From Arthrobacter sp. SLBN-100 (GTDB lineage Bacteria > Actinomycetota > Actinomycetes > Actinomycetales > Micrococcaceae): a stretch of DNA of 64,000 nucleotides. Every line of letters begins with the position of its first letter. Within the stretch, counting starts at the first letter, position 1. The notes below the pieces were generated by a model. That model made no database searches, was not told where the DNA came from, and saw only the letters and a list, made by a program, of their open reading frames with translations. This document shows, one piece after another, positions 1 to 64,000 of the stretch. Made by a program: the position numbers and the translations under genes. The DNA lies in NCBI RefSeq assembly GCF_006715305.1, contig NZ_VFMY01000001.1, positions 3,596,001 through 3,660,000 of the forward strand. Reading direction: 5' to 3'.

Positions 1-243
1 AAGGATTCCTCCGCCGAAGCGGAAGCCCTTGAACGGATTTCGCCCCAAGAGGTGCTGGACCTGCTCGACGGGTTGCCCGGGGACCAGCGCGAGGTCCTCT
101 CCCTTCGCCTCGTGGCCGGGCTCACAGTGGAGCAGGCGGCTGAGGCGATGGGTAAAAGCCCGGGCGCAGTGAAACAGCTCCAGCGGCGGGCCGTGGGGAA
201 GCTTCGGGAACTTTCGGCCGTGAAGGAGTACTTGAGGCCATGA
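1..243 (+). CDS. RNA polymerase sigma factor, ECF/sigma-70 family (C-terminal part)
   Basis: The reading frame is open from the first base, so the N-terminus lies outside the window. The visible 80 residues hold sigma region 4: an LPGDQREVLSLRL helix, then a helix-turn-helix (GLTVEQAAEAMGKSPGAVKQ) and the basic LQRRAVGKLREL helix. This is the part that contacts the -35 promoter element. The stop codon overlaps the ATG of the next gene by 4 nt, so the two are probably translated together, an arrangement typical of a sigma factor and its anti-sigma partner. The regulon cannot be inferred from this fragment. Confidence 0.9.
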   Translation, partial: KDSSAEAEALERISPQEVLDLLDGLPGDQREVLSLRLVAGLTVEQAAEAMGKSPGAVKQLQRRAVGKLRELSAVKEYLRP

Positions 244-1100
244 CACCCCAAGCCAATCGAGTACCTGCCCTGGTGGAGGAGATGCTCCTCGACGCCGGCC
301 ATCCGGAGGATGAGAGGCTCCGCGCCACCCTCCTGGCGCTGGGATACCTGGCATCACTGCCCGCTCCCGCCCCTTCCGGCGAACTGGCCGCACTGCTGGC
401 CGCGTCCGGGGACGAGCTGCAGCAGCGGCGCCGGTTCCGCCGTCACCGTCCCACTGTTGTGGGACTGGCCGTGATCGCCGGGATGGGCCTGGGCATCGGC
501 GGCGTCGCCGCCACGTCTGGTGGCTCCACCCCTGGTGCCAGCGCGTCCATCCAGCAGCTGCTTGAGGACTGGGGGCCGGACTGGACCATCGCCTCGGGGG
601 TGGTATCGGCGCTGGCGCCCTACGGTCCACCTGCCGGCTATGGGGAGCTGCGGGACCTGGTTTCCACTGATGACCCCGCCGGGACCGGCGTTGCCGGAAA
701 CGGTGATATCCGCCTCCTTCGCGGCCCGGCGGGGGACCGGGCTCCGGCGTGCGGTCTGCAAAATCACGACGCCGGAGCGGCGACCAGCGGATGTGTGCCA
801 GGGACTTCCGGTGCCACGGGGGACAACGCCGGCACCAGTAGGGACAAGGAAGGGGCCAGTTCCCCGTCCGCGCCGGAGGGGACGCCGGGCCTACCGGGCG
901 GGGCAGGGACAGAGGATCCTTCCGGGACGCCAGGCGCGGGAACACCGGCGTCCGGCGTGGAAGCACCAGGCTCTGCAGGGCAAAAGACGGCTGCCCCCAC
1001 GGGCGCCCCCGACAAGCAGGGCCAGCCGCCGTGGGCAGGCCCGGGAACCGGCCAGAAGGCCATTCCCCGGGCCCTATGGCTGGCCACGATCAACCGGTAG
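240..1100 (+). CDS. Single-pass membrane protein, possible anti-sigma factor
   Basis: The protein has 286 residues. Residues 1-65 are cytoplasmic-like and helical, an RRRFRRHR basic stretch follows, one membrane segment spans about 72-92, and the outer part is long and rich in Gly, Pro, Ser and Thr (about 190-270). No zinc-binding HxxxCxxC anti-sigma motif is visible. The anti-sigma role is inferred only from the ATGA overlap with the sigma gene and the N-in, C-out topology. The low-complexity outer domain may be a wall-spanning linker. I recognise no named family. Confidence 0.65.
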   Translation: MTPQANRVPALVEEMLLDAGHPEDERLRATLLALGYLASLPAPAPSGELAALLAASGDELQQRRRFRRHRPTVVGLAVIAGMGLGIGGVAATSGGSTPGASASIQQLLEDWGPDWTIASGVVSALAPYGPPAGYGELRDLVSTDDPAGTGVAGNGDIRLLRGPAGDRAPACGLQNHDAGAATSGCVPGTSGATGDNAGTSRDKEGASSPSAPEGTPGLPGGAGTEDPSGTPGAGTPASGVEAPGSAGQKTAAPTGAPDKQGQPPWAGPGTGQKAIPRALWLATINR

Positions 1101-1109
1101 GCGGAACCG

Positions 1110-1604
1110 TCAGGCCGTGACCTGGCGCTTGGAGGAAATCACCCCGGTGTCGAAGCCGGCCAGGTGAAGTCCGCCGTGGAAGCGTGCATGCTCGATCTTC
1201 ACGCACCGGTCCATCACTACATTCAGGCCGGCAGCTTCCGCGCCTGCGGCCACACCCTCGTGCCAGGACCCCAGCTGCAGCCAGAGGGTTTTCGCCCCTG
1301 CGGCCACGGCCTCGTCCAGCACATCCGGAAGGTCGTCGTGCTTGCGGAACACGTCAACGATGTCCGGGCTTTCCGGCAGGTCCGCGAGGGAGGCGTAGCT
1401 GGGCTGGCCCAGGATCTCCTTGACCACCGGGTTCACGAAGTACACCTTGTAGCGGGTGGAGGACAACAGGTACGTGGCCACAAAGTAGCTGGCCCGCGAC
1501 GGCTTGTCGGAGGCACCCACAATGGCAATGGATTTCGCTTGCCGGAGCAGGTTCAGGCGCTCGGGGGCCGCCGGCCCGGACCAGGTGCGCTGGGCGGTGC
1601 TCAT
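1110..1604 (-). CDS. CoA-binding domain protein (YccU-like), end of sulfur operon
   Basis: This 164-residue protein is a single Rossmann-type CoA_binding_2 domain. The glycine motif SIAIVGASDKPSR is near residue 23, followed by VYFVNP, DIVDVFR and AGAKTLWLQLG. The ATG at 1604 overlaps the metY stop by 4 nt (ATGA), which fixes the start and places it last in the operon. Small CoA-binding proteins are often next to O-acetylhomoserine sulfhydrylase genes; their biochemical role is not established. It is a paralogue of the gene at 9386-9811, at the other end of the operon. Confidence 0.85.
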   Translation of the reverse strand: MSTAQRTWSGPAAPERLNLLRQAKSIAIVGASDKPSRASYFVATYLLSSTRYKVYFVNPVVKEILGQPSYASLADLPESPDIVDVFRKHDDLPDVLDEAVAAGAKTLWLQLGSWHEGVAAGAEAAGLNVVMDRCVKIEHARFHGGLHLAGFDTGVISSKRQVTA

Positions 1605-2953
1605 GCGTGTGCTCCGATCGTGCAGGCGTCTGCGGGTTCCGTGCGGGCGACGGCATCTTCCGCCGCCACGTTCGTCGCTTCTGTGAGCGCCTGGTCGAGG
1701 TCCCACAGGATGTCCTCGATGTCCTCCAGGCCCACGGAAATGCGGACCAGGTCCTCCGGCACGCCGGCTGACTCGAGCTGGGCGGGGCTGAGCTGCTGAT
1801 GGGTGGTGCTGCCCGGGTGGATCACCAGGGTGCGGGAATCACCCACGTTGGCCAGGTGTGAGGCCAGCTGGAGGGACTCGATGAACTTCTGGCCCGCAGC
1901 GCGCCCGCCCTTCACGCCGAAGGAGAAGACCGATCCAGGGCCCAGCGGCAGGTACTTCCGTGCCCGCTTGAAGTGCGGGTGGGAGGGCAGGCCGGAGTAG
2001 TTCACGTAAGCCACGCGGTCATCGTTTTCCAGCCACTCGGCCACGGCCTTCGCGTTCTTCAGGTGCTCGTCCAGCCGCTGCGGAAGGGTTTCCACGCCCT
2101 GCAGCAGCTGGAAGGCGGACTGCGGGGAGAGCGCCGGGCCGATGTCGCGCAGCTGTTCGCAGCGGAGCTTGGTCAGGAAGCCGTACTCGCCAAAGTTGCC
2201 CCACCAGGAGACGTTGCCGTAGGAGGCAACCGGTTCGGTCATGGTGGGGAACTTGCCGTTGCCCCAGTTGAACCGGCCGCTTTCCACGATCACGCCACCC
2301 AGGGTGGTTCCGTGCCCGCCAAGGAATTTGGTGGCCGAGTGGATCACGATGTCCGCGCCGTGTTCGATGGGCCGCACGAGGTACGGTGTACTCAAGGTGG
2401 CATCCACCACCAGGGGGATGCCGGCGTCGTGCGCCACCTTGGCCAGGGCCTCAAGGTCCTGGACCTCCGACGACGGGTTGGCCACCACCTCGACGAAGAT
2501 CGCCTTGGTGTTCTCCCGGACCGCCGCCGCGTAGTCTGCAGGGTCGGTGCCGGGGACGAACGTGGTGTCTACGCCGAAGCGGCGCAGGGTCACGTCCAGC
2601 TGGGTCACCGTGCCGCCGTAGAGCTGGGAGGCTGCCACGATGTGGTCGCCTGCCTGGGTCAGCGCGGCGAAAGTGATGAACTCGGCAGCCATGCCCGACG
2701 ACGTCGCGACAGCTCCGATGCCGCCCTCCAGCGAGGCGATGCGCTCTTCGAACGCTGCCACGGTGGGGTTGCCGATGCGGGAGTAGATGTTGCCGTACTT
2801 TTGCAGTGCGAACAGGTTGGCGGCGTCCTGGGTGTCCTTGAACACGAAGGACGTTGTCTGGTAGATGGGTACGGCACGGGCGCCGTGTTCGGCGTCGGGG
2901 GTGCCGCCGGCATGCAGGGCGCGGGTGCGGAAACCGAAAGTGCGGTCAGCCAT
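1601..2953 (-). CDS. metY: O-acetylhomoserine sulfhydrylase / aminocarboxypropyltransferase
   Basis: This 450-residue PLP enzyme of the Cys/Met metabolism family makes homocysteine from O-acetylhomoserine and sulfide, or methionine from methanethiol. The PLP lysine lies in HSATKFLGGHG, and the N-terminal FGFRTRALHAGG and YGNIYSRIGNPT motifs are typical. Length fits MetY rather than the shorter MetB/MetC. The start codon shares one base with the stop of the sfnG-like gene, so it is co-transcribed with the sulfur uptake genes and probably follows the upstream SAM riboswitch. The last ~25 residues are a variable tail. Confidence 0.93.
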   Translation of the reverse strand: MADRTFGFRTRALHAGGTPDAEHGARAVPIYQTTSFVFKDTQDAANLFALQKYGNIYSRIGNPTVAAFEERIASLEGGIGAVATSSGMAAEFITFAALTQAGDHIVAASQLYGGTVTQLDVTLRRFGVDTTFVPGTDPADYAAAVRENTKAIFVEVVANPSSEVQDLEALAKVAHDAGIPLVVDATLSTPYLVRPIEHGADIVIHSATKFLGGHGTTLGGVIVESGRFNWGNGKFPTMTEPVASYGNVSWWGNFGEYGFLTKLRCEQLRDIGPALSPQSAFQLLQGVETLPQRLDEHLKNAKAVAEWLENDDRVAYVNYSGLPSHPHFKRARKYLPLGPGSVFSFGVKGGRAAGQKFIESLQLASHLANVGDSRTLVIHPGSTTHQQLSPAQLESAGVPEDLVRISVGLEDIEDILWDLDQALTEATNVAAEDAVARTEPADACTIGAHA

Positions 2954-4158
2954 TAGACAGTCACCAGCCCGGTGGTTGAGCCTGTCGAAACCGCGGGAGT
3001 GCCGGACAAGTCCAGTTCGGTGCCGTTCTTCCGGGCGAGGTCTGCTTCAAGTTCCCGGACGATGGGCAGGACCTCCTGGCCGAACGCCGCCACCTCCTCC
3101 TGGAAGTGCAGGTAGCAGGTCAGGAACAGGTTCACGCCGAGTTTCTTGTACTCCACGATGCGTTCGGCGATCTGTTCAGGGGTGCCGATCAGCTGGGTCT
3201 TGAAGCCGTCGTTGTACTGGATCAGGTCCTCGAAGGTGGAATCTGCCCACATGCCCTTGCCGTCCTTGGTGGAGGCGCCGGCTTCCTGGACGGCGTCCCG
3301 GAATCCCTGGACGGCAGGCTTGTGTGCCTTCTCGACGATCTCGCGGAGCGTGTCCCGGGCTTCCTTCTCGGAATCGCGGGCGATGACGAAACCGTTCAAG
3401 CCGAAGCGGGGTGCCGGGAGGGCGCCTTCGGTGCGGCGGGTTTCGCCGGCCGCGGCCACGACCCCGGCGATGTTCTCCTTGAAGCCTTCCAGGTCCTTGC
3501 CGTTGGAGAAGTACCAGTCCGCAACGCGGCCCGCGGTGGCCTGCGCCGCCGTCGAGTTTCCGCCGAAGAAGATCTCGGGGTGGGCGCGCCCGGGCACGTC
3601 AATGGGGGCGGGGTTCAGGGTGAAATCGGTGATGTTGTAGTACTTGCCGGACTGGCTGTATTCCTGCTCGGTCCACAGGCCGCGGAGGACCTTGATGAAC
3701 TCCTCGGTGCGGACATAGCGTTCGTCATGCTCCAGCCATTCCAGGCCGAAGTTGGTGAACTCGTTCTTGAGCCAGCCGGAGACGATGTTGACGGCGGCAC
3801 GCCCGTTGGAGATGTGGTCGGCGGTGATGATGTACTTGGCCAGCACGCCGGGGTGCCACATGCCCGGGTGGACTGCGGCGATGACCTTCAGCCGCTCGGT
3901 AGCGGCCAGCAGCGCCAGGCTGAAGGACGTGGCCTCATGCTGCTTGTCCGCCCCATACGAAGCGGCGTAGCGGGTCTGGGTCAGGGCGTACTCGAAGCCG
4001 GAGTTCTCCGCGATCCGGGCCAGCTTCTTGTTGTAGTCGAAGTCCCACCCGGTCCGCTGTTCGATGGTGGAGACCACCAGTCCGCCGGAGACGTTCGGGA
4101 CCCAGTACGCGAACTTCAGCGGTTCGGAGAGCCGGGCAACGCTGCTGATGTCATTCAT
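2953..4158 (-). CDS. sfnG: SfnG-like dimethylsulfone monooxygenase (LLM flavin-dependent)
   Basis: This 401-residue member of the luciferase-like monooxygenase family is predicted to use FMNH2 and O2 to cleave dimethylsulfone to methanesulfinate, or to act on a related organosulfur compound. Family features include KFAYWVPNVSGGLVV at the N-terminus, AAVNIVSGW, the WLEHDERYVRTEEF block and STFEDLIQYNDGFKTQLIG near the C-terminus; these fit SfnG better than SsuD. The ATG at 4158 is chosen because homology starts there; upstream codons belong to acs. The C-terminal tail contains VSTGSTTG, which is a translated dispersed DNA repeat. No FMN reductase gene is nearby. Substrate specificity is an inference. 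Confidence 0.82.
   Translation of the reverse strand: MNDISSVARLSEPLKFAYWVPNVSGGLVVSTIEQRTGWDFDYNKKLARIAENSGFEYALTQTRYAASYGADKQHEATSFSLALLAATERLKVIAAVHPGMWHPGVLAKYIITADHISNGRAAVNIVSGWLKNEFTNFGLEWLEHDERYVRTEEFIKVLRGLWTEQEYSQSGKYYNITDFTLNPAPIDVPGRAHPEIFFGGNSTAAQATAGRVADWYFSNGKDLEGFKENIAGVVAAAGETRRTEGALPAPRFGLNGFVIARDSEKEARDTLREIVEKAHKPAVQGFRDAVQEAGASTKDGKGMWADSTFEDLIQYNDGFKTQLIGTPEQIAERIVEYKKLGVNLFLTCYLHFQEEVAAFGQEVLPIVRELEADLARKNGTELDLSGTPAVSTGSTTGLVTV
2971..2992. repeat. Dispersed short repeat, copy 1 (in the sfnG tail)
   Basis: A 22-bp element containing GTTTCGACAGGCTCAACCAC on the minus strand. It lies inside the last codons of the sfnG-like gene and is read as VSTGSTTG. An identical copy is at 4442-4463 and a shortened one at 4421-4436. 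Confidence 0.8.
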
Positions 4159-4168
4159 GATTGTTCCT

Positions 4169-6163
4169 TTACTTTTGTCCGTTGACGTGCGGTGCCGGTA
4201 CGGTTTTGACGTAGTCGCGCACGGCGCCCTGGATGCCGGCGATGGCCGGCTCGTTTTGGAGCGAGGTAGTGTCGCCGAGGGTGGTTCCCTCGAACAGTTG
4301 GGTGAGCAGCCGGCGCATGATCTTGCCGCTGCGGGTCTTGGGGACATCGGGAACCACAACGACGTCGCGCGGCTTGGCGATCGGGCCGATCTCCTTCGCC
4401 ACGTGGTTGCGGAGGTCCTCGGTGGTTGAGCCTGTCCGGCCGGTGGTTGAGCCTGTCGAAACCCCCGCCTTCAGGACCACGAAGGCGACGACGGCGTGCC
4501 CGGTCTTCGGGTCGGCGACCGGACAGACGCCGGCCTCCACGACGTCCGGGTGCGAAACCAGGGCGGATTCGATCTCGATGGTGGACAGCAGGTGGCCGGA
4601 GACGTTCAGGGTGTCGTCCACCCGTCCCAGGATCCAGATGTCGCCGTCGGAGTCGTACTTGGCGCCGTCGCCGGCCAGGAACCAGCCCTGGTCCGCGTAC
4701 TTGCTCCAATAGGAATCGAAGTAGCGGCGCGGGTTGCCCCAGACAGTGCGCGCGATGGCGGGCCCCGGGGAGTCAACCACGATATTTCCCTGGACGCCCG
4801 GCGGAACGGTACTGCCGCCGTCGTCCACGATCCTTGTGCTGACGCCCGGCAGCGGGCGCGCCGCGCACCCGGGCTTGAACTCGGTGTCCGTCGGCGCGGG
4901 GGAGAGGATGGTGGCGCCGGTCTCGGACTGCCACCACGTGTCCACCACCGGGGCGGTGCCGGCGCCGACGTTCTCCCGCAGCCAGCGCCAGGCCTCCGGG
5001 TTGACGGCCTCGCCCACCGTGCCGAGCAGGCGGATGGAGGAGAGGTCGCAGGTGTCCGGGACGCCGTCCGGGAACCAGCCCATGAGGGAACGGACCAGCG
5101 TGGGCGCGGTGTAGTACTGGGTCACGCCGTAGCGTTCGATGATCTCGAAGTGCCGGCCCGGGTGCGGGGTGTTGGGCGTCCCCTCGAAGATCACCTGGGT
5201 CACGCCGTTGGACAGCGGCCCGTAGATTTCGTAGGTGTGCGCGGTGACCCAGGCGAGGTCAGCGGTGCACCAGTGCACGTCTTTGTCGCGCAGCGCCGGA
5301 TCAGGATTGCTGAACAGGTGCTCAAAGCTCCACGAGGCCTGCGTCAGGTAGCCGCCGGAGGTGTGCACCAGGCCCTTCGGCTTGCCGGTGGTGCCGGAGG
5401 TGTACATGATGAACAGGGGAGTCTCGGCGTCGAACGCTTCCGGCTCGTGCACCTCGGCAGCCTGCCCGACGGCGTCATGCCACCAGACGTCGCGGCCTTC
5501 GGTCATGGGGACGGTTGCCAGGTCCGCTGCCGGGGTGGTGCGGTTGACCACCAGGACGTGCTCGATCGAATTGTCGCCGGAGACGGCAGCGTCCGCGTTG
5601 TCTTTCACGGGAACGGCCACGCCGCGGCGGAACTGGCCGTCCGTGGTGACCAGCAGCTTGGCGCCGGTGTCCTCCACCCGGAACTTCAGTGCTTCGGCCG
5701 AGAAGCCGCCGAACACCAGGGAGTGGATGGCACCGATGCGTGCCACGGCCAGCGTGATGATGATGGTTTCGGGGATGACCGGCAGGTAGATGACCACGCG
5801 GTCGCCCTTGCCGATGCCCAGGGCCAGGAGCGCGTTGGCCGCCTTGGACACCTCGCGCTGGAGTTCGGCGTAGGTGATGGACCGGCGGTCGCCGGGCTCG
5901 CCTTCGAAATGAAGGGCCACTTTGGCGCCGCGGCCGGCGGCGACATGGCGGTCCACGCAGTTGGCGGCCACGTTGAGCTTGCCGCCCTCAAACCAGCTGA
6001 TGCCCGGGCCGCGGCCGGCCTCCGGATCCGCCGGAACCCAGCGGTGCCCGGTATGCCAGGGGGTGTCCCACTCCAGGCGCAGTGCCTGCTGCTCCCAGAA
6101 GGCGACGTTGTCCGGGTGCACGCCGGCGTTCAGGTCCAGCGTTTCTGTGGTGCTCAGGCCCAT
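4169..6163 (-). CDS. Acetyl-CoA synthetase-like acyl-CoA ligase
   Basis: This 664-residue AMP-forming ligase activates acetate or propionate to the CoA ester. Motifs in order: the phosphate-binding MYTSGTTGKPKGLVHTSGG, the adenylate motif VDTWWQSETGA, the hinge GRVDDTLNVSGH and the C-terminal KTRSGKIMRR with the catalytic, acetylatable lysine. An insertion of about 14 residues (VSTGSTTGRTGSTT) sits in the mobile C-terminal domain just before EDLRNHVAKEIG and is translated from two copies of a dispersed repeat. The gene overlaps the upstream permease gene by 10 nt and is followed by sfnG after 10 nt, so it belongs to the sulfur operon. It may supply acetyl-CoA for O-acetylhomoserine, but this is inference. 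It could also be a propionyl- or sulfo-acyl ligase. Confidence 0.88.
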   Translation of the reverse strand: MGLSTTETLDLNAGVHPDNVAFWEQQALRLEWDTPWHTGHRWVPADPEAGRGPGISWFEGGKLNVAANCVDRHVAAGRGAKVALHFEGEPGDRRSITYAELQREVSKAANALLALGIGKGDRVVIYLPVIPETIIITLAVARIGAIHSLVFGGFSAEALKFRVEDTGAKLLVTTDGQFRRGVAVPVKDNADAAVSGDNSIEHVLVVNRTTPAADLATVPMTEGRDVWWHDAVGQAAEVHEPEAFDAETPLFIMYTSGTTGKPKGLVHTSGGYLTQASWSFEHLFSNPDPALRDKDVHWCTADLAWVTAHTYEIYGPLSNGVTQVIFEGTPNTPHPGRHFEIIERYGVTQYYTAPTLVRSLMGWFPDGVPDTCDLSSIRLLGTVGEAVNPEAWRWLRENVGAGTAPVVDTWWQSETGATILSPAPTDTEFKPGCAARPLPGVSTRIVDDGGSTVPPGVQGNIVVDSPGPAIARTVWGNPRRYFDSYWSKYADQGWFLAGDGAKYDSDGDIWILGRVDDTLNVSGHLLSTIEIESALVSHPDVVEAGVCPVADPKTGHAVVAFVVLKAGVSTGSTTGRTGSTTEDLRNHVAKEIGPIAKPRDVVVVPDVPKTRSGKIMRRLLTQLFEGTTLGDTTSLQNEPAIAGIQGAVRDYVKTVPAPHVNGQK
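4421..4463. repeat. Dispersed short repeat, copies 2 and 3, inside the acyl-CoA ligase gene
   Basis: Bases 4442-4463 are identical to 2971-2992. Bases 4421-4436 repeat its first 16 bases, separated by CCGGC. Together they add VSTGSTTG and TGSTT in frame to the ligase. Confidence 0.8.
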
Positions 6164-7056
6164 CGTTTCACCGCCCATTTCTCGGCCAGGCCCAACAGGG
6201 CGTCGGTCATTTTTCCAATCACGGCCAGCATCACAATGGCCAGGAACAGCCGGTCGGTGCGCCCGTTGTTCTGTGAATCCATCAGGAGGAACCCCAGTCC
6301 CATCGAAGAGGCGATGAGTTCCGCTGCCACCAGGAAGAGCCAGGCTTGGGCGAGCGCCAGCCGCAGTCCGGAAAAGACGGCGGGAACGACCGCGGGAAGC
6401 TGCACCGTGGTCAGCAGCCTGACGCCCTTGAGCCCAAAGGCGCGGGCTGCCTCCACCAGGTTCCGGTCCACATGGCGCAGCGCCAGGGACACGGTGGTGA
6501 ACACGGGGAAGAACGCGCCGATGATGATGAGGGTTACCTTGGAGTCTTCGCCGATCTTCAGCCACAGAATCAGGAGCGGCACCCACGCCAGGGACGGAAC
6601 TGCACGCAGCGCCCCGATGGTGGGGGCCAGGAGGGTGTCCGCGATTTTGGACAGGCCCACGGTGGCGCCCAGGACCAGGCCCAGGGCTGCGCCCGCCAGG
6701 AAGCCGATCAGGACCCGCTGGGTGGAGATCGCGATGTGCGTGCCGAGCTCACCGCGTTCCAGCAGCTCGCCTGCAGCTTCCAGCACCATGGCCGGCGGCG
6801 GCAGCTGCACCACCGTGAACACGTGGCTGGAGGAGGCAAGCTGCCAGGCAGCGAGCAGGGCGGCCGGGATGATCAAGCCAAGGGGCAGACGCGCCCAGTT
6901 CCTGGAGCGGACTCCGGCGGGAGACCATCCCTGTGCCGGAGCGGGTGCCTGACCGGCGCCCGCCTGGGCAGCGTCTGCCGTTGTTGCGGTAGCGGCTGCA
7001 GCGCGCTGGTCCGCAACCTTGTTGCCGGTGATGACCGGATCTCCGAGAGTGTTCAT
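6154..7056 (-). CDS. ssuC: Sulfonate-type ABC transporter permease
   Basis: This 300-residue inner-membrane protein of the SsuC/TauC family forms the channel of an aliphatic sulfonate or related importer. About six membrane segments can be seen. The cytoplasmic EAA loop, which docks on the ATPase, reads EAARAFGLKGVRLLTTVQLPA. The first ~50 residues form an Ala/Gln-rich cytoplasmic extension. The start shares a base with the stop of ssuA. Confidence 0.88.
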   Translation of the reverse strand: MNTLGDPVITGNKVADQRAAAATATTADAAQAGAGQAPAPAQGWSPAGVRSRNWARLPLGLIIPAALLAAWQLASSSHVFTVVQLPPPAMVLEAAGELLERGELGTHIAISTQRVLIGFLAGAALGLVLGATVGLSKIADTLLAPTIGALRAVPSLAWVPLLILWLKIGEDSKVTLIIIGAFFPVFTTVSLALRHVDRNLVEAARAFGLKGVRLLTTVQLPAVVPAVFSGLRLALAQAWLFLVAAELIASSMGLGFLLMDSQNNGRTDRLFLAIVMLAVIGKMTDALLGLAEKWAVKRWA

Positions 7057-8105
7057 CAGGAGTCCTTGATGGCTGACGGATCAGCCTTCTTCACCAGCGA
7101 GTCGTCGAGAAGGGAGCTCACGGCGTCGTCAACCTGCTGTTGCGTCTTGACGTCGCCGGTTTCCACGAAGGTGGGCCCGATCTTCTCCAATACTTTGCGC
7201 TGTGCTGCGCCCGGCGCGGGGTCCACGTCCAGGTTGCTGCGCTCCAGGACCACGGTCTTGGCCACGGCCAGGTCCAGGCCGGCAACGCTGGCCAGGATCT
7301 GGGCTGTCTGGTCCGGGTTCGCTGCTGCCCACGCCCGGGCCTTTTCGTAGGCGTTCACCACGGCCTGGGCCAGTTCCGGCTTGTCCTTGAGGAACGATTC
7401 GGTGGCGTTGAGGAAGCCGTAGGTGTTGAAGTCGAGGTTCCGGTAGAAAAGCCTGGCTCCCTTCTGCTCGGCACCGGCCATGATCGGATCAAGGCCGGAC
7501 CAGGCCTGGACGGATCCGTTTTCCAGGGCCGTGCGGCCGTCGGCGTGCTGCAGGTTCTGCACCGTTACATCGCCGGGCTTCAACCCCGCCTCCTCCAGGG
7601 CCTGCAACAGGAAGAAGTAGGGGTCCGTGCCCTTGGTCGCCGCGACCGACTTGCCCTTGAGGTCCGCGACCGAGGCGATGTCGGATCCCGCCGGCGCCAC
7701 CAGGGCCGCCCATTCGGGTTGGGAGTAGATGTCGATGGTCTTGATGGGTGATCCGTTGGAGCGGGCCAGGAGGGCCGCGGAGCCAGCGGTGGAACCGACG
7801 TCGACAGCACCTGAGCGCAGGGCCTCATTGGCCTTGTTCGAGCCGGCTGACTGGACCCAGTTCACGGTGACGCCCTGGTCCTTGAGGCTGGCTTCCAGCC
7901 AGCCCTGGTCCTTGATGACCAGGCTGAGCGGGTTATAGGTGGCGAAATCGATGTTCAGGGTGCCGCCCTTGCTGCTGCCGGCAGCAGCAGCGCTGCCGGA
8001 GGAGCCTTCGCCTGCGACGCATCCGGTCAGTGCCAGGGCCGCTGAGGCGGCGAGGGCTGCTGCGCCAAGGACTGAACGGCGGGTGATGGGCAATGCGTGC
8101 GGCAT
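7056..8105 (-). CDS. ssuA: Sulfonate ABC transporter substrate-binding lipoprotein
   Basis: This 349-residue extracytoplasmic binding protein begins with a twin-arginine signal (TRRSVLGAAALAASAALALTGC) that ends in a lipobox, so it is probably exported folded and lipid-anchored at Cys28. The mature part shows the SsuA/ThiY-like fold: GGTLNIDFATYNPLSLVIK, GVTVNWVQSAGSNKANEALRSG, and DLKGKSVAATKGTDPYFFL. Neighbours ssuB and ssuC complete the importer. Aliphatic sulfonates are the default ligand of the family. Given the sfnG-like gene in the operon, the ligand may be another organosulfur compound. Confidence 0.88.
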   Translation of the reverse strand: MPHALPITRRSVLGAAALAASAALALTGCVAGEGSSGSAAAAGSSKGGTLNIDFATYNPLSLVIKDQGWLEASLKDQGVTVNWVQSAGSNKANEALRSGAVDVGSTAGSAALLARSNGSPIKTIDIYSQPEWAALVAPAGSDIASVADLKGKSVAATKGTDPYFFLLQALEEAGLKPGDVTVQNLQHADGRTALENGSVQAWSGLDPIMAGAEQKGARLFYRNLDFNTYGFLNATESFLKDKPELAQAVVNAYEKARAWAAANPDQTAQILASVAGLDLAVAKTVVLERSNLDVDPAPGAAQRKVLEKIGPTFVETGDVKTQQQVDDAVSSLLDDSLVKKADPSAIKDS

Positions 8106-8246
8106 GGGGTTCCTTTGAAAGCGGGGATGAATCGGTGTGGAGCAGGGGGAGGCCCAGGCCGGGGCCGTGGCAGGGCGTGAAGTCCGACGGCGGCCCGCGC
8201 CAACAGGGGCGGGTTACGGCATTGGGGGAGTGGGAGTCAGCACGGC

Positions 8247-9062
8247 CTAGTGCCCGTCAACGCCCAGAGTCTCCAGGAGCGAGCTGCGCATGAGGGCGAG
8301 TTCGGCGGAGGCGCGCTTGCGCGGGCGGTTGCCGGGTACCTCAACGGTCCTGACGATGGATGCGCCCTGTCCGGAGGCATGAGGGCCAAGCACGATGATG
8401 CGGTCCGCGAGCTGAAGGGCTTCGTCCACGTCGTGGGTGACCAGCAGGACGGTGGTGGGCTCTGCCTGGTGGATGTCCAGGAGCAGGTCCTGCATCTTGA
8501 TCCGGGTGAGGGCATCCAGGGCGCCGAAGGGCTCATCGAGCAGCAGGACGCCGGGGTTCCGGGCCAGTGCCCTTGCCAGTGACGTGCGCTGCGCCATGCC
8601 GCCCGAGACCTCGCGGGGCCGGTGCTTGGCAAAATTTTCCAGCCCCACGAGTTCCAGCAACCGGGCGACCTTGGCTTTGCCCTCTTTCGCGCTGCATCCG
8701 GCAGGCAGGCCGATGGCCACATTGGCCTGCAGGGTGTGCCAGGGCAGCAGCCGGGGTTCCTGGAAGGCGAAGGCGCACCGCGGATCAATGCCGTGCACGG
8801 TGGTGTCCTCGATGACTACGGAGCCGGAACTTGGGTAATCCAGGCCCGCTGCGGCGCGCAGGAGGGTGGACTTTCCGCAGCCGGACGGGCCCAGGATGGC
8901 GAGGACTTCGCCGGCTGCCACGTCAAAGGTCACGTCCCGCAGCACGGTGTGGGCGGCCGGACCGGTGCCGAACGTGCGGCGCAGGTTCCGGAAGGACACC
9001 GGGAGGGCGGGGGCGTGGGCGGGGCCTGCCTCGGCAGGAAGGGGCGACAAAACTGCGGTCAT
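8247..9062 (-). CDS. ssuB: Sulfonate ABC transporter ATP-binding protein
   Basis: This 271-residue ATPase energises the importer. Walker A (GPSGCGKST) is near residue 59, the signature REVSGGMAQRTSLARAL is near 150, Walker B GVLLLDEPFGALD near 170 and the switch histidine in THDVDEAL. It is the first gene of the operon and lies 141 bp before ssuA. Its GGAG ribosome binding site (9070-9073) overlaps the 3' strand of riboswitch helix P1, so it is probably controlled directly by S-adenosylmethionine. Confidence 0.9.
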   Translation of the reverse strand: MTAVLSPLPAEAGPAHAPALPVSFRNLRRTFGTGPAAHTVLRDVTFDVAAGEVLAILGPSGCGKSTLLRAAAGLDYPSSGSVVIEDTTVHGIDPRCAFAFQEPRLLPWHTLQANVAIGLPAGCSAKEGKAKVARLLELVGLENFAKHRPREVSGGMAQRTSLARALARNPGVLLLDEPFGALDALTRIKMQDLLLDIHQAEPTTVLLVTHDVDEALQLADRIIVLGPHASGQGASIVRTVEVPGNRPRKRASAELALMRSSLLETLGVDGH

Positions 9063-9065
9063 AGG

Positions 9066-9246
9066 ATCACTCCATCGGTCCTGGCAGTAGCACCCTACGG
9101 AGTCAGCCTCTCGCCGGAGTGGTCAGTTCCGGGTACCCGTGGCTGGAATCCTTGCTATCGCCGGGGCGGTTGGGAAGCGTCCGGCGACCAGGGTTGCTGC
9201 GGCTTCATCGATCCAGGTCTCTCGGCCGCTCGGGATGGTCAACTAC
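9066..9246 (-). ncRNA. SAM-I (S-box) riboswitch upstream of ssuB
   Basis: Read on the minus strand, the leader has the SAM-I core: a helix GCGGC/GCCGC enclosing CGAGAGACCTGGATCGATGA, followed by AGCAACC, and later GGTGCTACTGCCAGGACC. These match the conserved kink-turn/pseudoknot side, the SAM-binding P3 base and J3/4-P4 of the class. P1 is formed by CCATC (9234-9238) and GATGG (9072-9076). P3 is enlarged, with an extra CGCCGG/CCGGCG hairpin. GGAG at 9070-9073 overlaps P1, which suggests translational rather than terminator-based control, and no U-tract is present. The downstream genes are all for sulfur acquisition. Confidence 0.85.
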
Positions 9247-9385
9247 CACTACACCTGAGGCGCATCCTCGGGACCAAATTTGCCTAACTGGGAGCGTAAT
9301 ATTCGTTCACGGGGGCTTCTCCCGGGCCTGAGCAGTCACTTATTCGAGCATTCGCTGTTTGCGGTAGCGGCTGTACGCTTGCTGC

Positions 9386-9811
9386 ATGGTCCACGTCAAC
9401 GATCCGGAAGTCATCGGGCGCCTCATGCGAAACAAAGGGCGGTGGGCCATAGTGGGCCTCACCACGAATGAGTGGCGCGCAGCGTACGACACCTCGCTGT
9501 TTATCAGGGACCGGCTCGGCATGGAGATCATCCCCGTCAACCTGCCCGGTGACCCCGTCCACGGCGAAGCCGGGTACCGCACCCTCGGCGACATTCCCGC
9601 GGAAAAGCGGCCCATCGACGTCGTGGACTGCTTTGTGAACTCGCAGAAGGTGGGGGCTGTGGTGGACCAGGCCATCGCTGTGGGGGCCAAAGCGGTGTGG
9701 CTGCAGTTGGGGGTCATCGACGAGGCAGCGGCGGAACGCGCCAAGGCGGCGGGGATCGACGTGGTGATGAACGCCTGCCCTGCCCAGCTCGCCTGGAAGT
9801 ACAACCTCTGA
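9386..9811 (+). CDS. CoA-binding domain protein, divergent from the sulfur operon
   Basis: This 141-residue Rossmann-fold protein belongs to the CoA_binding_2 family (WAIVGLTTNEWRAAY, EIIPVNLPGDP, PIDVVDCFVNS, VGAKAVWLQLGV). It is a distant paralogue of the protein at 1110-1604 and differs in lacking the GAS triplet of the glycine motif. It is transcribed away from the riboswitch, so it has its own promoter in the 9247-9385 interval. Function unknown. Confidence 0.82.
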   Translation: MVHVNDPEVIGRLMRNKGRWAIVGLTTNEWRAAYDTSLFIRDRLGMEIIPVNLPGDPVHGEAGYRTLGDIPAEKRPIDVVDCFVNSQKVGAVVDQAIAVGAKAVWLQLGVIDEAAAERAKAAGIDVVMNACPAQLAWKYNL

Positions 9812-9824
9812 CGCAGGGGCGCTG

Positions 9825-10853
9825 CTAGCGCGTCATCAACTCCGGGTAGTGCCGTTCGGTGACGTCCGGATGCGCCCGCATCCGGCCCTTGAGCATGTTC
9901 AGGCCGAAGGATGCCAGGAGCGGGTTGGAGGGATCGTCGGTGATGCCCCGGGCAGCTGCCTTCAGTTCAGGTGCCAGCGGGACGGGTTTGATGACAGCAT
10001 CAAGGCGCGGGGACCAGAAGAACGGTACCGAGTAACGGTCGACGCCCGGCGGCGGGGCCTGGACGCGGTGGATGGTGGCCGCAAGGTATCCCTCCGTGGC
10101 CACTTCCAGCATCTCGCCGAGGTTCACAACCAGCGCGCCCGGGAGGGGCTCCACGGGCAGCCACTCGCTGGTGCCGGGCGGCAGCACCTCAAGGCCGCCC
10201 ACGTCGTCCTGCAGCAGGAGGGTGACAAACCCGTAGTCCGCATGCGTGCCCACGCCCTGGTTTCCCGCCGCTTCCACCACACCACCCACGTAGTGCACCA
10301 GCTTGCCCATCCACGCCGGCGTATCCCGGAACGGATCGTCAAAGTACTCCTCCGGCAGCTGCAGGGAAACGGCGATGGCCCGCAGCAGCTCCATGCCTAC
10401 CTCGGACATGAGTTCCGCCCACTCCATGGCTGCCGGCTTCAACTCGGGGAAAGAGTCATCCGGCCAGAGATTGGGGCCCTGCAACAGCCAGTAGGGCTGG
10501 TCTTCCGGATAATCCTTGACCGGTTCGCGCTCCGGTGAATAGTCGATCTGCTCGCGGGCGTCCGCCCGGCCCTGGGTCACCTCGGTGCCCATGCGCGTGT
10601 AGCCGCGGAAGTGGGGAGACAAGCGGTTGTCCAGCTTCATCCGCTCCTCCAGCGGCAGGGCGAAGAAGCGCCGGAGAATGTCCAGGAGCTGTTCTGCCTG
10701 ACCCGGCCGGCCGCCATAACCCGTGATTTGGAAGAACCCGACATCGTGGGTGGCATGCCGCAGCTGCTCGATGAACTCGGGACTGAAAGATCCGTAGGGC
10801 TGCCGTGCGGAACTTAAATCCAGAACAGGAATGGCCCCCTGATCGTGTGACAT
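9825..10853 (-). CDS. Isopenicillin N synthase-like 2-oxoglutarate/Fe(II) oxygenase
   Basis: This 342-residue protein has the N-terminal DIOX_N region (IPVLDLSSAR, VGFFQITGYG) and the C-terminal jelly-roll core. Iron ligands are visible as HADYG (His, Asp) and the His of IHRVQAP; the co-substrate Arg is in RYSVPFF. It should hydroxylate or oxidise a small molecule using O2 and 2-oxoglutarate, but the substrate cannot be read from sequence. The gene stands alone and converges with the CoA-binding gene, 13 nt away. No biosynthetic cluster is near, so an antibiotic role is not supported. Confidence 0.85.
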   Translation of the reverse strand: MSHDQGAIPVLDLSSARQPYGSFSPEFIEQLRHATHDVGFFQITGYGGRPGQAEQLLDILRRFFALPLEERMKLDNRLSPHFRGYTRMGTEVTQGRADAREQIDYSPEREPVKDYPEDQPYWLLQGPNLWPDDSFPELKPAAMEWAELMSEVGMELLRAIAVSLQLPEEYFDDPFRDTPAWMGKLVHYVGGVVEAAGNQGVGTHADYGFVTLLLQDDVGGLEVLPPGTSEWLPVEPLPGALVVNLGEMLEVATEGYLAATIHRVQAPPPGVDRYSVPFFWSPRLDAVIKPVPLAPELKAAARGITDDPSNPLLASFGLNMLKGRMRAHPDVTERHYPELMTR

Positions 10854-10898
10854 CCTCGCAGACTAGCACCGCGGCAGCCGGCTTTATAGGCTTCCTCC

Positions 10899-11315
10899 AT
10901 GGAGCCTGCAGCATTGAGGAAGATCTGCCTCTCGTTTCCCGGCGCGTACGAGGATTATCCGTTCGGGCCGGAGACCGCCGTATTCAAGGTCCGCGCCAAT
11001 GTCGCAGGGGGAGCCCGGCACGAGGCCAAGCTCTTCGCATTGTCCGCCATGGATCCCCGGAACCCGTATGTCAACCTTAAGTGCGAGCCAAACCTTGCCG
11101 TGCAGCTCCGCGCCGTGCACCCTGAAATCACCGGCGCATGGCACATGAACAAGACCCACTGGAACGGCATCCGCCTCGACGGGACCCTTCCGGACGACAT
11201 GATCCGGGACATGGTGGAGGACTCTTACGACCTGGTGGTGGCAGGCCTGAACAGGAAACAGCAGGAGCAGCTTGGATGGGCCCGCCTGGCGGGTTCCCGG
11301 GACGCCATCCAGTGA
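10899..11315 (+). CDS. MmcQ/YjbR family protein
   Basis: This 138-residue protein of the MmcQ/YjbR family has the typical start LRKICLSFPGAYEDYPFGPETAVFKV and the later VNLKCEPNLAVQLRAVHPEITGAWHMNKTHWNGI. The fold resembles a DNA-binding cyto-ribonuclease-like domain, but no function is established. It begins a run of four genes whose stop and start codons all overlap. Confidence 0.85.
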   Translation: MEPAALRKICLSFPGAYEDYPFGPETAVFKVRANVAGGARHEAKLFALSAMDPRNPYVNLKCEPNLAVQLRAVHPEITGAWHMNKTHWNGIRLDGTLPDDMIRDMVEDSYDLVVAGLNRKQQEQLGWARLAGSRDAIQ

Positions 11316-11875
11316 AGGTGAGGCGGCCGTGGCAGGGCAGGCTTGATCACCTCGATTACCCCGGCATCGGGGGCACGGAACACGGGGTTGCTCCGGACGG
11401 ATACGCCGGTGTCCTGGAAGAGGTCCCACTGGGCACCGGCTTTCCGGTGTACCGGCGGGTTGCCGGCGGCATTCTTTCCTGGGAGCTGCAGCGGCGCGCC
11501 GGCCTGCGCGTCCGCACGGATTCACCACGGGTGGTCCCGGGAGTGCGGGTGGTGAGCGGCTTCGGCGTCGGGCCTTTTCGGCTGGGTGCACCCTGCGAGG
11601 TGGTTTGGGTCCGTGAACCACTGCCGGCGGATGTGCCGCAATCGGCTGGATTTGGCTACGGTGCCCTGCGTGGGCACCCGGCGCGCGGCGAGGAATCCTT
11701 TGAAGTGGAGATCAACGGGGACGGCGACGTGCATTTGAGGATCCGCGCGTTCAGCAAACCCGGCAACTGGTTCTACGCGGCCGGCGGACTGGTGACCCGG
11801 GCGGCACAGCGCCACGTAACTTCCCGATACATTGAAGGGGCACGCCAACTCGCCGCGGAAGGACTACGCCCGTGA
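11312..11875 (+). CDS. DUF1990 family protein
   Basis: The likely start is GTG at 11312, which overlaps the upstream stop by 4 nt (GTGA), giving 187 residues; the open frame upstream is a shadow of the MmcQ gene. The LDYPGIGGT start, FPVYRRVAGGILSWELQRRAGL and the C-terminal FSKPGNWFYAAGGLVTRAAQRHVTSRYI motif fit the DUF1990 family common in actinobacteria. Function unknown. Confidence 0.8.
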   Translation: MKVRRPWQGRLDHLDYPGIGGTEHGVAPDGYAGVLEEVPLGTGFPVYRRVAGGILSWELQRRAGLRVRTDSPRVVPGVRVVSGFGVGPFRLGAPCEVVWVREPLPADVPQSAGFGYGALRGHPARGEESFEVEINGDGDVHLRIRAFSKPGNWFYAAGGLVTRAAQRHVTSRYIEGARQLAAEGLRP

Positions 11876-12189
11876 TTTTTATCGTCGTCAAGTTCAAGGT
11901 CAAGCCGGAATGGTCGGAGCGCTGGCCCGGCCTGGTGGCCGATTTCACCCAGGCCACACGGCAGGAACCGGGAAACCTCTGGTTCGACTGGTCCCGCAGC
12001 CTGGAGGACCCGAACGAGTACGTCCTGGTGGAAGCCTTCGAGGACGATGCCGCGGGCGAGCACGTCAACAGCGCGCACTTCAAGCAGGCCATGGCGGACA
12101 TGCCCCAGGCCCTGGCAGAAACGCCCCGGATCGTCAGCCGCCAACTCGAGGGCGACGCCTGGGACCGTATGGGGGAGCTGACCATCTGA
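11872..12189 (+). CDS. Antibiotic biosynthesis monooxygenase (ABM) domain protein
   Basis: This 105-residue dimeric ferredoxin-like protein (IFIVVKFKVKPEWSERW, EPGNLWFDWSRSLEDPNEYVLVEAF, HVNSAHFKQAM) belongs to the ABM family, which includes YgiN-type quinol monooxygenases and heme-degrading relatives. It starts with GTG in a 4-nt overlap. The Trp-rich NLWFDWSRS strand and the central His of NSAHF are typical; the substrate is unknown. Confidence 0.85.
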   Translation: MIFIVVKFKVKPEWSERWPGLVADFTQATRQEPGNLWFDWSRSLEDPNEYVLVEAFEDDAAGEHVNSAHFKQAMADMPQALAETPRIVSRQLEGDAWDRMGELTI

Positions 12190-12482
12190 TGTGGGTCGGC
12201 TGGATCGAATTCGACATCCTCCTGGGCGACGTTCAGAGCCTGAAGGAGAAACGGTCCGTCGTCAGGCCGCTGATAGCGGAAGTCAAGCGCCGTTTCGACG
12301 TCTCCGTCGCCGAGGTGGGGGATCACGACCAGTACCGGCGCACCCGGCTGGGTGTTGGCCTGGTGGCAGCAGACCGCCCGCACCTCGTGGAGGTGCTGGC
12401 CGCCGTCGAACGCCTTGTGGCCGGCCGGCCCGAAATCGAACTGCTCAGCGCACGGCAGCGGGAGCTGCACAGCGAGGACTGA
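12189..12482 (+). CDS. DUF503 (YlxP-like) protein
   Basis: This 97-residue protein (MWVGWIEFDILLGDVQSLKEKRSVVRPLIAEVKRRF, truncated here to its key motif SLKEKRSVVRPL) belongs to the DUF503/YlxP family, often found near translation or ribosome-maturation genes. Its ATG shares one base with the preceding stop (TGATG). It closes the four-gene overlapping run and is followed at once by a palindromic element. Confidence 0.85.
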   Translation: MWVGWIEFDILLGDVQSLKEKRSVVRPLIAEVKRRFDVSVAEVGDHDQYRRTRLGVGLVAADRPHLVEVLAAVERLVAGRPEIELLSARQRELHSED

Positions 12483-12486
12483 GGCT

Positions 12487-12546
12487 ATCGATTGCTCCGT
12501 ACGTGCCGTTATGAGAGCCCATAAGGGCGCCCACGGAGCAATCGAT
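12487..12546. repeat. Palindromic element, left copy
   Basis: Perfect inverted arms of 14 bp (ATCGATTGCTCCGT at 12487-12500 and its complement at 12533-12546) flank a 32-bp centre. It shares its arms and part of its centre (TGCCGTT) with 13546-13601. It follows the DUF503 stop by 4 bp and could also fold as a transcript-end hairpin, though no T-tract follows. Confidence 0.85.
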
Positions 12547-12599
12547 TGGTGTTGTGGATAACTTCTGCGGCCCTCGCATAATTTTGGTCTGATGAACCA

Positions 12600-13541
12600 A
12601 TGAAAACCGCACGCAGACTGCCCGTTGAGCTCCGGGGCCGGCCCTTCACTATTGCTGAGGCCCGGGATGCCGGAGTGCCCGCCAAGAGGCTGCGGCATGG
12701 ATCGCTGACGTCCCTCGGCAGGGGCATCCGTACGGAACGAGCGACGGCGCAACTTCCCTTGAGCGCCCGGGTGCGGCCTTTCATTGAGGTCAATGAGCGG
12801 TGCGCCGCATCGCACTTCACTGCGGCGGAGCTGCTCGCTCTGCCGGGCAGGCTACGGAAGGAACGTACAGACATGCACCACATCATCCGCCCGGAAGGTG
12901 CAGCGCACCTGGACCGGCCACATGTGATCGTCCACCGCATGAAGCTGTACGAAGACGAGGTCACAACGGTCGACGGGATTCCCGTGACCACGCCTGAGCG
13001 CACGTGGCTGGACATGGCGGAATTGCTGTCAGTGGACGAGCTCGTGGCCATGGGCGACAGCTGCGTTCGCGTGCCGCGTCCGGACTTGGAGAGTAGGGAC
13101 ATGCCGCTATGCGGCCTGGCCGACCTCCAACGGATGATAGACCGGCATAAGGGAAAAAGAGGACTGCGGAAGGCCAAAGAAGCGATCCAGCTGATCCGGG
13201 TAGGCTCCGATTCTCCGCAGGAGACGCTCCTTAGATTGGCTATCGTGCGGGCAGGCCTGCCCGAACCGGAGCTGAACGTACCCATTATCGATGACGACGG
13301 CCTGCGCCATCATGAGCCGGATCTCAGCTTCCGCAAGTACCGGATCGGGGTCGAGTACGAAGGGGAACACCACGGCGAAGAGGGGCAGATCGTCCGGGAT
13401 ATTGCGCGCTCCGAGAAATACGATGCCTTGGGCTGGACTGAGGTCCGGGTGTCCAAACGGCACATGCTGAACGATGCCCAGTCGGCAGTCGCCAAGATCC
13501 GCAGGGCTTTGGTCCAGGCGGGGTGGCGCAAAGGCCATTAA
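12600..13541 (+). CDS. AbiEi-like wHTH and PD-(D/E)xK/DUF559-like nuclease domain protein
   Basis: The protein has 313 residues. The N-terminal ~130 residues (FTIAEARDAGVPAKRLRHGSL, then VIVHRMKL and GIPVTTPERTWLDMAELL) resemble the winged-helix antitoxin domain of AbiEi-type systems. The C-terminal part (EPDLSFRKYRIGVEYEGEHH, then TEVRVSKRHM) has the spacing of a Vsr/DUF559-like PD-(D/E)xK nuclease: an Asp, then E-x-E on the next strand. No toxin gene is adjacent. A palindrome lies on each side. TTGTGG (12552) and CATAAT (12576) could be its promoter. The function is unknown; DNA repair, defence or repeat mobility are possible. Confidence 0.75.
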   Translation: MKTARRLPVELRGRPFTIAEARDAGVPAKRLRHGSLTSLGRGIRTERATAQLPLSARVRPFIEVNERCAASHFTAAELLALPGRLRKERTDMHHIIRPEGAAHLDRPHVIVHRMKLYEDEVTTVDGIPVTTPERTWLDMAELLSVDELVAMGDSCVRVPRPDLESRDMPLCGLADLQRMIDRHKGKRGLRKAKEAIQLIRVGSDSPQETLLRLAIVRAGLPEPELNVPIIDDDGLRHHEPDLSFRKYRIGVEYEGEHHGEEGQIVRDIARSEKYDALGWTEVRVSKRHMLNDAQSAVAKIRRALVQAGWRKGH

Positions 13542-13545
13542 GCAA

Positions 13546-13601
13546 CGATTGCTCCGTAACTGCCGTTCTGAAGGCTCAAAAGGGCAGTTACGGAGCAACC
13601 G
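13546..13601. repeat. Palindromic element, right copy
   Basis: Arms CGATTGCTCCGTAACTGCC (13546-13564) and the near-complement at 13583-13601 differ at one position. The core matches 12487-12546. It lies between the convergent stops of the nuclease-like gene and purL, where it may also end both transcripts. Confidence 0.85.
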
Positions 13602-13614
13602 ATGGGGGAAAGGA

Positions 13615-15924
13615 TCAGTCGAAGTACTTCGGCAGGGTCCCCTCGTGGGCTTCGCGGAGGGCATCGAGGGACAGGCTCGCCACCCCGTTGATGTCCAGGG
13701 TTCCGCTCGCTGCGTCTACCACACCGATGCGGGTGTGGGCGAAGCCGCGGGCGGTGCACATGTCCGTGAAGCGGACTTCCTCGGAACGCGGAACACCTAC
13801 AACGGCACGGCCTTGGGACTCGGAGAAGAGCGCGGTGAACAGATCCACGCCGTCCCGATCCAGGACATCCTGCAGGGCAATCCTGGCGCCCACGCCGTAG
13901 CGCAGCGAGGACTCCACCAGGGCAGCGGCGAGGCCACCTTCGGAGAGGTCGTGGGCAGAGTCGATCATGCCGTCGCGTGATGCGTTGATCAGGATCTCAC
14001 CCAGTGCGCGTTCGGCGTCGAGGTCAACCTTGGGAGGCTGGCCGCCCAGGTGGCCACGCATGTTGGCCCACTCGGAACCGTCCAGCTCCGCACCTGTGGT
14101 GCCGAGCAGGTAGATGGCCTGGCCGTCCTCACGCCAGCCCGACGGCGTCCGGCGGGCAACGTCGTCGAGCTTGCCCAGCACTGCCACCACGGGGGAGGGG
14201 TGGATGGGCGTGGTGCCGGTCTGGTTGTACAGCGAGACGTTGCCGCCGGTGACCGGGATGCCCAGCACCATGCAGGCGTCGGACAGGCCGCGGATGGCCT
14301 CCGCGAGCTGCCACATCACATCCGGGTCCTCGGGGGAGCCGAAGTTCAGGCAGTCGCTGACGGCCATGGGGACGGCGCCGGAGGTGGCGACGTTGCGGTA
14401 GGCCTCGGCCAGGGCCAGCTGCGCACCGTGGTACGGGTCGAGGTAGGTGTAGCGGCCGTTGGCATCGGTGGCCAGGGCAACGCCCAAGCCCGTTTCCTCG
14501 TCCACGCGGACCACGCCGGCGTCATCCGGGAACGCCATAGAGGTGTTGCCGCCGACGTAGCGGTCGTACTGGTTGGTGATCCAGGATTTGGAGCACATGT
14601 TCGGCGATGCCACCAGCTCGGTGACGGCCTTGGCGAGCTCAGCCGGAGCGGAGGGCCGGCCGGCATCCTGCACGGAGCCGGTGAAGGTATCTGCCTGCAC
14701 GGCGTCCTGCCACTCGGGACGGGCGAAGGGGCGGTCGTAGACCGGCCCGTCGTGTGCCACGGTGCGGGGATCGACGTCGACGATCACCTCGCCTTCCCAA
14801 GTGATGATGAGGCGGCCGGTGTCGGTCACCGCGCCCAGCCAGGCGTACTCAACAGCCCACTTGTCCATCACGGCTTCGAACGCTTCGACGTTCTCCGGGG
14901 TGACCACGGCCATCATGCGTTCCTGCGACTCGGACATCAGGATTTCGCCCGGGGTCAGCGTGGGGTCGCGCAGCAGCACGGAGGTCAGCTCAACCTGCAT
15001 GCCGCCGTCGCCGTTGGAAGCCAGTTCCGAGGTGGCGCAGGAGATGCCGGCGGCACCGAGGTCCTGGATGCCTTCAACCAGGGAGCCCTTGAACAGCTCC
15101 AGGCAGCACTCGATGAGGACCTTCTCGGCGAACGGGTCGCCCACCTGCACCGCGGGGCGCTTGGATGGCTTGGTGTCGTCGAAGGACTCGGAGGCCAGCA
15201 CGGACGCGCCGCCGATGCCGTCACCGCCGGTGCGGGCACCGAACAGGACCACCTTGTTGCCCTTGCCGGAGGCGTTGGCGAGGCGGATGTCCTCGTGGCG
15301 CATAACGCCCACGGCGAGAGCGTTGACAAGCGGGTTGCCCTGGTACACCGAGTCGAAGACCATCTCGCCGCCGATGTTGGGCAGGCCCAGGGAGTTGCCG
15401 TAGCCGCCGATGCCGGCCACGGCACCGTGCATGACGCGCGCGGTGTCCGGGTGGTCGATGGCGCCGAAGCGCAGCGGGTCCATGACGGCCACCGGGCGGG
15501 CGCCCATGGAGATGATGTCGCGGACAATGCCGCCGATGCCGGTCGCGGCGCCCTGGTAGGGCTCAACGAACGACGGCGAGTTGTGCGATTCGATCTTGAA
15601 GGTCACGGCCCAGCCGTCCCCCAGGTTGGTCACACCGGCATTTTCGCCGATGCCCACCAGCATGTCCTTCTTCATCTCCGGGGTCACCTTTTCGCCGAAC
15701 TGGCGCAGGTGGTTCTTGGAGGACTTGTAGGAGCAGTGCTCGCTCCACATGACGGAGTACATGGCCAGCTCCGCGCCGGTGGGGCGGCGGCCCAAGACCT
15801 TGACGATCTCGTCGAACTCGTTCTGCTTGAGGCCAAGTTCAGCCCAGGGCAGCTCGGTGTCCGGGGTCTTCGCGGCGTTCTCGACAGTGTCGATATTGAA
15901 CTTCTTGGTGGTTTCGATGCTCAC
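13615..15924 (-). CDS. purL: Phosphoribosylformylglycinamidine synthase subunit PurL
   Basis: This 769-residue ATP-dependent synthetase subunit converts FGAR and ammonia (from PurQ) to FGAM in purine synthesis. It is the small form that works with separate PurQ and PurS. Typical motifs: [58 protein letters not shown] and [11 protein letters not shown]. The start overlaps the purQ stop by 4 nt. Confidence 0.97.
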
Positions 15925-16706
15925 TTGTCGCCTCCCACAATCTTGGTCAAAACGGAGGTGAAGAAGCCCAGTCCGTCGGTGTCGGACCCGCCGACTCCGT
16001 CCAGCGACGCGGGGCCGAAGCCGGGTTCAGTGGCGTGCTCGGGGTGCGGCATGAGGCCCACCACGTTGCCGGCCGCGTTGGAGATGCCGGCAATGTCGCG
16101 GCGGGAACCGTTCGGGTTGAAGCCCACGTAGCGGAATACCACGCGGCCCTCAGCCTCCAGGGCGTCCAGGGTCTTCTCGTCCGCGATGTACTGGCCGTCC
16201 TGGTTCTTAAGCGGGATAGTGATTTCCTGGCCCGCCTGGTAGTCCAGGGTCCATGCGGTGTTGCTGTTTTCGACGCGCAGCACCTGGTCGCGGCACAGGA
16301 ATTTCAGGTGGTCATTCTTGATCATCGAACCCGGCAGCAGGTGTGATTCGGTGAGGATCTGGAAGCCGTTGCAGATGCCCAGCACGGGAAGCCTGGCGTC
16401 GCTGTTGGCGGCGTCGATGATCCTGGCCATCAGCGGTGCGAAGCGCGCAATGGCGCCGGCGCGGAGGTAGTCACCGTAGGAGAAGCCGCCGGGAATCACG
16501 ACGGCGTCGACGTCACCCAGCTCGGTGTCGGCATGCCAAAGCTCGACGGCGGTGCCGCCGGCGAGGCGGACGGCGCGGGCTGCGTCACGGTCGTCGAGGG
16601 TGCCCGGGAAGGTGACGACGCCGATCTTCGCACCAGTGAGCCCGCGAACACCAGAAGCGTCAGCGGCGACGGCGGTTGCCTCGCCGATCAGGGGAAGTTC
16701 AGTCAT
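15921..16706 (-). CDS. purQ: Phosphoribosylformylglycinamidine synthase, glutaminase subunit PurQ
   Basis: This 261-residue class I glutamine amidotransferase releases ammonia for PurL. The nucleophile cysteine is in [10 protein letters not shown] and the His-Glu pair in [10 protein letters not shown]. About 25 N-terminal residues precede the conserved [13 protein letters not shown] strand; a GTG further in is possible, but the ATG at 16706 lies only 1 nt after purS and is kept. Confidence 0.96.
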
Positions 16707-16707
16707 G

Positions 16708-16959
16708 TCAGGCCTCGACGACCTCGACGTTGACGACGTCCTCGATCACGGGGTTGGACAGGAGGGTCTCTGCGGCATCGCGTGCCTGGGCCAGGATGTC
16801 CTCCGTCACCTCGCCGTCGACTGTCAGTTCGAAACGCTTGCCCTGGCGGACAGAGCTGAAGCTGGTGAAGCCCAGCCGGGGGAGAGCGCCAACGATAGCC
16901 TTCCCCTGCGGGTCCAGAATCTCGGGCTTGGGCATGACGTCAACAACGATCCGGGGCAT
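16708..16959 (-). CDS. purS: Phosphoribosylformylglycinamidine synthase subunit PurS
   Basis: This 83-residue subunit bridges PurL and PurQ in the FGAM synthase complex. [21 protein letters not shown] and the VRQGKRFEL segment are typical. A strong GGAGTTACCGG ribosome binding site precedes the ATG. It is the first gene of the purSQL operon. Confidence 0.96.
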
Positions 16960-17085
16960 CCGGTAACTCCTGTGCGTGAGCTTGGGTAAGGGCGCAGCTC
17001 AGTGGTGCCGTCTCACGCCGTACCGGAGTGTTGGGGGACACACTTGTTAACCTTGTGGACGGGCGCTCCGCGAGCTTGCTACTCC

Positions 17086-17091
17086 ATTCTA
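17086..17091 (-). promoter_or_regulatory. Possible -10 element for purSQL
   Basis: TAGAAT on the minus strand, about 130 nt before purS, fits the actinobacterial TANNNT -10 pattern. No convincing -35 is seen. The rest of 16960-17216 shows no gene. Confidence 0.3.
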
Positions 17092-17216
17092 CCGGCCGGA
17101 GCACCCCACCCTGTATTCGGCGGATTTCGGTCGCAAGCCCGGGCTGTGCCGGGTGGTTTGAAGGGCGGCAGGGCGGGCCTCTGGAGTTGGGCCGATGGTG
17201 TCACTAGGATTGCTGG

Positions 17217-17399
17217 ATGGCTGAGAAATCGAGATCCGTACTGTTGCCGATGGTTGCCGCTGCAGTGTTCGCCGGGCTGGGGCGCATGGTGCTCCAAAAG
17301 GTAAAAGCGGACCGGCTTGCGCGGGAGAGCCGGGTCGCCGGACCCGTGGACGAAAAGACCAGGCAGTGGATCAGCGATGTGGTTCGAACACCCCGGTAA
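17217..17399 (+). CDS. Small membrane-anchored hypothetical protein
   Basis: This 60-residue product has an N-terminal hydrophobic stretch (VLLPMVAAAVFAGLGRMVL, about residues 8-26) followed by a charged cytoplasmic tail. It is followed by a good intrinsic terminator, which supports it being an expressed gene. I recognise no family. Confidence 0.55.
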   Translation: MAEKSRSVLLPMVAAAVFAGLGRMVLQKVKADRLARESRVAGPVDEKTRQWISDVVRTPR

Positions 17400-17434
17400 C
17401 AGGGTTCCGGGCGGCACTTGGTCCGAGCTTCTCC

Positions 17435-17459
17435 GGGCGTCCTGCGGGGCGCCCTTTTT
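17435..17459 (+). terminator. Intrinsic terminator after the small membrane protein gene
   Basis: An 8-bp stem (GGGCGTCC with GGGCGCCC, one G-U pair) and a TGCG loop are followed by TTTTT. Confidence 0.8.
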
Positions 17460-17658
17460 CCTGCCCCTTCGGGGTCCCCCGCAGCGTGCATGAGCGGTAA
17501 AGAAATCACTGTTGCGCCCTATGTCATATTCAGCTATCAGTCTGTACCCTGTGAATCGGCTGGTCGTGCGGAATGACAAAATCTGTAATTCCACATTTAA
17601 GACAGTCATTTCGGGCCCGAAACCATGGCCGGGCCGGCTCCTCGTGAAAGGGTTGCAC

Positions 17659-20600
17659 GTGAGATCTACTGGAAAGAGCCCCTTGCGGGGCGGGGGATTC
17701 CGGAAGGCTGCGGCGCTGGCCGTGGGTCTGCCTCTGCTCCTCTCCCCGATGGCCGTAAGTCCCGCTACCGCGGCGCCGGCCGGCCAGGACATGGCGATCG
17801 GGGCGAAGAGTACCGCGTCTGCTGAGTTCGTGGATGGGCGCTACATTGTTGTTCTCGCAGGTGCAGCAGCCGCCGCTTATGAGGGTGAGACCCCCGGTCT
17901 TGCGCCCACCAAGCCGGAGAATGGCCGCAAACTGGATCCTGGAAGTACCAATTACAAGGCCTACGATGCGCATCTCCGCCAGCAACAGCGGGACGTCGCT
18001 GCCAGCCAGGGGGTTACGCCGCAAAAGCAGTTCACCGCTGCCCTCAACGGTTTCAGTGCCCAGCTGACTGCCGCGCAGGCCATGGAGCTGTCCAGGGACA
18101 AGAAGGTCCTGGCGGTGACGCCGGACGTGGAGAATGCCCCGGACTACACCACTACAGACTTCCTCAAGCTGACCGGGCCCGACGGCATGTGGGCCAAACA
18201 GTTTGGCGGGGAAGCCAATGCCGGCAAGGGCGTTGTGGTTGGCGTCATCGATTCGGGCTACGCCCCGGACAACCCCTTCCTCCAAGGCGAACCCGTCCAG
18301 CCGCTGGTCGGGCAGGCGCAGGTGGGCGTCCCGTACCGCACCGCGGAGGGAAGCATCGCCATGCTCAAAGCCGATGGAACCACCTTCGAGGGTGAATGCC
18401 AGAAGGGCCAGGGAACGGGGGCTTCCTTCGACGGCTCGCTGTGCAACTCGAAGGTGATCGGTGCCAGGTACTTCGCCGATTCCTTCCTGCAGTACGTACC
18501 ACCGGAGAACCGGGCCCCTGAAGAACTCATTTCCCCCGTGGACGTCGGCAGCCACGGCACCCACACTGCCACAACGGCGGCCGGCAACGCGGACGTGGAG
18601 CAGGTCATCGACGGCGCCAGCTTCGGCAAGAGCTCCGGCGTCGCCCCTGCCGCAAAGGTCTCCGTCTACAAGATCTGCTGGGAGGATACCAACCCTGACA
18701 CCGGAGGCTGCTACTCCTCCGCTTCAGTGGAGGCAGTGGACGCGGCCATCAAGGACGGTGTGGATGTCCTGAACTACTCCATCTCCGGCAACAACGACAG
18801 CACCATTGATCCTGTGGCGCTGGCCTTCCTGAATGCTGCCGCTGCAGGAGTTTTCGTCTCCGCTTCGGCCGGCAACTCGGGCCCAACCGTTTCCACCGTC
18901 AACCACGCCGCCCCGTGGCTGACCACGGTGGCTGCATCCACCTTCCCCAGCGAACTGCTCGGAACTGTCAAGGTCTCCGATGGGTCGCTGTACCGTGGAG
19001 CTTCGATCATGAAGTCCGAAGTGGCAGGCAAGCCGGTTGTTGTCGCGGCCGCCGCGGCAGCTGCAGATGCCGCCAATCCAAACCTTTGCGGCCCCGGCTC
19101 ACTTGATGCTGCCAAGGTGGCGGGCAAGGTGGTGGTCTGCGACCGCGGTGTTGTGGACAGGACGGCCAAGAGCCAGGAGGTCCAGAACAAGGGCGGCGTC
19201 GGAATGATCCTGGTGAACCTCACCAGCAGCTCCGAAGACGCGGACAACCACGTGCTGCCCACCGTGCACGTGAATGCCCCGAAGAGCCTGGAACTCAAGT
19301 CCAAGCTGGAAGCCAACCCGGCACTGACCGTCAGCCTGGTCAAGGGAGACCTGACCGGCGAACCCCCGGCCCCTGCGCCGCAGCTTGCCGGGTTCTCCTC
19401 CCGCGGGCCAAGCCTTGCCTCCGGCGGCGACCTGCTGAAACCCGACATCGCGGCGCCCGGCGTCAACGTCCTGGCCGGCGTCTCCACGATCGGCAACCAT
19501 GGAGCCCAGTTCGGCTTTATGTCCGGCACCTCGATGGCTGCACCGCACATCGCCGGGTTCGGCGCGCTGGTACTCAGCAAGCAGCCCCGGTGGACCCCTG
19601 CCATGGTCAAGTCCGCCATGATGACCACCGCCTACCCGCTGGTGAACGCCGACGGCTCGCCCAACACGGATCCGTTCCACGGCGGAGCCGGGCACATTGA
19701 CTCAACCCGTGTGCTGGATCCGGGCCTGGTCTACAACTCCGGCATCAAGGACTGGCTGGGGTTCCTCAACGGCCAGGGTGTTGACACCGGCTCTCCGCAG
19801 GCCGGCACCATCGCCGCCCGGGACTTGAACCTGCCCTCCATCGCGCTCGGCAGCCTGGTGGGCGAAGTCCAGGTGAAGCGCCAGCTGACCGCCCTGGTTC
19901 CCGGCACCTACCGGCCCGAAGTCAACCTCCCTGGCTTCAACGTCCAGGTGGAACCAAAGACGCTGAGTTTCCGCAACGCAGGCCAGACGCGTGAAGTTAC
20001 CCTTAGCATCAGGAACGTCAGCGCCCCGACGGGCAAGTTCAGCACCGGCAGCCTGACCTGGAAGGGCCCGCGCACTGTAAGCTCTCCCATCGCCATCCGG
20101 CCGGTAGACGCGCAGATCGCACCGTCGTTCTCCTTCAGCTCGGCTACCGGAACCGGCAGCGGGACCATGGAGCTGGTCTCCGGATCGGACAGCCCCATTA
20201 GGGTAGGGGTGGAAGGCCTTGCTCCGCTGAGCCAGACCGCCATCACGAAGACCCCCGGGGAATACGCACCGGCCAATGATGCGCACAACGCACTGCTCGA
20301 AGTGGTAGTGCCGGAAGGGGCATCCTCCGCCCGCCTGGGTGTCCAGGCCCAATCCAACGACGTCGACTGGGACATGGTGGTCTATGCACCGAATGCCGCG
20401 GGAGGATTCACGGCCACCCAGGTGGCGACGGCTTCGGCCAGCGAGTTCCTCGACCTGGAGGCGCCACCTGCCGGCACGTACTACATCGTGGCCAACCTCT
20501 ACTCCACGCCGGACAACGGGGCGGCCACGGCGACCGTTCAGGCGGTTATATTGGCCGGGGATGCGGGCAACCTCACGGTGGACCCGAATCCGATCGTGGC

Positions 20601-20787
20601 TCCCAACGGCGCCGCCACCTCGGCCACACTGTCCTGGACAGGCCTGTCCGAAGGGGCTTACCAGTCCCGCCTGAGCCTGGGCGAGAACGCTATCAGGACC
20701 TGGATCAACGTCCAGGTGGGCTCAGCCTCCGCTGCCCCATCCGGGGCTCCGCAGGTAGCCTTCGCGGACCGCGTGCCCGCGGCCTAG
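17659..20787 (+). CDS. Secreted subtilisin-like serine protease (S8) with PA and Fn3-like domains
   Basis: GTG at 17659, preceded by AAAGGG, gives 1042 residues. A signal peptide (RKAAALAVGLPLLLSPMAVSPATAAPA) is followed by an I9-type propeptide (about 55-160) and the peptidase domain. The catalytic triad is Asp198 (GVIDSGY), His299 (SHGTHTA) and Ser625 (GTSMAAP). A PA domain is inserted between His and Ser (around 440-560). The C-terminal 350 residues include an Fn3_6-like domain (PSIALGSL, VTLSIRNV) and a pre-peptidase-like beta domain (NDVDWDMVVYAPNAAGG). It resembles actinobacterial and plant-like subtilases that degrade extracellular protein. No sortase or membrane anchor is visible. Two SSI-family genes lie just downstream on the other strand. 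Confidence 0.93.
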   Translation: MRSTGKSPLRGGGFRKAAALAVGLPLLLSPMAVSPATAAPAGQDMAIGAKSTASAEFVDGRYIVVLAGAAAAAYEGETPGLAPTKPENGRKLDPGSTNYKAYDAHLRQQQRDVAASQGVTPQKQFTAALNGFSAQLTAAQAMELSRDKKVLAVTPDVENAPDYTTTDFLKLTGPDGMWAKQFGGEANAGKGVVVGVIDSGYAPDNPFLQGEPVQPLVGQAQVGVPYRTAEGSIAMLKADGTTFEGECQKGQGTGASFDGSLCNSKVIGARYFADSFLQYVPPENRAPEELISPVDVGSHGTHTATTAAGNADVEQVIDGASFGKSSGVAPAAKVSVYKICWEDTNPDTGGCYSSASVEAVDAAIKDGVDVLNYSISGNNDSTIDPVALAFLNAAAAGVFVSASAGNSGPTVSTVNHAAPWLTTVAASTFPSELLGTVKVSDGSLYRGASIMKSEVAGKPVVVAAAAAAADAANPNLCGPGSLDAAKVAGKVVVCDRGVVDRTAKSQEVQNKGGVGMILVNLTSSSEDADNHVLPTVHVNAPKSLELKSKLEANPALTVSLVKGDLTGEPPAPAPQLAGFSSRGPSLASGGDLLKPDIAAPGVNVLAGVSTIGNHGAQFGFMSGTSMAAPHIAGFGALVLSKQPRWTPAMVKSAMMTTAYPLVNADGSPNTDPFHGGAGHIDSTRVLDPGLVYNSGIKDWLGFLNGQGVDTGSPQAGTIAARDLNLPSIALGSLVGEVQVKRQLTALVPGTYRPEVNLPGFNVQVEPKTLSFRNAGQTREVTLSIRNVSAPTGKFSTGSLTWKGPRTVSSPIAIRPVDAQIAPSFSFSSATGTGSGTMELVSGSDSPIRVGVEGLAPLSQTAITKTPGEYAPANDAHNALLEVVVPEGASSARLGVQAQSNDVDWDMVVYAPNAAGGFTATQVATASASEFLDLEAPPAGTYYIVANLYSTPDNGAATATVQAVILAGDAGNLTVDPNPIVAPNGAATSATLSWTGLSEGAYQSRLSLGENAIRTWINVQVGSASAAPSGAPQVAFADRVPAA

Positions 20788-20805
20788 CACCCTGACGTTT
20801 TACGG

Positions 20806-20846
20806 AAGCAGGATCCCGGGCGGTTGAACCGCCCGGGATCCTGCTT
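20806..20846. terminator. Bidirectional terminator hairpin after the subtilase gene
   Basis: A perfect 18-bp stem (AAGCAGGATCCCGGGCGG and its complement) encloses the loop TTGAA. It lies between the subtilase stop and the convergent SSI-like gene; CTTCTTT follows on the plus strand. Confidence 0.85.
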
Positions 20847-20860
20847 CTTTGCCGGTAAAC

Positions 20861-21208
20861 CTAGGTGTTGCCCCAGGCGCCGCCTGTGCTGCCCAGCAGG
20901 GGTGCCATCGCTTTCCACCGTGAGATTTCGCAGCCGTCGGTCCGGGTGAAAACCGAATCAACAGCGCGCCCGTGGAACGTCCCGGTGACCTGGGCAACCT
21001 GCGGCCCTCCGTACTGCTGGGTGCACAGCCTGGGCGGCCCGGGTTTCGGGAAGAAGATGTCCTCACCGTGCTGCCGGACTGCTGTCAGTGCAGCTTCCGG
21101 GTCCGGCAGGTTGCTCTCAGCGGAAGGGCCATCGTCGTCGGCCACCAGCCGAAAGAGGTAATCGACTGCGTCAGGGTTTTCCCGCAGCCTGATGGTCAGG
21201 TCGATCAT
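20861..21208 (-). CDS. SSI-family protease inhibitor-like protein without signal peptide
   Basis: This 115-residue protein aligns along its whole length with the SSI lipoprotein at 22115-22735. It keeps RLCTQQYGGPQ and the second cysteine in DGCEISRW, so the reactive-loop disulfide can form. The two cysteines of the first SSI disulfide are replaced (RLVADDD for LVCVNG, AALTAV for AACAAL), and no signal peptide is present. It may act in the cytoplasm, have lost its role as an inhibitor, or bind a different partner. The start overlaps the glycosylase stop by 4 nt. Confidence 0.72.
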   Translation of the reverse strand: MIDLTIRLRENPDAVDYLFRLVADDDGPSAESNLPDPEAALTAVRQHGEDIFFPKPGPPRLCTQQYGGPQVAQVTGTFHGRAVDSVFTRTDGCEISRWKAMAPLLGSTGGAWGNT

Positions 21209-22137
21209 GCCGCAGCATCCCAGGAGAGTGCGGCCAGTTCGAGGGCAAGCTTTCTGCGGAGCCCGGCTGCCTCGGCGGCGAAAGAACGTTGCCGTTCCAC
21301 GTAGGCGGCCTTGCCCTGCGCGGTTTCAATGGGAATGGCGGGGTAGCCCCACTCCGCAAGGTCGTAAGGGGAAGCCTGCATGTCCATGGCCCGGATGCGC
21401 CAGGACAGTTCAAAGCAATCCATCACCAGTTCACTGGGCAGGGCCGGCAGCAGCTTGTAGGCCCATTTGTACAGGTCCATGTTGGCGTGCAGGCACCCCG
21501 GCTGCTCCAGCTGCCGCTGGGATTCACGGCTGGGTGCCAGTTCATTGAGCGGGACGGCATCCGGGGTGTAGAAGCGGAAGGCATCGAAGTGGCTGCAACG
21601 GATCCGGTTGTCCTCCACCACCTTGTCCGTCCCCGCTGAACCGAGGCGCAGCTGCAGGTATTCGTGCCGCAGGTCGAACCGGTCCTGGTGGTAGACCATA
21701 GCCCATTCGTGCAGGCCGAAGCAGCCAAACTGGGCTGGCCTTGCTGCTGTGCCCCGCAGGATGATTTCAGCAAAGGAGACGGCATCCTTGCGGTCGGCAA
21801 GAAAGCCTTGGCGGTCGAAGGTGACCGCAGTACTTCCCGGCGGCAGGCCCAGGGCGGCGAGCTCGCCGTCGTCCGGCGTCCGGTAGTGTTTCCACCCGCG
21901 GCGGGCGGCCGCTTCCTTGCCCACAAGGACGACGCCGGCACCCGGGTGCCAGCGCCGGAGCTGGCCCGGTTTCCGGGTGTAGTACGTGAAGAGGAAGTCT
22001 TCTACCGGGTGTTTTTGCCCCGCGGAGCGCCGGGCAAGGTAGGGGTCCGCATAGCGGCCGACGCGCCTCTGGTGGGCTTCCTCCCTCGCCCGCCATTCAT
22101 CCGCGGCCAGGACCCTAGGCTGCTCCACCGGTGGCAC
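21205..22137 (-). CDS. Protein annotated in relatives as 3-methyladenine DNA glycosylase
   Basis: GTG at 22137 with AAAGGA eight bases upstream gives 310 residues; an ATG at 22167 would overlap the upstream gene more. Sequences of this type (RVLAADEWRAREEAHQRRV, KHPVEDFLFTYYTRKPGQLRRWHPG, GCFGLHEWAMVYH, PGCLHANMDLYKWAYKL) are common in actinobacteria and usually carry the 3-methyladenine glycosylase name. I see no helix-hairpin-helix motif, so the activity is not supported by a visible motif. It is sandwiched between two SSI-like genes, with overlaps at both ends. Confidence 0.65.
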   Translation of the reverse strand: MPPVEQPRVLAADEWRAREEAHQRRVGRYADPYLARRSAGQKHPVEDFLFTYYTRKPGQLRRWHPGAGVVLVGKEAAARRGWKHYRTPDDGELAALGLPPGSTAVTFDRQGFLADRKDAVSFAEIILRGTAARPAQFGCFGLHEWAMVYHQDRFDLRHEYLQLRLGSAGTDKVVEDNRIRCSHFDAFRFYTPDAVPLNELAPSRESQRQLEQPGCLHANMDLYKWAYKLLPALPSELVMDCFELSWRIRAMDMQASPYDLAEWGYPAIPIETAQGKAAYVERQRSFAAEAAGLRRKLALELAALSWDAAA

Positions 22138-22735
22138 CGATGACGTCCTTTGCCGCATTCCAGGCACTGATTTCGCAGCCGTTGGTGCGCTTAAAGGCGT
22201 CTTCGACAGGGACGCCGTCCACCACTCCGGTGATCGTGGCTTCCTGGGGGCCGCCGTATTGCTGCGTGCACACCTGGTCGGTCCGGAGGGCCGGCGGAGC
22301 CAGCAGGGCGGCGTTTTCTTTCAGGGCTGCGCAGGCTGCATCCGCGGTGGGGTGCTGGCTTTCGGCGTCGGGCACGCCGTTGACGCAGACCAGGGTGTAG
22401 CGGACCTCGGGCTCGCCGGCCGACGGCTTGACGGTGATCGCCAGTTCGGCATTGCCTTGGCCGGGACCGGCTGACGGCCCCGTGGGTGGCTCGGGTGAGG
22501 GCGCCGGGGCGGTTGATTCGGCGTCGGGGGCGGTGCTGTCGGAAGGGGCAGCCGAACCCGGTGATGCTGATGACGAAGTAGGGGCTGTCGAGCTGGCCGA
22601 GGCGTCGCCGGACGGCGTGCCGCCGCCTTGGCCCGGGGAGCACGCCGGCACCAGCAGGAGCGCCGCCAACAGCAGCACTGTCGAATGCATCTTGCCTGCA
22701 GGCATATGGTGCCTGCGCCGCGGCCTGTCCGTCAT
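22115..22735 (-). CDS. SSI-family serine protease inhibitor, predicted lipoprotein
   Basis: The 206-residue protein has a signal peptide ending in the lipobox VPAC (Cys near 32), a Ser/Pro/Ala-rich linker (about 35-95) and a C-terminal Streptomyces subtilisin inhibitor domain. All four SSI cysteines are present (LVCVNG, DAACAAL, QVCTQQYGG, NGCEISAW). By alignment with SSI the P1-P1' residues after the third cysteine would be Gln-Gln instead of Met-Val. The ATG overlaps the marR stop by 4 nt, which decides the start. A surface-held inhibitor could protect the cell from the nearby secreted subtilase; this link is inferred. Confidence 0.82.
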   Translation of the reverse strand: MTDRPRRRHHMPAGKMHSTVLLLAALLLVPACSPGQGGGTPSGDASASSTAPTSSSASPGSAAPSDSTAPDAESTAPAPSPEPPTGPSAGPGQGNAELAITVKPSAGEPEVRYTLVCVNGVPDAESQHPTADAACAALKENAALLAPPALRTDQVCTQQYGGPQEATITGVVDGVPVEDAFKRTNGCEISAWNAAKDVIGATGGAA

Positions 22736-23283
22736 GCTGACATTCTACTGCCGCGGCCAAGCGGCTGACCCTGGGAGGTAGCTGCGATGAGTCCCATCAT
22801 CGACGCATGCAGCTCGGTGACCTGGTCCCGCGTCAGGCCAAGGCGCTCCATCATGGTCCCGGGGACCTTTAGCGCCTCCTGCCGCAGCGCCGCACCCGCT
22901 GGGGTCAGGTCAACGGCGAGGGCGCGCTCGTTGCCGTCCACCCGCCGTCGGGAGATCAGGCCCGACGCCTCAAGGCGCCGCAGCAGAGGCGAGATAGTGG
23001 CCGGTTCCTGCGCCAGCGCATCACTGATGTTCCGCACCGTCCGGGGACTGGACTCCCAGAGGCACAACATCACCAGGTACTGCGGGTGGGTGAGATTCAT
23101 CCTCTCCAGTACGGGCTTGTAAGCGCCCACCACGCTGCGGGCTGCCACCGTCAAGGCGAAGCACAGCTGATGCTCCAGCAGCAGATCATCATCTTTCGGC
23201 GTGCCGGTACCGGCAGTGGCGGCGCCAGCCGGGGTCGCGGCGGCAGTTCCGGCTGCGGTAGCGGTGCTGGTTACAGGGTTCAT
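22732..23283 (-). CDS. MarR-family transcriptional regulator
   Basis: This 183-residue regulator has an Ala/Thr-rich start and then a MarR fold: LTHPQYLVMLCLWE, the recognition region NISDALAQEPATISPLLRRLEASGLI, and wing residues RRRVDGNERALAVDL. It probably represses its own promoter and the overlapping SSI/glycosylase genes. The upstream segment 23290-23320 contains an AT-rich inverted TTAGTGCACTAA, a fitting MarR operator. Confidence 0.88.
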   Translation of the reverse strand: MNPVTSTATAAGTAAATPAGAATAGTGTPKDDDLLLEHQLCFALTVAARSVVGAYKPVLERMNLTHPQYLVMLCLWESSPRTVRNISDALAQEPATISPLLRRLEASGLISRRRVDGNERALAVDLTPAGAALRQEALKVPGTMMERLGLTRDQVTELHASMMGLIAATSQGQPLGRGSRMSA

Positions 23284-23295
23284 CGGGACTCCAAT

Positions 23296-23310
23296 TGTTA
23301 GTGCACTAAT
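23296..23310. promoter_or_regulatory. Putative MarR operator
   Basis: The palindrome TTAGTGCACTAA followed by TTATTAGCG lies just upstream of the marR start, in an AT-rich patch between marR and the divergent small gene at 23360. Symmetry and position suggest autoregulation. Confidence 0.5.
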
Positions 23311-23359
23311 TATTAGCGTACGCTGTTGCTGGCCACGACATTACTGAAGGAGTCGGTTC

Positions 23360-23602
23360 ATGGGTAAGGCAAGTCCTGGCAGCAAGGGGAATGCTTCCCA
23401 GCGCTTCATGCGGGCAACCGGCAAGCTGCGGGCCGTTTTCGGTCCCGCCAGCCGCACGTCCCTGGCCCATGACATGACGGAAGAAAACCGCCGGCTCCTG
23501 GCCCAGCGCGAGGCTGAAACCCAGCAGTGGGAGACCATCACGCGCCCCGACGGCAGCACCTACGTCGTGCCGCGGAACCCGGACGACAAATCACTCCGCT
23601 GA
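23360..23602 (+). CDS. Small hypothetical protein (family A, first copy)
   Basis: This 80-residue basic protein has GKLRAVFGPASRTSLAHD in the middle and a C-terminal TRPDGSTYVVPRNPDD. It has an upstream AAGGAG and diverges from marR. The core KLRAVFGPASR is similar to RLRFFFGPAAR in the protein at 23774-23989, and both end in a motif of the form (DG/AG)-x-x-Y-x-V-x-R. No known domain is recognised. Confidence 0.65.
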   Translation: MGKASPGSKGNASQRFMRATGKLRAVFGPASRTSLAHDMTEENRRLLAQREAETQQWETITRPDGSTYVVPRNPDDKSLR

Positions 23603-23609
23603 CCCTGCT

Positions 23610-23631
23610 GCCGGACCGGTGCCGGTCCGGC
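23610..23631 (+). terminator. GC-rich hairpin, possible terminator
   Basis: A perfect 10-bp stem (GCCGGACCGG and its complement) begins 8 nt after the 80-residue gene. There is no T-tract immediately after it. Confidence 0.4.
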
Positions 23632-23773
23632 ATCGGTCCCGCCCCCGGTTCTCCCGGGCTGCAGATCCTTTTCGGGGCGCCGGGCGTAAAATAAGGGCAC
23701 TGGCTCCGCCAGGAGCACGACCTTTTTTCTTGGAATAGCTCTCCCCCGGCATACGGGAAGGGGGTGGAAAACA

Positions 23774-23989
23774 GTGGCACATTTCGTCCAGGGGTTTATG
23801 AGCCTGACGGACAGGCTCCGCTTCTTCTTTGGCCCCGCCGCCAGGCTGGACTCCAGTTTGCCGGTTATGCACAGGCACGACGAATTCGAGCAGGCCTCGG
23901 AGGAGGAACTGACGCATTTTGTGGTGGAAAGCGATTCTGCAGGCCATCACTACGCGGTACGCCGCGACGACCTCGAGAAGGAGGCTTGA
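23774..23989 (+). CDS. Small hypothetical protein (family A, second copy)
   Basis: GTG at 23774 with an upstream AAGGGGGTGG gives 71 residues. The RLRFFFGPAARLDSS and HHYAVRRDDLEKEA segments resemble the protein at 23360-23602; here the middle is acidic (EFEQASEEEL). The pair looks like an old local duplication. Confidence 0.6.
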   Translation: MAHFVQGFMSLTDRLRFFFGPAARLDSSLPVMHRHDEFEQASEEELTHFVVESDSAGHHYAVRRDDLEKEA

Positions 23990-24030
23990 CCCAGCCACCC
24001 CGGACAGCACTGCTGCGGTCAGACTCAAAA

Positions 24031-24069
24031 AATGCACTGGTGACGGACTCAGTCCGTCACCAGTGCATT
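24031..24069. terminator. Bidirectional terminator between the small gene and lysC
   Basis: The 19-bp arms AATGCACTGGTGACGGACT and complement are separated by one base. On the minus strand the hairpin is followed by TTTTTTG, so it should end the lysC transcript well. Confidence 0.85.
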
Positions 24070-24130
24070 CTTGTGGCAGGAAGCTTTGTTGCGGGAGCTC
24101 TGCTGCAGGGGATTTTGCTGCAGGAAGCGG

Positions 24131-25489
24131 CTAACGGCCCGTGCCGCCGTATACCGTGGCTTCGCTTTCGCTGTCCAGCTCGAAGGCCCGGTGGATCACG
24201 CGCACGGCCTCGTCCAGCAGGTCGGCGTGGGTAACAACAGAGATACGGATCTCCGAGGTGGAGATCATGTTGATGTTGATGCCGGCGTCCGAGAGTGCCT
24301 TGAAGAACGTAGCGGAGACGCCCGGGTGGGAGCGCATTCCGGCGCCGATCAGGGACAGCTTGCCAATCTGTTCGTTGTACTCGATGGTCTCGAAGCCGAT
24401 CTGGTCCTGGGCTGCGTGCAGGGCTGCCAGGGCGTCGGCGCCTTCGACGATGGGCAGCGTGAAGGAGATGTCCGTCCGGCCGGTGCCGTGGGTGGAGACG
24501 TTCTGCACGATCATGTCGATGTTTGAGTGTGCATCTGCAATAACCTGGAAGATCGCGGCTGCCTTGCCGGGAATGTCCGGAACACCAACAACGGTGACCT
24601 TGGCTTCGGAACGGTCGTGCGCGACGCCGGAGATGATTGGCTGCTCCAAGGCAACTCCCTCTTGTGTGGTGATCTTGTCTTCGGCGCTGGGGATGACCCA
24701 GGTGCCTTCGTGCTGGCTGAATGACGAGCGGACGTGCAGCGGCACGCCGAACCTGCGCGCGTACTCGACGCAGCGAAGGTGCAGGATCTTGGCTCCCGAG
24801 GCTGCGAGTTCAAGCATTTCCTCGCTGGAGATCGTGTCGATCTTCCGGGCCGAGGGGACCACTCGCGGATCGGCGGTGTAGATACCGTCCACGTCGGTGT
24901 AGATTTCGCAGACGTCGGCCTCCAGGGCCGCTGCCAGTGCCACGGCCGTGGTGTCGGAACCGCCGCGGCCAAGGGTGGTGATTTCGTTGGTGGCGCGGCT
25001 CATGCCCTGGAAACCCGCCACGATGGCGATGTTGTCCTTATCGAGCGCGGTGCGGATCCGGTGGGGGTCGACGTCGATGATCCGGGCCTTGCCGTGGATG
25101 CCGTCGGTGATCATGCCGGCCTGGGAACCCGTGAAGGACTGGGCAGAGGCGCCCAGCTTGTTGATGGCCATGGCCAGGAGGGCCATGGAGATCCTCTCGC
25201 CGGCGGACAGCAGCATGTCCATCTCGCGGGCAGGGGCGGAATCGGTCACCTGGGCGGCAAGGTCAAGGAGTTCGTCAGTGGTGTCACCCATGGCCGATAC
25301 CACCACAACCACTTCATTGCCGGCAGCCTGGGCATCCACCACCCGCTTGGCCACCCGCTTGATGCCATCGGCATCCGCCACGGACGATCCGCCAAACTTC
25401 TGCACGATGAGCTGTTTGGTCACGGCGGCGCCGCCGGGCAGCTCCTGCGGCTGCGTTGCGTTGTGCACTTCGGTAGTGGGCGTACTCAT
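24131..25489 (-). CDS. lysC: Aspartate kinase
   Basis: This 452-residue enzyme phosphorylates aspartate, the first step to lysine, threonine and methionine. The kinase core starts with [20 protein letters not shown] and contains [16 protein letters not shown]; two ACT domains fill the C-terminal ~170 residues ([40 protein letters not shown]) and bind lysine or threonine for feedback control. ATG at 25489 has AAGG seven bases upstream; GTG at 25423, nearer the conserved start, is an alternative. asd is not next to it in this window. Confidence 0.95.
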
Positions 25490-25730
25490 GCGCGAACCTT
25501 CACTGGATCAATGTGGAGTCCGGCCAGGCAGCCGTAATGCGTGTTGGCCCTGACCCGGGGAACTAGCGCCATTATTGGCGCGACTTCTTCCCACCAGTTT
25601 ATCGCCGCGCAAGGCCAGGGGTTGAATTGTGACCGGATCCCGGCCCTCAGGGCCCCTGCCGGCAGGCTCCGCAGGCGTAGGCTCAAAGTCTCAGCATGCA
25701 TCAAAACTGTGGGGGACAGGTGCACAATAC

Positions 25731-26078
25731 ATGGGGCGCAATGCGGACCGACGGGTCGCCTGGCTCCTGGCGATGAACCCATACGTGGTGGTGGCCGATG
25801 CGATCCCGTATAAGGACTGCTCGCAGGAGCGCAACTATTCGTCAGTGGGGGCTATAGAGAGCATCAGGCAGGGCGCCCGGTATGCCATGGCCGGTCCTGC
25901 GGGCACCTACCCCTGCGCAAACGGGGAAGTGAAGCCCCGGTACCTGGCGCAGTCCACCACGCTGTGGCCCTTGGGACTGGGCCTGCAGTTGTTGGTGGCC
26001 GTGCTGCTGATGTGGCTGGGTTGGCGTGCACTCCGCACACCGGCTCACAGGCTGGCGCGGGGAACGCGTATCGCTTGA
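25731..26078 (+). pseudogene. C-terminal remnant of an ABC-2 type transporter permease
   Basis: About 115 residues resemble only the last fifth of large actinobacterial ABC permeases: RRVAWLLAMNPYVVVADAIPY, a GAIESIRQGARYAMAGP region, then one membrane segment (LWPLGLGLQLLVAVLLMWLGW) and the tail RTPAHRLARGTRI. The N-terminal membrane segments are absent and no ATPase gene is nearby. It is therefore read as a degraded gene rather than a functional transporter. Intervals 25490-25730 and 26079-26306 show no further gene. Confidence 0.6.
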
Positions 26079-26306
26079 AGCTTTCGCCTTGCTGGCCGGG
26101 GAGGCCCCCGGGAGGACTCACTGGCATGGCTGCCGGGGGAGCGAAAAACGCGGCGGGAGGCTCACAGGTTCCCTGTATTGAGGGCCAGGAGCGCGGCGAC
26201 ACCGAGTCCGAACTGCCGCTGGCTGCGGCTGGTATCGCGATGCAAATGGGTTCGGCAGGTGTGTTCCGTGCCGGCCGGGGAGTTGACCGCCCGGCGCACG
26301 TCCGGG

Positions 26307-26906
26307 TCAGTCGGATGAGCGGTGCGGACTGTCCAGACGAAACGTCAGAAGGGGGAAGCCTTTGCCGGCTGTGGCCTGGTCCGCCGGCAGCGTGGAGTCC
26401 GGCCGGAACCCAAGACTCTGGAGCAGCCGGATGGACCGGCTGTTGGGTTCGTAAACTGCCGCGACCACTGTGCTGATCCCGCATTGCGTGACGAGCCACT
26501 TCACCAGCGCCGCCGCAGCTTCACGGCCGTATCCACGGTGGTGATGATCAGGATGCAGGACGTAGGCCAACGCGGCGTGCCCGGCAGGATGTGTTCCGGG
26601 GGCGAGCAGGCCCGTCGCGGCCATGCCCGTACTGTTCCAGGTCCGGGCATCGCCAACCAATTCTCCCGACTCTCGCAAGGTGATTCCCCAGCCGTAGTTG
26701 AACCATGTGCCGGTGGATGCCCTGCACAGAGCCAGCAGCTCCGTCAGGCGCTCCCTGTTTTCCTCTACAGTAAGGGGATCGTGCGAGAGGTACCGGGTGG
26801 CCGCGGGGTCGCTTCGGTAACTGTGGATGGCGGCTTCGTCCGAACCACTCAGCGGCCGCAGAACGAGCCGCTCGGTGACCAGCGGCTCGATGTTCCCGGG
26901 AACCAT
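26307..26906 (-). CDS. GNAT-family N-acetyltransferase (RimJ/RimL type)
   Basis: This 199-residue protein has the pattern LVTERLVLRPLSGSDEAAIHSYRSDP at the start, the acetyl-CoA binding motif LHPDHHHRGYGREAAAALV and the C-terminal NSRSIRLLQSLGFRPD. RimJ/RimL-type enzymes acetylate protein N-termini or small amines. It stands alone upstream of recR's 3' side; the substrate is unknown. Confidence 0.88.
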   Translation of the reverse strand: MVPGNIEPLVTERLVLRPLSGSDEAAIHSYRSDPAATRYLSHDPLTVEENRERLTELLALCRASTGTWFNYGWGITLRESGELVGDARTWNSTGMAATGLLAPGTHPAGHAALAYVLHPDHHHRGYGREAAAALVKWLVTQCGISTVVAAVYEPNSRSIRLLQSLGFRPDSTLPADQATAGKGFPLLTFRLDSPHRSSD

Positions 26907-26922
26907 CGCCCTACCCCAATCC

Positions 26923-27522
26923 TTAGCTCAGCGCGTTACGGCGGCCTTCGAAAGCGCGTCCCAGCGTGATCTCGTCTGCGTACTCCAGATCGCCGCCAAC
27001 CGGAAGTCCGGACGCGAGCCGGGTCACGGTGATCCCGATGGTTTTCAGCATCCTGGCCAGGTAGGTCGCCGTTGCCTCTCCCTCAAGGTTGGGATCGGTG
27101 GCGATGATCACTTCCTGGATGGCGCCGTCGTTCAGCCGGGTGAGGAGCTCGCGGATCCGCAGCTGCTCCGGGCCGATGCCGGCGATCGGGTTAATGGCTC
27201 CGCCCAGCACGTGGTACCGGCCCCGGAACGACCGGGTGCGCTCCACCGCGAGAACATCCTTGGATTCCTCCACCACGCAGATCACTGCGGGATCACGCCG
27301 GGGGTCACGGCAGATGTTGCAGAGTTCCTGCTCCGTGACGTTGCCGCAGACGCTGCAGAACTTGACCCGTTCCTTCACGGTGGTGATGGCTTCCACCAGT
27401 CGCTTCATGTCCTGCGGGTCCGCTTCAAGGATGTGGAACGCCAGCCGCTGTGCGGATTTGGGGCCCACGCCGGGAAGGCGTCCGAGCTCGTCAATCAGCT
27501 CCTGGACAGCACCTTCGTACAC
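26923..27522 (-). CDS. recR: Recombination protein RecR
   Basis: This 199-residue protein works with RecF and RecO to load RecA at single-strand gaps. It shows the N-terminal helix-hairpin-helix ([20 protein letters not shown]), the four-cysteine zinc finger ([18 protein letters not shown]) and the Toprim domain ([14 protein letters not shown]). It follows dnaX by 35 nt, the usual bacterial order. Confidence 0.96.
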
Positions 27523-27557
27523 GTTTTCCTCTTTAGCTAGGGCGGATAGTGGTTGGA

Positions 27558-30500
27558 TCAGTAGCGGGGCGGCACGGGGCTGCCGTCGGGGGACCGTTCC
27601 TCGATCAGCTTCCCGCCGAGGATGCGTTCCACCGCGGCACGGCCGAAGACGCCGGATGCCTCAATGGTCTCATCGTCGGGGCTCGGGATGTCCTGGACGT
27701 CCGTCGCTGCGGCCGGGATGGCCCGGGCCGGGGCTTTTGCCCGGCCTGCCTCGGCCTCGGGGCTGTTGGACAGACGCTGGTAAAGGCTCTGCCGTGTGCC
27801 CGTCGGAGCCGGGGAGGCCACCGGAGTAGACGAGGCCACGGGTGCAGCCGGCGCCTGCGCGGCAGCGGGGGCCGGCCGCGCTGCCGGAACCGGCGCGGCG
27901 GCGGGAGCGGCTGACGCCATGGCGAACTCCCGAGCCGGTTCCGGTGCGGACCCGGAGGGATCAGGGCTTGAGGGATCAGGGCTTGAGCGATCCGGGGTTG
28001 AGGGATCCGAACCGGGGGTAGCCGTATTCATGCGGCCCGGAATGGACCGCAGGGGTTCCGTGCCCTGGCCTGCCGCCCGGGCCGTCGAAGATGCCGGCGC
28101 TGCGAGGCCCCACTCGGCGTCCACGGTGGCGGCTGTGCGGGTGACCGGTATGGAAGGAGGAATTTGCGCAGCAGCGGGTTCGTAGTGGTGGGTTGGAGCG
28201 GAGGTGGCAGGTTCCTTGTCCGGGAGGCCGGCAACCGGCGCTTTGCCTATGTTGCTTTCCTCACCGACCACCCATACGCCAGGTGCCTGCTCCACAGCAC
28301 GGGTCCAAGGGTCGTGCGGTGTATCTCCAGCGGGTGCGGGCATGGAAGAGAATTTTCCGGTGCTTGCTTGGATTCGGGTGTCTGCCCCGGTTCCGGGATG
28401 GTTGCCCGGCAGGTCTCCAGCGGCTGAAGCCGCTGTTGGACCGGCAGCCCCGGAGTTTCCGGCGCCGGCGCTGTCCTGGCTGGCCCGGCCAGCCCCGCCG
28501 GCCCCGTCAGCCCCCACGGACCGGGCTTGCGGGCGCGCCGAAGGGTCCCAGTCCAGGGGAGGCTCTTCATCCAGCGGAGGAGCGTCTTCGTCCCGGGGCG
28601 GACCCCAGTCGTCGTCAGAATACGAGTAGTCACCGGAGGCGCCGCTGTAAGGATCGGTCTGGGCGGAAGGAACGTGGGCCGAAGGGGCGGCGGGAGCGGC
28701 TGCCGCCGGTTGAGTCGAAAGAACCCGAGCCGAAGGGGTTGCCGGAGCGGCTGCCGCCGGTTGAACCTGGGTAGTGCTAGCGGCTGGTGCGGGCTGAGTT
28801 GGGAAGTTACCGGCGCCAGATGCACGCCGAACGTTCCCCCCCTGCGGGAGTCCGGTGGCCGGTGCGGCAGTGCGCACGGCGGAGCCGTCGGCGTCAGCTG
28901 CAGTGCTCCCTGGAGTGGGCCCCTGGCCTGTACCCGTTGCCGCCGGTGATGTTGTGGCCGGTTCGGCTGCCGGGGACGACTGCGCGGGGGCCAGTCCCCA
29001 GGCAACATCAGCTGACGTTGCCGGGGCAGGCCGGCTAGCGGGTGCTTTTGGGTTTGGTTCAGAGCTCGCCCGGTCGCCGCCGGCTACCGCGGTGATCTGG
29101 CAGTCAATACCCACAGTCTTGTGGATTGCCTGCCGCAGGTTTTCCGAATGGTCCGCCCGACCAAAGGCGCCCGCGAGTCCCGACGTGGTGAACGAAAGAG
29201 TAAGTGTGTGTCCGTCAAAGGCGCTCACTTGGGCGTTCGGCTCAACGAGTGCCCAGGTGCTGCGCTTGATCTTCGTCAGCGTCTGCAGGACGTCCGGCCA
29301 CGCGCGGCGCAGCACTTCGACGTCGCCCATGGCTGCCGGCGGAGCCCCGGGAGCGGAGGAAGCCGGACCGGCGGGACCCGTTTCAGGTTGCGCGGGCCCA
29401 GCGGGAGCGGTTCCAGAATGGGAGGGCCCAGCGGGAGCGGTTCCAGAATGGGAGGGCCCAGCGGGGGAGGCCTCGGGCCGCACGTCAGGTGTCTTCCGGG
29501 CGTCCGGGCCTGCAGCCTGTGTGGTGCCGGTGGCTGGTGCCACGTTCGTTTGGCCACCTGCCGGAGCTGCGGGTCCGGGGACGGCCGTGCGGGCCGGTGC
29601 GCCCTGGGGTACTGCGCCGGGGACGGCCCCCGCGTCAGGGCTGGCATCAGCCGGGGCGGGGCGGGTCCCGGCGGGAGCCTCCACCGGCCAGTCGCTGGTG
29701 CTCACACGGGGCGCGGTCAGTGGTGGACGCGTTCCAGCGTCGGTTGGAGCGGCTCCGGCGGAAGGCCTGGCTTCCGGGGCTACTGCAGCCGCAGGCGCCT
29801 GGTGCCGTGCAGGACCGGATACAGCAGGCTCGGCAGGTGCGGAGACTGCGGGTTGCGTTCGTGCCGGTTCCGGCAGGGCTGGTTCCGGCACGGCTGGTGC
29901 GGGGCCCGCCGGCTCTGTCCGGGCGGCGCCAGGACCAGATGCGGGAGCAGGTGCGGTGTTGCCACCAAGTGCGCCCTGACCTGTCGGTGCAGGGTGGTGC
30001 CCCGATGCGACGGCGGCGGGAGCACCGACCTCGTTTCCGGCGTAATTTAGCCGGCGTTCCACGCGGTCAATCCGCGCCGCCATACCGCGCTCGTTCTGCT
30101 CCGAACTGGGTAGCAGGATCCGGGCACACAGGAGCTCCAGGTGCAGCCGCGGTGAGGTAGCGCCAGTCATTTCGGTCAATGCCGTGTTGGTGACGTCTGC
30201 GGCGCGGGACAACTCGGCGGCCCCAAGGTTGTGGGCCTGGTTCTTCAGCCTGGCGATCTGGTCGGCAGGCATGCCGCGGAGGATGGTCTGCGCGCTTTCA
30301 GGCATGGCCTGGACGATGATGAGGTCGCGGAAGCGTTCCAGCAGGTCCTCAACGAACCGGCGCGGGTCATGGCCGGTCTGGATGACCCTGTCCACGGCGC
30401 GGAAAACCGTGGCGGCGTCCGAGGCGGCAACAGCCTCCACAACGTCGTCGAGCAATGAAGCGTGCGTGTATCCGAGGAGCGCAACGGCAAGCTCGTAGTC

Positions 30501-31208
30501 CAGGCCGTTGCGCCCGGCACCCGCCATCAACTGGTCCAGGACGGAAAGGGAATCACGGACAGAACCGCCGCCGGCACGAATCACCAGCGACAGTACTCCG
30601 GGCGCCACCGGGACGTTCTCCTGGTTGCACAGAAGTTCCAGGTAAGCCATCAGCGGCTCGGGCGGCACCAGCCGGAAGGGATAGTGGTGCGTCCGGGAGC
30701 GGATGGTGCCAATGACCTTGTCCGGCTCAGTGGTGGCGAAGATGAACTTGATGTGTTCCGGTGGTTCTTCAACGATCTTCAGCAGGGCGTTGAACCCGGC
30801 GGATGTCACCATGTGCGCTTCGTCGATGATGAAAATCTTGTAGCGGTCCCGGACGGGAGCGTAAGTGGCCCGCTCGCGCAGGTCCCGCGCGTCGTCCACG
30901 CCGCCATGGCTGGCGGCGTCGATCTCGATGACGTCCAGCGAACCGGATCCGCCGCGGGCAAGCTCAACGCAGCTCGGGCAGGTGCCGCAAGGGGTGTCCG
31001 TGGGGCCCTTGGCGCAGTTCAGGCAGCGCGCCAGAATTCGCGCTGAAGTGGTTTTGCCGCAGCCCCTGGGGCCGGAAAACAGGTAAGCATGGCTGACGCG
31101 GTTTTTCCGCAAAGCCGTCATCAGCGGCTCCGTGACATGCTCTTGCCCGATAACGTCAGCGAAAGAGTCTGGACGGTATCTGCGGTAGAGGGCGGTAGTA
31201 ACTGTCAC
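27558..31208 (-). CDS. dnaX: DNA polymerase III subunits gamma/tau, unusually long
   Basis: The GTG at 31208 gives [11 protein letters not shown], the conserved start. The 1216-residue protein is the clamp-loader ATPase: Walker [16 protein letters not shown], zinc-finger cysteines (CLNC, CGTCPSC), the DEAH box, sensor-1 ATTEPDKV and an arginine finger. Domain III ends near 370. The rest, about 800 residues, is a Pro/Ala/Thr-rich linker with a small conserved domain ([38 protein letters not shown], around 610-700). The linker contains an exact 30-bp tandem duplication at 29401-29460. No A-rich frameshift signal like that of E. coli is seen. It follows the SRP RNA gene. Confidence 0.95.
29401..29460. 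repeat. Exact 30-bp tandem duplication within dnaX
   Basis: Bases 29401-29430 and 29431-29460 are identical. Each adds the ten residues [10 protein letters not shown] to the linker. Confidence 0.9.
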
Positions 31209-31265
31209 AGAGAAAACCCTACCAATCCGGGCTGACACTCTGCCGCCCTGTGGGGGAATAGTAAA

Positions 31266-31354
31266 GACCCCCCATGCACCCGCCAGAGCCCATTTACCCT
31301 TGCTACCTTCCGGTCCTGGGGGAGTTCAACAGGATGACGCCACATGAGGGGCCG
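31266..31354 (-). ncRNA. ffs: Signal recognition particle RNA (4.5S-type)
   Basis: On the minus strand the conserved apical loop CCAGGACCGGAAGGTAGCAA is flanked by complementary arms, and the closing helix pairs GGCCCCTC (31346-31353) with GGGGGGTC (31266-31273). This is the small bacterial SRP RNA that binds Ffh. Its place just before dnaX is typical of actinobacteria. Confidence 0.9.
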
Positions 31355-31374
31355 CCAGTTACTTTACCCGAAGT

Positions 31375-31725
31375 TCAGGCACGACTCGAATCGGCCCCCT
31401 GAGCGCGCCAGGCCTCTACCTTCCAGCTCATCAAGGCCGGTTCCTCATACGGGTGCGCGGCCCGCAACGCAACGACCACGGCTTCGAGCAGCGGGCGTTC
31501 AACCACGCATTCAACCCGGTCCTCGGCCGCTTCCTCTGGAATCCCCACCCGCCCTTGATAGGGGACGGCGCCATCCTGTGGAGTGAAACGGCCTGTTCCC
31601 CGGGAGGTGAAGGAGCAGTGCGAGTAGTTTCCGATCCGGCCGGCTCCGGCGTCACCAATTGCCTTCAGAACCCGTTCTGTGTGGGTGACGGGGACGTAAA
31701 ACACCACGACGTGCAGTTCGCTCAT
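31375..31725 (-). CDS. Stand-alone Nif3/YqfO-type PII-like domain protein
   Basis: The 116-residue protein (SELHVVVFYVPVTHTERVLKAIGDAGAGRIGNY, key motif CSFTSRGTGRFTP and AHPYEEPAL) matches the inserted PII-like domain of Nif3 proteins such as YqfO, here without the metal-binding Nif3 halves. ATG at 31725 is used because homology starts there; ATG at 31734 has a GGGG four bases upstream and is an alternative. The role is unknown. Confidence 0.8.
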   Translation of the reverse strand: MSELHVVVFYVPVTHTERVLKAIGDAGAGRIGNYSHCSFTSRGTGRFTPQDGAVPYQGRVGIPEEAAEDRVECVVERPLLEAVVVALRAAHPYEEPALMSWKVEAWRAQGADSSRA

Positions 31726-32048
31726 GCCTCCCATGGTTCCCCATCCGCCAAGGCAAGGCTGGAAATTCATTGCTTATCCACGCGCCAGCCACGATCATGG
31801 GTATGTACACCGATTGGGGCAATCTCAAGATTGTGAGCTGCGAGGCCTGGCTGAACGGGGCCGGACCCGGCAGCTCAACGGGGTTCCGATGGAATGGGCG
31901 CGTTGGGGGCGCCCATTTCTGGTTAAGCCCGGACAGTACCCTCCCGGGGAGCGGCCGGGAAAGCCGCCAATACAGGGGCGGGACCGCCAATTGGGCGAAG
32001 TGGAAAAGATCAGGTAGTCTAGTACCTGCTTTTGATTCAGAAGCAGCT

Positions 32049-32133
32049 GGAGAATTCGCCTAGCGGCCTATGGCGCACGCCTGGAACGCGTGTTGGGTTA
32101 ACGCCCTCGGGGGTTCAAATCCCCCATTCTCCG
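32049..32133 (+). tRNA. tRNA-Ser (anticodon GGA)
   Basis: Acceptor arms GGAGAAT/ATTCTCC, an anticodon stem CACGC/GCGTG with loop CTGGAAC (anticodon GGA, reads UCC), a long class II variable arm and the T-arm GGGGGTTCAAATCCCCC are all present. CCA is not encoded. The 3' half overlaps the end of the minus-strand gene at 32098. Confidence 0.95.
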
Positions 32134-33132
32134 CCGGTTGGAACCCGGTCCCGCATCGTCGGGACCGGGTTCTTTCGTTTGCCCATCGTCCACCTTCCAG
32201 CCGCCTTGGGCAGCCCCTTCAACTTCCGCGAAGCCCAGCCGCCGGAGCCGTTCCCTGGCTGCCAGTTCACTCGTGCTGCGCCGCCCCAGGGCAAGGCGGA
32301 CGACGCCGAGCACCACCTTGGTGGCGAGCTTCACCGGCAGAGGGAAAGGGCCCAGCCGTGGCACGGACAGGCCGAGCATCTGGCGGTATCTGGGCTCGAG
32401 GCTGTAGACCGCTCCGGCAAACAAAACACGGTATCCGGGCCGAAACATCGGATGCAGCGGCGGGTTTCGGATAAATTCCACCGTCTCTTCCACCTGGCGG
32501 TCCACCCGCAGCTCACCGTTCTGGTACCACCGGTCGAGTTGTGCCCGCATGGCGGCTTCGCTGAGTGGCGGATCCTCGATGCCCATCAGCCGCCCGGCTT
32601 GCGCCCACTCGCGGACATACGCATCCGGGCCGCCGGGGATGGGACCGCCCCATAATTTGTGGGCTGTGAGGAACGCGTCCGTAAACGCTATATGGATCCA
32701 GCTTGCCAGTTCTGGATCGTTGGCGCTGTAGTTGCGCGGCGTTCCCTGATTGTCCACGAAGCTGCCATGTACCGGCTCGTGGAGGCGCTGCACGCGCCGT
32801 GAAGCCTCCTGCGCGGCAGCCTTGGAACCGTATGTCACGGTGAAGATCCAGCGGATGGTCGCTGCCAGGCGGGTGAGGGGGTCCTCGCGAAAGCTGGAGT
32901 GCTCGTGCACGCCGGCAAGGGCTCCCGGGTGAAGGGACTGCATCAGCAGCGTCCGGATTCCTGCCACGATCGGGGACATGGAGCCGTGCACCGCCCAAAC
33001 GGCCGAGCCCGGGAGGTGGTAGCCGGGGTCATCTCCTTCTGCGAGCTTGGCCACCCAGTCTGGGACTGAATCGGCCCTGCCGGTAAAGGTCTTCTTGAGT
33101 TCGTGCTGCCATTTCCGAAGGAAGCTGCGCAT
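32098..33132 (-). CDS. MpaB-family oxygenase (DUF2236), 3' end overlapping tRNA-Ser
   Basis: The ATG at 33132 gives 344 residues. Typical motifs include the start of the domain at GSAVWAVHGSMSPIVAGIRTLLMQSLHPGALAGVHEHSSFREDP, the heme-pocket region TVTYGSKAAAQEASRRVQRLHEPVHG and WIHIAFTDAFLTAHKLWG. Fungal MpaB and latex-clearing relatives are heme oxygenases; the bacterial substrate is unknown. The last ~25 codons run through the tRNA-Ser terminator and into the tRNA (stop at 32098), so the C-terminal tail GGWKVDDGQTKEPGPDD and beyond is probably not functional. Confidence 0.82.
   Translation of the reverse strand: MRSFLRKWQHELKKTFTGRADSVPDWVAKLAEGDDPGYHLPGSAVWAVHGSMSPIVAGIRTLLMQSLHPGALAGVHEHSSFREDPLTRLAATIRWIFTVTYGSKAAAQEASRRVQRLHEPVHGSFVDNQGTPRNYSANDPELASWIHIAFTDAFLTAHKLWGGPIPGGPDAYVREWAQAGRLMGIEDPPLSEAAMRAQLDRWYQNGELRVDRQVEETVEFIRNPPLHPMFRPGYRVLFAGAVYSLEPRYRQMLGLSVPRLGPFPLPVKLATKVVLGVVRLALGRRSTSELAARERLRRLGFAEVEGAAQGGWKVDDGQTKEPGPDDAGPGSNRRRMGDLNPRGR
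32141..32172 (+). terminator. tRNA-Ser terminator
   Basis: A perfect 12-bp stem (GAACCCGGTCCC and its complement) with loop GCATCGTC, followed by TTTCGTTT, begins 7 nt after the tRNA. It lies within the opposite-strand MpaB-like reading frame. Confidence 0.9.
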
Positions 33133-33286
33133 ATCCCATTGTTGCCACGAGAAGACAGGCGAGGCTAGGAGCGGCGTGTACCGCAAGGTTTGCTCAATTA
33201 TTCGAGTAGAGCTGCACCGCGGGGTTCACAGGCTTCCGGGCGTGTGGTCCCATGGGAGATACCGTCAAGACACCGGGCGGCTGATT

Positions 33287-35065
33287 ATGTTCTGGAGTCA
33301 GTCTTTGGGGAATCATCGGAGACTAGATCGCACTGAGCCGCGTGGTCCTTGTGGTTCCCTCGTGCGTGCCTTCGCAGCTGCGGGTGCCCTTGCCCTCTCC
33401 GTTTGGGCCCTGAACCTCTCGGGTAGCGCAGAGGAATGGACTGCCGCGACAGCGGAACCGGCCAGCAGGGCTGCCCTGTCCGCTGGCCCTGGTGCGGCTG
33501 AGGTGCTGTCCGGGCGCCAAGGTGAATTGCCGTCGGGCATTGTTGGCGCCGGTAGTTTGCCGGCTGCGATCGTCAGCGATCCACAGGCCCTGGTTCCCTT
33601 CCCCCGCCCGGTAGTGGGCAGTTACGCCGGGGATGGTTCCCAGCCGCTGGCGGTCGGGGCCGCCGCGCTGGCCAGGCCCGCGGCCGGCTTCCTCAGGGCG
33701 CCACTTGAACTGCTCATCCCCAGTTCGCCCTTCGGTCTCCGGGTGAGCCCCCTGTCCGGGGCCGCGGGTGACTTCCACCTCGGCCAGGACTATGCCGCGC
33801 CGTGCGGAACAAAAGTGTATGCCGCCGATTCAGGAGTGGTCCGCGCCGCCGGATGGCACCCCTGGGGCGGGGGCAACCGCGTGGAGATTGACCATGGCAA
33901 TGGCTTGATCACCACCTACAACCACCTGGAAGCCATTGCTGTGCGCAGGGGCGACAGGATCAATGTTGGGCAATTCATCGCCGAGGTGGGTACCACAGGA
34001 TGGTCTACAGGATGCCACCTGCACTTCGAAACGATCCTTAACGGGCGCCATGTCAGTCCGCTGACGTGGAAACTGCTGCCGCTGCGTCCCCTTGCAGGCA
34101 ACGGAGCCGAAGAGCTGCAAAGCTATGCGCCCGGCAGCGGTTCCCCGCTGGGGTGGCTTCAGTGGGTCATACCAGTCGGCTTTGGTCCGGGCGATCTTGA
34201 GGATGCAGGCGATGCGGGAACGCCTGGGACGCCGGCCTCCCCGTCGTTGGCTGTGCCCGCGGGCGAAAGCTCGCCTGCCCTAAGTGAGCCGTCGCCGTCA
34301 CCGTCGCCCACGACATCGACCGTGTCGCCGTCACCGTCGCCCACGACATCGACCGTGTCGCCGTCACCGTCGCCCACGACATCGACCGTGTCGCCGTCAC
34401 CGTCGCCCACGACATCGACCGTGTCGCCGTCACCGTCGCCCACGACATCGACCGTGTCGCCGTCACCGTCGCCCACGACATCGACCGTGTCGCCGTCACC
34501 GTCGCCCACGACATCGACCGTGTCGCCGTCACCGTCGCCCACGACATCGACCGTGTCGCCGTCACCGTCGCCCACGACATCGACCGTGTCGCCGTCACCG
34601 TCGCCCACGACATCGACCGTGTCGCCGTCACCGTCGCCCACGACATCGACCGTGTCGCCGTCACCGTCGCCCACGACATCGACCGTGTCGCCGTCGCCCA
34701 CGCCCACGACATCGACCGTGTCGCCGACACCGACGCCAACTGCGACTCCGACTCCGACAATAACGCCGACTCCGACGCCGACTCCGACTCCGACTCCGAC
34801 AATGACGCCGACGCCGACGCCGACTCCGACAATGACGGCGACACTGGCACCGACTGCGCCGGTTGTGGCGTCGCCGAGTGAGCCGACATCGACCGCGACC
34901 CTGTCGCCGACTGCGCCGGTTGAGGCGTCGCCGAGTGAGCCGACGGCGACGGCGACGGCGACCGCGACTCCGACGGCGACCGCGACCCTGGCACCGAGTG
35001 CGCCTTCGCCCACCGGGGCTGCTGACCCCACGGAACCTGCGCCCACGACACCAGCCTCCCGTTAG
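33287..35065 (+). CDS. M23-family peptidase with long Ser-Pro-Thr repeat tail
   Basis: The ATG at 33287 gives 592 residues. A basic start is followed by a signal or anchor segment (LVRAFAAAGALALSVWALNLSG, about 25-46). The LytM/M23 domain covers about 145-265: IPSSPFGLRVSPLSG, DFHLGQDYAAPCGTKVYA (zinc His and Asp) and WSTGCHLHFET (HxH). It should cut peptidoglycan cross-bridges. Residues 335-480 are thirteen 11-residue units SPSPSPTTSTV, then PT-rich low complexity to the end. Such tails usually cross the cell wall or carry sugars. The start codon has no strong ribosome site. Confidence 0.85.
   Translation: MFWSQSLGNHRRLDRTEPRGPCGSLVRAFAAAGALALSVWALNLSGSAEEWTAATAEPASRAALSAGPGAAEVLSGRQGELPSGIVGAGSLPAAIVSDPQALVPFPRPVVGSYAGDGSQPLAVGAAALARPAAGFLRAPLELLIPSSPFGLRVSPLSGAAGDFHLGQDYAAPCGTKVYAADSGVVRAAGWHPWGGGNRVEIDHGNGLITTYNHLEAIAVRRGDRINVGQFIAEVGTTGWSTGCHLHFETILNGRHVSPLTWKLLPLRPLAGNGAEELQSYAPGSGSPLGWLQWVIPVGFGPGDLEDAGDAGTPGTPASPSLAVPAGESSPALSEPSPSPSPTTSTVSPSPSPTTSTVSPSPSPTTSTVSPSPSPTTSTVSPSPSPTTSTVSPSPSPTTSTVSPSPSPTTSTVSPSPSPTTSTVSPSPSPTTSTVSPSPSPTTSTVSPSPSPTTSTVSPSPSPTTSTVSPSPTPTTSTVSPTPTPTATPTPTITPTPTPTPTPTPTMTPTPTPTPTMTATLAPTAPVVASPSEPTSTATLSPTAPVEASPSEPTATATATATPTATATLAPSAPSPTGAADPTEPAPTTPASR
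34292..34720. repeat. 33-bp tandem repeat array inside the M23 peptidase gene
   Basis: Thirteen head-to-tail 33-bp units encode SPSPSPTTSTV. Twelve appear identical at the DNA level and the last differs (SPSPTPTTSTV). The frame stays open on the complementary strand too, which produces a false long ORF there. Confidence 0.92.
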
Positions 35066-35278
35066 TCACCGATTGAACAGCACCAGTTGAGGCGACGTCG
35101 GCGGCCGATGCGCCGCTGTCGCCCGCGCCAACGAGTCCTCACAAGTCTGTGAAAGCGTGCGCCGGGAAGGAGGTCAGGAGCCACGCGAGGAGCAGCCAGG
35201 AAATGTCCAGCCCGGACCAGTACTCTGATCCCTCGGCAACGAATTCCACTTATGACAAACTTCCTGAGGACGCAGCCT

Positions 35279-35764
35279 GTGACACCCTTGTATCCGATCC
35301 CCCTGACCCTGAACGACGGAACCAAGACTGATTTCGGCAGGTTCAAGGGGGAGGTGGTGATGGTGGTCAACGTCGCCTCCAACTGCGGCCTGACACCCCA
35401 GTACGCCGGACTGGAGGCGCTGTACGAAAAGTTCCGCGACCGCGGATTCAACATCCTGGGGGTCCCGTGCAACCAGTTCGCAGGCCAGGAGCCTGGCAGT
35501 GACAGCGAAATCGCGGAGTTCTGCGAGCGGAATTACGGTGTGACCTTCCCTCTGACGGTCAAGGCCGACGTCCGCGGCAAGGACCAGCACCCGCTCTACA
35601 CTGAGCTGACCAGATTCAAGACGGGGCTGCTGCCGGGACTGGTGAAATGGAACTTCGAGAAGTTCCTGGTTAACCGGGACGGCGAAGTGGTGGCCCGCTT
35701 CGCGCCGACTGTGGAGCCCGACTCTGCGGAAATCATCGATGCCATCGACAACGCCCTGGGCTGA
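35279..35764 (+). CDS. Glutathione peroxidase-family thiol peroxidase
   Basis: GTG at 35279 with GAGGA eight bases upstream gives 161 residues. The peroxidatic Cys36 (ASNCGLTPQY) replaces selenocysteine, and the Gln (NQFAGQEPG) and Trp (KWNFEKFL) of the catalytic tetrad are present. Actinobacterial members reduce peroxides, usually with thioredoxin or mycothiol rather than glutathione. The interval 35066-35278 shows nothing else. Confidence 0.93.
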   Translation: MTPLYPIPLTLNDGTKTDFGRFKGEVVMVVNVASNCGLTPQYAGLEALYEKFRDRGFNILGVPCNQFAGQEPGSDSEIAEFCERNYGVTFPLTVKADVRGKDQHPLYTELTRFKTGLLPGLVKWNFEKFLVNRDGEVVARFAPTVEPDSAEIIDAIDNALG

Positions 35765-35804
35765 AACTGCGCGTTCCCGAATTAATTCAAGGAATGCGCA
35801 GTTC
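35765..35804 (+). terminator. Terminator after the glutathione peroxidase gene
   Basis: Arms AACTGCGC-G-TTCC and GGAA-T-GCGCAGTT (one mismatch or G-U) enclose an AT-rich loop; CTTTTAGCTTTTT follows. Confidence 0.8.
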
Positions 35805-35924
35805 TTTTAGCTTTTTCCACACCGGCTTCGGCGATTCACCCCAAGTTTGCCAAATGTCTGATTGGATAAAGATTACTGAAGGGTACAAGGGAAGAGCGGC
35901 TTCCCACCGACCACAGAGGCAGCA

Positions 35925-36854
35925 ATGGAGCACATCGAGGCCGAACATCCCCGGCCACGCCACTTCCTACTCCACCTGAGCGATCCCCACTTGTTGGGAG
36001 GTCCGGATCCCCTCTACGGCGTCGTAGACAGCGAAGAGCGGCTCATCCAGCTCTTCGAAGAGGTCAAAGCATCCGGGGCGAGGCCCGAAGCGGTCATCTT
36101 CACCGGAGACCTTGCAGACAAGGGCGATCCGGAAGCCTATGTGAAGCTCCGGGCCATCGTTGAGCCTGCCTGCCGGGAACTGGGGGCAGAAGTTATCTGG
36201 GCCATGGGAAACCATGACAACCGGGCGAACTTCCGGAAGGGCCTGCTGGACCAGCCCGGCAACGACGACCCCCTGGACCACAGCTACTTCATTAACGGCC
36301 TGCGCGTCATCACCCTGGACACGTCAGTCCCGGGCTTCCACCATGGCGAACTTGATGACTCCCAGCTCGACTGGCTGGCGCGGGAACTGGACACCCCGGC
36401 CCCTGACGGCACCATTCTGGCGCTCCACCACCCGCCTGTTCCCTCCGTCCTGGACCTTTCGGTCCTGGTGGAGCTCAGGGACCAGGCATCCCTGGCAGCG
36501 GTAGTCCGGGACTCGGATGTCCGGACCATCCTGGCCGGCCACCTGCACTACTCCACCACAGCGAACTTTGCCGGCGTCCCCGTCTCTGTCGCCTCCGCCA
36601 GTTGCTACACCCAGGACCTGAACGTTCCCGTGGGGGGTACCCGGGGGCAGGACGGCGGGCAGTCGTTCAACCTGGTGCATGTTTACGAGCACACCATCGT
36701 GCACTCGGTGGTCCCGCTGGGAAGTTCAACGACGGTAGGCGAGTATGTGCCGCCGGAAGAGACAGAGCGCCGGCTGGCAGCGGCAGGAATCCGGATCCCG
36801 GAAACCGCAAAGCAGCGGAACAGCGTGAAGCACGGCCTGCCCACAAGCCGCTAG
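35925..36854 (+). CDS. Metallophosphoesterase, CpdA-like cyclic nucleotide phosphodiesterase
   Basis: This 309-residue calcineurin-like enzyme has the metal-binding series [36 protein letters not shown] and AGHLHYSTT, in the arrangement of class III cAMP phosphodiesterases (CpdA, Rv0805). Cleavage of 3',5'-cAMP is the likely role, but other phosphodiesters are possible. The start ATGGAGCAC at 35925 lies six bases after GAGGCAG. Confidence 0.88.
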
Positions 36855-36877
36855 AAAGGTGCGGCCAGGAAGGCATT

Positions 36878-36923
36878 GGGAGGCAAGGTCCGCGCCGCCG
36901 GGGCGGCGCGGACCTTGCCTCCC
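36878..36923. terminator. Long bidirectional hairpin between convergent genes
   Basis: A perfect 22-bp stem (starting GGGAGGCAAGGTCCGCG) closes on a two-base GG centre. It separates the phosphoesterase and Stealth genes. No clear T-tract follows on either side. Confidence 0.75.
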
Positions 36924-36926
36924 GTC

Positions 36927-38543
36927 CTATTTCTCCCAGGGTGCCTTGATCGGGAAGTACTTTTCCAGGAAGTCCGTCACCAGCTCCGCCCGCTCGTCCG
37001 CTCCGACTTCCGGGAAGCTGCCATCGTTCAGGCAGAAGAAGTCCGCGTTCCGCTTGGACCGCAGTTTGGGCAGGTAGTTCAGCCCGGCACGCATGGTGGT
37101 GTCTATGTAGCGGACCTTGGCGGCCGTCTGGGTGACCGCGCGGCCCGTGAGCAGTGCGTAGTAGTGGTAGAAGGAGTTGGTGACGGAGATGTTGTCCGCC
37201 GCACGGAACCGGCTGGCGGCCGTCTTCCGGAACTCTTCGGGGAACTCCTGCTCCATCTGCGCCACCAGGCTGCGCCGCAGCGGTGCCGCCGTGTGTTCCA
37301 GGTGGCGGGTGGTGATCCGGCCGAACCGGTTCCACAGCAGTTTCCGGTTGACGCGGGCCGCGTTTTCAAAGCCGCTGCGCTCGGCTGCGTTCTCGCCCAG
37401 CCCAATCCGGGTTTCCGCCTCGATGAACTTTGTGATGCCGCCCGGGGTGAAGAACATGTCCGGGCCCACAGGGCGGCCAAAGAACATGTCATCGTTTGAA
37501 TACAGGAAGTGCTCCGAGAGCCCTTCGATGTGGTGCAGTTGGCACTCCACCGCCTGCGAGTTGTGGGTGGGCAGCACGGAAGGATCCGAGAAGAACTCTT
37601 CGCTGCGGACAATGGTGACTGCCGGGTGGTCCGCCAGCCAGGCAGGTGCGGGGGAGTCCGTGGCGATGAAGATGCGGCGGATCCACGGCGCGAACATGTA
37701 GACGGACCGGAGCGCATACTTGAGTTCATTGATCTGGCGGAACCGGGCTTCGTGGTCGTCGCCTTCACCCAGGACCACGCCCTGCTGCTGGGAGCGCCGG
37801 GCTGCGATGTACTCGGGGGAGCTGCCGTCGACCCAGGAGAACACCAGGTCGATGTCGAAGCTGATGTCGCTGGCATGGTCGGCGAACATGTTCTCGATCG
37901 TGGGCCAGGTGTGGCCGTAGCGTTCCACGGTGCCGCGGACGGCGTCCTGCCGCAGCAGCGTGCGGCGTGTCAGTGAGTTCTCGATAGGCAGGATCAGCTG
38001 CTCGCCTTCGAAGGCCCACAGCTCGATCTGCACCCCGGCTGAGGCGCCGAACTCGAAGCCTCCCACGGGTTCAACCCGGGGGCGGTACAGGCGGAAGATG
38101 CGGGCCTGCCGGTTGGAGGAGAGATCTCCGTCGGCCACCAGCACGGAGGTCTTCTTCTTCGCATCCACGGACATGGAGTAGAACGGCTCATCCCGGCAAG
38201 CCGCCACCAGGGCGGCCCGGAGCTTCTTCCGGTCCTTCCAGTCCAGGGCGATGACGGGCCGGTCATTGTTGCCGCGGACCAGGAGGTAGGCAATGCCGGC
38301 ATTGACCAGGACATTGCGCAGGAACAGCAGGTCCTCGACCATCGCCTGGTAAGGCGTCCTGTTGTAGTTGATCAGGGCATAGCGGCCTTTGTGCCTGATC
38401 ACGTCGGCGCGGTGCCGGAGCCGCTGTTCCGCCGCCGCAGACGTGACCTCTGCATGAAATTGTTCTTCCACGGACGCTTGGGTGCCGTAGTAGACCTCGT
38501 CCTGTACCGGTGCTTCTGTAATGGTGTTCTCCGTGCTGGTCAA
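36927..38543 (-). CDS. Stealth-family glycan phosphotransferase
   Basis: This 538-residue protein has the four Stealth conserved regions: CR1 DIDLVFSWVDGSSPEY, CR2 FRQINELKYALRSVYMFAPWIRRIFIATD, with the catalytic-type HFLYSNDDMFFGRPV, CR3 near the KLLWNRFGRITTRHLEHTAAPLRRS segment and CR4 near the C-terminus. Members transfer a hexose-1-phosphate to a growing polysaccharide and include GlcNAc-1-phosphotransferase. The N-terminal 200 residues are a variable domain. No capsule genes are adjacent, so the acceptor is unknown. Confidence 0.92.
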   Translation of the reverse strand: MTSTENTITEAPVQDEVYYGTQASVEEQFHAEVTSAAAEQRLRHRADVIRHKGRYALINYNRTPYQAMVEDLLFLRNVLVNAGIAYLLVRGNNDRPVIALDWKDRKKLRAALVAACRDEPFYSMSVDAKKKTSVLVADGDLSSNRQARIFRLYRPRVEPVGGFEFGASAGVQIELWAFEGEQLILPIENSLTRRTLLRQDAVRGTVERYGHTWPTIENMFADHASDISFDIDLVFSWVDGSSPEYIAARRSQQQGVVLGEGDDHEARFRQINELKYALRSVYMFAPWIRRIFIATDSPAPAWLADHPAVTIVRSEEFFSDPSVLPTHNSQAVECQLHHIEGLSEHFLYSNDDMFFGRPVGPDMFFTPGGITKFIEAETRIGLGENAAERSGFENAARVNRKLLWNRFGRITTRHLEHTAAPLRRSLVAQMEQEFPEEFRKTAASRFRAADNISVTNSFYHYYALLTGRAVTQTAAKVRYIDTTMRAGLNYLPKLRSKRNADFFCLNDGSFPEVGADERAELVTDFLEKYFPIKAPWEK

Positions 38544-38628
38544 AGTAAGTAAGCCTTTCTACCTGCATGATAGCCGCGGGGTGGAAACGGCAGGTTTCCG
38601 GCCGGGGCCAGGCGGCCTCGGAAGGGGC

Positions 38629-39558
38629 TTAGGCCCGCAGCGCCTCAAGCCAGCTGCGCAGGAAAGCGCCGCCGGCGTCGTCGTGGATCACTGTGGCATC
38701 CAGTCCCAGGTCTACGGCGGTCAGGACGTCGTAGGGCTTCTCCGGAACACCGTCTGCCGGGCGCACGTCCACATGCTTGACCTCGTGGTCGTTGTGGTGC
38801 AGCCAGTCGGCCATGGCGTAGTCCGTGCGGGAGTCCCCCACCGTCCGCCAGGCCTGCGGCGTGATGCCTTGGGCGGCCAGCAGTTCCACGGCGCGGCTGG
38901 CGCCCAGGTCCTTGCCGAGCCGCACGGATTCAATGTCTGTGGAGATGATGGTGGGGTCCACGCGGTAGTCCACATCGTCGTCGGAATTGGGGGCATGGTG
39001 GTCCAGCCGGACCACCCCCAGCCCGTGCCGGGCCATCAGGTCCATGGCGTCGGCGTCGAAGAGTTTCTGCTCGGCAAGGTATTCGGCGGTGGGCACCTCG
39101 ATGTGCTGCTCCACGGACACCATGGCCCGCTTCGTTTCGTCAAAGAACATATGCGCCGAGTAGTCCTCGGCCACCATCCTCCGGACGTCGTCGCCATAGG
39201 CTGCAGGAACGGCAAGTTCGTGGTCCACGTGGATGGGACCCGGGCCGGTGGCGGTGTAGCTGAACCAGACGGCGCCCTTTTCGCAGATGGCGTGGATGAT
39301 GGTGCCCGCCGGAATCCCTGCCGCGATCATCGGTTCCATGACCTGCTCCCGGATGAAGGCATCCGACCGGCCGGTGTTGAAGATGACTGGAATGCCCGCG
39401 GCGGCCAGGGCTACAAGATCATTGATGATTTCGGCCTTGACATCGCGCGTCACGGGGCTTGCCACCGGCCCGTCCACGTCGAGCAGGAGCGCGAGGGGCG
39501 GCGTGGCCGGCAGGTGCACGCCGGGTGTGGTGGCGGCTGGAAACGTGGAGGCAGTCAT
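38629..39558 (-). CDS. HAD-superfamily sugar-phosphatase-like hydrolase
   Basis: The ATG at 39558 gives 309 residues. Motif I is ALLLDVDGPVA (nucleophile Asp), the next conserved Thr is in IFNTGRSD, and motif IV is TVGDSRTDYAMADWL. A Cof-type cap lies between. It probably dephosphorylates a sugar or nucleotide phosphate. It is separate from the Stealth gene by 85 nt and on the same strand, so co-transcription is possible. Confidence 0.85.
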   Translation of the reverse strand: MTASTFPAATTPGVHLPATPPLALLLDVDGPVASPVTRDVKAEIINDLVALAAAGIPVIFNTGRSDAFIREQVMEPMIAAGIPAGTIIHAICEKGAVWFSYTATGPGPIHVDHELAVPAAYGDDVRRMVAEDYSAHMFFDETKRAMVSVEQHIEVPTAEYLAEQKLFDADAMDLMARHGLGVVRLDHHAPNSDDDVDYRVDPTIISTDIESVRLGKDLGASRAVELLAAQGITPQAWRTVGDSRTDYAMADWLHHNDHEVKHVDVRPADGVPEKPYDVLTAVDLGLDATVIHDDAGGAFLRSWLEALRA

Positions 39559-39702
39559 GCCTCCATTCTGACAGCAGCACCCTGAACTCCCGTTGCCGGC
39601 CGTCCAGGCTCCCCTCGTGTGACACTTGGTCACTGTTTGGCTACAACCTGACCCGGGGCGGTCCCGGCACTTTCGCTGGGACCATTGGATGCCTAGGGTG
39701 GC

Positions 39703-40005
39703 ATGGTGATATTCAAAGCTGTGGGCGAGGGCCGCCCTTACCCTGACCATGGTTACAACACTCCCAAGGAGTGGGCTGCGCTGCCGCCGCGTCCGGTCAG
39801 GCTGGACGAGCTGGTGACCACCAAGCGCACGCTGGACCTGGAGGCGCTCCTCGCCGAGGATTCCACCTTCTTCGGTGACCTTTTTCCGCACGTGGTGCAG
39901 TACCGGGGAACCCTCTATCTTGAGGATGGCCTGCACCGCGCCGTCCGCACCGCCCTGCACCAGCGCACGGCGATCCACGCTCGTGTGCTGGTCATAGATG
40001 GCTAG
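39703..40005 (+). CDS. Small conserved protein with ParB/sulfiredoxin-like core
   Basis: This 100-residue protein ends in VVQYRGTLYLEDGLHRAVRTALHQRTAIHARVLVID, a segment that resembles the DG-x-HR-x-A motif of ParB/sulfiredoxin-fold proteins. It overlaps the LytR_C gene by 8 nt. The assignment is by motif shape only; no function is known. Confidence 0.65.
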   Translation: MVIFKAVGEGRPYPDHGYNTPKEWAALPPRPVRLDELVTTKRTLDLEALLAEDSTFFGDLFPHVVQYRGTLYLEDGLHRAVRTALHQRTAIHARVLVIDG

Positions 40006-40672
40006 GAAGAAGCAGCAGGACGCGAGCGTCCTCCACGGCCACCACGTCGTCACCGGCCCTGAGCTGAGGGCCACCTTCGAAGCAGGCCGCGACGCCGACG
40101 ACACTGCTCAGGTGCGCCGCCGCGTGCTTCACGGCGTGGTGCTTGTGCTCCTCATCGGACTGATCATCGCAGCCATCATCACCGCGCTGGCCATCATCAA
40201 CGGGCGCCTGAAGATCCCCACCGCGGAGCGGGCAGACGAAACGGTGTCCTCCTGCCCGGCCGGCACCTTTGACTACATGCCGAACGACAAGGTCAACCTC
40301 AACGTGTACAACTCCACCAGCAGGCCCGGGTTGGCACGGTCAGTGGCGGACGAGTTCCTGGCCCGGAAGTTCGTGGTGGGTGCGGTCGCCAATATCGAGG
40401 CCGGCTACCGCGGTATCGCCGCGGTGGTTTCCGGCCCGGCCGGCCAGTCCGCGGCGTTCAGCGTCCAGCGCAACCTGCCGGGCTCGGACTACTTCCAGGA
40501 CGGCAGGACGGACGGCAGCGTGGACGTGGTCCTGGCCCAGGACTACAAGGCGCTGGCTCCGCCGGAGCTCATTGACCAGACGCCGGGCAAGCTGGGCTGC
40601 CCCCGCGAAAGCCGCCGCGTCGCGGACGACGACAAGTGGCCCGTCATGCCGTCGGCGGCGCCCACCCGCTGA
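39998..40672 (+). CDS. LytR C-terminal domain membrane protein
   Basis: This 224-residue protein has a cytoplasmic N-terminus, one membrane segment (about 43-67) and an external LytR_C domain (VNLNVYNSTSRPGLARSVADEFLARKFVVGAVANIEAGYRGIAAVVSGPAGQSAAF). It lacks the LCP phosphotransferase core, so it may bind wall polymers or LCP proteins. The start overlaps the preceding gene, with which it is probably translated. Confidence 0.85.
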   Translation: MARKKQQDASVLHGHHVVTGPELRATFEAGRDADDTAQVRRRVLHGVVLVLLIGLIIAAIITALAIINGRLKIPTAERADETVSSCPAGTFDYMPNDKVNLNVYNSTSRPGLARSVADEFLARKFVVGAVANIEAGYRGIAAVVSGPAGQSAAFSVQRNLPGSDYFQDGRTDGSVDVVLAQDYKALAPPELIDQTPGKLGCPRESRRVADDDKWPVMPSAAPTR

Positions 40673-40679
40673 AGAATCC

Positions 40680-41330
40680 TCAGCGGGCCACAGCGGGAAG
40701 CGGGGCCAGGCGGACGGGGCAGCCGGCGCCGTCGAACCTTGCGCCGGCACCCAGCTGGATGAAGCGGACGGTCCTGGCAACACGCGCTTCCAGTTCCGCC
40801 GGCTCGTCGCTGCCGCGGGCCGCGCTGGACGAGAGAGTGCCGAGGATCAGCTGTGCCTGCTGGCCCACGTCGGCCACGGGAAGGTAACCCTGCTCCATCC
40901 CGTCGCGCAGGATGCCCTGCAGCAGGACGCTCAGCTCGCCCACGTGGTCGGCGAGTTTGGCAAAGGACGACGGCGACAGCACGGCCCCCATGGCAGGTCC
41001 CGGCGGGAGGTGGCGGCGGCTGAGGTCCACCACCTGGGCGCGGACGTACAGTGCCAGCCGCTCCACCGGGTTATCGAGGCGGCCCAAAGCCTCGCGCAGC
41101 TCGGACAGGAACTTTTCGGTCTCATCCAGCGCGTAGGAGATGAGCAGCTCTTCGATGTCCGCGTAGTAGTTGTAGACCGCGGTGCGGCCTACACCCGCGT
41201 GCCGGGCCACATCGGTCATGGTCAGCCCGGGCAGGCCGTGGGAAAAGAGGAGCTCGCCGAAGGCGGTGAGGATGCGGCGCTGCGTCTCCGCGCGTTGCTC
41301 GGCGTTGGTGGCCGCTGAAATCCTGGGCAT
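40680..41330 (-). CDS. TetR-family transcriptional regulator
   Basis: This 216-residue repressor has the TetR DNA-binding domain at about 10-60 (GELLFSHGLPGLTMTDVARHAGVGRTAVYNYYADIEELL). The C-terminal ligand domain is not matched to a known effector. It stands alone, 7 nt from the convergent LytR_C gene. Its target may be itself or the FrnE-like gene on the same strand. Confidence 0.9.
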   Translation of the reverse strand: MPRISAATNAEQRAETQRRILTAFGELLFSHGLPGLTMTDVARHAGVGRTAVYNYYADIEELLISYALDETEKFLSELREALGRLDNPVERLALYVRAQVVDLSRRHLPPGPAMGAVLSPSSFAKLADHVGELSVLLQGILRDGMEQGYLPVADVGQQAQLILGTLSSSAARGSDEPAELEARVARTVRFIQLGAGARFDGAGCPVRLAPLPAVAR

Positions 41331-41386
41331 ATAGACACTTTACAGCGATGTGTCAGTAAACGGCGCTGACTGTTGGAACGTGGAGA

Positions 41387-42085
41387 CTAGATCTGGCAAC
41401 CGTCCGGGCCGCAGGCGTCGCCGTCGGTGGAGTTGACCAGCACCAGGGGATTTGCGGCCTGCCACGCCTGGTTGAGTGCGGCCGTGAACGTCTCGGCCGG
41501 CTGGGCGCCGGAAAGGCCGAACTTGCGGTCGATGACGAAGAACGGCACCCCGCTGATGCCCAGCGCCCGGCCTTCCTCGAAGTCGAAGCGGACGTCGTCG
41601 GCGTACTTGTCCGTGGTGAACAGTTCTTCCGCCTCGTCCTTGTTGATGCCCAGGTCCAAGGCGAGGGACGCCAGGTATTCGAGGCTGCCGATGTCCTTGC
41701 CGTGCTCGAAGTGGTCGCTGAGCAGGCGTTCCTTGGCTTCATCCTGCTTGCCGTGAACGGCGGCGAGATGGATCAGGCGGTGGGCGGTGAAGCTGTTCGC
41801 CACCACTACTGCCTCGAACCGGTACTCCAGTCCCTCACCGTTGGCCTGCTCGGTGACGTGCTGGAACATCTGTGAGACCTGGTGCGCCGGGATGCCCTTG
41901 CGGGTGCTGAGGTACTCCAGCTCCGTCCCGTCATAGTGCTCGGGCAGGGTGGGGTCCAGCTGGTAGCTGCGCCATTTCACTTCCACTGAATCGCGGTGCT
42001 CGAAGCTGGCAAGGGCAGTCTCAAAGCGGCGCTTGCCGATGTAGCACCACGGGCACGCGACGTCGGACCAGATCTCAATCTTCAT
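41387..42085 (-). CDS. DsbA-family oxidoreductase (FrnE-like)
   Basis: This 232-residue protein starts with MKIEIWSDVACPWCYIGKRRF, so the CPWC redox pair is at the N-terminal strand without any signal peptide. FrnE-like DsbA relatives act as cytoplasmic disulfide isomerases, often under oxidative stress. The C-terminal CGPDGCQI adds another cysteine pair. An ATG three codons upstream (42094) is an alternative. Confidence 0.88.
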   Translation of the reverse strand: MKIEIWSDVACPWCYIGKRRFETALASFEHRDSVEVKWRSYQLDPTLPEHYDGTELEYLSTRKGIPAHQVSQMFQHVTEQANGEGLEYRFEAVVVANSFTAHRLIHLAAVHGKQDEAKERLLSDHFEHGKDIGSLEYLASLALDLGINKDEAEELFTTDKYADDVRFDFEEGRALGISGVPFFVIDRKFGLSGAQPAETFTAALNQAWQAANPLVLVNSTDGDACGPDGCQI

Positions 42086-42303
42086 GCTGGGCATAACTGC
42101 ACTCTTCACACAGCCATTCCGCGGCGGCATGTTATTTGCGCCACAGGAGGTCTTGCGGTGGGGTGCAACGTAGGCAATAGTCGGAGCTAGGTGAAACAGA
42201 CGCCATAGGAAAACTGACTGCGCCGCGGGCCGGAGCCGGCAGGGCGGTCGGAAGTGCCCGGTCAACTGGGGAGCCCGGCCTGTATTCTTCGCGAGGTTAA
42301 AGA

Positions 42304-43365
42304 ATGCGGATAGGACTTATTGCAGGACCCTGGATTACTATTCCACCGGTGACTTACGGCGGCATCGAACGAGTCGTGGATACTTTGGCGCGCGGTTTCG
42401 CCGCCGCCGGACACGAAGTGCTGCTGGCCGCGCCTTCGGAGAGTACCTGCCCCGTTCCGCTGGTACCGGGCATGCGGCCGTCGGCCCGCGATGAACTCGG
42501 GTCCGCCATCTCCGAACTCAGCCATGTCATCAGGGCTTATGAGGGATTGCAGGACGTCGATGTCATTCACGACCACACCCTGGCAGGCCCGCTCTACGCC
42601 TACCGGCCCGCCAAGGTTCCGGTAGTTACCACCATCCACGGCCCGCTCAACAGCGAGGCCGAGGACATCTACCGTGCTATGGCACGCGATGTTGCGGTCG
42701 TGGCCATATCCCGGGACCAGGCTTCGCATGCGCCGGACGTTCCCGTCACCCAGGTGATCCACCACGGTATGGATGTTTCCGCGGTCCCGGTGGGAAGCGG
42801 AAGAGGCGGATACCTGTGTTTCGTGGGCCGGGCATGCCAGGACAAGGGGCTGTTGGAAGCCATTATGGTTGCCAGGCAGGTGCAGGTGCCCCTGCGTATT
42901 GCGGTGAAGATGCGCGAACCGGATGAGATCCGCTACTTCCGGGAGGTCATTGAGCCGATGCTGGGACCGAACGAGGATTTCGTCGGGGAAGTGGATGACG
43001 CGACCAAGTACCGGCTGATGGGCGAGGCCCTGGCTTTCCTGAACCCGATCCAATGGTCCGAGCCGTTCGGCCTGGTGATGATCGAGGCCCTGGCCACCGG
43101 TACTCCCGTCGTCGGGACGCGAATAGGATCAGCATCGGAGATCGTGGAGCACGGGCGGACCGGTTACTTAGGAGAAACCGAACAGTTGGCTGGCTTTGTG
43201 GAGGCGGCCGCCGGGCTGAGCAGGGCACGTTGCCGGACATCAGCGGAAGAGCGGTTCAGCGCCGGAAGGATGGTGGCCCAGCACTTGAGGCTGTTCGAAG
43301 AACTGCTAGGGGGTAAATCGCCGGGAGGGGTTCCCGATGCTGCCTCTGTGCACCAAAATCGTTAA
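42304..43365 (+). CDS. Glycosyltransferase family 4
   Basis: This 353-residue GT-B enzyme has the donor-binding half GYLCFVGRACQDKGLLEAI, followed by the EPFGLVMIEALATGTPVVGTRIGSASEI motif with the catalytic Glu. The N-terminal PPVTYGGIERVVDTLARGF is also typical. It lies 57 nt before the debranching-like gene and is probably in one operon with it. Sugar and acceptor are unknown; a role in a small glycan or compatible solute is inferred only. Confidence 0.9.
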   Translation: MRIGLIAGPWITIPPVTYGGIERVVDTLARGFAAAGHEVLLAAPSESTCPVPLVPGMRPSARDELGSAISELSHVIRAYEGLQDVDVIHDHTLAGPLYAYRPAKVPVVTTIHGPLNSEAEDIYRAMARDVAVVAISRDQASHAPDVPVTQVIHHGMDVSAVPVGSGRGGYLCFVGRACQDKGLLEAIMVARQVQVPLRIAVKMREPDEIRYFREVIEPMLGPNEDFVGEVDDATKYRLMGEALAFLNPIQWSEPFGLVMIEALATGTPVVGTRIGSASEIVEHGRTGYLGETEQLAGFVEAAAGLSRARCRTSAEERFSAGRMVAQHLRLFEELLGGKSPGGVPDAASVHQNR

Positions 43366-43422
43366 GGGGGCGGGCGGGCTTCCGGCTCCCCTGCAGCATC
43401 CCGTTGAGAAGGGAGTCCTTCC

Positions 43423-45603
43423 ATGACCGCCTGGAACGCAAATAACGAGGCCTCCGTGTCGGATTCGGGCACGGTTACGATCCTTGAGGGGTCTTCGTTC
43501 TGCATTTCGTCCGGAAGCGGCGACATCAGCCCCGACGGCGGCACCAACGGCGCGTTCTTCCAGGACACCCGCATCATTTCCCGCTGGGTCCTGCGCATCA
43601 ACGGATGCCTGCGGGAGCCGCTGTCAGCCCAGCGGCCGCAGCCGTTCGAAGCAACGTTCGTTGGCCGGGCCACGTGGCCCGGCGGCAGGTTCGACAGCCC
43701 TCTGGTGGTCCGGCAGGTCCGCCACATCGGCCCGGGCATGCAGGACGACATCACCCTGGAAAATTACGCCGCCGAACCCGTCGAGTGCGACATCGAACTC
43801 CTGGTGGACGCGGACCAGGCCGACCTCTTCGACGTGAAGGGCGGGCGCACCACGGGCCCGGATGACACCATCCGGACGGTGGCGGAGGGCAAGCTCATCA
43901 TCGAGGCTTCGCGGCATGGCCAACAGCGGGGCTCGGCCATCGGGGCCCCCGGTGCAGGGGTGGGGACCGACGGACTGCGTTTCCATGTCACCATCCCTGC
44001 CAGGGGCAAATGGGCCACGAGTGTGATCGTGGTTCCACTGGTTAATGGAGAGGCGCCAGAAAAGCCCTTCCGCGAGGGACAGTTGCCGCACCACCGCGAA
44101 GGCGTGCGCCGCCACCTGGACTGGGAAGAGGGAGTTCCGCGGATCCGCATTGAAGACGCAAACGTGCAGGGCCTGCTCAACCGGAGCCAGAGCGACCTCG
44201 GCGCCCTGCGGATATTCGACGTCCACCACCCGGAACGCGCCGCGGTTGCCGCCGGCGCCCCCTGGTTCATGGCGCTGTTCGGGCGGGATTCGCTGCTGAC
44301 CTCTTACATGAGCCTGATGGTCAACCCCAACCTTGCGCTGGGTACGCTGCAGACCCTCGCCGGAATCCAGGGGAAAAGGGTGGACCCGGACTCGGAGGAG
44401 GAACCCGGCCGCATTCCGCACGAGGTCCGGCTTGGCGTAACGGCCGGCCTGTCCCTGGGCGGCACGGCCTATTACGGCACCGTCGACGCAACCCCCCTCT
44501 TCGTAGCCACCCTGGGCGAGCTGAGCCGCTGGGGGTTGTCCCGGGATGCGATCCGGCCGCTGCTGCCGCACGCGGACCGGGCGCTGGAGTGGATCGAAAA
44601 GTACGGCGACCGTGACGGCGACGGCTTCGTGGAATACCTGCGGCCCAACGACCATGGCCTGGTCAACCAGGGCTGGAAAGACTCCTGGGACGGGATCAAC
44701 TTCGCGGACGGGACCATCGCAGAAGCACCCATCGCCCTCTGCGAGGTCCAGGCCTATGTGTACTCCGCCTACCTGGGCAGGTCATTGCTGGCCCACTGGA
44801 GCGGCGACAGGGGGTTGGAACAGCATTGGGCCGAAAAGGCGTGGACTTTCAAGGAGGAGTTCAATAAGAGATTCTGGCTGCCGGACAGGGGCTACTTTGC
44901 GGTGGCGCTGGATAAGGACAAGCGGCCCGTTGATGCGCTGACCTCGAACATCGGCCATTGCCTGTGGACGGGCATCGTGGACGAGGACAAGGCGCAGTCC
45001 GTGATGGAGCATCTGATGTCGCCCCAGATGTTCACGGGTTGGGGGATCCGCACGCTGGCCTCCGATATGGGCGCGTACAACCCGGTCAGTTACCACAACG
45101 GCTCGGTGTGGCCGCACGACACCGCCTTAGTGGCCACCGGGCTGATGCGCTACGGGTTCGTGGACGAGGCAAAACGGGTAGCCATGGGAATTTTCGATGC
45201 TGCCACACACTTTGACGACCGCCTGCCGGAACTCTTCTGCGGTTTTGACCGCGGCGAGTTTCCCGGCCCGGTGCCCTATCCCACCGCCTGCTCGCCGCAG
45301 GCGTGGGCTGCGGCAGCGCCGGTACAGCTGGCGCGGATCCTGCTCCGTTTCGATCCCGTCTTCACCCGTGGGGTGGTGCACCTTGCGCCGATCCTGCCGG
45401 ACGTCCTGGGCACGTTCCGTGCTGAAAACGTCCTGCTGAATTCGAACAGGGTCACCATCAATGCCACGGGAACGACGGGAAGTATCGAGGGCCTCCCGCC
45501 AGGGCTCAAGCTCCTGGCCGCACCGCGGCCACCCCTGGCATACCCCGTGGAAGAGGTAGTGGCAGGCCCCGGCATCCGAAGGCTGCATCAACCTGGGGCC
45601 TGA
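43423..45603 (+). CDS. Glycogen debranching-type amylo-alpha-1,6-glucosidase
   Basis: This 726-residue enzyme has the bacterial N-terminal glycogen-debranching domain (about 15-230, GAFFQDTRIISRWVLRING) and an (alpha/alpha)6 barrel hydrolase (WFMALFGRDSLLTSYMSLM, DRDGDGFVEY, GLVNQGWKDSWDGI, SVWPHDTALVATGLMRYG). It resembles GH133/GH15-like families. It probably hydrolyses alpha-glucosidic bonds of an oligosaccharide made or remodelled by the adjacent glycosyltransferase. Confidence 0.88.
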   Translation: MTAWNANNEASVSDSGTVTILEGSSFCISSGSGDISPDGGTNGAFFQDTRIISRWVLRINGCLREPLSAQRPQPFEATFVGRATWPGGRFDSPLVVRQVRHIGPGMQDDITLENYAAEPVECDIELLVDADQADLFDVKGGRTTGPDDTIRTVAEGKLIIEASRHGQQRGSAIGAPGAGVGTDGLRFHVTIPARGKWATSVIVVPLVNGEAPEKPFREGQLPHHREGVRRHLDWEEGVPRIRIEDANVQGLLNRSQSDLGALRIFDVHHPERAAVAAGAPWFMALFGRDSLLTSYMSLMVNPNLALGTLQTLAGIQGKRVDPDSEEEPGRIPHEVRLGVTAGLSLGGTAYYGTVDATPLFVATLGELSRWGLSRDAIRPLLPHADRALEWIEKYGDRDGDGFVEYLRPNDHGLVNQGWKDSWDGINFADGTIAEAPIALCEVQAYVYSAYLGRSLLAHWSGDRGLEQHWAEKAWTFKEEFNKRFWLPDRGYFAVALDKDKRPVDALTSNIGHCLWTGIVDEDKAQSVMEHLMSPQMFTGWGIRTLASDMGAYNPVSYHNGSVWPHDTALVATGLMRYGFVDEAKRVAMGIFDAATHFDDRLPELFCGFDRGEFPGPVPYPTACSPQAWAAAAPVQLARILLRFDPVFTRGVVHLAPILPDVLGTFRAENVLLNSNRVTINATGTTGSIEGLPPGLKLLAAPRPPLAYPVEEVVAGPGIRRLHQPGA

Positions 45604-45607
45604 ACCG

Positions 45608-46141
45608 TCAGGGCAGGGGACGCTCCAGCACGAAGTCGTGCTCTACGGTGCTGCCCAGCCGGAACGACTTCGTTCCTGCCTTCCGGAACCCTGACTTCTC
45701 ATAGAAGCGGATGGCCCTGGCGTTCTGGCTGTTGACTCCCAGCCAGACGCCCTTGCCGCCGGACGCGGCGGCCGCCGCCAGGCTGGCGTGCATCAGCTCG
45801 GCAGCGGCACCGAGACCATGGTGTTCCGGGTGCACGTAGCACTTGCTGAGCTCCACCGACGGCAGGATACCCAGCGCCGAAACAACATCCGGATCCGTGG
45901 CCGGACGGTTCACCAGCAGGCTGTAGCCGCCGAGGCCGCCGTCGGCGTCGATGACCAGGACCGTCACTTCGGGGTCGGCGAGGTACGCCTGGAAGTGCCG
46001 TTCGCTGAGCGTGTTGGCCAGGTGGGCGGCAATATCGGCAGGCGAGGCCGACGGCGGGCACGCCAGCGGAAAGGTGACGGCCGCCAGGGCAGCCAGCGCC
46101 CCGGCGTCGTCCGTTGTTGCTGTGCGGATGGAATGTGGCAT
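45608..46141 (-). CDS. GNAT-family N-acetyltransferase
   Basis: This 177-residue protein has the acetyl-CoA motif YVHPEHHGLGAAAELMHASL and NARAIRFYEKSGFRKAGTKSF. It converges on the hydrolase gene with 4 nt between them. The substrate is unknown. Confidence 0.88.
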   Translation of the reverse strand: MPHSIRTATTDDAGALAALAAVTFPLACPPSASPADIAAHLANTLSERHFQAYLADPEVTVLVIDADGGLGGYSLLVNRPATDPDVVSALGILPSVELSKCYVHPEHHGLGAAAELMHASLAAAAASGGKGVWLGVNSQNARAIRFYEKSGFRKAGTKSFRLGSTVEHDFVLERPLP

Positions 46142-46170
46142 GCGGGAATTCTATGTGGGCCGCTTTGGAG

Positions 46171-47166
46171 TCACTGCTTGAAGGCGGCGTCGAAGGACGT
46201 GCTCGACGGCGGGAAGTCGAATTTTTTGAGGGCGGCGAGGGCTTCGGGGGCGCCGTGGAGGCGGTCCATGCCGGCGTCTTCCCACTCCACAGAGATGGGG
46301 CCGTCGTAGCCGATGGCGGCCAGTGCACGGAAGGATGCTTCCCAGGGAACGTCGCCGCGGCCGGCCGAGACGAAGTCCCAGCCCCGGCGGGGGTCGCCCC
46401 AGGCGAGGTGGGAGCCCATCACGGTGTTCCGCCCGGTCTGGCGGACCTTGGTGTCCTTGCAGTCCACGTGGTAGATCCGGTCCTTGAAGTCCCAGATGAA
46501 GGAGACCGGGTCAACGCCTTGCCACATCATGTGGGACGGGTCCCAGTTCAGGCCGAACGCGGGGCGGTGGCCGATCGCTTCGAGGGTGCGGACGGTGGTC
46601 CAGTAGTCGTAGGCGATTTCGGAGGGGTGGACTTCGTGGGCGAAGCGGACGCCGCATTCGTCGAAGACGTCCAGGATGGGGTTCCAGCGGTCGGCGAAGT
46701 CCTGGTAGCCGGCGTCGATGACCTTTTCGGGGACGGGCGGGAACATTGCCACGTATTGCCAGATGGAGGAGCCGGTGAAGCCGACGACGGTGTCCACGCC
46801 GAGTGCCTTGGCGAGCCTGGCGGTGTGCTTCATTTCCTCGGCGGCACGCTGGCGGACACCTTCAGGGTCGCCGTCACCCCAGACCTTGGTGCCGACGATT
46901 GCTTCGTGGCGGAAGTCGATGGGGTCATCGCAGACCGCCTGGCCCTTGAGGTGGTTGGAGATGGCCCAGACCTTGAGGTTGTACTTGTCCAGGATCTCGA
47001 GCTTGGACTCGACGTAGCCGGGCTCGTCCCAGCGCCAGGCGTCCAGGTGGTCACCGGAGACAGCGATTTCCAGGCCGTCGTAGCCCCAGCCGGAGGCGAG
47101 GCGCGCGACTTCCTCGAAGGGGAGGTCGGCCCACTGGCCGGTGAACAGGGTGTAGGGGCGGGCCAT
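46171..47166 (-). CDS. TIM-barrel sugar isomerase/epimerase-like protein (LgdB1-like candidate)
   Basis: The ATG at 47166 gives 331 residues. The AP-endonuclease-2 TIM barrel is seen in GYDGLEIAVSGDHLDAW, VGFTGSSIWQYVAMFP, VRFAHEVHPSEIAYD, FGLNWDPSHMMWQGVDPVSFI, HVDCKDTKV and ISVEWEDAGMD, with metal ligands Glu, Asp, His and Glu. It is last of four overlapping or closely spaced genes. In levoglucosan catabolism two proteins of this family carry out elimination and hydration on 3-keto sugars, and that role is proposed here. Confidence 0.88.
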   Translation of the reverse strand: MARPYTLFTGQWADLPFEEVARLASGWGYDGLEIAVSGDHLDAWRWDEPGYVESKLEILDKYNLKVWAISNHLKGQAVCDDPIDFRHEAIVGTKVWGDGDPEGVRQRAAEEMKHTARLAKALGVDTVVGFTGSSIWQYVAMFPPVPEKVIDAGYQDFADRWNPILDVFDECGVRFAHEVHPSEIAYDYWTTVRTLEAIGHRPAFGLNWDPSHMMWQGVDPVSFIWDFKDRIYHVDCKDTKVRQTGRNTVMGSHLAWGDPRRGWDFVSAGRGDVPWEASFRALAAIGYDGPISVEWEDAGMDRLHGAPEALAALKKFDFPPSSTSFDAAFKQ

Positions 47167-47167
47167 G

Positions 47168-48334
47168 TCAGGCTCCTTCAGTCGGGGCAGTGGGCAGTTG
47201 GATGAGGGCACTTTTGGCGGCGGCGGACTCCTCCACGGCCGCCAGGATGCGCTGGACTTCCAGTCCGTCTTCGAACGACGGCGATGGCTGGGTGCCGCCG
47301 TCGATGGCCAGCAGGAAGTCCCGGATTTCGTGCGTGAAGGTGTGCTCCCAGCCGATGATATGGCCCTGCGGCCACCAGGCGTCCAGGTACGGGTGCTCCG
47401 GTTCGGTGACCACGATCCGGCGGAAGCCCTGCTCCCGGGCCGGCAGCGTGGCGTCACTGAACGCGAGTTCGTTGAGGTTCTCGAGGTCGAAGCGGAGGGC
47501 GCCCTTGTCACCGTAGATTTCGATCTGCAGGGAGTTCTTCCGGCCGGTGGCCACCCGGGAGGCTTCCACGGAGGCGATGGCTCCGGAGGCGAGGGTCAGT
47601 GTTGCCCAGGCGGCGTCGTCCACCGTGACGTCTTCCAGCCCCTCGGCACCTGGCCGCTGGCTCACGAAGGTCTGCAGCCGGCCCGAGACTTCCGTGACCT
47701 GGTCACCGAGCAGGAAGAGGACCTGGTCGATGGCATGGGACGCGATATCTCCCAGGGCCCCGGAACCGGCGGTCTCTTTCCGCAGGCGCCAGGTCATCGG
47801 TGCCGACTCGTCGGCGAGCCAGTCCTGCAGGTAAGCGGCGCGGACCTGCCGGACAGAGCCGATCCTGCCTTCGCTGACCAGTTCCTTCGCGAGGGCCAGG
47901 GCCGGGACGCGGCGGTAGTTGAAGCCCACCATCGACTGCACACCCCTCGCTCTGGCGGCCTGGGCGGCAGCGGTAATGGCTTCGGCTTCGGCCAGGGTGT
48001 TGGCCAGAGGCTTCTCCAGCAGTACGTGCTTGCCGGCTTCGAGGGCGGCGATGGCGATCTCGGCGTGCATCCAGCCTGGGGCACAGATATCGACGATGTG
48101 GATGTCGTCGCGGTCCAGGACTGAGCGCCAGTCAGTGGCGGTTTCCTTCCAGCCGTACCTGGCAGCGGCCTCCGAAACGGCGGCGGCGTCCCGGCCCACC
48201 AGGACCTTCTGCTCAAGCGCCGGGACATCAAAGTAGCTGGCCACATTCCGCCAGGCGTTCGAGTGGGCCTTGCCCATAAAGGCGTAGCCGATCATCGCCA
48301 CGCCCAGCGGGCTCTGAATTGGTCCGTTGCTCAT
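47168..48334 (-). CDS. Gfo/Idh/MocA oxidoreductase (LgdA-like candidate)
   Basis: The ATG at 48334 overlaps the upstream stop by 4 nt (ATGA) and gives 388 residues. The NAD-binding motif is AMIGYAFMGKAHSNAW and the catalytic EKPLANTLAEAE lysine is at about 96. The segment VGFNYRRVPALALAKELVSEGRIGSVRQVRAAYLQDWL with SGALGDIASHAID is typical of sugar dehydrogenases such as levoglucosan dehydrogenase. It should oxidise C3 of a sugar or glycoside. Which of the two Gfo genes acts first is not certain. Confidence 0.88.
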   Translation of the reverse strand: MSNGPIQSPLGVAMIGYAFMGKAHSNAWRNVASYFDVPALEQKVLVGRDAAAVSEAAARYGWKETATDWRSVLDRDDIHIVDICAPGWMHAEIAIAALEAGKHVLLEKPLANTLAEAEAITAAAQAARARGVQSMVGFNYRRVPALALAKELVSEGRIGSVRQVRAAYLQDWLADESAPMTWRLRKETAGSGALGDIASHAIDQVLFLLGDQVTEVSGRLQTFVSQRPGAEGLEDVTVDDAAWATLTLASGAIASVEASRVATGRKNSLQIEIYGDKGALRFDLENLNELAFSDATLPAREQGFRRIVVTEPEHPYLDAWWPQGHIIGWEHTFTHEIRDFLLAIDGGTQPSPSFEDGLEVQRILAAVEESAAAKSALIQLPTAPTEGA

Positions 48335-49491
48335 GCGCCCGCTCCCAGAGTCAAGGTTTCCGGGGCCCAGTCTTCGGGAACGGGCTGCGACACCGGCGCG
48401 TTGCTGGCCACGTCCACGAAGTTGCCGGATTCCATGGACTCGTTGATGGAGACCATGGCGTCCAGGACGTGGTAGGCAAGTTCTCCAGTGGCGCGGTGGG
48501 GAACACCGGCACGGATGGAGCGCGCCATGTCCAGGACTCCCATGCCCCGGCCGTTTGCCGGGCCGGTTGCCCGTACGGTGGTCCAGTCCTCGTCGCCTGC
48601 CCGCCACAGCTTGATGTCGCCGTCGAAGACATTGGGGTCCGGGAGTGAGATGGTGGCCTCGGTGCCGGTGATCTCCACGAAACCCATCCGGGCGCGAGGG
48701 GACTCAAACGAGAAGACGCTGTGCGAGGACGCGCCGGACTCGAACTGTGCCATGGCAGATACGTGGGTGGGGACTTCCACCGTGAACTCTTCGCCGGCCT
48801 TGGGACCGGAACCGATCACGCGGACGTCCCGGGACTTGGAACCGACGGCGGCCACCTTGCGGATAGAACCGAAGGCCTGGATGAGGGTGGTCAGGTAATA
48901 AGGGCCCATGTCGAACAGCGGACCGGCGCCGTGCTGGAAGAGGAAAGCCGGGTTGGGATGCCAGGATTCCGGGCCGGGTGTCTGGAACGTGGTCATGGCC
49001 GTCAACGGGGTACCGATATCACCGCGTTGGATGATGCGCAGTGCCGTCTGCAGGCCTGCGCCGAGGAAGGTGTCCGGTGCGCAGCCCAGGCGGAGCCCTG
49101 CGGCATCGGCGGTTTTGAGCAGTCCCAGCCCGGATTCACGGTCAAGGGAGAAGGGCTTCTCGGTCCAGACGTGTTTCCCGGCGTTGACTGCGGCACTGGC
49201 CACCTCCACGTGCGCGGCCGGGATGGTCAGGTTGACGATGATGTCGACGTCCGGGTGGTTCAGTGCCTTGTCCACCCCGCCCCACTCGGGGATGCCATAC
49301 TCCTTGGCCCGCGCTGCGGCCGCATCCTCGAACAGGTCGGCGATTACGTGCAGCTTGAGGTCCGGGAAGAGCGTCAGGTTATCCAGGTATTGCTTGCTGA
49401 TGTTTCCGGCGCCGATGACGGCAACGCCCACCGGGCCTTTGCCCGTGGCCCTGTGAACGGAGGCCGTGCGTCCCGATGCAGGGGTGCTCAT
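48331..49491 (-). CDS. Gfo/Idh/MocA oxidoreductase (second copy, LgdC-like candidate)
   Basis: This 386-residue NAD(P)-dependent oxidoreductase has VAVIGAGNISKQYLDNLTLFP, WTEKPFSLDRESGLGLL and the C-terminal substrate domain with GPLFDMGPYYLTTLIQAFG. The stop overlaps the next gene and the start overlaps the preceding isomerase-like gene by 4 nt. A reverse step on a 3-keto sugar (reduction to the normal sugar) is proposed from operon composition. Confidence 0.88.
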   Translation of the reverse strand: MSTPASGRTASVHRATGKGPVGVAVIGAGNISKQYLDNLTLFPDLKLHVIADLFEDAAAARAKEYGIPEWGGVDKALNHPDVDIIVNLTIPAAHVEVASAAVNAGKHVWTEKPFSLDRESGLGLLKTADAAGLRLGCAPDTFLGAGLQTALRIIQRGDIGTPLTAMTTFQTPGPESWHPNPAFLFQHGAGPLFDMGPYYLTTLIQAFGSIRKVAAVGSKSRDVRVIGSGPKAGEEFTVEVPTHVSAMAQFESGASSHSVFSFESPRARMGFVEITGTEATISLPDPNVFDGDIKLWRAGDEDWTTVRATGPANGRGMGVLDMARSIRAGVPHRATGELAYHVLDAMVSINESMESGNFVDVASNAPVSQPVPEDWAPETLTLGAGA

Positions 49492-50234
49492 GCCTTGATT
49501 CCTTCGCCTGATGCAGTCAGAAACGAAAGGCTCTCGTTGATGCCCTCGAAAATGTCGCCGTCGTAGTCGTCAAACTCCACCACGCCGACTTCCAGTGATT
49601 TCGCCGCTGCGATGACGTCCAGCACGGCCACTTTGCCTTGGCCTGCCGGAAGCTGGGCCTTGGTGTCGGTGGTGAGGGGGCCGTCCTTGATGTGGATGAA
49701 CTTCACCCGGGAACCCAGCTTGCCCAGGATGTCCACCGGGTCCTGGCCGCCCACGGCCACCCAGTACGTGTCCACCTCAAGGACCAATTCGGGGTCCAGC
49801 AGGTCTGCAAAGTACTCCAGCGCCGTGCATCCCTCGATGACGGACTCCAGCTCCCACTGGTGGTTGTGGTAGCCCACGCGGATGCCGTATTCGGCGCCTT
49901 TCTTTGCTGCGGCGTTCAACTGGGCGGCCGTGGCCTGCACGTCTTCAGCTGTTTGCCAGCGTCCGGCCGGAATGAACGGCTCGATCACGGTGGTGATGCC
50001 CAGTTCCTTGGCGGCGGTGAAGATCTGGTCCTGGTCCTGGCTCAGCAGCGGGGCATGGCCGGAGGGCGCGGTCAGCCCGTTTTCCCGCAGGGCGGCGCCG
50101 AGTTCGTTGGCCGTGGCCACGAAGTTGTAGGGCTCAACCTGGGTGAAGCCGATGTCCGCAACTTTGCGGATGGTGCCGGGCAGGTCTTCCTGGATGGCGT
50201 TCCGCAATGTGTAGAGCTGGAGCGAGTAGGACAA
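49488..50234 (-). CDS. TIM-barrel sugar isomerase/epimerase-like protein (second copy, LgdB2-like candidate)
   Basis: This 248-residue AP-endonuclease-2 barrel begins YSLQLYTLRNAIQEDLPGTIRKVADIGFTQVEPYNF, with metal-site strands GYHNHQWELE, LVLEVDTYWVAVGGQDP, FIHIKDGPL and VGVVEFDDYDG. It is the first gene of the operon, transcribed away from the ROK regulator. The role is as for the larger barrel protein: elimination or hydration of a keto sugar, by analogy. Confidence 0.87.
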   Translation of the reverse strand: MSYSLQLYTLRNAIQEDLPGTIRKVADIGFTQVEPYNFVATANELGAALRENGLTAPSGHAPLLSQDQDQIFTAAKELGITTVIEPFIPAGRWQTAEDVQATAAQLNAAAKKGAEYGIRVGYHNHQWELESVIEGCTALEYFADLLDPELVLEVDTYWVAVGGQDPVDILGKLGSRVKFIHIKDGPLTTDTKAQLPAGQGKVAVLDVIAAAKSLEVGVVEFDDYDGDIFEGINESLSFLTASGEGIKA

Positions 50235-50340
50235 TGAAGTCTCCTGGTTTCTGGCGTCGGTTCCGGACGCGGCTGTGTATCCGGATTTGAACGGGGAGTG
50301 GGCTAGGCCACAATTCTTCGGCTACTGCAACGCTAGGATG

Positions 50341-50367
50341 ACTTTTGCTGCACGTCAAGCAAAAGCT
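50341..50367. promoter_or_regulatory. Putative ROK operator (inverted repeat)
   Basis: The half-sites CTTTTGCT (50342-50349) and AGCAAAAG (50358-50365) are exact complements, eight bases apart, in the divergent promoter region of the sugar operon and the ROK gene. The half-site ends lie 44 bases before the ROK start, fitting repression of both genes. Confidence 0.65.
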
Positions 50368-50408
50368 GGTGGCGTGACATACAGAAGTGGCCGTGCTATC
50401 TATGTCCT

Positions 50409-51617
50409 ATGACCAAGACAGCAGGCAGCAGCGCTTCGCCCGAGCCTGCCCTGGCCCAGGGCGGAGCCGGCGTGCTGTTCCAACTGCTCCGCGACGGCAA
50501 GGCCCGCACCCGCGCCGAACTCGCCCTGACCACAGGGCTGGCGCGTTCCACCGTGGCATCCCGGATCGATGCCCTGATTGCCTCCGGACTGGTCGGCCCC
50601 GCGGGCGAGGCCAACTCAAGCGGCGGAAGGCCGCCGTCGCGCTTTGCCTTCAACCCCGCCGTGCGTGTGGTGCTGGCAGTGGATGTGGGGGCCACGCACG
50701 TGATCGTCGCCGTCACGGACCTCAATGGCGAGGTCCTCGCCGAGCAGCGCCTGGCGCAGGACGTGGCGGACGGGCCGGAAGCCGTGCTGGACCGCGTGGT
50801 GAGGGAAGGACTGTCGCTCGTGGCCAGGGCAGGACGCACCATGGGGGACGTGGCCGGAATGGGGATCGGCCTGCCGGGACCCGTGGAGCATGCCACAGGC
50901 CGGCCCGTTAAGCCGCCCATCATGCCGGGCTGGGACGGGTTCGACGTCGTCGCTTACGTCCAGCGCTCGCTGCCGGTCCCCGTGCTGGTGGACAACGACG
51001 TCAACATCATGGCGCTGGGGGAGCGGACCGCGCACTGGCCGGAGCACGAGAATTTCTTGTTCATCAAAGTGGCCACCGGGGTGGGTTCCGGGATCATCAG
51101 CAGCGGGATGCTGCAGCGTGGCGCCAACGGCACTGCCGGCGACCTTGGCCATGTGCGGGTCCCGCGCGGCGACGACGTGCTGTGCCGTTGCGGCAACTTC
51201 GGCTGCCTGGAGGCGTTGGCGTCAGGCCCGGCCCTGGCCGCGGAATTGAACCGGCAGGGAGTACCGGCCGTCAGGGGCAGCGACGTGCTGCGGCTGGTGG
51301 CGCAGGGGAACCTGCAGGCCAGCCAGGTGCTGCGCCAGGCCGGGCGGGACGTGGGGGACGTCCTGGCCACAGTGGTGAACCTGCTCAACCCGTCTGTCAT
51401 TGTGATTGGCGGGAGCCTGGGCCAGGCGGGGGAGCATCTGATGGCCGGGGTGCGTGAAGTGGTGTACCGGCGCTCGCTGCCCCTGGCCACAGCACACCTG
51501 AGGATCTCCCTCTCGATTGCCGGCGACCGGGCTGCCATCCTGGGCGCCAGCCAGATGGTGACGCAGCACGTGCTGTCTCCGGCTGCGGTTGAGGCAACCC
51601 TTCAGGCAACCGGCTAG
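50409..51617 (+). CDS. ROK-family transcriptional repressor
   Basis: This 402-residue regulator has a winged helix at about 15-75 (RTRAELALTTGLARSTVASRIDALIASGLV) and a ROK sugar-binding domain (VLAVDVGATHVIVAVTDLNG, GIGLPGPVEHATG, VDNDVNIMALGE) with the zinc motif CRCGNFGCLEA. It probably senses a sugar that is the substrate of the divergent operon and binds the palindrome at 50341-50367. Confidence 0.93.
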   Translation: MTKTAGSSASPEPALAQGGAGVLFQLLRDGKARTRAELALTTGLARSTVASRIDALIASGLVGPAGEANSSGGRPPSRFAFNPAVRVVLAVDVGATHVIVAVTDLNGEVLAEQRLAQDVADGPEAVLDRVVREGLSLVARAGRTMGDVAGMGIGLPGPVEHATGRPVKPPIMPGWDGFDVVAYVQRSLPVPVLVDNDVNIMALGERTAHWPEHENFLFIKVATGVGSGIISSGMLQRGANGTAGDLGHVRVPRGDDVLCRCGNFGCLEALASGPALAAELNRQGVPAVRGSDVLRLVAQGNLQASQVLRQAGRDVGDVLATVVNLLNPSVIVIGGSLGQAGEHLMAGVREVVYRRSLPLATAHLRISLSIAGDRAAILGASQMVTQHVLSPAAVEATLQATG

Positions 51618-51653
51618 CGTCCCGGAAGGTCCAGGCTCTTGCGGGGTGAAATC

Positions 51654-52613
51654 CTAGGCTGAAATGACCCGCAGCGGCTCGCCGGCCAGCCAGGCCCTAA
51701 CGTCTTCCAGCGCCCCGCCGTAAAACTGCCGGTAGCTCTCACGCGTCACATAGCCCAGGTGCGGGGACAGCACGGTGTTAGGGGCGGTAAGGAGGGGATG
51801 CCCTGCCGGGAGCGGTTCGTGGTCGAAGACGTCCAGCGCTGCTCCTGCGATCCAGCCCTCCGTCAGCGCCCGGACCAGGGCATCCTGGTCCACCAACGGC
51901 CCGCGGGCGGTGTTCACCAGGATGCCGTTGGGGCCCAGGAGTTTCAGCTCCGGCTCGCCCACTATCCCTTCTGAACGGGGAGACAGGCGCAGGTGGAGGG
52001 TGGCGACGTCGGAAGTCCTGAAGAGCTCCTCCTTGGATACGTTCCGCACACCTGCCTCGGCGGCGGCCTCATCGGTCAGGTTCTGGCTCCACGCAATCAC
52101 GTCCATCCCGAAGGCCTGGCCGTAGGCGGCAATCCTGCGGCCGATCTTGCCCAGGCCCACCACGCCGAGGGTCTTGCCGGCCAGTTCGAACCCCACCGTG
52201 CTCTGCCAGGAGCCGGCGCGGAGCGAACTGTCCTCGGCAGGGATGTTGCGGGCGACGGCCAGGAGCAGGGCCCACGTGAGTTCCGGGGCGGCGGTGGGGG
52301 ACCCCGGCGTGCCGCAGACCGTGATGCCGAGGTCGTCCGCGGCGGCAACGTCGATGGAGGCGTTTGCCATTCCGGTGGTGACAAGGAGCCGGAGGGCGGG
52401 GAGTTTTTCGAGCACCTCGCGGGGAAAAGCAGTCCGCTCCCGCATGGCAATGATGATCGTCGCATCGGCCAGAGCGGACTCCAGTGCGTCCTTGGAAGGG
52501 AACGGCTCCCGGTACGAGGTGACCGTGACGCCGTCGGCCGCCAGGGAGGACCAGTCGGCGAACCCGTGCGCCACGTCCTGGTAGTCATCAAGGATGGCAA
52601 GCCGGTGCTGCAT
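51654..52613 (-). CDS. D-2-hydroxyacid dehydrogenase family protein
   Basis: This 319-residue NAD-dependent enzyme has the nucleotide motif LGVVGLGKIGRRIAAYG, the substrate Arg in LVNTARGPLVD, the Glu of the catalytic relay and the His of SPHLGYVTRESY. It reduces a 2-keto acid to a D-2-hydroxy acid or the reverse; glyoxylate, hydroxypyruvate and phosphoglycerate relatives exist. It converges with the ROK gene, so it is not in the sugar operon. Confidence 0.88.
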   Translation of the reverse strand: MQHRLAILDDYQDVAHGFADWSSLAADGVTVTSYREPFPSKDALESALADATIIIAMRERTAFPREVLEKLPALRLLVTTGMANASIDVAAADDLGITVCGTPGSPTAAPELTWALLLAVARNIPAEDSSLRAGSWQSTVGFELAGKTLGVVGLGKIGRRIAAYGQAFGMDVIAWSQNLTDEAAAEAGVRNVSKEELFRTSDVATLHLRLSPRSEGIVGEPELKLLGPNGILVNTARGPLVDQDALVRALTEGWIAGAALDVFDHEPLPAGHPLLTAPNTVLSPHLGYVTRESYRQFYGGALEDVRAWLAGEPLRVISA

Positions 52614-52719
52614 GTCTGTGTCCTTCGTCCCGTTCTGTGGCAGTGATGTTCATCGTATGGCAGGACGGCGCGGCAACCGGGGACTGCCCCGGATAATGCG
52701 CGTGATAGCAATGAGGGTG

Positions 52720-52755
52720 ATGAAAAAAGATTCAACCCCCTTGCCCCGCTGGTGA
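52720..52755 (+). other. Possible 11-residue leader ORF before the MFS gene
   Basis: ATG at 52720 opens MKKDSTPLPRW and stops at TGA 52753-52755, which overlaps the GTG start of the MFS gene (GTGA). The MFS start itself has no ribosome binding site, so translation may depend on this short frame. The Shine-Dalgarno candidate GAGGG is only two bases from the ATG. Confidence 0.4.
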
Positions 52756-53948
52756 GCGGCCGGTTCCTCGCCCGGATTCCGAAGACGTGGATCCTGCTGG
52801 CCTGCATCGGGCTGCTGGCACTGAATCTTCGGGGCCCGTTCGTGGCCGTTGCTCCCGTGGTGGACGTGATGCAGGCGGACCTGGGGTTCTCCCCGGTGGT
52901 GTTGGGCCTGCTTACCAGCATTCCGGTGTTGTGCTTCGCGCTGGCGGCACCCCTTGCGTCACTGGCGGCCCGCGGTTACGGTGCGGAATTCGCCGTGACC
53001 CTCACTATCCTCGGCGTGCTGGCGGGCGTCATCATCCGGTCCGCCGGCGGCCCGGCACTGGTGCTCGCCGGGACGGTGGTGATTGGCCTGGCCATCACCA
53101 TCGGCAATATCGCCGCGCCCCTTATTATCCGCCGCGACTTTCCGCCGCTGCGGCAGGGTACGGCGATGGGTGTTTATACGGCTGCCCTGAACGTCGGGTC
53201 ATTCCTGACGTCGATGATCACGGCGCCGTTGGCCGAGCTTGCAGGCTGGCAGTTCGCGCTCGCGTCCACGGGACTGCTGGCGGTAGCGGCCATCGTGTGC
53301 TGGGTGCTCGCCATCGGACTCCGTGCTGCCTTCGTGCCGTCCGCCGCTCCGGTGCCGGACGGGCAGCGGCCGGCGGCTCTTGCCGGTTCGGGATGGACCA
53401 CTGCCGGGCTCACTGCGGCGTTCGCGGGCCAGGCGTTCTCCTATTACGCCGTCACGGCGTGGCTGCCCAGCTACCTCAACGACGAACTCGGCATGTCCGC
53501 TTCGGCGGCGGGGGCCGGGTCCTCGCTGTTCCAGGTCTTCGCGATCGTGGGCGGCCTGGGTGTGCCGTTTGCGGCAAAGTATTTCAGTACGACGACGGCA
53601 GCGGTCACCTTGGGCGTGTTGTGGACGTCGGTCCCCGCCGGCCTGCTGCTGGTTCCCGAACTCTGGTGGCTCTGGTCCGTCTTCGGCGGTGTTGCCCAGG
53701 GCGGCGGGATCACGCTGATCTTCATCGCCATCATCAAACTCGCCCGGGACCAGGTTTCCGCCGGCCGGATGTCCGCCACCGTGCAGGGCCTGGGCTATTG
53801 CTTTGGTGCCGTGGCACCTCCGCTGGTGGGCCTTGTGCATGATGTTTCGGGTTCCTGGACGCCGGCCCTGCTGGTCATCCTGGCATCGGTGCTGACGTTC
53901 TTCCTCAGCGCCACCCTCTCCGTGCGGCGGGTGCCGAAAGGCAGGTAA
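52752..53948 (+). CDS. MFS transporter, CynX/NimT-like
   Basis: This 398-residue membrane protein has about 12 transmembrane helices and the family start RIPKTWILLACIGLLALNLRGPFVAVAPVV, typical of CynX/NimT cyanate- or nitroimidazole-type carriers. The GTG start has no visible ribosome site. The gene is isolated; the substrate is unknown. Confidence 0.87.
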   Translation: MSGRFLARIPKTWILLACIGLLALNLRGPFVAVAPVVDVMQADLGFSPVVLGLLTSIPVLCFALAAPLASLAARGYGAEFAVTLTILGVLAGVIIRSAGGPALVLAGTVVIGLAITIGNIAAPLIIRRDFPPLRQGTAMGVYTAALNVGSFLTSMITAPLAELAGWQFALASTGLLAVAAIVCWVLAIGLRAAFVPSAAPVPDGQRPAALAGSGWTTAGLTAAFAGQAFSYYAVTAWLPSYLNDELGMSASAAGAGSSLFQVFAIVGGLGVPFAAKYFSTTTAAVTLGVLWTSVPAGLLLVPELWWLWSVFGGVAQGGGITLIFIAIIKLARDQVSAGRMSATVQGLGYCFGAVAPPLVGLVHDVSGSWTPALLVILASVLTFFLSATLSVRRVPKGR

Positions 53949-53982
53949 GCCGTCCCGCCGCCGTCGTCCGTTCTCCCCTCCA

Positions 53983-54150
53983 ACGCTCTCTCACTTAATG
54001 CGGCTTAATGACCGACGCCCTCTCACTTAATGCGGCTTCAATGACGGACGCTCTCTCACTTAATGCGGCTTCAATGACGGACGCTCTCTCACTTAATGCG
54101 GCTTCAATGACGGACGCTCTCTCACTTTCTTCTGGAAAGTGAGAGAGCGT
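53983..54150. repeat. 33-bp tandem repeat array ending in an inverted copy
   Basis: Five starts of ACGCTCTCTCACTTAATGCG-type units occur at 53983, 54015, 54048, 54081 and 54114 (spacing 32, 33, 33, 33). The last unit is the left arm of a perfect hairpin: ACGCTCTCTCACTTTC (54114-54129), loop TTCTG, complement at 54135-54150. Another GTGAGAGAGCG follows near 54171. The 382-bp interval 53949-54330 between the MFS gene and aceB contains nothing else; the hairpin may also end both convergent transcripts. Confidence 0.9.
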
Positions 54151-54330
54151 CCCTGGATTTCTTGCGTTATGTGAGAGAGCGCCCGTGGTGTCGTGGCGGT
54201 TTATGTCCCCGCGGCGGACCTGCCCAAGGGGTGCTCCGTCGCCGGGCCGGCCCTCCGGATTTCGGAGGTGCCTGTTGCGTAAGGGCATGCAGGCCCGGCG
54301 GACGGAAGTTTTGTTTCTTTCCTTGCCGCT

Positions 54331-55983
<1,653 letters not shown>

Positions 55984-56098
55984 TTCAACTGCTCCTTAAA
56001 GCAAGAAGGGAAGTTCGACGGCGGGTGGCGGCACAAGGGCGAGGAACGCGCAAAGCCGAAGGAGCGGTGATGCGGCAGCCTGCGTAAAAGGGGCCCTG

Positions 56099-56138
56099 TG
56101 GCCGGCTTCGTCCTCGCTCAGCGAGAAGAAGCCGGCCA
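56099..56138 (-). terminator. Hairpin between aceA and aceB
   Basis: The 11-bp arms TGGCCGGCTTC (56099-56109) and complement enclose an inner CTCGCT/AGCGAG hairpin. On the minus strand it is followed by CAGGGCCCCTTTT. It could end part of the aceA transcript or protect its 3' end. Confidence 0.6.
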
Positions 56139-56204
56139 TGGGGAATAGCAGGCAGAGCATTGCCGCTCCGAAGGCGAAGGTGACTGGTCCGCCGTCGTAA
56201 GTTG

Positions 56205-57548
<1,344 letters not shown>

Positions 57549-57647
57549 CGTTGATCTCCTTGATTGAGCTCCGGAGCGGGTAGGTGAGAACCGCGTCGTT
57601 GAGGTTCCCACCGGCTTTTCCGGTGCGGTGTTTCTTTCCGTAGCCAC

Positions 57648-57688
57648 TACTTTTCAGTACTTTCAACCCCCTTTCTAGAGAAAAAGTA
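57648..57688. promoter_or_regulatory. Candidate RamB-type operator between aceA and ramB
   Basis: TACTTTTC (57648), TACTTTC (57658) and the inverted GAAAAAGTA (57680-57688) lie in the 149-bp divergent promoter region. The motif does not match the C. glutamicum RamB consensus exactly, so assignment is by position and symmetry. Confidence 0.4.
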
Positions 57689-57697
57689 TGGAAAGAA

Positions 57698-59209
57698 ATG
57701 CACTTCTTCACGTATTCTTCAGAAATGTCACCTTCAAGCTGGAACAGGGACGTTTCCCAGCCGCCGTCCCCCGCCGCAGCGGAACTGGACGTCATCGCTC
57801 TGGGCCGCCGCGTCCGCCATCTGCGCAAACAAGCCGGGCTGACGCTCGATGACCTGAGCGCCGCCGTCGGCACTGCTCCCAGCCAGCTGAGCCTGATCGA
57901 AAACGGCAAGCGTGAGCCCAAACTGACCCTGCTCCAGCACCTCGCGGGGGCGCTGAACGTCACCATCGACCAGATGCTCGGAGCCGAGCCGCCCAGCCGC
58001 CGGGCCGCCCTGGAAATCGAGTTGGAGCGCTACCAGCGCGGTCCGCTTTACGAGTCCCTGAACCTGCCGAAAATCCGCATCAGCTCGCGGCTTCCGCTCG
58101 ATGTGCTTGAGGCCCAGGTGGGGCTGCTGCAGGAGCTCGAGCGCAAGATGAACGAGCAGGTGGCCACCCCGGAAGAAGCCCGCCGCGCCAACGGTGAACT
58201 GCGGGCCATGATGCGGGAGCGGGGCAACTACTTCCCGGAGTACGAGGCGGAAGCGCAGAAGGTCCTCAAGGAGGTGGGTTACACCACCGGCCCGCTGAGC
58301 CAGCACGTGATCGCGGACATCGCGGAGCACCTCGGTTTCACCCTTCATCACGTGGGCGATCTGCCGCATTCCACCCGTTCCGTCACGGATTTGAAGAACC
58401 GCAGAATTTACCTGACCCAGAGCCAGCGGCAGGACCACGATCCCCGCTCGGTGCTGCTGCAGGCCCTGGGACACTACGTTCTGGGGCATGAGACGCCCCG
58501 GAATTACGGGGATTTCCTCGCCCAGCGCGTCGCGACCAACTATTTCGCCGCTGCCCTTCTCCTCCCGGAGCAGGCCACCATGGAATTTTTGCAAAAAGCC
58601 AAAGCGGCGAAGGAAATCGCCGTCGAGGATATCCGCGACGCGTTCGCCGTGTCCTACGAAACCGCGGCCCACCGCTTCACCAACCTGGCCACCAAGCACC
58701 TGGGCATCACCACGCATTTCCAGAAGACGCACCAGAGCGGGATCATCTACAAGGCCTACGAGAACGACGGCGTGAGCTTTCCGCAGGACCACACCGGCGC
58801 CATCGAGGGGCAGCCCTCGTGCAAGGCGTGGACGTCGCGCGCGGTCTTCGACGTGCCGGACAAGTTCAGCGCCTACAGCCAGTACACGGATACCCCGTCC
58901 GGCACGTACTGGTGCACCGCACGCACCGAGCGGTCGGCGAGTGGTGAGTTTTCATTGAGCATCGGAGTGCCGTACCAGCACGTGAAGTGGTTCCGCGGGC
59001 GGGAGACGTCGGCGCGGGCTACTTCCAACTGCCCGGATCCCACCTGCTGCAAACGCCCGCCTGAATCCTTGACATCAGAATGGGCCGGGAACGCGTGGCC
59101 GTCCGCCCGCGCCCACTCGCACCTCCTGGCCGCCATGCCCCCGGGCGCGTTCCCCGGCGTCGACGAAACCGAGGTGTACAGCTTCCTGCAGGCCCACTCG
59201 GGAAGCTGA
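57698..59209 (+). CDS. ramB: RamB-like regulator of acetate/glyoxylate genes (XRE HTH plus IrrE-like domain)
   Basis: The 503-residue protein has a helix-turn-helix at about 30-85 (LGRRVRHLRKQAGLTLDDLSAAVGTAPSQLSLIENGKREP), a coiled linker, an ImmA/IrrE-like peptidase fold with the degenerate ALGHYVLGHE motif near 265 and a C-terminal short-chain-fatty-acyl regulator domain with a CPDPTCC cluster. This is the RamB architecture. It is divergent from aceA, which fits control of the glyoxylate shunt. The GGAAAGAA site supports ATG at 57698. Confidence 0.88.
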   Translation: MHFFTYSSEMSPSSWNRDVSQPPSPAAAELDVIALGRRVRHLRKQAGLTLDDLSAAVGTAPSQLSLIENGKREPKLTLLQHLAGALNVTIDQMLGAEPPSRRAALEIELERYQRGPLYESLNLPKIRISSRLPLDVLEAQVGLLQELERKMNEQVATPEEARRANGELRAMMRERGNYFPEYEAEAQKVLKEVGYTTGPLSQHVIADIAEHLGFTLHHVGDLPHSTRSVTDLKNRRIYLTQSQRQDHDPRSVLLQALGHYVLGHETPRNYGDFLAQRVATNYFAAALLLPEQATMEFLQKAKAAKEIAVEDIRDAFAVSYETAAHRFTNLATKHLGITTHFQKTHQSGIIYKAYENDGVSFPQDHTGAIEGQPSCKAWTSRAVFDVPDKFSAYSQYTDTPSGTYWCTARTERSASGEFSLSIGVPYQHVKWFRGRETSARATSNCPDPTCCKRPPESLTSEWAGNAWPSARAHSHLLAAMPPGAFPGVDETEVYSFLQAHSGS

Positions 59210-59228
59210 TCAAGGCCGGGCGGCATCG

Positions 59229-59621
59229 CTACTGCGCTCTCCCAGCCGGGACAAGCGTGATCATGTCTTCGAAGACCACGGCGCGGAGAATGGCACGGGC
59301 CTCTACATAGGAGGCCGGGCTGCCGGACCAGCGCTGCGTATCCCTAAGGAACCGCAAAAAGTCATAGACGTTGGTAGCCATCAGGACGGCACACTTTTGA
59401 TGAACGGCAAAGAGCCCCGCCATCATCTCGAGTAACCGGTCCGGATCCATGGCGGTCACCGTAGAGGGTGGTCGCCTTGCCAGGGCATAGGCGTTGTAGA
59501 AACCCGTCAACTGTTCGAGCACGAGCTTCGAATCGCATTTACCCCCGTGCTCTCGATACCACTGCTGGAAAGCTGGCAGCACGGAGTCCAATTCCTGCGA
59601 TATAGCGCTTCGGCCCAGCAA
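59229..59621 (-). CDS. Hypothetical protein of unknown family
   Basis: The 130-residue frame begins with TTG at 59621; no ATG lies in frame before a stop at about 59660. It is mostly helical by composition (ISQELDSVLPAFQQWYREH, DPDRLLEMMAGLFAVHQKCAVLMATNVYDFLRFLRD). The base composition is poorer in GC than the neighbours. I recognise no domain. It might be a fragment of a longer gene or an expressed small protein. Confidence 0.45.
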   Translation of the reverse strand: MLGRSAISQELDSVLPAFQQWYREHGGKCDSKLVLEQLTGFYNAYALARRPPSTVTAMDPDRLLEMMAGLFAVHQKCAVLMATNVYDFLRFLRDTQRWSGSPASYVEARAILRAVVFEDMITLVPAGRAQ

Positions 59622-59641
59622 ATTAACCGGGCTTTCATCAT

Positions 59642-59672
59642 TTTTTTCCGGGTTCTATTTTTTCCGGGTTCT
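59642..59672. repeat. 15-bp direct repeat in AT-rich spacer
   Basis: TTTTTTCCGGGTTCT occurs at 59642-59656 and again at 59658-59672. It lies just upstream of the TTG-start gene. The interval 59622-59812 shows no convincing gene. Confidence 0.7.
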
Positions 59673-59812
59673 TACGTGCCACAAACCTGCGTTTCTTCGC
59701 CGCCACATTGATCCTCACTTGTTTGATGTTGCTGGTAGGACCAAACGGTAAGGAGGAAGCGTCATAGACTGCCACGGCCGGAGAACCATATGTGGAAAGT
59801 CGGCCCGGAAAC

Positions 59813-60841
59813 CTACCCGTGCAGCGCCCGGTATGCGGTTGCCGCAGCCCGGTGCAGCGGCAGGCCAGCCGTATTGATGAGGGATTCCGGGCTGAGGAAG
59901 TGCACACCCAGGCTGGACTGGGGAATGAGCTCCTCCGCGTGGCCCACCAACAGTTCCACGGTTCGCTTCACCGTGGCGTCAGCCAGGTCGCTCCGGCACA
60001 GCAGCAGGTTAGTCACACCAACCGTCCACACCGCGGGAAGTCCTTCGTATGCTCCGGCCGGGATCAGTACGCGGTCGTAGAAGGCGCCGTACCTTGTGCG
60101 CAGGGAAGGAAGCAGGACGGAGAGATCCAGGAAAGTGAGCCCCACGTCGTGATGCGCGGCAGCGATGGCGGCGGTGGGAACGCCCCCGGACCAGAACAAG
60201 GCATCAACTGATCCATCCCGGAGTGCTGACAGCCCGTCATTGAGTCCAAGATTCAGGACGGTAACCGCTTGCCTGCCACTGCCAGCGGAACCTCCACCCG
60301 CATTGACGGACGTGAGCCGGGCCGCTTCGAGCAGGCGCGGCGTGGTCAGCGAAGTTCCCGCCCCCGGCTCGCCCACAGCCACCGTCCTGCCCGCCAGTTC
60401 GGCAATGCTGCCGATGCCACCGTCCTGCCGGACCACGCAGTGGACGTAATTCTCGTAGACCCGTCCAAGAGCTGTGATTCCTGCTTCGGAAGCACTCTTT
60501 CCCGCTGCCCTTTGCGCTGCAGCATCAGCAAGGGCGACGGCGAACGTGGCCCGCCCGCCCAGAAGGTGCTCGAGGTTGTCCAGGCTGCCGCCGGTAGGCA
60601 GGGCCGTGGCGTGCCGGGCCACTCCATTGCGCTGGAGCGAGGTGGCAAGCAGGGTTGCGAACTCGAGGTAGAAGCCGCCTGGCTCGCCCCCGGCAACAAT
60701 GAGGGAATCTACCGGGTCTTCCGGGCTGCAGGCCGCAAGGCCCGGCAAAAGCATTCCGGCCAGTCCGGCCGCAACACCGGCCTTGAGCAGTCCACGCCTG
60801 GACATGGAGCGCGCCGTCATAAGGGGAGAAAGTTCACTCAT
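59813..60841 (-). CDS. TAXI-family solute-binding lipoprotein
   Basis: The ATG at 60841 gives 342 residues. A twin-arginine signal (SRRGLLKAGVAAGLAGMLLPGLAAC) ends in a lipobox. The mature part shows the TRAP-associated extracytoplasmic immunogenic (TAXI) fold: LIVAGGEPGGFYLEFATLLA, RATFAVALADAAAQ, AELAGRTVAVGEPGAGTS and DALFWSGGVPTAAI. It probably binds a carboxylate. The gene overlaps the histidine kinase stop by 8 nt. No TRAP membrane subunit gene is nearby. Confidence 0.87.
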   Translation of the reverse strand: MSELSPLMTARSMSRRGLLKAGVAAGLAGMLLPGLAACSPEDPVDSLIVAGGEPGGFYLEFATLLATSLQRNGVARHATALPTGGSLDNLEHLLGGRATFAVALADAAAQRAAGKSASEAGITALGRVYENYVHCVVRQDGGIGSIAELAGRTVAVGEPGAGTSLTTPRLLEAARLTSVNAGGGSAGSGRQAVTVLNLGLNDGLSALRDGSVDALFWSGGVPTAAIAAAHHDVGLTFLDLSVLLPSLRTRYGAFYDRVLIPAGAYEGLPAVWTVGVTNLLLCRSDLADATVKRTVELLVGHAEELIPQSSLGVHFLSPESLINTAGLPLHRAAATAYRALHG

Positions 60842-62288
60842 GCGGGGCCACCTGCCCGTTGACGTCCCCGCTGTGAACCTCGGCGGCACGCCGGAACTCC
60901 AGGCAGGCGAGCAGCCCGTGGGGCTGTTCCTCAGCCAGCAGAAGACGTCCGCCATTCGCCAGGGCGAGCTTGTCCACGATAGTCATGCCCAGGCCGTTGC
61001 CGCTCACGGCGGCGTGCTGTGGCGAGCGCCAAAACCGCCGTGTGGCAACTGACCGTTCCTCGAGTGAAAGCCCGGGCCCGTCGTCGGACACTTCTATCAT
61101 CACAGTGTTGCCCCGTGTCCGGACCGCAACTGCAATGTTGGCGGGGCCGGCGTACTTGATGGCGTTGTTCAGCAGTTCTCCAACCATCTGGGCAAGGTCG
61201 TCAGGGCGGCAGGCGATGAGCGCCGGCTGTTGGGGAGGGCTCTCGAGGAAGATGGAGGCGCCTGCGAGCCGTGCGGCGGGTTCTGCCCGTTCGGTTTCTT
61301 CCTGCAGGATGGGGAAGGGGTCAATGGGGGTGCGGTCCACGTCGGAGAGCCTGTCGGGCGGGATGCGGGCGGAGTCCTCGAAGGCCCGGTGCTCGGCTGC
61401 GGCAAGCTTCAGCACGCCGTCCAGGATCTCTTCCACACGTTCGAGCTCGGCGACCACCGCGGCGGCAGCAGCCCGCTCCTTGGCTGTTTTCAGTTCCAGT
61501 TGCAGCAGGTCGATCCGCAGCCGCAGCGCTCCCACCGGGTTGCGGAGCTCATGGGAGGTATCAGCAATGAGCTGGCGTTGGGACTCGATACTGTCGCTGA
61601 CACTTTGCGCCATCGCGGTGAAGGAGCGGCTCAGCTCCCTCAGCTCGGGCGGGCCTTCCTCCGGCAGCCGGCCGCTCCGGCCGGTGGTTTCGAGCTCGGC
61701 GACGGCGGCATTAAGCCGGTGGACCGGGCGCAGCACCCAGCGGGTCACCCGGGCCGCGGCGATGAGGAGTATGGCCGCGAGGGCGGCTGCGGCAAGTCCG
61801 ACGGCGAGCCAGCGTTCGCGCAGTTTCTGGCGGGCCGCGTCCTGGTTAACTTCCAGGACGGCTGCCCCGAGCACCTGGCTGGCACTTCCGAAGGAACGGG
61901 AGATCACTGCCGAACCGGTGCCGAAGGGTTGAAGCGGCGCCAGGGCAGTGTCGTTGAGGTTCAGGCTGGCCCTGGCCAGGGCATCCCGCACGTCCGCCCT
62001 GTCTTCGCTGAGGCCGCCGGAGCGCAGGGTCCCTTGCTGCAGCCGGATCAGGACCCCTTCCCCGTAGAGCTCGGAATATCTGTCCATCTCAGCCTGCAGC
62101 AAGGTGGCGTCACCGCCGTCCGCCCCGGCGTCGAAAGCAACCTGGGCGAGCCGGTTGAGGGAAGCCACCCTGTTGATCTGGAGTTCCTGGGTGAGTTCCC
62201 TGCCGGCGGAGGCCAGGATGGTATTGGAAGCGATGAGTACCAAGAGGACGGCCAGGACACTCAGGACCCCGAGGACACGGAGCCTCAT
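60834..62288 (-). CDS. Sensor histidine kinase
   Basis: This 484-residue kinase has two membrane segments (about 5-25 and 165-190) around an external sensor region, a HAMP linker, a HisKA domain with phospho-His in ADTSHELRNPVG, and an ATPase domain with N-box LLNNAIKYAGPAN, G1 VSDDGPGLS and G2 SGNGLGMTIVDKLA. It is the partner of the adjacent response regulator, overlapping it by 4 nt. The signal may reach it through the TAXI protein. Confidence 0.93.
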   Translation of the reverse strand: MRLRVLGVLSVLAVLLVLIASNTILASAGRELTQELQINRVASLNRLAQVAFDAGADGGDATLLQAEMDRYSELYGEGVLIRLQQGTLRSGGLSEDRADVRDALARASLNLNDTALAPLQPFGTGSAVISRSFGSASQVLGAAVLEVNQDAARQKLRERWLAVGLAAAALAAILLIAAARVTRWVLRPVHRLNAAVAELETTGRSGRLPEEGPPELRELSRSFTAMAQSVSDSIESQRQLIADTSHELRNPVGALRLRIDLLQLELKTAKERAAAAAVVAELERVEEILDGVLKLAAAEHRAFEDSARIPPDRLSDVDRTPIDPFPILQEETERAEPAARLAGASIFLESPPQQPALIACRPDDLAQMVGELLNNAIKYAGPANIAVAVRTRGNTVMIEVSDDGPGLSLEERSVATRRFWRSPQHAAVSGNGLGMTIVDKLALANGGRLLLAEEQPHGLLACLEFRRAAEVHSGDVNGQVAPHE

Positions 62289-62953
62289 GAAGGATCCGCC
62301 TCGATGCGGTAGCCGACGCCGCGAACGTTGATGATAAAACCTGGAAGCCCAAGCTTGGCCCGGAGACCGGTCAGGTGGACGTCGAGGGCCCGTGAGGAGG
62401 CGACAAACGCGTCACCCCACAGTGAGTCCAGGATCTGTTCCCGGGTCACTACCGAACCTGCATGGCTCGCCAGGAGTGCGAGCAGGGCGAATTCCGTGGC
62501 TGTCAGGGGAAGGTCCTCTTTGGCGAGGACAGCCACCCGGCGTTCGAGGTCCACTTCCAGTTCCCCCAGCCTGATGAGCCGCTGCCTGGTGTCCTGCGGC
62601 CTGGCTGTCCGGCGGGTCACGGCCTCAATGCGCGCAAGCAACTCCACCAGCTTTACGGGTTTGACCAGGTAGTCGTCGGCTCCTGAACGCAGTCCCAGCA
62701 CCACGCTCCGTTCGTCGTCCCGCGCGGTGAGGATCAGGATGGGGACAGGGGTCACCCGGCGCAGCTTCCGCAGCACCTCGAGGCCGTCCATGTCCGGGAG
62801 GCCCAGATCCAGCAGGATGACTTCGAACCGGCGGTGTTCGAGGAGGGCGTCGGCGCCGCGGGAAACCCTGCTTGAGGTGTGCCCGGCGGAAACCACGGCC
62901 GCGTGGAGTGCGGATGCCATGGCGTCGTCGTCCTCGACGATGAGCACATCCAT
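62285..62953 (-). CDS. OmpR-family response regulator
   Basis: The ATG at 62953 gives 222 residues. The receiver domain has acidic residues in VEDDDAM, phospho-Asp in LLDLGLPDMDG, Thr in LTARDD and Lys in LVKPVKL; the C-terminal winged helix ends RALDVHLTGLRAKLGLPGFIINVRGVGYRIE. It is first in an operon with the kinase and the TAXI gene. The divergent MHS transporter is its likely target. Confidence 0.94.
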   Translation of the reverse strand: MDVLIVEDDDAMASALHAAVVSAGHTSSRVSRGADALLEHRRFEVILLDLGLPDMDGLEVLRKLRRVTPVPILILTARDDERSVVLGLRSGADDYLVKPVKLVELLARIEAVTRRTARPQDTRQRLIRLGELEVDLERRVAVLAKEDLPLTATEFALLALLASHAGSVVTREQILDSLWGDAFVASSRALDVHLTGLRAKLGLPGFIINVRGVGYRIEADPS

Positions 62954-63093
62954 AGCCAGTTCCTGTTCCGTTTCGAGCGGCGCGATTTGGCGGTCCCCGG
63001 ACCACTGTGCCTGCCCTTGGCAGATTACCCCTTTCACCGGTTCTCCGTGTGGCCGGGCGTTTGGCCCGGCACAACCGCGGCAGGAAAGAAAAC

Positions 63094-63110
63094 CTAAGGA
63101 AGTGTTAGGA
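63094..63110. promoter_or_regulatory. Candidate response-regulator binding site
   Basis: CCTAA (63094-63098) and TTAGG (63106-63110) form an inverted repeat with a seven-base spacer in the 331-bp divergent region. A possible promoter (TTGGGT, TAGCTT, 18-bp spacer, about 63124-63153) lies downstream towards the transporter gene. Confidence 0.35.
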
Positions 63111-63204
63111 ATTCGGTTTTCGCTTGGGTTGTGCCCTGGCTCACGAATAGCTTGGGTAGGGTCCTCAGGCTTTAGGAGGGGACGAACAACCTCGAGGAGG
63201 AACC

Positions 63205-63288
63205 ATGAGCAACGCTGCCATGGACAGTACAAAAAGCAGGCCGGAGCGGACAGCGGGGGCCGCGCAGCCAAGGAAGGTTCAGCGATGA
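63205..63288 (+). CDS. Small 27-residue ORF coupled to the MHS transporter
   Basis: The ATG follows the strong site GAGGAGGAACC and the frame MSNAAMDSTKSRPERTAGAA (first 20 residues) ends with a TGA that overlaps the transporter's ATG by 4 nt. It is hydrophilic and basic without a signal or membrane segment. It may be a translated leader that couples transporter synthesis, or a small protein; no homologue is recognised. Confidence 0.5.
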   Translation: MSNAAMDSTKSRPERTAGAAQPRKVQR

Positions 63289-64000
63289 GCACCCAGCAAA
63301 CCGCAGCAGTCAGCGAATCAGCACAGACCCGTCGGGCCGTGTCCAACATTCTGAAGGGCTCCGCCGGCAACCTGGTCGAGTGGTACGACCTCTACGTCTA
63401 CACAGTCTTTGCCGCCTACTTCCAGTCGCACTTCTTCAACTCCAAGGATGACCTCCAGGCCGGCCTCGAAGCGATGGCAGTGTTCTCGACGTCGTTCCTG
63501 ATGCGGCCCATTGGAGCCTGGTTCTTTGGCCGTTATGCGGACCGGAAGGGCCGCAAGGCCGCCCTGACCCTCAGCGTCACCCTGATGTCTGCCGGTTCCT
63601 TCGCCATCGCGCTCCTGCCCACCACCCAGCAGGTGGGAGTCTGGGCCTTGATCCTGCTCATCCTGATCCGCCTCATCCAGGGTTTCTCCGTGGGCGGCGA
63701 GTACGGTACCAGCGCCACGTACATGTCCGAGGCCGCAACGTCCAAGCGCCGCGGCTTCTTCTCCAGCTTCCAGTACGTCACCCTGATCGGCGGGCAGATG
63801 CTCGCGCTGCTGGTGCTGGTGATCCTGCAGAACACCCTTGCCAAGGACGCCCTTACTGAATGGGGCTGGCGCATTCCGTTCGCGATCGGAGGCGTGGCAG
63901 CGCTCGTTGTTCTGTGGCTGCGGCGTTCAATGGAAGAGACGGTTTCAGAAGAACAGGTACAGGCCGCGAAAACGCCAGTGGCAGCAGGGGTTGCCCAGCC
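63285..64000 (+). CDS. MFS transporter, metabolite:H+ symporter (MHS) family, 5' part
   Basis: The frame continues beyond the window; 238 residues are visible, with about six membrane helices. Family motifs: GSAGNLVEWYDLYVYTVF at the start, the MFS loop GRYADRKGRKAALTLS and LIRLIQGFSVGGEYGTSATYMSE. MHS carriers such as KgtP, CitA and ProP import carboxylates or osmolytes with protons. Divergence from the TAXI-type two-component system suggests a carboxylate, perhaps a TCA-cycle acid. AAGGAAGG seven bases upstream provides its own ribosome site. Confidence 0.9.
   Translation, partial: MSTQQTAAVSESAQTRRAVSNILKGSAGNLVEWYDLYVYTVFAAYFQSHFFNSKDDLQAGLEAMAVFSTSFLMRPIGAWFFGRYADRKGRKAALTLSVTLMSAGSFAIALLPTTQQVGVWALILLILIRLIQGFSVGGEYGTSATYMSEAATSKRRGFFSSFQYVTLIGGQMLALLVLVILQNTLAKDALTEWGWRIPFAIGGVAALVVLWLRRSMEETVSEEQVQAAKTPVAAGVAQ

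Follow-up and report, generated by a model that had tools for sequence, protein, structure and literature searches.

A P4-less SAM-I-type riboswitch candidate with a folded P3 arm at the ribosome-binding site of an ssuB-like gene in Arthrobacter

SAM-I (S-box, RF00162) riboswitches in which the ribosome-binding site lies within the 3' side of P1 have already been described, and the available text of PMC2258182 (Barrick & Breaker, 2007) reports that, across riboswitch classes, such direct translation attenuation is most frequent in Actinobacteria and Cyanobacteria; the mechanism as such is therefore known. A P4 hairpin is among the marks that set SAM-I apart from SAM-IV in the accessible part of PMC7270179. 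According to the portion of PMC6890682 at hand, SAM-IV (RF00634) lacks P4 but possesses P5 and PK-2, and SAM-I/IV (RF01725) lacks PK-1 and has P4; SAM-I/IV is also described as devoid of the P2 internal loop (PMC2864571, in excerpt). The SAM-I riboswitch of Xanthomonas campestris controls translation through a structure that includes P4 and a downstream hairpin platform, which also senses initiator tRNA (PMC7270179, same part).

The window analysed here is a 64,000-nucleotide stretch of the Arthrobacter sp. SLBN-100 genome. An original prediction, made from the sequence, had proposed that the minus-strand leader of an ssuB gene is a SAM-I riboswitch whose P1 helix contains the ribosome-binding site. 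We find that the leader is very probably a good candidate of this known regulatory class, with an unusual architecture composed of the following elements:

9072-9238, minus strand: SAM-I-like aptamer, from P1 to P1, without P4 (RF00162, 38.2 bits over 9069-9241; conserved in L002-L031, the best 30 of the genus matches)
9234-9238, minus strand: P1 5' strand CCAUC, read from the sequence; pairs with GAUGG
9199-9229, minus strand: P2, with a kink-turn-like internal loop and L2 (RF00162 alignment)
9213-9217, minus strand: L2 strand CCUGG of PK-1, complementary to CCAGG 9084-9080
9090-9197, minus strand: enlarged P3, a three-way-junction domain of P3, P3a and P3b (consensus and covariation of 43 distinct sequences; model R1)
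9157-9188, minus strand: P3a hairpin GUCGCCGG/CCGGCGAU with a C-rich loop (CCC 9174-9172); two-sided changes in 6/8 pairs
9104-9145, minus strand: P3b arm, CAGCC/GGCUG and inner CCGGA/UCCGG; two-sided changes in 4/6 and 3/4 pairs, respectively
9080-9084, minus strand: J3/4 strand CCAGG of PK-1, read from the sequence and the same in L002-L031
9072-9076, minus strand: P1 3' strand GAUGG, whose last GG is the first GG of the Shine-Dalgarno site (sequence)
9070-9073, minus strand: GGAG, Shine-Dalgarno-like site, 7 nt before the ATG at 9062 (sequence)

The RF00162 model aligned end to end with 9241-9069 of the minus strand at an E-value of 2.9e-7 (401 bases against all 4227 Rfam families). The covariance check that had been suggested thus returned a low E-value, but the 38.2 bits fell short of the family's gathering score of 44.4 bits, and a gathering-threshold Rfam scan of the window did not report the locus. 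A search of the organism's own genome with RF00162, in which only first-look candidates were scored, gave one other place and not the ssuB leader. In cmscan, which retains only the best member of a clan, RF00162 won over the SAM clan at this leader, and no other Rfam family scored on the minus strand of 9000-9400 at E ≤ 10.

The SAM-I core was recognized correctly in the original prediction: a closed P2 (GCGGC 9229-9225 / GCCGC 9203-9199), AGCAACC (9198-9192) and GGTGCTA (9094-9088) are all in place on the minus strand, and the alignment shows a P2 with a kink-turn-like internal loop together with PK-1 between L2 and J3/4. P1 comprises five pairs only, CCAUC/GAUGG. Positions named as ligand contacts or as highly conserved in SAM-I in the available part of PMC3764141 were mapped onto P1 next to the pocket, J1/2, P3 and J3/4. 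Present are A6/U7 (9236/9235) and G11/A12 (9231/9230) from P1 to J1/2, G43/C44/A45/C47 (9197/9196/9195/9193) and G56/U57/G58/C59 (9093-9090) in P3, A61 (9088) in J3/4, and A87/U88 (9075/9074) on the P1 3' side; U4 of that set is C here (9238). The SAM-contacting core of SAM-I (G11, C44, G58, U7 and A45) is accordingly found by mapping, and the ligand is predicted to be SAM.

P4 is absent. In the window, and alike in L002-L031, three bases separate CCAGG from the P1 strand that comes after it. The assignment to SAM-I therefore stands with respect to the type of aptamer, but without P4 the RNA is a SAM-I-like variant rather than a textbook case. It shares with SAM-I the core nucleotides, a P2 with internal loop, PK-1, the P3 motif and a P1 that runs into the Shine-Dalgarno site (PMC2258182, in the available text), and differs in having no P4, a three-way-junction arm in P3 and a sulfonate/sulfone gene run as its target. 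A SAM-clan core without P4 is common to SAM-IV (PMC6890682, as above), whose P1 is followed by P5 and PK-2, whereas here the start codon lies nine bases past P1; a PK-2 like that of SAM-IV was considered and rejected, there being no room for it ahead of the ATG. A search of the same genome with RF00634 at E ≤ 10, again with only first-look candidates scored, listed six places, all of them outside the window. Elsewhere in this genome there are four SAM-IV switches that exceed the cut-off (95-120 bits), at G000:C1 4487291, 4488888, 1273995 and 2578573, and the proteins downstream of three of them carry Abhydrolase_1, Aminotran_5 and DUF1737 matches. The SAM-clan core is likewise shared with SAM-I/IV, from which the window RNA differs by its P2 internal loop, its PK-1 and its lack of P4. 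With the Xanthomonas campestris riboswitch it would have SAM-I-type translational control in common (PMC7270179, in part), but it contains no separate platform.

RF00162 matches were present in 199 of 396 genomes of the phylum. Five of them, chosen for their short span and located outside the class of the window, lack P4 and score 73.9-81.4 bits, and Rfam's family therefore already holds P4-less members. P4 is present in ten RF00162 matches from one family of the window's class (L062-L071), which we take to be Streptomyces-like. A discussion of P4-less SAM-I-like RNAs was not found in the literature searched, which left most subscription journals outside its scope.

Relatives of the leader are widespread. 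Positions 9040-9270 matched (E ≤ 1e-3) in 113 of the 198 genomes of the genus, the organism's own included, with 85 genomes giving no match; in 47 matches, with E-values no higher than 2.7e-36, 183 or more of the 231 bases are covered. Such numbers are beyond chance. The core without P4 is kept in 30/30 of L002-L031. Within the family, the P2/L2 pattern was found in 216 of 295 genomes, representing 27 of the 32 genera, and the reversed control pattern had no match among the matches listed. A common 3' signature connects relatives from Rhodococcus, Nocardia, Amycolatopsis, Cellulomonas, Kocuria and others (at least 118 loci). Eighteen chosen from these were scanned with RF00162: 17 exceeded the gathering score at the place of the pattern (47.4-62.8 bits), and one, L145, had no match over that score there. 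The relatives were collected by exact patterns, and positions inside a pattern are no evidence; the J3/4 strand belonged to the search pattern, so the set provides no test of covariation in PK-1. The inner four bases of the P2 stem read CGGC/CCGC in 146/167 sequences and CGAC/TCGC in 17/167.

A separate element, CGAATATTACG or a close form of it, lies upstream of P1 in 27 of the 30 loci L002-L031 (window 9295-9305, minus strand), with mostly 58-68 nt from the start of the box to P1. The window contains one copy of it, and the genome as a whole also has one when up to one mismatch is allowed; it may be an operator or promoter that serves the divergent gene at 9386 as well.

P3 is enlarged, as had been proposed, and measures 108 nt (9197-9090); the RF00162 alignment places 86 bases where the model has 6. 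Forty-nine P3 regions (43 distinct) out of 161 were selected, each longer than 85 nt and ending in one of four 3' sequences; L017 (GCAATCC) and a further 16 P3 regions of more than 60 nt fell outside this set. The unconstrained RNAalifold consensus of the 43 sequences is a three-way junction formed by P3 (GCA-A-CCCUG/UAGGG-UGC), P3a and P3b, with a junction that reads ANCRAGG in 43/43 and a P3 stem that hardly varies. GGG 9138-9136 in P3b is a possible partner of the P3a loop CCC; 91% of cells pair in this contact, with no counted covariation. The structure used for counting was the consensus minus four predicted pairs, plus three loop-contact pairs added by hand. Paired cells amounted to 93.0% compared with 85.2% in shuffles, and cells changed on both sides to 104 compared with 39 (0/500 shuffles reach either value), but part of this contrast is built in, because shuffles lose relatedness and the structure was drawn from the consensus. 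Pairs with a two-sided change numbered 13 versus 9.8 in shuffles (12/500), and slid versions of the structure gave 13-29 two-sided cells. As far as the Rfam scan and the literature search show, a conserved three-way-junction arm in P3 is new.

Two variants were seen among related switches. In L224, L225, L226 and L211, SAM switches with the P3 arm, J3/4 reads GGTGCTCC, and the otherwise conserved A61 is C, possibly a change of fine structure or of ligand. In L017, L018 and L025 the same long-P3 switch stands directly before an acetate--CoA ligase-like gene in place of ssuB, and in L018 and L025 the P3b loop is altered.

The overlap of the P1 3' strand GATGG with GGAG is confirmed by the sequence. 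The spacing of nine bases that had been given to the ATG holds when counted from the end of GATGG; from GGAG to the ATG there are seven. Its generality was evaluated in 168 distinct P4-less switches, a set that left out rows without the core pattern, with less than 330 nt downstream, or identical to another. GATGG was inside the search pattern, so its conservation there proves nothing by itself, and the AG that continues it to GGAG is present in 138/168. The first long open frame starts within 12 nt of P1 in 100 of the switches, at 13-25 nt in 29, at 26-60 nt in 11 and beyond 60 nt in 28. Among the 100 closest starts, 88 lie at 5-12 nt and 12 were assigned at 1-3 nt; by eye, ten of these 12 show an ATG or GTG 8-12 nt past P1, and L097 and L164 do not. 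No terminator-like site was found on the minus strand of 1000-9500, and with the ATG so near P1 there is no room for a terminator between the two, in agreement with the proposal that none is needed. This arrangement, in which P1 takes up the ribosome-binding site in its 3' strand and no terminator follows, is that of direct translation attenuation.

Downstream of the leader lies the predicted set of organosulfur genes, including ssuB-like, ssuA, ssuC-like, sfnG and O-acetylhomoserine sulfhydrylase genes:

8247-9062, minus strand: ssuB-like ABC transporter ATPase (best NCBIfam family aliphatic sulfonate ATPase, 203.1 bits, below the curated cut-off of 395)
7056-8105, minus strand: SsuA-family substrate-binding protein (TIGR01728, 215.2 bits; cut-off 163.5)
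6154-7056, minus strand: SsuC-like permease (best match PRK11365, 179.2 bits, below the cut-off of 347)
4169-6586, minus strand: open reading frame with an acetate--CoA ligase-like protein, true start probably inside (NF001208, 812.5 bits; cut-off 657; residues 148-786)
2953-4359, minus strand: open reading frame with dimethylsulfone monooxygenase SfnG, true start probably inside (TIGR04021, 619.4 bits; cut-off 382.95; residues 81-439)
1601-2953, minus strand: O-acetylhomoserine sulfhydrylase-type enzyme (TIGR01326, 600.1 bits; cut-off 495.1)
1110-1706, minus strand: CoA_binding_2 protein (PF13380, 138.3 bits)

The ATPase and the permease are named by resemblance because their scores are below the curated cut-offs of their best families. 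The co-directional run from the ssuB-like gene to the CoA_binding_2 gene would form one transcript. CoA_binding_2 proteins bracket the run, the second being encoded at 9386-9811 on the plus strand, divergent from ssuB.

The best explanation for the observed aptamer match, conservation, covariation, P1 overlap and lack of terminator room is, we think likely, a SAM-responsive OFF switch that blocks translation directly through a P4-less SAM-I-type aptamer with a folded P3 arm. Plentiful SAM would stabilize P1, whose 3' strand would tie up the GG of the Shine-Dalgarno GGAG, and a compact RNA set against the start codon would leave the 30S subunit unable to load. When SAM falls, P1 would open and the genes for sulfonate/sulfone uptake and conversion towards methionine would be translated, with control presumably extending over the whole co-directional run. 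A run of genes for sulfur use fits repression by SAM.

An unlikely alternative is that the leader alternates between two folds, the aptamer and an anti-Shine-Dalgarno hairpin (ACUCCGU 9103-9097 / AUGGAGU 9075-9069; ACTCCGT/ATGGAGT in the DNA), such that the SAM-free state also hides the site and SAM might act as an ON signal or a further factor would open it. This helix is favored both by the free minimum-energy fold and by the whole-leader RNAalifold consensus. When the leader was folded with and without P1, as had been suggested, the pseudoknot-free model preferred the alternative helix, and the GG was paired in either case: the free fold has -65.5 kcal/mol with the Shine-Dalgarno site paired elsewhere, forcing the P2 and P3 domain gives -61.3 and adding P1 -58.8, and blocking the P1 5' strand leaves the GG unpaired with a probability of 0.01. 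These energy models include neither PK-1 nor SAM, which is why they leave accessibility undecided. With the modelled energies favoring the alternative helix, we infer, rather than read from the folding, that the site would be exposed when SAM is absent. There is also a precedent in the Xanthomonas platform, in which the Shine-Dalgarno site stays hidden when SAM is absent and uncharged initiator tRNA brings about the opening (PMC7270179, in part).

CTCC occurs in P3 in 45 of 72 distinct longer-P3 switches, compared with 27.2 in shuffles; the junction and the C-rich loop explain this excess, but anti-Shine-Dalgarno pairing would fit it too. Among short-P3 switches whose P1 overlaps the site in the same way (18 distinct), no excess is seen (3 versus 2.1 in shuffles), and the conserved UCCGU is already accounted for by the three-way junction. 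For these two reasons, pairing of the P3 3' strand with the Shine-Dalgarno site is not regarded as the main mechanism, and physiologically there would be little point in SAM inducing genes for sulfur scavenging. Anti-Shine-Dalgarno pairing through the P3b loop CACTCC was rejected separately, as by eye it is not kept in L021, L022 and L024.

In GC-rich bacteria, mRNA that is not being translated is accessible to Rho. Control might therefore operate mainly on transcription, by Rho-dependent termination after the translation block or by RNA decay, which we consider quite unlikely; the lack of a terminator-like site and of room between P1 and the ATG speaks against transcriptional control, although neither excludes Rho.

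The arm within P3 could also act as a second sensor, or as a docking site, with a sulfur metabolite, a tRNA or a protein as its partner; two inputs would then act through the one P1 that contains the ribosome site, which we regard as improbable. Model R1 of the arm, built with the SAM-core ends of P3 included, matched strongly at 25 places (E-values of at most 3.9e-8), spread over four genera and 21 of 149 genomes in the family, and all 25 lie inside a SAM core, as its inclusion of the core ends would favor. By eye, the protein encoded next begins like the window's SsuB in 21 cases, is transporter-like in one and is a lipoprotein in three. In the wider class, R1 gave only weak matches apart from the organism's own genome (4/296 genomes at E ≤ 0.1, own included). 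Stand-alone copies of the arm were sought and numbered 0 of the 25 strong matches in the 149 family genomes, a result weakened by the SAM-core ends of R1. Three weak family matches (L221, L222 and L227; E 0.78-0.86) and three weak class matches (29-30.7 bits) were discarded, each without the P4-less signature and coding-like by eye. In L081, from another genome of the genus, an ssuB-like leader has a short P3, and the arm is for this reason plainly read as a structural extension.

A change of ligand appears highly improbable. Spermidine is the ligand of rare SAM-I variants in which J1/2 and the P3 internal loop are altered (PMC10853860, in the available part), and J1/2 positions 9-10 are CC in the window and in 116/167 of the group, but G11, C44, A45, G58 and U7 are kept by mapping and the downstream genes are sulfur genes. 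Chance resemblance without any riboswitch, to which the score below gathering and a folding energy of the 216-nt leader close to that of shuffles (z 0.81) might point, has next to no likelihood, being already refuted by the comparative data (E 2.9e-7, matches in 113/198 genomes, covariation).

Further switches were noted in this genome and elsewhere. Another P4-less SAM-I-like switch (45.9 bits) lies 4 kb beyond the left end of the window and precedes a protein that by eye looks like a member of the methionine synthase family. In 12 loci picked by eye (L094, L122, L126, L135, L142, L144, L153, L162, L179, L192, L199 and L130), from Amycolatopsis, Allokutzneria, Blastococcus, Pseudonocardia and Plantactinospora, a small open reading frame of the RRRxVDxCR type, often with Cys codons, follows at once after a P4-less SAM switch. 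It presumably resembles a cysteine leader peptide, and several of these loci have an ABC-ATPase-like gene, MetN-like by eye, further downstream; two sulfur signals may be stacked there. Pairs of SAM-switch patterns on opposite strands less than 300 bases apart were found at G635:C44:100341/100633, G658:C57:12805/13098, G649:C1:3117867/3118145 and G594:C10:151923/152219, as if each side of one intergenic region bore a switch.

The locus extends predicted translational control by SAM to the use of sulfonates and sulfones, and provides an example of a SAM switch that scores under Rfam's threshold. P4 seems to be dispensable for its SAM-I-type aptamer, which also seems to accommodate a large conserved fold within the ligand-holding helix. 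The leader would be a nested two-input riboswitch if the P3 arm were to sense a signal.
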